From assembly GCA_012269655.1 (NCBI GenBank), contig JAAXJV010000008.1, positions 2,147-19,601 of the forward strand: a DNA stretch of 17,455 nucleotides. The letters run 5' to 3'. The notes under the pieces were generated by a model. That model was not told the origin of the DNA, made no database searches, and saw only the letters and a program-made list of their open reading frames with translations. A program made the position numbers and the translations under genes. This DNA is from Pseudomonadales bacterium (lineage in GTDB: Bacteria; Pseudomonadota; Gammaproteobacteria; Pseudomonadales; Litorivicinaceae). Shown one piece after another: positions 1 to 17,455 of the stretch (within the stretch, counting starts at the first letter, position 1; the number at the start of each line of letters is the position of its first letter).

Positions 1-987
1 TTGATGGTCCTTGGTGTCAGCCAACGGCTGGCTTTTCCTCAGGGTTAGCAACGACATCAAGTGTCCGTAGACGCGACCGGACTTACCACGAACGAGCTCG
101 GGTACGTCGGGGTTTTTCTTTTGCGGCATGATCGAAGAGCCGGTGCAGAAGCGATCAGGTAATTCAATGAAATCAAATTGAGCGCTCGCCCATATGATTA
201 GTTCCTCGCTCATGCGAGTCATGTGCATGGCACACAGGCTGGCGGCTGAAACAAATTCAATTGCAAAGTCCCGATCCGACACGCTGTCCAGACTGTTGCG
301 GGTGGGGCCGTCAAAGCCTAACTCACGTGCAGTGAAGTGACGGTCAATCGGGAAGGTGGTACCGGCCAGTGCGGCTGCACCCAGCGGACACTGGTTCATG
401 CGAGCTTGAGCGTCTTCAAACCGGCTTAGATCCCTGGCTAGCATCTCGTACCAAGCCATCAGATGGTGGCCAAAGGTTACCGGTTGCGCTGTTTGCAGGT
501 GCGTAAAGCCGGGCATGATTAGATCGGCATGGGCATCGGCTAGGTCTAAAATGCCGCTCTGTAGACGCTGAATTTGGCCTTTGACGAGTTCAATTTGTCC
601 CCGTAGCCACAACCGGATGTCGGTGGCGACTTGGTCATTACGAGAGCGGCCGGTGTGCAGCTTCTTGCCAACGTCACCAATCAGGTCGACGAGGCGCGCT
701 TCGACGTTCATGTGCACGTCTTCCCGGGCAATCGACCAATTGAAAGTGCCGGCTGCGATTTCGCCTTCGATTTGCACCAATCCTTGGTCGATCTGGGCGA
801 CCTCATCGGCCGTTAGGACCCCCTGCACGCCCAACATACGCGCGTGAGCACGACTGCCACGGATGTCTTCGGCGAACATGCGTTGGTCAAACTGGACGGA
901 AGCTGTGAACTCCTGCACAAAAGCGTCGGTTGCTTCGCTGAAACGTCCGCCCCATGAGGCGTTGGTGTCCGGTTTGTTGGTGCTCAT
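1..987 (-). CDS. argH: Argininosuccinate lyase, 3' part beyond window
   Basis: Last step of arginine synthesis: argininosuccinate is cleaved to arginine and fumarate in the cytoplasm. The reverse strand is open for 329 codons from ATG at 987 to the window edge; the family is about 460 residues, so roughly the last 130 are outside. The translation starts [16 protein letters not shown], carries [13 protein letters not shown] near residue 110, and has the fumarase/aspartase superfamily signature [11 protein letters not shown] at about residues 283-293 (near positions 111-143), which includes the catalytic serine loop. Family assignment is firm. The start codon lies only 16 bp from the likely start of the divergent LytTR regulator, so the argH promoter probably lies inside that gene. 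This argH / regulator / hem order is the one found in Pseudomonas. Confidence 0.96.
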
Positions 988-1003
988 TGCCTATGCTCCC
1001 TGT

Positions 1004-1708
1004 ATGACAGGCGCGGAGTATACAACCAATCCCCTTCGATGGGTGCTGATCGAAGCCGATCCTAGGATTCGTGAACGACTTGAGCGGGCATTAAATCGTT
1101 GGGTGGGGGGTATCGGTGTTGGATTGTTTGAGCAGTTTGACGCGGGTGCCGTTGACGCCTTATCTCCACAGATCCTGTTTGCTCCCGCCGACCCTGCATT
1201 ATGGAATCAGGTAGATGCGCAACCGGGCTCGATTCGGTGGCGGATTGCCCTCGGTCGAACCGACTCGGATGCGCGGATCATGGCCGAACGCGGAATTGAT
1301 GGTTATTTGCACTGGCCCTTTGCCTCAGAAAAATTGCTGGCCCTGACCGCTCGTATGGATAGGCAAGCCCGTCGCTCGGATCGGCTCTGGCTCAAAGACG
1401 GCGAGCGTTGGTGTTTGGTTGATGCTCGCGACGTACAATATTGTGAAGTCAAAGACCGCCAGCTTTGGGTGCACACGCGTCATGGGATTCTGCACTTTCC
1501 GGGCAGTCTCACCTCGCTTGAGCAACGATTTCCGCAGTGGCTTCGAATCCATCGAAGGCTACTGGTGGCCCCGCAGTGGGTGACCGACTTGGGCGAGCAG
1601 GGCATCAAGGTGGAGGGCTGTGCTAGCCGGCTTCCTGTTTCGAGGCGTCAGCGAGCCCGCGTATACAAAGCCGTACTGGCCCAGTCATTCAACTCGGACA
1701 TGGTGTAA
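1004..1708 (+). CDS. AlgR-like LytTR response regulator with degenerate receiver
   Basis: Predicted DNA-binding regulator of 234 residues. Residues ~11-118 resemble a CheY-like receiver and ~132-230 a LytTR DNA-binding domain (QYCEVKDRQLWVHTRHG, then FPQWLRIHRRLLVAPQWV, ending in a basic SRRQRARVYKAV stretch). The receiver lacks its normal chemistry: the strand that should end in the phospho-accepting Asp reads QILFAPADP (Pro61 where AlgR has Asp), the usual Lys-Pro is Trp104-Pro105, and the acidic pair is reduced to EAD. Phosphorylation is therefore unlikely. It lies just upstream of hemC, as algR does in Pseudomonas, but no sensor-kinase gene is present. I chose ATG 1004 because the open frame further upstream runs antisense through argH; GTG 1043 would start right at the first receiver strand and is a real alternative. 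There is no clear Shine-Dalgarno for either. Targets are unknown. Confidence 0.8.
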   Translation: MTGAEYTTNPLRWVLIEADPRIRERLERALNRWVGGIGVGLFEQFDAGAVDALSPQILFAPADPALWNQVDAQPGSIRWRIALGRTDSDARIMAERGIDGYLHWPFASEKLLALTARMDRQARRSDRLWLKDGERWCLVDARDVQYCEVKDRQLWVHTRHGILHFPGSLTSLEQRFPQWLRIHRRLLVAPQWVTDLGEQGIKVEGCASRLPVSRRQRARVYKAVLAQSFNSDMV

Positions 1709-1728
1709 GGCGTCCACGCACAGTATCC

Positions 1729-1751
1729 TGTGTCCAGCAGTGAAGGACACA
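1729..1751 (+). promoter_or_regulatory. Hairpin at the ribosome-binding site of hemC copy 1
   Basis: TGTGTCC (1729-1735) and GGACACA (1745-1751) form a perfect 7-bp inverted repeat with a 9-nt loop, AGCAGTGAA. The right arm contains most of the Shine-Dalgarno GAAGGA (1742-1747) and ends two bases before ATG 1754, so in RNA the stem could hide the ribosome-binding site. The left arm is not included in the 649-bp duplication, so copy 2 has the same ribosome-binding site without this partner. Function is inferred from base pairing only. Confidence 0.4.
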
Positions 1752-3036
1752 CCATGGAATTGATTATTGCCACCCGTGAATCCCCGTTGGCCATGTGGCA
1801 GGCCGAGCACGTTCAAGCCCTATTACAACAAGCGCATTCGGACTTAACGGTCTCGTTACTTCCGATGACCACCGAGGGCGATCAAAAGCTTGAAGGCCCC
1901 CTGTATACGTCAGGCGGAAAGGGTCTGTTTGTTAAAGAGCTCGAAAAAGCCTTATTGGATGGCCGCGCGCATCTGGCGGTGCATTCACTCAAAGACGTGC
2001 CGGTTCATTTCCCCGAGGGCTTGGGTTTGGTCGGCGTGATGGCAGGCGAGGACCCACGGGATGCCTTTGTCAGCAACCAATACGATTCTTTTGAAGCCTT
2101 GCCTGAGGGCGCAGTGGTGGGCAGCGCCAGTTTGCGCCGAGTCAGCCAACTGAAGCATCTGCGGCCGGATCTCGAGTTCAAAGTGTGTCGAGGTAATTTG
2201 CAAACGCGTTTGCGTAAGCTCGATGAAGGGCAGTACGACGCGCTCATTTTGGCGGTCGCGGGTCTGGAGCGCATGGGATTGGCCGAGCGAATCACCCAGC
2301 GTATCAGCATTGAAGATTGCCTGCCGGCGGTGGGTCAGGGCGTATTGGGACTTGAAGCGCGGCTTGACGATCCGGCAACGCTTGAGCAGTGAAGGACACA
2401 CCATGGAATTGATTATTGCCACCCGTGAATCCCCGTTGGCCATGTGGCAGGCCGAGCACGTTCAAGCCCTATTACAACAAGCGCATTCGGACTTAACGGT
2501 CTCGTTACTTCCGATGACCACCGAGGGCGATCAAAAGCTTGAAGGCCCCCTGTATACGTCAGGCGGAAAGGGTCTGTTTGTTAAAGAGCTCGAAAAAGCC
2601 TTATTGGATGGCCGCGCGCATCTGGCGGTGCATTCACTCAAAGACGTGCCGGTTCATTTCCCCGAGGGCTTGGGTTTGGTCGGCGTGATGGCAGGCGAGG
2701 ACCCACGGGATGCCTTTGTCAGCAACCAATACGATTCTTTTGAAGCCTTGCCTGAGGGCGCAGTGGTGGGCAGCGCCAGTTTGCGCCGAGTCAGCCAACT
2801 GAAGCATCTGCGGCCGGATCTCGAGTTCAAAGTGTGTCGAGGTAATTTGCAAACGCGTTTGCGTAAGCTCGATGAAGGGCAGTACGACGCGCTCATTTTG
2901 GCGGTCGCGGGTCTGGAGCGCATGGGATTGGCCGAGCGAATCACCCAGCGTATCAGCATTGAAGATTGCCTGCCGGCGGTGGGTCAGGGCGTATTGGGAC
3001 TTGAAGCGCGGCTTGACGATCCGGCAACGCTTGAGC
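1736..3036 (+). repeat. Perfect 649-bp tandem duplication inside hemC
   Basis: Bases 1736-2387 recur at 2385-3036 (offset 649). I compared the two copies block by block and found no mismatch. The junction reads CTTGAGC|AGTGAAGG: the left part matches the copy-2 sequence ending at 3036 and the right part matches the leader starting at 1736. The two ends share AGC, a 3-bp microhomology, which is why the intervals overlap at 2385-2387. The unit spans the hemC ribosome-binding site and about the first 211 codons. 649 is not a multiple of 3, so the frame is not kept across the junction. No insertion-sequence ends or flanking target repeats are seen. Identity implies a very recent event or an assembly error. 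Confidence 0.95.
1754..2392 (+). pseudogene. hemC: Truncated hemC, duplicated 5' copy
   Basis: This is a 3'-truncated copy of porphobilinogen deaminase, created by the tandem duplication. It starts at ATG 1754 behind GAAGGA, reads identically to the intact gene for 211 codons, adds one Gln and stops at TGA 2390-2392. It keeps the substrate-binding N-terminal region ([14 protein letters not shown], and HSLKDVPV with the catalytic Asp at residue 81, equivalent to E. coli Asp84). It lacks the whole C-terminal domain with the DGGCQVPLAV loop, whose cysteine carries the dipyrromethane cofactor. The break falls close to the domain 2/3 boundary known for this family. It cannot be a working deaminase, though a folded two-domain fragment could in principle be made. 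Its stop codon is part of the Shine-Dalgarno of copy 2 (TGAAGGA), so its translation may feed ribosomes to the intact gene. Confidence 0.9.
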
Positions 3037-3317
3037 GAATTCAAGTCTTGTTAGATGCGACGACAGCGCAGCGCATTGCTGCAGAACGTGGCGTCTCGAC
3101 TCGCCTAGACGGCGGTTGTCAGGTGCCCTTGGCGGTACACGCTCAGCACATCGACGGACAATTGCGGGTCCGGGCTCGGGTGGGCGCAGCCGACGGCAGT
3201 CAGTTAATGGAAGTTGAAACGACCGGCCATCCGGATTCGGCGGCTGACATGGGCATTGCGCTGGCCGAACAGCTTTTGGCCGACGGGGCGGGTGAGCTAC
3301 TCGCCAGCGCGCCTTAG
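2403..3317 (+). CDS. hemC: Porphobilinogen deaminase (hydroxymethylbilane synthase), intact copy
   Basis: Joins four porphobilinogens into hydroxymethylbilane, the third step from 5-aminolevulinate towards heme and sirohaem, in the cytoplasm. It has 304 residues against about 310 for the family. Start ATG 2403 follows GAAGGA. Visible family marks are the N-terminal [10 protein letters not shown], the [14 protein letters not shown] loop, HSLKDVPV with the catalytic Asp81, [10 protein letters not shown] and RGNLQTRL (arginines that bind substrate carboxylates), and DGGCQVPLAV with Cys239 for the dipyrromethane cofactor. It follows the truncated copy by 10 bp and abuts hemD, with TAG at 3315-3317 directly next to ATG at 3318. 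Because of the duplication, its leader is now the 3' end of copy 1, so expression probably depends on readthrough transcription and perhaps translational coupling. Confidence 0.97.
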   Translation: MELIIATRESPLAMWQAEHVQALLQQAHSDLTVSLLPMTTEGDQKLEGPLYTSGGKGLFVKELEKALLDGRAHLAVHSLKDVPVHFPEGLGLVGVMAGEDPRDAFVSNQYDSFEALPEGAVVGSASLRRVSQLKHLRPDLEFKVCRGNLQTRLRKLDEGQYDALILAVAGLERMGLAERITQRISIEDCLPAVGQGVLGLEARLDDPATLERIQVLLDATTAQRIAAERGVSTRLDGGCQVPLAVHAQHIDGQLRVRARVGAADGSQLMEVETTGHPDSAADMGIALAEQLLADGAGELLASAP

Positions 3318-3995
3318 ATGTGGTGGATAGCGCGTCCGCAGCCCGAGGCTGACGCGCTGGTCCAGCGGCTGAATTCCCTGGGCATTCCAGCGAAGGTGAC
3401 ACCGGCGATTCGTATTGAGTCGCTGGAGATCGACCATCGCGTCATTATGGAGCTGGATCAGTTCGACACCTTGATTGTGGTGTCCAAACCCGCGGCCCGG
3501 CGACTCATCGATGAGATCGATCAATACTGGCCTCAATTGCCCTTGGGCATCGATTGCATTGCGGTGGGCCCGGGTACGGCCCAGATTCTTCAAGACTATG
3601 GATTCTCTCCGCGGGTGCCCAAGCAGGCCGACAGTGAAGGCGTATTAGCGCTTGCCCAAAATTCACGGCGAGTTTTGTTGGCCGCCGGAGAGGGCGGGCG
3701 TGAGTTGATTGAACAGGGTCTGGCAAGGGCCGAGCTCACGCGACTTTCCTTGTACCGCCGGGTCAAGGGTCCAGTACCCGCCGAGTCACCGGAGGCCAGA
3801 TCCGTTAATCTATGGGTGACCTCGGCGGAGATTGCCCGGGCCGTGGCCGAATGGCCGCACCCGATTAACGAGGTGTGGGTACCCAGTGCAAGAGTGGCCG
3901 AGGCGGCGCGAGAGGTCGGTCTGCCTGTGACTCAGGTACTGGGCAGTGCCAGTGATGACAGTTTTATCCAAGCGGTTTTGAAGGACAGGGTATGA
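3318..3995 (+). CDS. hemD: Uroporphyrinogen-III synthase
   Basis: Cyclises hydroxymethylbilane with inversion of ring D to give uroporphyrinogen III. It has 225 residues, slightly short for a family usually around 240-270. Sequence in this family is poorly conserved, but the pattern fits: N-terminal WWIARPQPEADALVQRL, DTLIVVSKPAARRLID, the central IAVGPGTAQILQDYGF and VPKQADSEGVLAL, then LLAAGEGGRELIEQGL with LYRRV, as expected for two Rossmann-like lobes. Position directly after hemC, with no spacer, and before hemX supports the call strongly. The start codon touches the hemC stop, and the gene ends in ATGA shared with the hemX start (3992-3995), suggesting coupled translation. Confidence 0.93.
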   Translation: MWWIARPQPEADALVQRLNSLGIPAKVTPAIRIESLEIDHRVIMELDQFDTLIVVSKPAARRLIDEIDQYWPQLPLGIDCIAVGPGTAQILQDYGFSPRVPKQADSEGVLALAQNSRRVLLAAGEGGRELIEQGLARAELTRLSLYRRVKGPVPAESPEARSVNLWVTSAEIARAVAEWPHPINEVWVPSARVAEAAREVGLPVTQVLGSASDDSFIQAVLKDRV

Positions 3996-5125
3996 GTGAA
4001 AACGACAAAGTGGATCAGCCAGTTGAAGACGTTGAGACGCTTGAGCCCGTCGAAATAGAGCAAGCCGATGCATCTGAGGGTGAAGCGGATGAGGTTTCGC
4101 ATGCTAGCCAGCCTAAGGCCTCTCGCCTTCCACTGATCTTGTCAGGATTGGCCTTGATAGCGGCACTGGGTGGCGCTGGAATCGCCTTTCAGCAGAATGC
4201 CCAGAGTACAGATCTGCAATCACAGCTTGCTGACCTACAGACTTCAGTGGCGGTTTTGAACCAAGCCACGGCTCCGCTTGCACAGCTTCAGCAAGAGATG
4301 ACTCAGATCCAAGGTAATCAAGTTCAGGTGGCTGAAATCGCCTCGGCCGTGCAGTCCACCAGCGACGACGTCTTCGAACAGTTACAGGTATTGGTGACCG
4401 ATTTGGCCGAGACTCGAACCCGACTCGAGTTGCTTGAAGGCAATCGTGCGCAGGAATATCTGCTGGCCGAGGTCGAATATCTGTTGCGAATCGCCATCCA
4501 GCGGATTCAAGCCGGCCGTGATGTGGCGACCGGCCTGTCGCTGATGCTTTCAGCGGACCAAACCCTGGCAGGTGCAGACGATGCGGAGCTCTTTCCTATC
4601 CGCCGGGCGCTGGCTACAGACATCGCAGCCCTACGTGCGCTTCCTGCCATTGATCGTGATGGGTTGTATTTAGAGTTGGCAGCGGCAGCCGATCGTATTG
4701 ATCGTTTATCCATGTCTCCGATTGAATTGGCTCAGGCGCCAGCCGGTAAAGTGGCCGAGGACGATCAAGGCCTGATGCAGACGCTGTCTAGCTTCGTCAC
4801 CGTGCGTCAACGCGCCAATCCGATTGACCCTCTGCCTACTCCGACCGAAGCGGTCTACGCTCGGCAAAATTTGCGGTTGATGCTCGAACAGGCGCAACTG
4901 GCGCTGTTAGACGAGAATACCGTCACTTGGCAAAGCACTCTGGAGCGAGCCCATGTCTGGACGAATCGTTATTTCCTTGATGATTCTGAACAGCAGTCGT
5001 TGGTTACGACTCTCGATCGATTGCAGGGCTTGCCCGTTGCGCAGGACATACCTCGAGTGGGCAAGGCCTTGGCCGAGCTAAAAGCGCTGCAAAAGCAACG
5101 TGACGAAGCTCTGGGAGGCCGGTAA
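3992..5125 (+). CDS. hemX: HemX-type membrane protein
   Basis: Protein of 377 residues. A very acidic cytoplasmic N-terminus (residues 1-40) is followed by a single membrane segment at about 46-66 (LPLILSGLALIAALGGAGIAF). A Gln-rich stretch with heptad-like spacing, probably coiled coil, runs from about 67 to 160, and the rest is a helical C-terminal domain containing EYLLAEVEYLLRIAIQRI, typical of the HemX family. Once annotated as a uroporphyrin-III C-methyltransferase, this family lacks a methyltransferase fold; its role is not settled and is thought to concern organisation of heme synthesis at the inner membrane. It overlaps hemD by 4 bp (ATGA) and hemY by 1 bp (TAATG), so it belongs to the same operon. 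Confidence 0.9.
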   Translation: MSENDKVDQPVEDVETLEPVEIEQADASEGEADEVSHASQPKASRLPLILSGLALIAALGGAGIAFQQNAQSTDLQSQLADLQTSVAVLNQATAPLAQLQQEMTQIQGNQVQVAEIASAVQSTSDDVFEQLQVLVTDLAETRTRLELLEGNRAQEYLLAEVEYLLRIAIQRIQAGRDVATGLSLMLSADQTLAGADDAELFPIRRALATDIAALRALPAIDRDGLYLELAAAADRIDRLSMSPIELAQAPAGKVAEDDQGLMQTLSSFVTVRQRANPIDPLPTPTEAVYARQNLRLMLEQAQLALLDENTVTWQSTLERAHVWTNRYFLDDSEQQSLVTTLDRLQGLPVAQDIPRVGKALAELKALQKQRDEALGGR

Positions 5126-6402
5126 TGCGGGCTCTGGTTAAAGTTATTGCATTTTTAATCCTAATCGGGGCTGCCCTAGCCGGCGGTACGTTGGTGGGCC
5201 AAGCCATCAAAAAGGATCCCGGCTATGTGCTGTTTGCCTATGGCAATACCACGGTAGAAATGAGTATCTGGGTGGCCCTGGCGATTTTGACGGTAACGGC
5301 GGGTATCGGTTACGTCACTTTGCGCCTGATGGGCCGGCTGTTGGATTCGCCAGAAGGAATCGGTCGTTTGTGGGCGCGTCTGCGTGGTCGCAGTGCTCGC
5401 GATGCGACGCAGAAAGGGTTTATGGAGCTGCGCATGGGTCGCTATGAAGCGGCATTGAAACACCTAACTTCCGCCGCACCGCGAAGCGACATTGCCTTTA
5501 TCAACTATCTGTCTGCGGCTGAGGCAGCCAACGCGTTGGGCCGAGGTGATCAGCGAGATGAGTTGCTGGTAAAAGCATTGGAAACCGCACCGGGCAGTGA
5601 GCTAGCAATTGGCTTGGCCGAGGCGCGCATGCAGTTTGATAACGGCCAATTGGAAGCCTGTGCAGAGACCTTGAGGGCTCTTCGTAAACAAAAAGCCAAA
5701 GACAAGGAGCTCATCATGCTCAGTTGTCAGGTGTGTCAGGCATTGGGCCGTATTGAAGAGTTGATTGATTTGCTGCCGCTGGCAAAGAAATTTCAGGTCA
5801 TGCCAGCCGAGGATTGCGCAGCGTTAGAGGTGGAAGCCTACAGCTTGAGCCTAAAGCAAGCGGTTGAGGACGCCGAGCCCGCCAGCAAGCCAAACCAATG
5901 GCCCTTGGCACTGAAAACGACCTGGACCGCAATACCTAAGACGCTCCAATTAGACGCCGGGTTGATCAAGATTTTGATTCAGGGCCTGATCTCCGCCAAT
6001 GCAACGGAGCTGGCGGTCAAAGAGCTTGAAAAAGCACTTAAAAAGGCGCCAGAAGCTGAACTCTTTGTTCTCTACGCACAAATTCAATCCGAGGATCCGG
6101 CAGCGCGTCTGGTGTTTTTAGATAAGTTGGGCAAGGGTCTGCAGCATCGTGCTCCGCTGGATTTTGCTCGGGGTCAGTTGGCTTGGCGTCAGGGCGATTT
6201 GTCCATGGCAGAGCAAGCGTTTGAAGCCAGTTTGGCCGATCAACCCAATGGCCAGACGTATGAATCTTTGGCCCAGGTTTATCGCGAGCAAGGGCGGCAT
6301 GAGTTGGAATTAAAAACGCTACAAGGCCTGACCGAAGCCGTCCGGGATTGGCCTAGTATGCAGAGCTTACCTAGTTCGGCTGAATCAAGACCAGGTTCCT
6401 AG
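5125..6402 (+). CDS. hemY: HemY-type membrane protein with TPR repeats
   Basis: Protein of 425 residues, typical of proteobacterial HemY, which is unrelated to the protoporphyrinogen oxidase of the same name in Bacillus. Two membrane segments are visible, at about residues 3-25 and 46-69, followed by RLMGRLLDSPEGIGRL and a long helical TPR-like region up to about residue 415 (for example MELRMGRYEAALKHL and QLAWRQGDLSMAEQAFEAS). The family is found downstream of hemCDX and is proposed to coordinate late heme-synthesis enzymes at the membrane; no reaction is established. The start overlaps the hemX stop by one base. Its last 32 bp overlap the 3' end of the convergent GGDEF-EAL gene, leaving no separate terminator between them. 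Confidence 0.92.
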   Translation: MRALVKVIAFLILIGAALAGGTLVGQAIKKDPGYVLFAYGNTTVEMSIWVALAILTVTAGIGYVTLRLMGRLLDSPEGIGRLWARLRGRSARDATQKGFMELRMGRYEAALKHLTSAAPRSDIAFINYLSAAEAANALGRGDQRDELLVKALETAPGSELAIGLAEARMQFDNGQLEACAETLRALRKQKAKDKELIMLSCQVCQALGRIEELIDLLPLAKKFQVMPAEDCAALEVEAYSLSLKQAVEDAEPASKPNQWPLALKTTWTAIPKTLQLDAGLIKILIQGLISANATELAVKELEKALKKAPEAELFVLYAQIQSEDPAARLVFLDKLGKGLQHRAPLDFARGQLAWRQGDLSMAEQAFEASLADQPNGQTYESLAQVYREQGRHELELKTLQGLTEAVRDWPSMQSLPSSAESRPGS

Positions 6403-8809
6403 TTGCGCGAGGCGGGCCCATTAGGGGCGACAAAGCAACCGGGTCCATTGGACGAGCATGCCAAAAGCCCTGTTGCGACTCGACGTTACAGGCCCGTAAG
6501 CGTCGTACGTCATTTTCGGTCTCGATGCCCTCGGCAATGATCTTGAGTTTCAGCGATCGACATAGCACCACGATCGAGCGAATGACAAAGTTGGTCCGAG
6601 TGGAGTCGCGATGTTTCTTAATCAAACTGCGATCGAGCTTCACGATATCCAGGGGAAGAGTGGTCAGGCGATCGATATTGCTATGCTCAATGCCAAAATC
6701 GTCCAAGGCGACATGAAAGCCCTCAGCCCGGAGCCGTTTAAGTTGTTCGATTAGGGTTGAGGAATCAAAGTCTGACTCGGCTTTGTGTTCAGAAAGCTCG
6801 ATGACTATTTGGGTTGAGCCCGTATCAAGTGCATTAAATTCATGAATGAGCTCATCCACAAAAGCAACTTGCCCCAGTTGGTCAGCAGAAAAATTCCAAG
6901 AAACATAAACCGAACCAAACGACTTAAGCGCATCAAAGACCGCTTGGCGCATGGACTGGCGTGTGTCTCGGTGTTCCGGTTTGAAAAACACCGCGTCAAA
7001 TTTTTTGGCGAAAGCACCGGGCAAAAGCAATTCGCCGTCCGGTTTGACCCAGCGGATCAGTGCTTCAAGTCCTTCTATGGTGGTGCCATTGAGATTGGCT
7101 CGATAAATGGGTTGTACGAAGTATTTAAACTCTTGCGCTCGAAGCGCCGTCTCAATTTGGACATCAGTGATGTAGGCCCCGCTCCGGATCATTTCCTCTT
7201 TAAATTCTGCAGTAAAATGTGTGTATTTATCGCCACCTGATCGCTTCGCGTTCGACAAAGCCAAATCTGCTTCAGTCATCGCTTGAGCGAGCAGATGCTC
7301 AGCGCTCAGATGGACCGAGCCGGCTGAGGCTGTGCGTGAAATGGATTGTCCGGCGTAGTCAATATGGCTTTTATGGACTGTCCTCACGAGCTGTTGGGTT
7401 TCATGTATTAGCTGCTCTTCGGAGACAAATGGGAGGGCGATCAAAAACTCATCACTTCCCAGTCGTCCAATTTGGCCTTCGCCAGGCACATGGTTTTTCA
7501 AATTCAACGCGATCTGTGTCAACAACCGATCACCGGCCTGGGTTGAATACGTGTCGTTAACGGATTTGAACCGGTCGATATCCACAAGCACCAAGCCCAT
7601 GTTCTGCTGTGCGTTTTGACCTAGCCAATCTTGAATACCGGTGCGGTTCAATAACCCAGTCAAATTGTCGTGCCTAAGAGTTTTCTTTAAATCATGGATC
7701 AGGCGGCGATTTTCGTTATCTTGTTGCCGTAGGCGACCCGCCAGAACGGCAGAAAACACCAAGGCTTCCAGAACGTTACCTATCGCATTCCCCGACGCAA
7801 AGTAGGGCGGTAGTTGGCCTTTTAAAGTTAGCGCGGTCATTAAAGTTCCGACTAGATACAGCAACCAACCAACACCAATATAACGAGCAAATTCATGACC
7901 TTGCCGCCAAGCCGCAACGATCTTGGTCGCTATTATGAGTAAGACAATGGGTGCCGTGATGTTGGCGAGGGTCTCGACAATCTTTGGAGGAGGAAGCGCT
8001 AGGTGCGAAATTAGAAGCAGTAGACCCAAGCCCGTACAGACGCGACTTAACTGAGTCAGCTTATCTTTAAATAATTCGTCTAAAAACCATAAGGATAGGG
8101 AAAAAAATAACAATATATTGTAGCCAGTAGGCTGACGGCTGATCAGCAAGCCGACTTGTTCGAGTAAGTGACTGGCAATCAGGAAATTCAAAAAACTGAT
8201 TGTCAAAAACAACGTGTAAGCAATGTAAATCCGACTGGACGTGGCATAGGCAACGGATGCGTTGTACGCAACAAGAGACAGTAATGCGCCAGCGATTAAT
8301 GCATTGAGCCATACAAAATGAGTGTTGTTTTCGTTGGCCTGCTCTGGAGAGATAATGTCGTGTCCCAAAGCGACGCCATATTCATTCGCGACTTTGAAAT
8401 GGACCCAGTGATCGGTATTGGCGGGTATTTCGAAAGGAAAGCTTAACAAGGTGCCTGGCATCGGGCGCTGATTCAGCGGTACTCGCGTTCCCATGCGAGA
8501 TCGTTCGAGTTGCCCCGCAACTTCGCGATAAGCAAACACTTCGGATAAGGCATGAGAATGAAATTGGACCACCTGATCACGAGGTTGATCGCTGGGGTTG
8601 GTCAGCTTCACCCGTAACCAATAGGTTGAATCGCTAAATCCTGGTGAGACTTGATCGGTTTTTTGAAACCACGCCGGGTTGGCGAGGATCTGTTCAATCG
8701 TGACGGTGTCTTGAGCGTCCTCAAACACTTCGATTTGTTGGGCACTGGTAAGCGGGCTGATAATTATCATCCCTGCCAGCACACAAATACGTTCGAATCC
8801 TTTCCACAT
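6371..8809 (-). CDS. Membrane cyclic-di-GMP protein, 7TM-DISM + GGDEF + EAL
   Basis: Protein of 812 residues that probably senses an extracytoplasmic ligand and changes cyclic-di-GMP. Order: signal peptide (1 to about 23, TSAQQ); 7TMR-DISM extracellular domain (about 25-155, with DSTYWLRVKLTNPS); about seven membrane helices (165-360); GGDEF (about 375-530); EAL (about 548-795). The GGDEF domain keeps DIDRFKSVND but has GSDEF (451-455) in place of GGDEF and no upstream RxxD inhibitory site. The EAL domain has EALIRW (582-587), Asn639, Glu671, DDFG (703-706), KLDRSLI (724-730), AEGIE (759-763) and QG (780-781), so phosphodiesterase activity is likely. Cyclase activity is uncertain. The start is supported by the signal peptide. 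The gene stands alone, convergent with hemY and divergent from mobA. Confidence 0.93.
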   Translation of the reverse strand: MWKGFERICVLAGMIIISPLTSAQQIEVFEDAQDTVTIEQILANPAWFQKTDQVSPGFSDSTYWLRVKLTNPSDQPRDQVVQFHSHALSEVFAYREVAGQLERSRMGTRVPLNQRPMPGTLLSFPFEIPANTDHWVHFKVANEYGVALGHDIISPEQANENNTHFVWLNALIAGALLSLVAYNASVAYATSSRIYIAYTLFLTISFLNFLIASHLLEQVGLLISRQPTGYNILLFFSLSLWFLDELFKDKLTQLSRVCTGLGLLLLISHLALPPPKIVETLANITAPIVLLIIATKIVAAWRQGHEFARYIGVGWLLYLVGTLMTALTLKGQLPPYFASGNAIGNVLEALVFSAVLAGRLRQQDNENRRLIHDLKKTLRHDNLTGLLNRTGIQDWLGQNAQQNMGLVLVDIDRFKSVNDTYSTQAGDRLLTQIALNLKNHVPGEGQIGRLGSDEFLIALPFVSEEQLIHETQQLVRTVHKSHIDYAGQSISRTASAGSVHLSAEHLLAQAMTEADLALSNAKRSGGDKYTHFTAEFKEEMIRSGAYITDVQIETALRAQEFKYFVQPIYRANLNGTTIEGLEALIRWVKPDGELLLPGAFAKKFDAVFFKPEHRDTRQSMRQAVFDALKSFGSVYVSWNFSADQLGQVAFVDELIHEFNALDTGSTQIVIELSEHKAESDFDSSTLIEQLKRLRAEGFHVALDDFGIEHSNIDRLTTLPLDIVKLDRSLIKKHRDSTRTNFVIRSIVVLCRSLKLKIIAEGIETENDVRRLRACNVESQQGFWHARPMDPVALSPLMGPPRATRNLVLIQPN

Positions 8810-8960
8810 ACCTATGAGATAGCACAGGCGTACCAGAAGTGTTGGACTTACAGTTGTTACGAGTTAGAACTTGTGAACCGGTCTCGGGTTTGGACCGAAA
8901 GGTGACAAAAATTGGCGTCGGCTCTCGACAGGTTTAAGAGGCGATCTTTGTTAGGCTGTG

Positions 8961-9536
8961 ATGATGAGAGATCAGTATAACGCCGCTGTCGTGGTCTTGG
9001 CCGGTGGCGGGGCCCTGCGTATGGGCGGGATAGACAAATGCTTGCTGCCCTGGGGGCAGGGAACCTTGCTATCGAGCCTGCTCAGTCAAATTTCGCTACC
9101 AGTGGTACTGAATGCCCAACCACCTCACGAGCGCTTTGCAGACTTTGAGCTTCCTGTTGTAGCGGATTATTCGACTGGCGGCCTAGGCCCCTTGGCGGGC
9201 ATTGAAGCCGGCCTACTCTGGGCGCGCGATCAGGGCTTTGAAAGTGTGGTTACGCTGGCGGGTGATATGCCGACCCTTCCAGCCGAGTTTTTTGATCGAT
9301 TACTGGCGGCGGCCGACGATCAATCCGATATCGTCCTGGTAGCCGATTGCCAAGGTCGGGTGCAACCCATTTTGGGTGCTTGGTCTGTCGACGTCGTGCC
9401 CTCGTTGAGTCAGGCCCTGAAACACGGCGCCAGAAAAGTGCGTGCCTTTACGGATACTCAGCGGTTTCGTGTGCTTCCCTTCGAGTTTGATTTTATCAAC
9501 ATCAACACCCAGGCGGACTATGAAAGTCTCTGTTGA
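8961..9536 (+). CDS. mobA: Molybdenum cofactor guanylyltransferase
   Basis: Transfers GMP from GTP to Mo-molybdopterin to make the guanine dinucleotide cofactor used by DMSO-reductase-type enzymes. It has about 191 residues, usual for MobA. The nucleotide-binding loop reads VVVLAGGGALRMGGIDK near the N-terminus, followed by GGLGPLAGIEAGL and LAGDMPTLP, where the Asp is the metal-binding residue, and NINTQADYE at the C-terminus; all are MobA hallmarks. The start is uncertain among GTG 8958, ATG 8961 and ATG 8964; a weak TTAGG at 8951-8955 fits the two ATGs. The 3' end overlaps moeA by 17 bp, so the two are almost certainly co-transcribed and translationally coupled. The 151-bp gap before it separates it from the divergent GGDEF-EAL gene. 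Confidence 0.94.
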   Translation: MMRDQYNAAVVVLAGGGALRMGGIDKCLLPWGQGTLLSSLLSQISLPVVLNAQPPHERFADFELPVVADYSTGGLGPLAGIEAGLLWARDQGFESVVTLAGDMPTLPAEFFDRLLAAADDQSDIVLVADCQGRVQPILGAWSVDVVPSLSQALKHGARKVRAFTDTQRFRVLPFEFDFININTQADYESLC

Positions 9537-10701
9537 ATCTGTCCTGCAGGCGCTTCGCTTGGAGCTTCAACCGATGGCGCTGGAGCGCCAGAAGCTCAGC
9601 CCGTTTGAGGCATTGGGCTGGGTTACATCCAAGCCTATCTGCGCTAGCCAAGCTCATCCACCACAGCCTGTGAGTGCAATGGATGGCTATGCCGTGGCGG
9701 GGCAGTTCGAGCACTATCTATGTATTGAAGGCGTCAGCGCCGCAGGCCGGCCGTTTTCTGAGCAGTTAAAGCCTCAGCAAGCTTTGCGAATCCTAACCGG
9801 TGCCATAATTCCTGAGGGCGCAACCGCGGTCATCGAACAAGAGCGAGTCCATTGTTGCGAGCGGGATCTGACCTGCGAAGTGGAAATCCAGCCGGGACGT
9901 AACATTCGCCAGTCCGGAGAAGACATTGGCTTGGGCCAAGTCGTTTTGGCAGGCAATACCCAAGTCTGCCCGCAGCATTTGCCGGCGCTGTTAGCCTCAG
10001 GTGTGACCGAGGTTGAGGTCTATGCTCGACTGCGAGTCGGGCTGTTGGCGACCGGCGATGAATTGGCGGCCCCGGGGCAGCCGTTGCGAGCCGGTCAGGT
10101 CATCAACACCAACCAGAGCATGATCTCTGCGTTAATCCGAGCCCAGGGCCATCAGGTGATCGAGGCAGATCCGGCGCCAGATTCGCCGGGAGTGATTCGA
10201 GAACGATTGCTCGATCTGGCTCAGCGCTGTGATGTGATGGTGACCTTAGGCGGCGCCAGCGTAGGAGACGAGGATCATGTCCGAGATTGCTTAGACCAAG
10301 TGAATCACTGGCGGTTGGCATTAAAACCTGGCTCGCCTATGGCCGTGGGCCAAATCGCGCAAACGCCGGTGTTTGCACTGCCCGGTAATCCCGCTGCCGC
10401 TTGGGTTTGTGCGCTGTTGGTTTTGAGCCCTTGCCTCGGCTTACTCAGTCATCGTGGCTGGTTTGAGCCACAAGGTTTTCAACTGCCGGCGGCATTTCGA
10501 CGAACCTCCCCAGCCGGTCGCCGAGAGTATTGGCGAGCCCGAGTGCGCGAGGGTCAGGTTGAGGTGTTTCCAAAAGACGGGGCGGCGCGACTGGCCGGCT
10601 TAAGCTTCTCTGAAGGCTTATCGATGTTGGATGAAGATCAGACCGAGGTCGAACCGGGTCAGTGGGTTACCTACTACCCCTATTCGAGTTGGGGGCTGTA
10701 A
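9520..10701 (+). CDS. moeA: Molybdopterin molybdenumtransferase
   Basis: Inserts molybdate into adenylylated molybdopterin, the step before MobA. It has 393 residues, close to the family norm of about 400. Visible marks: PQPVSAMDGYAVAG (residues 48-61), RILTGAIIPEGATAVIEQE, LLATGDEL (175-182) in the molybdate-binding MogA-like domain, VTLGGASVGDEDHV (241-254), FALPGNPAAAW (285-295) and a C-terminal beta domain up to the end. Start ATG 9520 gives KVSVESVLQALRLEL, a usual MoeA beginning; the open frame further upstream is only a shadow of mobA. The start overlaps the end of mobA by 17 bp, and the 3' end overlaps the convergent tupA by 35 bp. Importer genes for the related oxyanion lie directly downstream on the other strand. 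Confidence 0.96.
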   Translation: MKVSVESVLQALRLELQPMALERQKLSPFEALGWVTSKPICASQAHPPQPVSAMDGYAVAGQFEHYLCIEGVSAAGRPFSEQLKPQQALRILTGAIIPEGATAVIEQERVHCCERDLTCEVEIQPGRNIRQSGEDIGLGQVVLAGNTQVCPQHLPALLASGVTEVEVYARLRVGLLATGDELAAPGQPLRAGQVINTNQSMISALIRAQGHQVIEADPAPDSPGVIRERLLDLAQRCDVMVTLGGASVGDEDHVRDCLDQVNHWRLALKPGSPMAVGQIAQTPVFALPGNPAAAWVCALLVLSPCLGLLSHRGWFEPQGFQLPAAFRRTSPAGRREYWRARVREGQVEVFPKDGAARLAGLSFSEGLSMLDEDQTEVEPGQWVTYYPYSSWGL

Positions 10702-11488
10702 AAAGCGGCTGCCCCAGGTATCGATGAGACTCTATGGCCTGCTGACCCGCTGGCGTGCGAAACCACTCAACCAGCCGATTGGCCGCATGATGATTTGCCA
10801 TTGGGCAATGTTCAGGATTGAGCGTGACCCAATGATAGGGATTGGCTAATTCAGGCAAGTCTTCCAGCAGGATTTGATGTTGTTGTTTGCGCCCAAAGGC
10901 AATCCAGCTGGCACGATCCGACAGCGCATAAGCGCCTGTTTCGGCGGCGATGTTCAAAACACCGCCCATGCCGGCACCACTTTGCCAATACCAATCGCCT
11001 GAGTAGGGGCGCGGATCCCGTTGAGCCTGTTGCCATAACCTCAGCTCGGCGGCATGCGTGCCGGAATCGTCACCGCGGCTGATAAATCGATGTTGGGTTT
11101 GATGTATTTTCTTCAGCGCATCTGCGGCGCTGCTCAAACCGCTTATCCCAGCGGGATCATCAACGGGCCCGATCAGCACAAAGGGATTGTTCATCAGAAC
11201 GATCCGAGATTGCCCAAAGCCCGCTTCAATAAATTTGATTTCCGCTGCTGGCGCATGGGTCAGCAATAAATCGCCGTCGCAGCGCTGTGCGTTTTTAATC
11301 GCTTGTCCACTGCCAACAGCAATCACTTGAATGTCGATATTCAGAGCCCGCTCAGCAATCGGCAGGACCTGATCAAACCACCCACTGTCCCTGGGCGAGG
11401 TCGCCGATTGCAGGATCAGCGTATCGGCTAGCGCAGGCCAAGCCAGCGCACAGGCGATAATCGCCTTACCAGCGTTCCAGTGCCACAT
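10667..11488 (-). CDS. tupA: Tungstate ABC transporter substrate-binding protein
   Basis: Periplasmic binding protein of 273 residues that captures tungstate for the TupBC importer. The signal peptide ends ALAWPALA|DT near residue 21, with no lipobox cysteine. The mature part follows the TupA pattern: LQSATSPRDSGWFDQVLP, IQVIAVGSGQAIKNAQRCDGDLLLTHAP, EIKFIEAGFG, NNPFVLIGPVDDPAGI, FISRGDDSGTH and AYALSDRASWIAF. The phosphate-loop equivalent is SATS where many TupA have TTTS. Start ATG 11488 is chosen because it begins the signal peptide; longer forms run into tupC in another frame. It overlaps the end of tupC by 23 bp and, at its own 3' end, moeA by 35 bp. Family is confident; tungstate rather than molybdate preference is inferred from family membership. 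Confidence 0.9.
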   Translation of the reverse strand: MWHWNAGKAIIACALAWPALADTLILQSATSPRDSGWFDQVLPIAERALNIDIQVIAVGSGQAIKNAQRCDGDLLLTHAPAAEIKFIEAGFGQSRIVLMNNPFVLIGPVDDPAGISGLSSAADALKKIHQTQHRFISRGDDSGTHAAELRLWQQAQRDPRPYSGDWYWQSGAGMGGVLNIAAETGAYALSDRASWIAFGRKQQHQILLEDLPELANPYHWVTLNPEHCPMANHHAANRLVEWFRTPAGQQAIESHRYLGQPLFTAPNSNRGSR

Positions 11489-12101
11489 AACCCTGTGCTT
11501 CTCGGGTGGTTGGACGGTCAAAGAACTGCTCAGCTGATGTCTGTTCGAGTAACCGGCCTTGATGCATGAACACCACTTCATCGGCCAGGCGTTTGGCCTG
11601 AGCCAGTGAGTGAGTCACCAGAATAATTTGAACGCCAGACAAGTCGGTAATGATCGACTCAAGTACTTGGCTGGATTGTGGATCCAGGCTCGCGCTGGGC
11701 TCATCCAGCAACAGTAGTTTTGGTTGCATGATCAGCGCTCGAGCCATGGCCAGGCGTTGCTTTTCACCCAAAGACAGCAGCGGTGCCGGGCGATCCGCTA
11801 AATGACTCAGTTGGACCTGTTTTAGACTTGATTGAATCTGGGAATCGCGGGCTCCAGGACGTGCGAATTTCAGGTTAGCCGCGACACTGCGATTGAGAAC
11901 CAGAGTTTCTTGAAACACCATGGCTTGGTCAGCGGTGGCGTGAATCTGTCCACTGGAGGGTTGAGTTAAGCCATGGACACTGCGGAGCAGTTGCGATTTG
12001 CCAGCGCCATTAGCACCCAAAATGACAGTCACAGGTGCAGTAAGCGTCGCACTGACATCGTGCAAAATTCCAGGCAGGGTAAGATGCTTTATCTCAATCA
12101 T
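11466..12101 (-). CDS. tupC: Tungstate ABC transporter ATP-binding protein
   Basis: ATPase subunit of the importer, 211 residues, at the short end for ABC importers and usual for TupC. All ABC motifs are present: Walker A GANGAGKS (29-36), Q-loop Gln64 in VFQETLVLN, signature LSLGEKQRL (109-117), Walker B LLLLDEPSASLD (129-140) and H-loop His164 in LVTHS. The signature departs from the usual LSGGQ. There is no C-terminal regulatory TOBE domain of the ModC kind, which also favours Tup over Mod. It overlaps tupB upstream by 8 bp and tupA downstream by 23 bp, so the three subunits share one operon. Confidence 0.92.
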   Translation of the reverse strand: MIEIKHLTLPGILHDVSATLTAPVTVILGANGAGKSQLLRSVHGLTQPSSGQIHATADQAMVFQETLVLNRSVAANLKFARPGARDSQIQSSLKQVQLSHLADRPAPLLSLGEKQRLAMARALIMQPKLLLLDEPSASLDPQSSQVLESIITDLSGVQIILVTHSLAQAKRLADEVVFMHQGRLLEQTSAEQFFDRPTTREAQGYVALERW

Positions 12102-12774
12102 GTCGGCCTCGCAGACTGGAGACCGCCAGATTCACAATCAGCGATAGCGTTAATAGAACGATGCCCAGCGCCATGGCTAGACTCAAGTTTCCGCGGCTGG
12201 TTTCGAGTGCGATGGAAGTGGTGAGTACTCGAGTAAAATCGTCAATGTTACCTCCAACAATGATGACGGCCCCGACCTCGGCGAGTGCTCGGCCAAAACC
12301 GGCCATGGCGCAGGTGCTAAGCGCTTCACGGCTCTCCACTAAATAAGCTCGAATGGCCCGGCGCTTCGAAACCTTCAGCGAGCGAAACAGATCGCGATAA
12401 CGACGCTCGAGTTGAGCCAGCGTCTGATGGGTTAGGGCGGCGATGATTGGGGTAATCAGTACGCATTGCGCGATGATCATGGCCGTTGGTGAGTACAACA
12501 GCTCCATCCAGCCCAATAGGCCTTGGCGCGATAACAGGAGGTACACCCCAAGGCCTACGACCACTGGTGGCAAGCCCATCATTGCGTTCAAGGTCGCGAC
12601 CCAGAACCGCTTTCCTCGCGGCTGACTGATTGCCAGCCACGCACCCAAGGGAAACCCGATAGCGCAGGCAATCACCAAGGCACCCAGGCTGACTTGCAGC
12701 GTCAGTGCCAGGATGGAATACAGTTCGGGATCGAATGAAGCGATCAACGATACGGCTTCGACAAGGGATTGCAT
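12094..12774 (-). CDS. tupB: Tungstate ABC transporter permease
   Basis: Inner-membrane channel subunit of about 226 residues. It starts LVEAVSLIASFDPELYSIL, a typical TupB beginning, then shows about five hydrophobic helices (LTLQVSLGALVIACAIGF, ATLNAMMGLPPVVVGLGVYL, AMIIAQCVLITPIIAAL, the EAA-loop region, and LAMALGIVLLTLSLIVNLAV). The cytoplasmic EAA-type loop AGFGRALAEVGAVIIVGG (148-165) contacts the ATPase. I place the start at ATG 12774 from family alignment by memory; ATG 12813 would add MLDQAFQRRFNPA, and neither has a good Shine-Dalgarno. It is the first gene of the operon and is divergent from pirin, with 130 bp between starts. Confidence 0.9.
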   Translation of the reverse strand: MQSLVEAVSLIASFDPELYSILALTLQVSLGALVIACAIGFPLGAWLAISQPRGKRFWVATLNAMMGLPPVVVGLGVYLLLSRQGLLGWMELLYSPTAMIIAQCVLITPIIAALTHQTLAQLERRYRDLFRSLKVSKRRAIRAYLVESREALSTCAMAGFGRALAEVGAVIIVGGNIDDFTRVLTTSIALETSRGNLSLAMALGIVLLTLSLIVNLAVSSLRGRHD

Positions 12775-12904
12775 GGCGGGATTGAACCGTCTTTGGAAGG
12801 CCTGATCAAGCATCCTCGCCAAAATGGAATCAATCCCATGCCGATTGAACCCTTTCTGGCGGGGAGAGCTTTGCATAGTCTGGTGGCAACTAAGGAGGTA
12901 CAGC

Positions 12905-13579
12905 ATGTACATTCGCAAAGCACAAGATCGAGGTCATGCCGACCACGGGTGGCTGAAGAGCCACCACAGTTTTTCCTTCGCTAATTACTACGATCCGGCG
13001 CACATGGGCTTTTCGCATTTGCGTGTGATTAATGACGACTGGGTGGCGCCTAGCATGGGCTTTGGCCGGCACGGGCATCGGGACATGGAAATTATTTCCT
13101 ATGTCGTCCGCGGGGCGCTGGCGCACAAAGACAGCCAAGGCAATCAGGCCACCATTCCAGCCGGTGACATTCAGATCATGAGCGCCGGGACGGGTATCGA
13201 GCATTCGGAGTTTAATGCCTCAGATAATGAGGACGTAAACTTTCTACAAATCTGGGTGCTACCGAAACAGCAGGGCATCCAACCCCGTTACGAGCAAAAG
13301 AAAATTGTCCAAGAAGGCGCGCTTACGCCCATTGTCACCCCACAGGGTAGCGATACGGCCGTGGCGATCAATGCCGATGTGTCCATGTCGCAACTGAAAT
13401 TATCTCAGGGACAGAATTTCGAACTTTCTGGCTCAGGCTATTTGCATGTGGTTGCAGGCCAGGCACGGATGGACGGGGCTGAATTTGGAGCAGGCGATGG
13501 ACTGGGTCTGTTGGCAGGTGAATCGATCACGATAGAAGCGGACCAAGAGCTGACCGCCTTGTGGTTCGATCTGCCCTAG
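12905..13579 (+). CDS. Pirin family protein (YhhW-like)
   Basis: Cupin-fold protein of 224 residues. The metal site seen in pirins is complete: His56 and His58 in FGRHGHRDME, His100 and Glu102 in GTGIEHSEFN. HSFSFANYYDP near residues 21-31 and the IWVLP segment are also characteristic, and the second, non-metal cupin half follows to the end. Some members, such as E. coli YhhW, have quercetin 2,3-dioxygenase activity in vitro, but the physiological role is generally unknown and the substrate cannot be read from sequence. Start ATG 12905 is fixed by a near-perfect Shine-Dalgarno TAAGGAGGT at 12891-12899, the strongest in the window, which suggests efficient translation. The stop codon shares the tetranucleotide CTAG with the stop of the convergent UPF0178 gene. 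Confidence 0.94.
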   Translation: MYIRKAQDRGHADHGWLKSHHSFSFANYYDPAHMGFSHLRVINDDWVAPSMGFGRHGHRDMEIISYVVRGALAHKDSQGNQATIPAGDIQIMSAGTGIEHSEFNASDNEDVNFLQIWVLPKQQGIQPRYEQKKIVQEGALTPIVTPQGSDTAVAINADVSMSQLKLSQGQNFELSGSGYLHVVAGQARMDGAEFGAGDGLGLLAGESITIEADQELTALWFDLP

Positions 13580-14019
13580 CGCTGGGCCAGTGCGCGATCC
13601 AGAGCATTAGCAAAGGCTTGGGTATGGGTTTTGCCAAAGGGCTCGATGCCTGAGCCCTCAAATCCCATGGCGCGCATTTCCTCGGCTCGATTACGCCTGA
13701 CCAGGTGTTCATGAATGTTATCCGGCGTGTAGGTCGTGCCTCTGGGGTTGATGGCAACGGCGCCAGCCCGAACCACCTCATCAGCCAACGGCACATCCTG
13801 TGTGATTACCAAATCACCCGGTGCGAGGCGCTTTAGGATTTCATTATCTGCCACGTCAAAGCCCTTAGGGACCTGCTGACTATGGATGACGGCCGAGGGT
13901 GGTGTCTGAATCCAATGGTTGGCGAGAAACGTCGTGTGGATTTGCAGTCGTTCAGCCGCTTTGCACAGGACGCTTTTGACCGGTGTCGGGCAGGCGTCGG
14001 CGTCGACCCAAATCTTCAT
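13576..14019 (-). CDS. UPF0178 (DUF188, YaiI/YqxD) family protein
   Basis: Conserved protein of 147 residues, full length for the family. It begins KIWVDADACPTPVK, the hallmark of the DUF188/UPF0178 group, and also has VADNEI, GDLVITQDVPLADEVV and AINPRGTTYT, conserved acidic and polar positions consistent with a PIN-like nuclease fold, as suggested for this family. No activity is established. It overlaps murI by 4 bp (start CAT at 14017-14019 inside the murI stop) and is the last gene of the leftward cluster. Its stop shares CTAG with that of pirin. Confidence 0.93.
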   Translation of the reverse strand: MKIWVDADACPTPVKSVLCKAAERLQIHTTFLANHWIQTPPSAVIHSQQVPKGFDVADNEILKRLAPGDLVITQDVPLADEVVRAGAVAINPRGTTYTPDNIHEHLVRRNRAEEMRAMGFEGSGIEPFGKTHTQAFANALDRALAQR

Positions 14020-14825
14020 AAGGTGTTCTCAAAGGGTAAGTTGCTGCCCCAGAATTGACTGGCTTGAAGGCTTACCGCGTGGCAATCGCCGGTCGTCAAA
14101 AAACGGTCCGTACCGGTATCGCCGGGTATTTGATGGCGAATCAAATAGTCCTTAAGGCTCGCAGCGATTAGGTCGGGCTGGCTGATCAGCCTGACCTCCG
14201 CTCCTAAGGCGCTCTGAAAATCTGCAGCAACCCAGGGATAGTGTGTACAGCCCAGGACGGCAGCCTGGGGTTCTGGCAAGGTTTCTTTTAGCGCAGTGGC
14301 ATACTGATGGACCAATCGAGCAGACCGGGCGCGGTCACCGGATTCGATGGCGTCCACCAACTCGGGGCATGCTTGGGCCGTGACTTGAATGCCCTGAGCG
14401 CGCAGATTCAACTCACGTTCAAAGGCACCACTGGCGACCGTTGCCGGGGTGGCGAACAGCGCCACCCGATCGAGCGAAACGCGACTGGGCGGGCTGGTAT
14501 CGCCCCAGGGCCGTTCGGCCAGGGCTTCGATCATGGGAACAAAGACACCCAGCACGTTTTTGCCAACGGGCACGCCGGCGGTTTGAATGGGGCGTAGCGC
14601 GATGGCGCTGGCGGTATTGCAGGCCAATATTACGAGGTCGCAATCGCGCCAAAGGATATCCAGAGCCGCGCGTGTTTTCGCGAGGATGTCTTCGGGCTCA
14701 CGGGTGCCATAGGGCGCGTGGGCGTTGTCACCAAAGTAGACGAATGCTTGTTCGGGCATGGCCGCCTTAAGCGCTTTAAGTACGCTTAGCCCGCCTAATC
14801 CCGAATCAAAAACCCCAATTGGCAT
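14016..14825 (-). CDS. murI: Glutamate racemase
   Basis: Makes D-glutamate for peptidoglycan precursors in the cytoplasm. It has 269 residues, normal for the family. Both catalytic cysteines are present: Cys69 in LACNTAS and Cys193 in LGCTHYP, with the accompanying His195. The N-terminal IGVFDSGLGGLSVL and FGDNAHAPYG motifs are also intact, as is the Asp7-Ser8 pair that binds substrate. It starts 8 bp after the end of the carboxymuconolactone-decarboxylase-like gene and overlaps the UPF0178 gene by 4 bp, so all three are probably one transcript. Confidence 0.97.
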   Translation of the reverse strand: MPIGVFDSGLGGLSVLKALKAAMPEQAFVYFGDNAHAPYGTREPEDILAKTRAALDILWRDCDLVILACNTASAIALRPIQTAGVPVGKNVLGVFVPMIEALAERPWGDTSPPSRVSLDRVALFATPATVASGAFERELNLRAQGIQVTAQACPELVDAIESGDRARSARLVHQYATALKETLPEPQAAVLGCTHYPWVAADFQSALGAEVRLISQPDLIAASLKDYLIRHQIPGDTGTDRFLTTGDCHAVSLQASQFWGSNLPFENTL

Positions 14826-14833
14826 CGGCTGAC

Positions 14834-15235
14834 CTATCCTGCGCTGTCCAATAATCCCATTTCGGTCAGCACCTTACGGGCGCTGCGGAAGCACTCCAAC
14901 GCTTGGGGGGCGCCACAATAGATACCGACCACGTGGATGGCACTACGAATTTCTTCGACGCTGCAGCCATTGTTGATGGCCCCTTTACAGTGTCCCTCCC
15001 ACTCGTGCATCTTGCCCAGGGCTCCGATCATGGCGAGGTTCATCAAGGATCGGGTTTTCGGATCCAAGGTGTCGTCGCCCCAGCCAAATCCCCAGGCCCA
15101 CGCGGTCATGGCTTCCTGCCACGGGCGGGTGAAGTCGTCGGCGCTGGCCAGATTTTTTTCGACAAAATCGGCGCCCATGGTGGCTTTGCGTTGGGCTAGG
15201 CCCTTTTGAAACAGGTCTTCGTCAAAAATATCCAT
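14834..15235 (-). CDS. Carboxymuconolactone decarboxylase-like protein
   Basis: Small helical protein of 133 residues in the AhpD/CMD superfamily. It looks like the PcaC branch: LDPKTRSLMNLAMIGALGKMHEWEGH is split here as LDPKTRSLMNLAMIGAL and GKMHEWEGHCKGAINNG (74-90), then VEEIRSAIHVVGIYCGAPQA (93-112). The glutamates at 78 and 80 and His82 sit where the active-site residues of this branch lie. There is no CxxC motif, which argues against an AhpD-type peroxidase. No other protocatechuate-pathway gene is nearby, so a true 4-carboxymuconolactone decarboxylase role is doubtful; many such proteins are of unknown function. The start at 15235 follows a good GGAGGA Shine-Dalgarno. It lies 26 bp after azlD and 8 bp before murI. 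Confidence 0.9.
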   Translation of the reverse strand: MDIFDEDLFQKGLAQRKATMGADFVEKNLASADDFTRPWQEAMTAWAWGFGWGDDTLDPKTRSLMNLAMIGALGKMHEWEGHCKGAINNGCSVEEIRSAIHVVGIYCGAPQALECFRSARKVLTEMGLLDSAG

Positions 15236-15261
15236 GGGTGATTTCCTCCAGTAACGCGGGC

Positions 15262-15582
15262 TTATCCGCCCATAAAAATTCGCAGCGCGGCATATACCAT
15301 AAGTCCCACGCCAATCGCGCCAAACAGGTGTCGTGTGAAGTGCGCGACTGCCGCGGCTGACAGGACGGCCGGTAAGTGGAAATTGCTCAAGCTCAGCTCA
15401 ACGCTTCCGTTTCTAACCAGCGTGACCTGCACGATGATGGCGGTCAATACGGCGATAGGCACAAAATCCAAGGCCGATTTCACCCGCGCTGGCAGTTGGA
15501 TGCGACCGGCGAGGGCAAAGGGCAGGTAGCGTGGAATAAAGGTCACCAGCATCATACCCAAAATCAGAAGTTCGATGCTCAT
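15262..15582 (-). CDS. azlD: AzlD family branched-chain amino acid exporter subunit
   Basis: Small membrane protein of 106 residues with about four hydrophobic helices (IELLILGMMLVTFIPRYLPF, SALDFVPIAVLTAIIVQVTL, HLPAVLSAAAVAHFT and LFGAIGVGLMVYAALRIF). The TFIPRYLPF and FVPIAVLTA segments are typical of AzlD, the small partner of AzlC in branched-chain amino acid export. Start ATG 15582 overlaps the azlC stop by 4 bp, the usual coupling of this pair; the longer open frame upstream is inside azlC. Substrate specificity is inferred from the family and not shown here. Confidence 0.9.
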   Translation of the reverse strand: MSIELLILGMMLVTFIPRYLPFALAGRIQLPARVKSALDFVPIAVLTAIIVQVTLVRNGSVELSLSNFHLPAVLSAAAVAHFTRHLFGAIGVGLMVYAALRIFMGG

Positions 15583-16271
15583 GAGGGACGCTCGCGCACA
15601 ATGACGCCGACCGCGATTGCGATTAGGGCGCTTGCAAACAGACCGATTTGATTGGGCCAATCATAGGTCAACAACATCGCGATACCTGCAGTCATCGCAC
15701 AGGCCAGCGTGGCACGATCGACGAGCATCGGCACCACAATGCCGACAAAAGCCACCACCATGGCGACATCCAAGCCCCAGTTGGCAATGTCAGGGATTTG
15801 AGCGCCGGCCCAAATGCCAACCAATGTGTTGACCTGCCACAGCAGATACATCGCCACCGCACTGCCCAAATAATAGCTCCGAAAATGTGGCAGATCTGGG
15901 TCGCGCTTGAGCCGATTAGAGACGGTGGCAAAGGTTTCATCGGTCAACCAAAACGCCATAGGAACTCGCCAACGCTGGGCAACATGTTGGACTTGGGGCA
16001 TCAAATTTGTGGCGTACAGTAGATGGCGCAAGTTGACGACAAATACTGTCGCAATGATGGCCGGGAACCAGGCACCTGCACCAATTAAGGTGGCCGCGAT
16101 AAATTGGGCCGAGCCTGCAAACACAATCAGCGATATGCCTAGCGCTTGGGCCGGTGTTAAACCTGCGCCAATCGCCAAGGCACCAAACACCATGCCAAAG
16201 GGCGCCGCTGCAACAATCAGCGGCAGGGTGTCCCAAGCACCTTGGGCAAAGGCCTTTGTTGAGCTTGTCAT
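15579..16271 (-). CDS. azlC: AzlC family branched-chain amino acid exporter subunit
   Basis: Membrane protein of 230 residues, the large subunit of an AzlCD exporter. It shows the family N-terminal region GAWDTLPLIVAAAPFGMVFG, LIVFAGSAQFIAATLIGAG, VVNLRHLLYATNLMP and FWLTDETFAT, with hydrophobic helices through to IGLFASALIAIAVGVIV. Start ATG 16271 is preferred: it gives TSSTKAFAQGAW and lies 2 bp after the stop of the preceding gene, while the longer open frame from 16313 lies within that gene. It overlaps azlD by 4 bp. AzlC-type proteins are known to export leucine and other branched-chain amino acids or their toxic analogues. Confidence 0.92.
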   Translation of the reverse strand: MTSSTKAFAQGAWDTLPLIVAAAPFGMVFGALAIGAGLTPAQALGISLIVFAGSAQFIAATLIGAGAWFPAIIATVFVVNLRHLLYATNLMPQVQHVAQRWRVPMAFWLTDETFATVSNRLKRDPDLPHFRSYYLGSAVAMYLLWQVNTLVGIWAGAQIPDIANWGLDVAMVVAFVGIVVPMLVDRATLACAMTAGIAMLLTYDWPNQIGLFASALIAIAVGVIVRERPS

Positions 16272-16273
16272 GG

Positions 16274-16738
16274 TTAGTCGCTGAGGATGCCGACGTTGCG
16301 TAACGACTCCCAAACGCTATCGGGAATTAAGCTTTTAAATGAGTTTTCTTGCGCGTCTTTGAGTCCCATCGCCTGTAGCTGGCTGTCAGGGACGCCTGCG
16401 TACACGGCGGCTTGCACCAGGCTATCCAGTCGGTCGCCACCGGATTCAACGGTCGCCAATAGACTGGCAATCGCAGGGTTGTCCGCCTGGACCATCAAAG
16501 GTAACCCGTCGCCACCGGCCTGACTCACCAGCGCCACGGCCTGATCAAATATGCTTTGCAGGGCAGGGCTGCTTAAGCGATCCCATTGAACGGATTCAAG
16601 CGTTTCCGCCGTCACTTGTGTTGGAAAGCTGGCCTGGATCTCGGCCCGGATTTCTGGCGTTAATTCCATGGGCGGCAGCAAGAGCTCTTGACTCATCACC
16701 ACGCACGACCAACCCCAAAGTACTAACCACCATTTCAT
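16274..16738 (-). CDS. Unknown exported protein
   Basis: Protein of 154 residues that I do not recognise. It starts MKWWLVLWGWSCVVMSQELL, a likely signal peptide ending near residue 16, and then continues as an acidic, largely helical protein with no cysteine after the signal region and no motif known to me. Segments such as PALQSIFDQAVALVSQ and LDSLVQAAVYAGVPDSQLQAM look like amphipathic helices. It ends 2 bp before azlC, so it is the first gene of the leftward cluster, and it is divergent from a TPR protein that is also exported. No strong Shine-Dalgarno is seen before ATG 16738. It is a real gene judging by the signal peptide, tight spacing and lack of a better frame. Confidence 0.75.
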   Translation of the reverse strand: MKWWLVLWGWSCVVMSQELLLPPMELTPEIRAEIQASFPTQVTAETLESVQWDRLSSPALQSIFDQAVALVSQAGGDGLPLMVQADNPAIASLLATVESGGDRLDSLVQAAVYAGVPDSQLQAMGLKDAQENSFKSLIPDSVWESLRNVGILSD

Positions 16739-16762
16739 CGTTGCAATCTAAACCACGAGGCA

Positions 16763-16792
16763 GGGGTCTGGGAAGTCATCGATGCAGACCCC
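16763..16792. promoter_or_regulatory. Inverted repeat between divergent genes
   Basis: GGGGTCTG (16763-16770) and CAGACCCC (16785-16792) are perfect 8-bp inverted arms around 14 bases, which themselves end in the palindrome CATCGATG (16777-16784). It lies in the 89-bp gap between the unknown exported protein (start 16738) and the TPR protein (start 16828), where both promoters should lie. A dimeric regulator site is the simplest reading. A terminator is unlikely because neither side has a T-run and no gene ends here. Confidence 0.4.
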
Positions 16793-16827
16793 ACTAACTA
16801 ATAATCACGACAACAAGAGGCCCGGTG

Positions 16828-17367
16828 ATGAAAGCCCTGCTCCTTCTGCTATTGCTCTCGCCCTTCGCCTGGGCCGACCAAAAAGCCCCTCAACTAGACG
16901 CGCTGTTTGAAGCGCTCACGACTGCCGAGGATGCGACCGACCGGCGAGTCATTGAGGGTGAAATATGGCAACACTGGATGGCGTTCCCCGGCGGCGATAC
17001 CGGTGGCTTCATTTTTGATTCTGGGGTGCAGGCGATGGCCCGGGGCGATTTGAAGGTGGCCTTGGATCTGATGAGTGAGGTGATCGAGGACAATCCGGAC
17101 TTCGCCGAAGGCTGGAACAAGCGCGCGACGATCTATTACATGCAGGGCAACTATGCCGATTCGGTTTCGGACATCATTCAGACGCTGGTATTGGAGCCTA
17201 GACACTTTGGAGCGCTTTCAGGACTGGCCCAGATCTATCAGCGCCAGGAACAATATGCACTGGCGCTAAAGGTGTTAGACCAACTCGAGGTCATCAGTCC
17301 TTTCAGCACCGGGCTGGATCGTTGGCGCGCCTTGTTAAAACAGCGGCTTCAGGATCAGGCCACTTAA
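16828..17367 (+). CDS. Periplasmic TPR-repeat protein
   Basis: Protein of 179 residues with a clear signal peptide (KALLLLLLLSPFAWA, cut after Ala16), so probably periplasmic. The conserved core starts LDALFEALTTAEDATDRRVI and EIWQHW, followed by about three TPR-like helix pairs from residue 62 to 160: DSGVQAMARGDLKVALDLM, then FAEGWNKRATIYYMQGNYAD, then HFGALSGLAQIYQRQEQY. The EGWNKRAT and EPRHFGALSGL phrases are typical of a widespread proteobacterial TPR family of unknown role, probably a protein-interaction scaffold. I prefer ATG 16828 over GTG 16825 because AGAGG at 16816-16820 is better spaced. Its stop shares TTAA with that of the convergent dehydrogenase. Confidence 0.88.
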   Translation: MKALLLLLLLSPFAWADQKAPQLDALFEALTTAEDATDRRVIEGEIWQHWMAFPGGDTGGFIFDSGVQAMARGDLKVALDLMSEVIEDNPDFAEGWNKRATIYYMQGNYADSVSDIIQTLVLEPRHFGALSGLAQIYQRQEQYALALKVLDQLEVISPFSTGLDRWRALLKQRLQDQAT

Positions 17368-17455
17368 CTGCGGGGATACAGGGTTTCAGTGTGCCCGTCC
17401 ACGCCAATGATTTGGCCGGAGACATGCTTGGCGTAGTCCGAACACAGATAGCAAA
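17364..17455 (-). CDS. Short-chain dehydrogenase/reductase, C-terminal end only
   Basis: Thirty codons of a gene that enters from the right edge, read leftwards to TAA at 17364-17366. The peptide CYLCSDYAKHVSGQ followed by IIGVDGHTETLYPRS matches the conserved C-terminus of classical SDR enzymes, where the SD-A-K-x-V-S/T-G-Q-x-I-x-V-D-G pattern closes the Rossmann fold. Substrate cannot be told from this part. The stop shares TTAA with that of the TPR gene, a 4-bp convergent overlap. Confidence 0.75.
   Translation of the reverse strand, partial: CYLCSDYAKHVSGQIIGVDGHTETLYPRS

Follow-up and report, generated by a model that had tools for sequence, protein, structure and literature searches.

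Tandem duplications in bacteria form with microhomology at their junctions or with none, and the tandem repeats that result are typically unstable, their loss being thought to be mediated by RecA (accessible portion of PMC11721125). Duplications of this kind are the first step of gene duplication-amplification. According to the accessible portion of PMC11111574, an earlier study found that duplication did not require microhomology, and the authors' own arrays were relatively stable on subculture without selection. The window that we analysed, a 17,455-bp stretch of DNA from a draft genome of the Litorivicinaceae, contains a tandem duplication within hemC that is like the duplications described in these portions in several ways. 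Its copies are exact and lie head to tail, its junction has a short microhomology, a mobile element was not seen and the duplication is absent from relatives. Unlike the duplication-amplifications described there, the hemC case copies only part of one gene, its first two thirds (649 bp, compared to amplified segments of 7-13 kb in PMC11721125) and does not raise gene dosage.

The duplication is defined by the maximal exact self-match of the window, in which two segments are identical at 652/652 positions with an offset of 649 bp (Table 1). A 652-bp exact repeat by chance is excluded, and the duplication is a feature of the deposited sequence. Its edges are sharp, with identity falling to 8/30 bases upstream of the repeat and 1/30 downstream. 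No other direct-repeat family of at least 25 bp was reported in the window (seed 14), and no inverted repeats of at least 25 bp were reported there, thus nothing points to mobile-element ends of such a length. Given that 649 = 3 x 216 + 1, the repeat is out of frame. The sequence-only reading had described a perfect, out-of-frame tandem with a 3-bp AGC microhomology at its junction and an intact second copy, and our analysis bears this description out at each point. The AGC is shared at the breakpoints, yet for the spacing of this repeat and the sequence of the window an overlap of at least 3 bp arises at 9.5% of random breakpoints, so that the overlap by itself lacks significance and microhomology-mediated joining is no more than compatible with the junction.

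Table 1. Coordinates in the window of the features of the hemC duplication.
Feature	Position	Strand	Description	Basis
Leader inverted repeat	1729..1751	+	TGTGTCC / GGACACA, 7 bp with a 9-nt loop, over the copy-1 ribosome-binding site	Sequence, control genes
Repeat copy 1	1736..2387	+	652 bp, from 18 bp 5' of the hemC ATG to codon 211 plus part of codon 212	Exact self-match
Truncated hemC frame	1754..2392	+	212 aa, PF01379 only; ATG at 1754, junction-made TGA at 2390-2392	Pfam
Repeat copy 2	2385..3036	+	652 bp, same sequence as copy 1	Exact self-match
Junction microhomology	2385..2387	+	AGC common to both repeat copies	Self-match
AAGGA motif	2392..2396	+	5' of the copy-2 ATG, one base shared with the copy-1 stop codon	Sequence
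Complete hemC	2403..3317	+	304 aa, PF01379 and PF03900; ATG at 2403, GGCQ cysteine at residue 239	Pfam, alignment
hemD	3318..3995	+	PF02602, next gene of the operon	Pfam

Because the 649-bp period is not divisible by three, the copy-1 frame ends after 212 codons in a stop codon created by the junction. Pfam matches PF01379 at residues 3-209 of this product, covering positions 1-205 of the 207 in the profile, and gives no match to PF03900. A LysR substrate-domain match in copy 1 is weak and under the Pfam cut-off, and we take it to reflect a shared fold. Copy 2 matches both HemC domains and can be aligned to the E. coli hydroxymethylbilane synthase 1ah5 over residues 3-302. The cysteine of its GGCQ motif, which we take to be the attachment point of dipyrromethane, the cofactor bound by Cys242 in E. 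coli, lies beyond the point at which copy 1 ends. Copy 2 thus has the domains and the cofactor cysteine that identify a HemC, whereas copy 1, unlike the E. coli enzyme, lacks PF03900 and the cysteine. Without domain 3 and the cofactor cysteine the copy-1 product is presumably inactive, while copy 2 should make normal HemC. A functional two-domain HemC encoded by copy 1 was considered and rejected as the default for the same missing parts, and it is also disfavoured by the family and order sets described below, where no genome has a matching truncated neighbour. The copy-2 ATG is found 10 bases past the copy-1 stop codon and retains its own ribosome-binding site. The one-base overlap of this stop codon with the AAGGA of copy 2 makes it plausible that translation continues from copy 1 into copy 2.

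Downstream of hemC the genes hemD, hemX and hemY follow and are all intact, and upstream of it a frame at 863-1708 carries a LytTR domain by Pfam. Two related loci have a similar arrangement when compared by eye. In the first (L004, on a contig named 'uncultured Litoricola sp.') HemC is 85% identical and the downstream genes are as in the window. In the second (L005) HemC is 78% identical, argH lies upstream on the opposite strand and hemD lies downstream, matching the window. The contig itself (C271, our locus L003) has 10-N gaps at 331-340 and 2137-2146, upstream of the window, which starts directly after the second of these; by eye this gap breaks an apparent argH. Elsewhere in the window, a 154-aa reading frame at 16274-16738 on the minus strand has no Pfam match at E 0.001.

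The occurrence of the duplication was followed in a family search of 25 genomes, 23 of which gave a hemC match, and in an order search of 194 genomes drawn from a larger group, 190 of which matched. Eight genomes are common to the two sets, leaving 211 distinct genomes, 205 of them with a hemC match. Across this genus, family and order draw the duplication occurs only in the genome of the window, a count in which other drafts could hide duplicates since assemblers can collapse such repeats. The sequence-only reading had expected related strains to lack the extra unit, and it is indeed absent from the congeners G001 and G002, which have one hemC match each, as well as from all other matched genomes. 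Presence in 1/211 genomes is as expected for a young local event. Apart from the genome of the window, the per-genome table holds three genomes with two hemC matches, and none of them has an adjacent duplicate. In G076 hemC fragments lie on two contigs and overlap at residues 62-94, and in G090 and G113 a single hemC gene is read in two neighbouring frames. G090 is a one-contig genome whose hemC is split near residues 215-218 (L246, about 2118-2178; contig 1 near 1849125), between PF01379 and the C-terminal part and beside a run of C; this is probably a sequencing frameshift, and otherwise a split HemC.

A protein search with the 212-aa product compared the best 120 of 7,999 scored candidates. 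The best match (P0001) is a 304-aa HemC that is 98% identical over the query; it represents 51 sequences that were compared through it, so that a truncated form could be inside the cluster. The sole clearly short HemC among the best 120 (P0100, 163 aa, 88% identity over 68% of the query) was rejected as the same truncated copy, as by eye its last residues diverge from the junction and it reads like a frameshift. An exact 26-mer across the junction had no match in viral_contigs, which is a poor place to look for hemC and from which near-genome records may have been excluded. Among the literature matches listed, judged by titles and abstract openings, none describes a tandem duplication of bacterial hemC.

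The leader of hemC deserves separate attention, as the left breakpoint of the repeat is the first loop base of a hairpin in front of copy 1. The arms of this hairpin are 1729-1735 and 1745-1751, and copy 2 is without the left one. The best leader stem is 7 bp in copy 1, 3 bp in copy 2, 7 bp in a shifted register in L004 and 3 bp in L005, and a 7-bp stem is reached in 2/99 control genes. In L004 the ribosome-binding site of hemC sits inside the 7-bp stem (about 195-215), as in the window. Control of hemC through its leader is possible on this pattern. It could be proposed that the duplication was selected, either as copy 2 behind a hairpin-free leader raises HemC translation or as the two-domain protein of copy 1 has a role of its own. 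The scarcity of such stems among the control genes, the position of the breakpoint and the ending of copy 1 near the end of the PF01379 domain would fit such a proposal. However, the predicted openness of the ribosome-binding site is nearly equal in the two copies (0.56 in copy 1 and 0.60 in copy 2, with 0.36 in L004 and 0.58 in L005), the relative L005 has just the short stem, and the folding energy of the copy-1 leader is ordinary (z -1.0). The proposed release of hemC translation from a hairpin is thus unsupported. With the truncated neighbour found in no other genome of our sets and the cofactor cysteine missing from copy 1, we regard selection as very unlikely. The earlier suggestion of selection for altered haem flux finds nothing here that shows it.

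One significant question is how far the assembly itself could have produced the repeat. The genome of the window is a draft of 1,633,323 bases in 310 contigs, with a completeness of 78.09 and a contamination of 3.75. We fetched 101/310 contigs, including that of the window, of which 87 were readable (542,977 bases). Within these there are 22 internal gaps, of which 7 are runs of 10 N and 15 are runs of 100 N, and in 8/15 of the latter the 55-base sequences flanking the gap are exactly identical (in L120, L145, L189, L195, L207, L211, L212 and L245). At seven of these eight sites the gap is spanned by a continuing frame of 248-501 aa; at the remaining one, in L120, the longest frame is 133 aa and the site may be intergenic. 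By default, metaSPAdes raises k to 55, and where a cycle stays unresolved it writes 100 N and repeats the k-mer. The shared 55-mers indicate a de Bruijn graph of k=55 in which loops stayed unresolved, and the eight gaps are probable examples of such loops. If the graph was of this kind, an exact repeat of 652 bp was too long to be read through; reads would have covered the junction alone, and the copy number of two would be an estimate by the assembler. It is thus probable that the hemC repeat was not read through by the assembly. In contrast to the eight gaps, a loop at hemC, if there was one, has been written as two copies and not closed with N.

The same contigs contain a second tandem. In L132, on contig C87 of the same genome (G000), 243 bp at 1238-1480 are repeated at 1480-1722 with a period of 242, a 1-bp overlap and one mismatch (T/A at 1251). 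The unit extends from the end of an upstream frame into the start of a 284-aa gene (PF03446, PF09130), and the second copy of this gene is left whole. Using a test for tandems of at least 80 bp with at most 3% mismatch and an offset of at most 5 kb, we found these 2 in the 542,977 bases of the window's genome, compared to 0 in 239,890 bases (31 readable contigs of G001 and G002) and 0 in 1,010,999 bases (loci L004-L105). These are imperfect controls: the loci L004-L105 all lie around hemC, at least two of them duplicate genomes already in the set, and several were built with other assemblers. The sole control repeat that the test found is a dispersed one of 270 bp, in L065. The excess of 2 against 0, which corresponds to about 0.09 by our own arithmetic, is suggestive only, and the hemC case had prompted the search.

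Taken together, the second tandem and the eight loop-like gaps, found within the third of the contigs that we fetched, suggest that they share a technical origin. A chimeric junction, formed by template switching in PCR or amplification, could have made a loop in the k=55 graph that was then walked twice, in which case the bacterium would have one hemC. The repeated 55-base flanks, above all where a long coding frame continues across them, the near-exact tandem in L132 against none in the controls, and the absence of the duplication from congeners would all agree with this. Against it, a graph loop still requires reads that hold the junction, and the excess of tandems is not significant. We consider a chimeric junction that the assembler turned into two copies to be nearly as likely as a real duplication, and somewhat short of an even chance. 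The sequence-only reading had already named an assembly artefact as the main alternative, and the fragmentary draft, the k=55-like gaps and the second tandem mean that more weight is due to it. A free 649-bp circle beside a single chromosomal hemC, with its junction merged into the contig, would be expected to give the same junction in a short-read graph and is compatible with the sequence. Positive evidence for it is none, and we hold it to be the least probable of the explanations. There is also a small chance, slightly above that given to selection, that the hemC repeat, the L132 tandem and all eight of the 55-mer gaps reflect real DNA, and that the natural population of this marine lineage abounds in short tandem duplications of about 0.2-0.7 kb, which segregate in ordinary genes.

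The explanation that we give about an even chance is that part of hemC was duplicated in tandem at short homology, and that the duplication is neutral and carried by some or all cells of one marine Litorivicinus/Litoricola-like lineage. Replication slippage or other illegitimate joining at the 3-bp microhomology would have duplicated the 649-bp unit, which would carry the ribosome-binding site, codons 1-211 and part of codon 212. Copy 1 would then be left as a dead frame truncated at its 3' end, while copy 2 would give normal HemC from its own ribosome-binding site. The exact repeat with its sharp edges and 3-bp overlap argues for a real duplication, as do the intact copy 2, hemD, hemX and hemY and the gene order that agrees by eye with L004 and L005. 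The 310-contig draft, the k=55 signature, the second tandem, the eight loop-like gaps and the odds of such an overlap at random breakpoints argue against it. For such a duplication we infer that cells carry the junction in their DNA and express copy 2, and that the variant is unstable and, as copy 2 is whole, neutral.

The 652/652 identity bounds the divergence of the copies only below about 0.46% at 95%, and copies could also stay identical through gene conversion, so that identity alone does not mean that the event is very recent, as had been claimed. Instability is likewise an expectation only, since the accessible portions of PMC11721125 and PMC11111574 differ on how stable such arrays are. 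The earlier proposal that the tandem may expand or collapse within the population goes beyond what was found here, as nothing shows either.

There is no sign that the duplication of hemC has given rise to a new function, and it looks like an ordinary and probably short-lived duplication, or else an artefact of assembly. Since copy 2 is intact, haem synthesis is predicted to be normal, and the duplication has little significance alone. It does give reason for caution, as even a perfect tandem duplication can be artefactual when the draft genome is fragmentary. Should the graph loops prove real, the extent of short tandem duplication in populations that are uncultured could be measured from them. 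If all the loops and tandems are real, they would represent standing variation in short duplications in an uncultured bacterium, seen as loops in a metagenome assembly graph.
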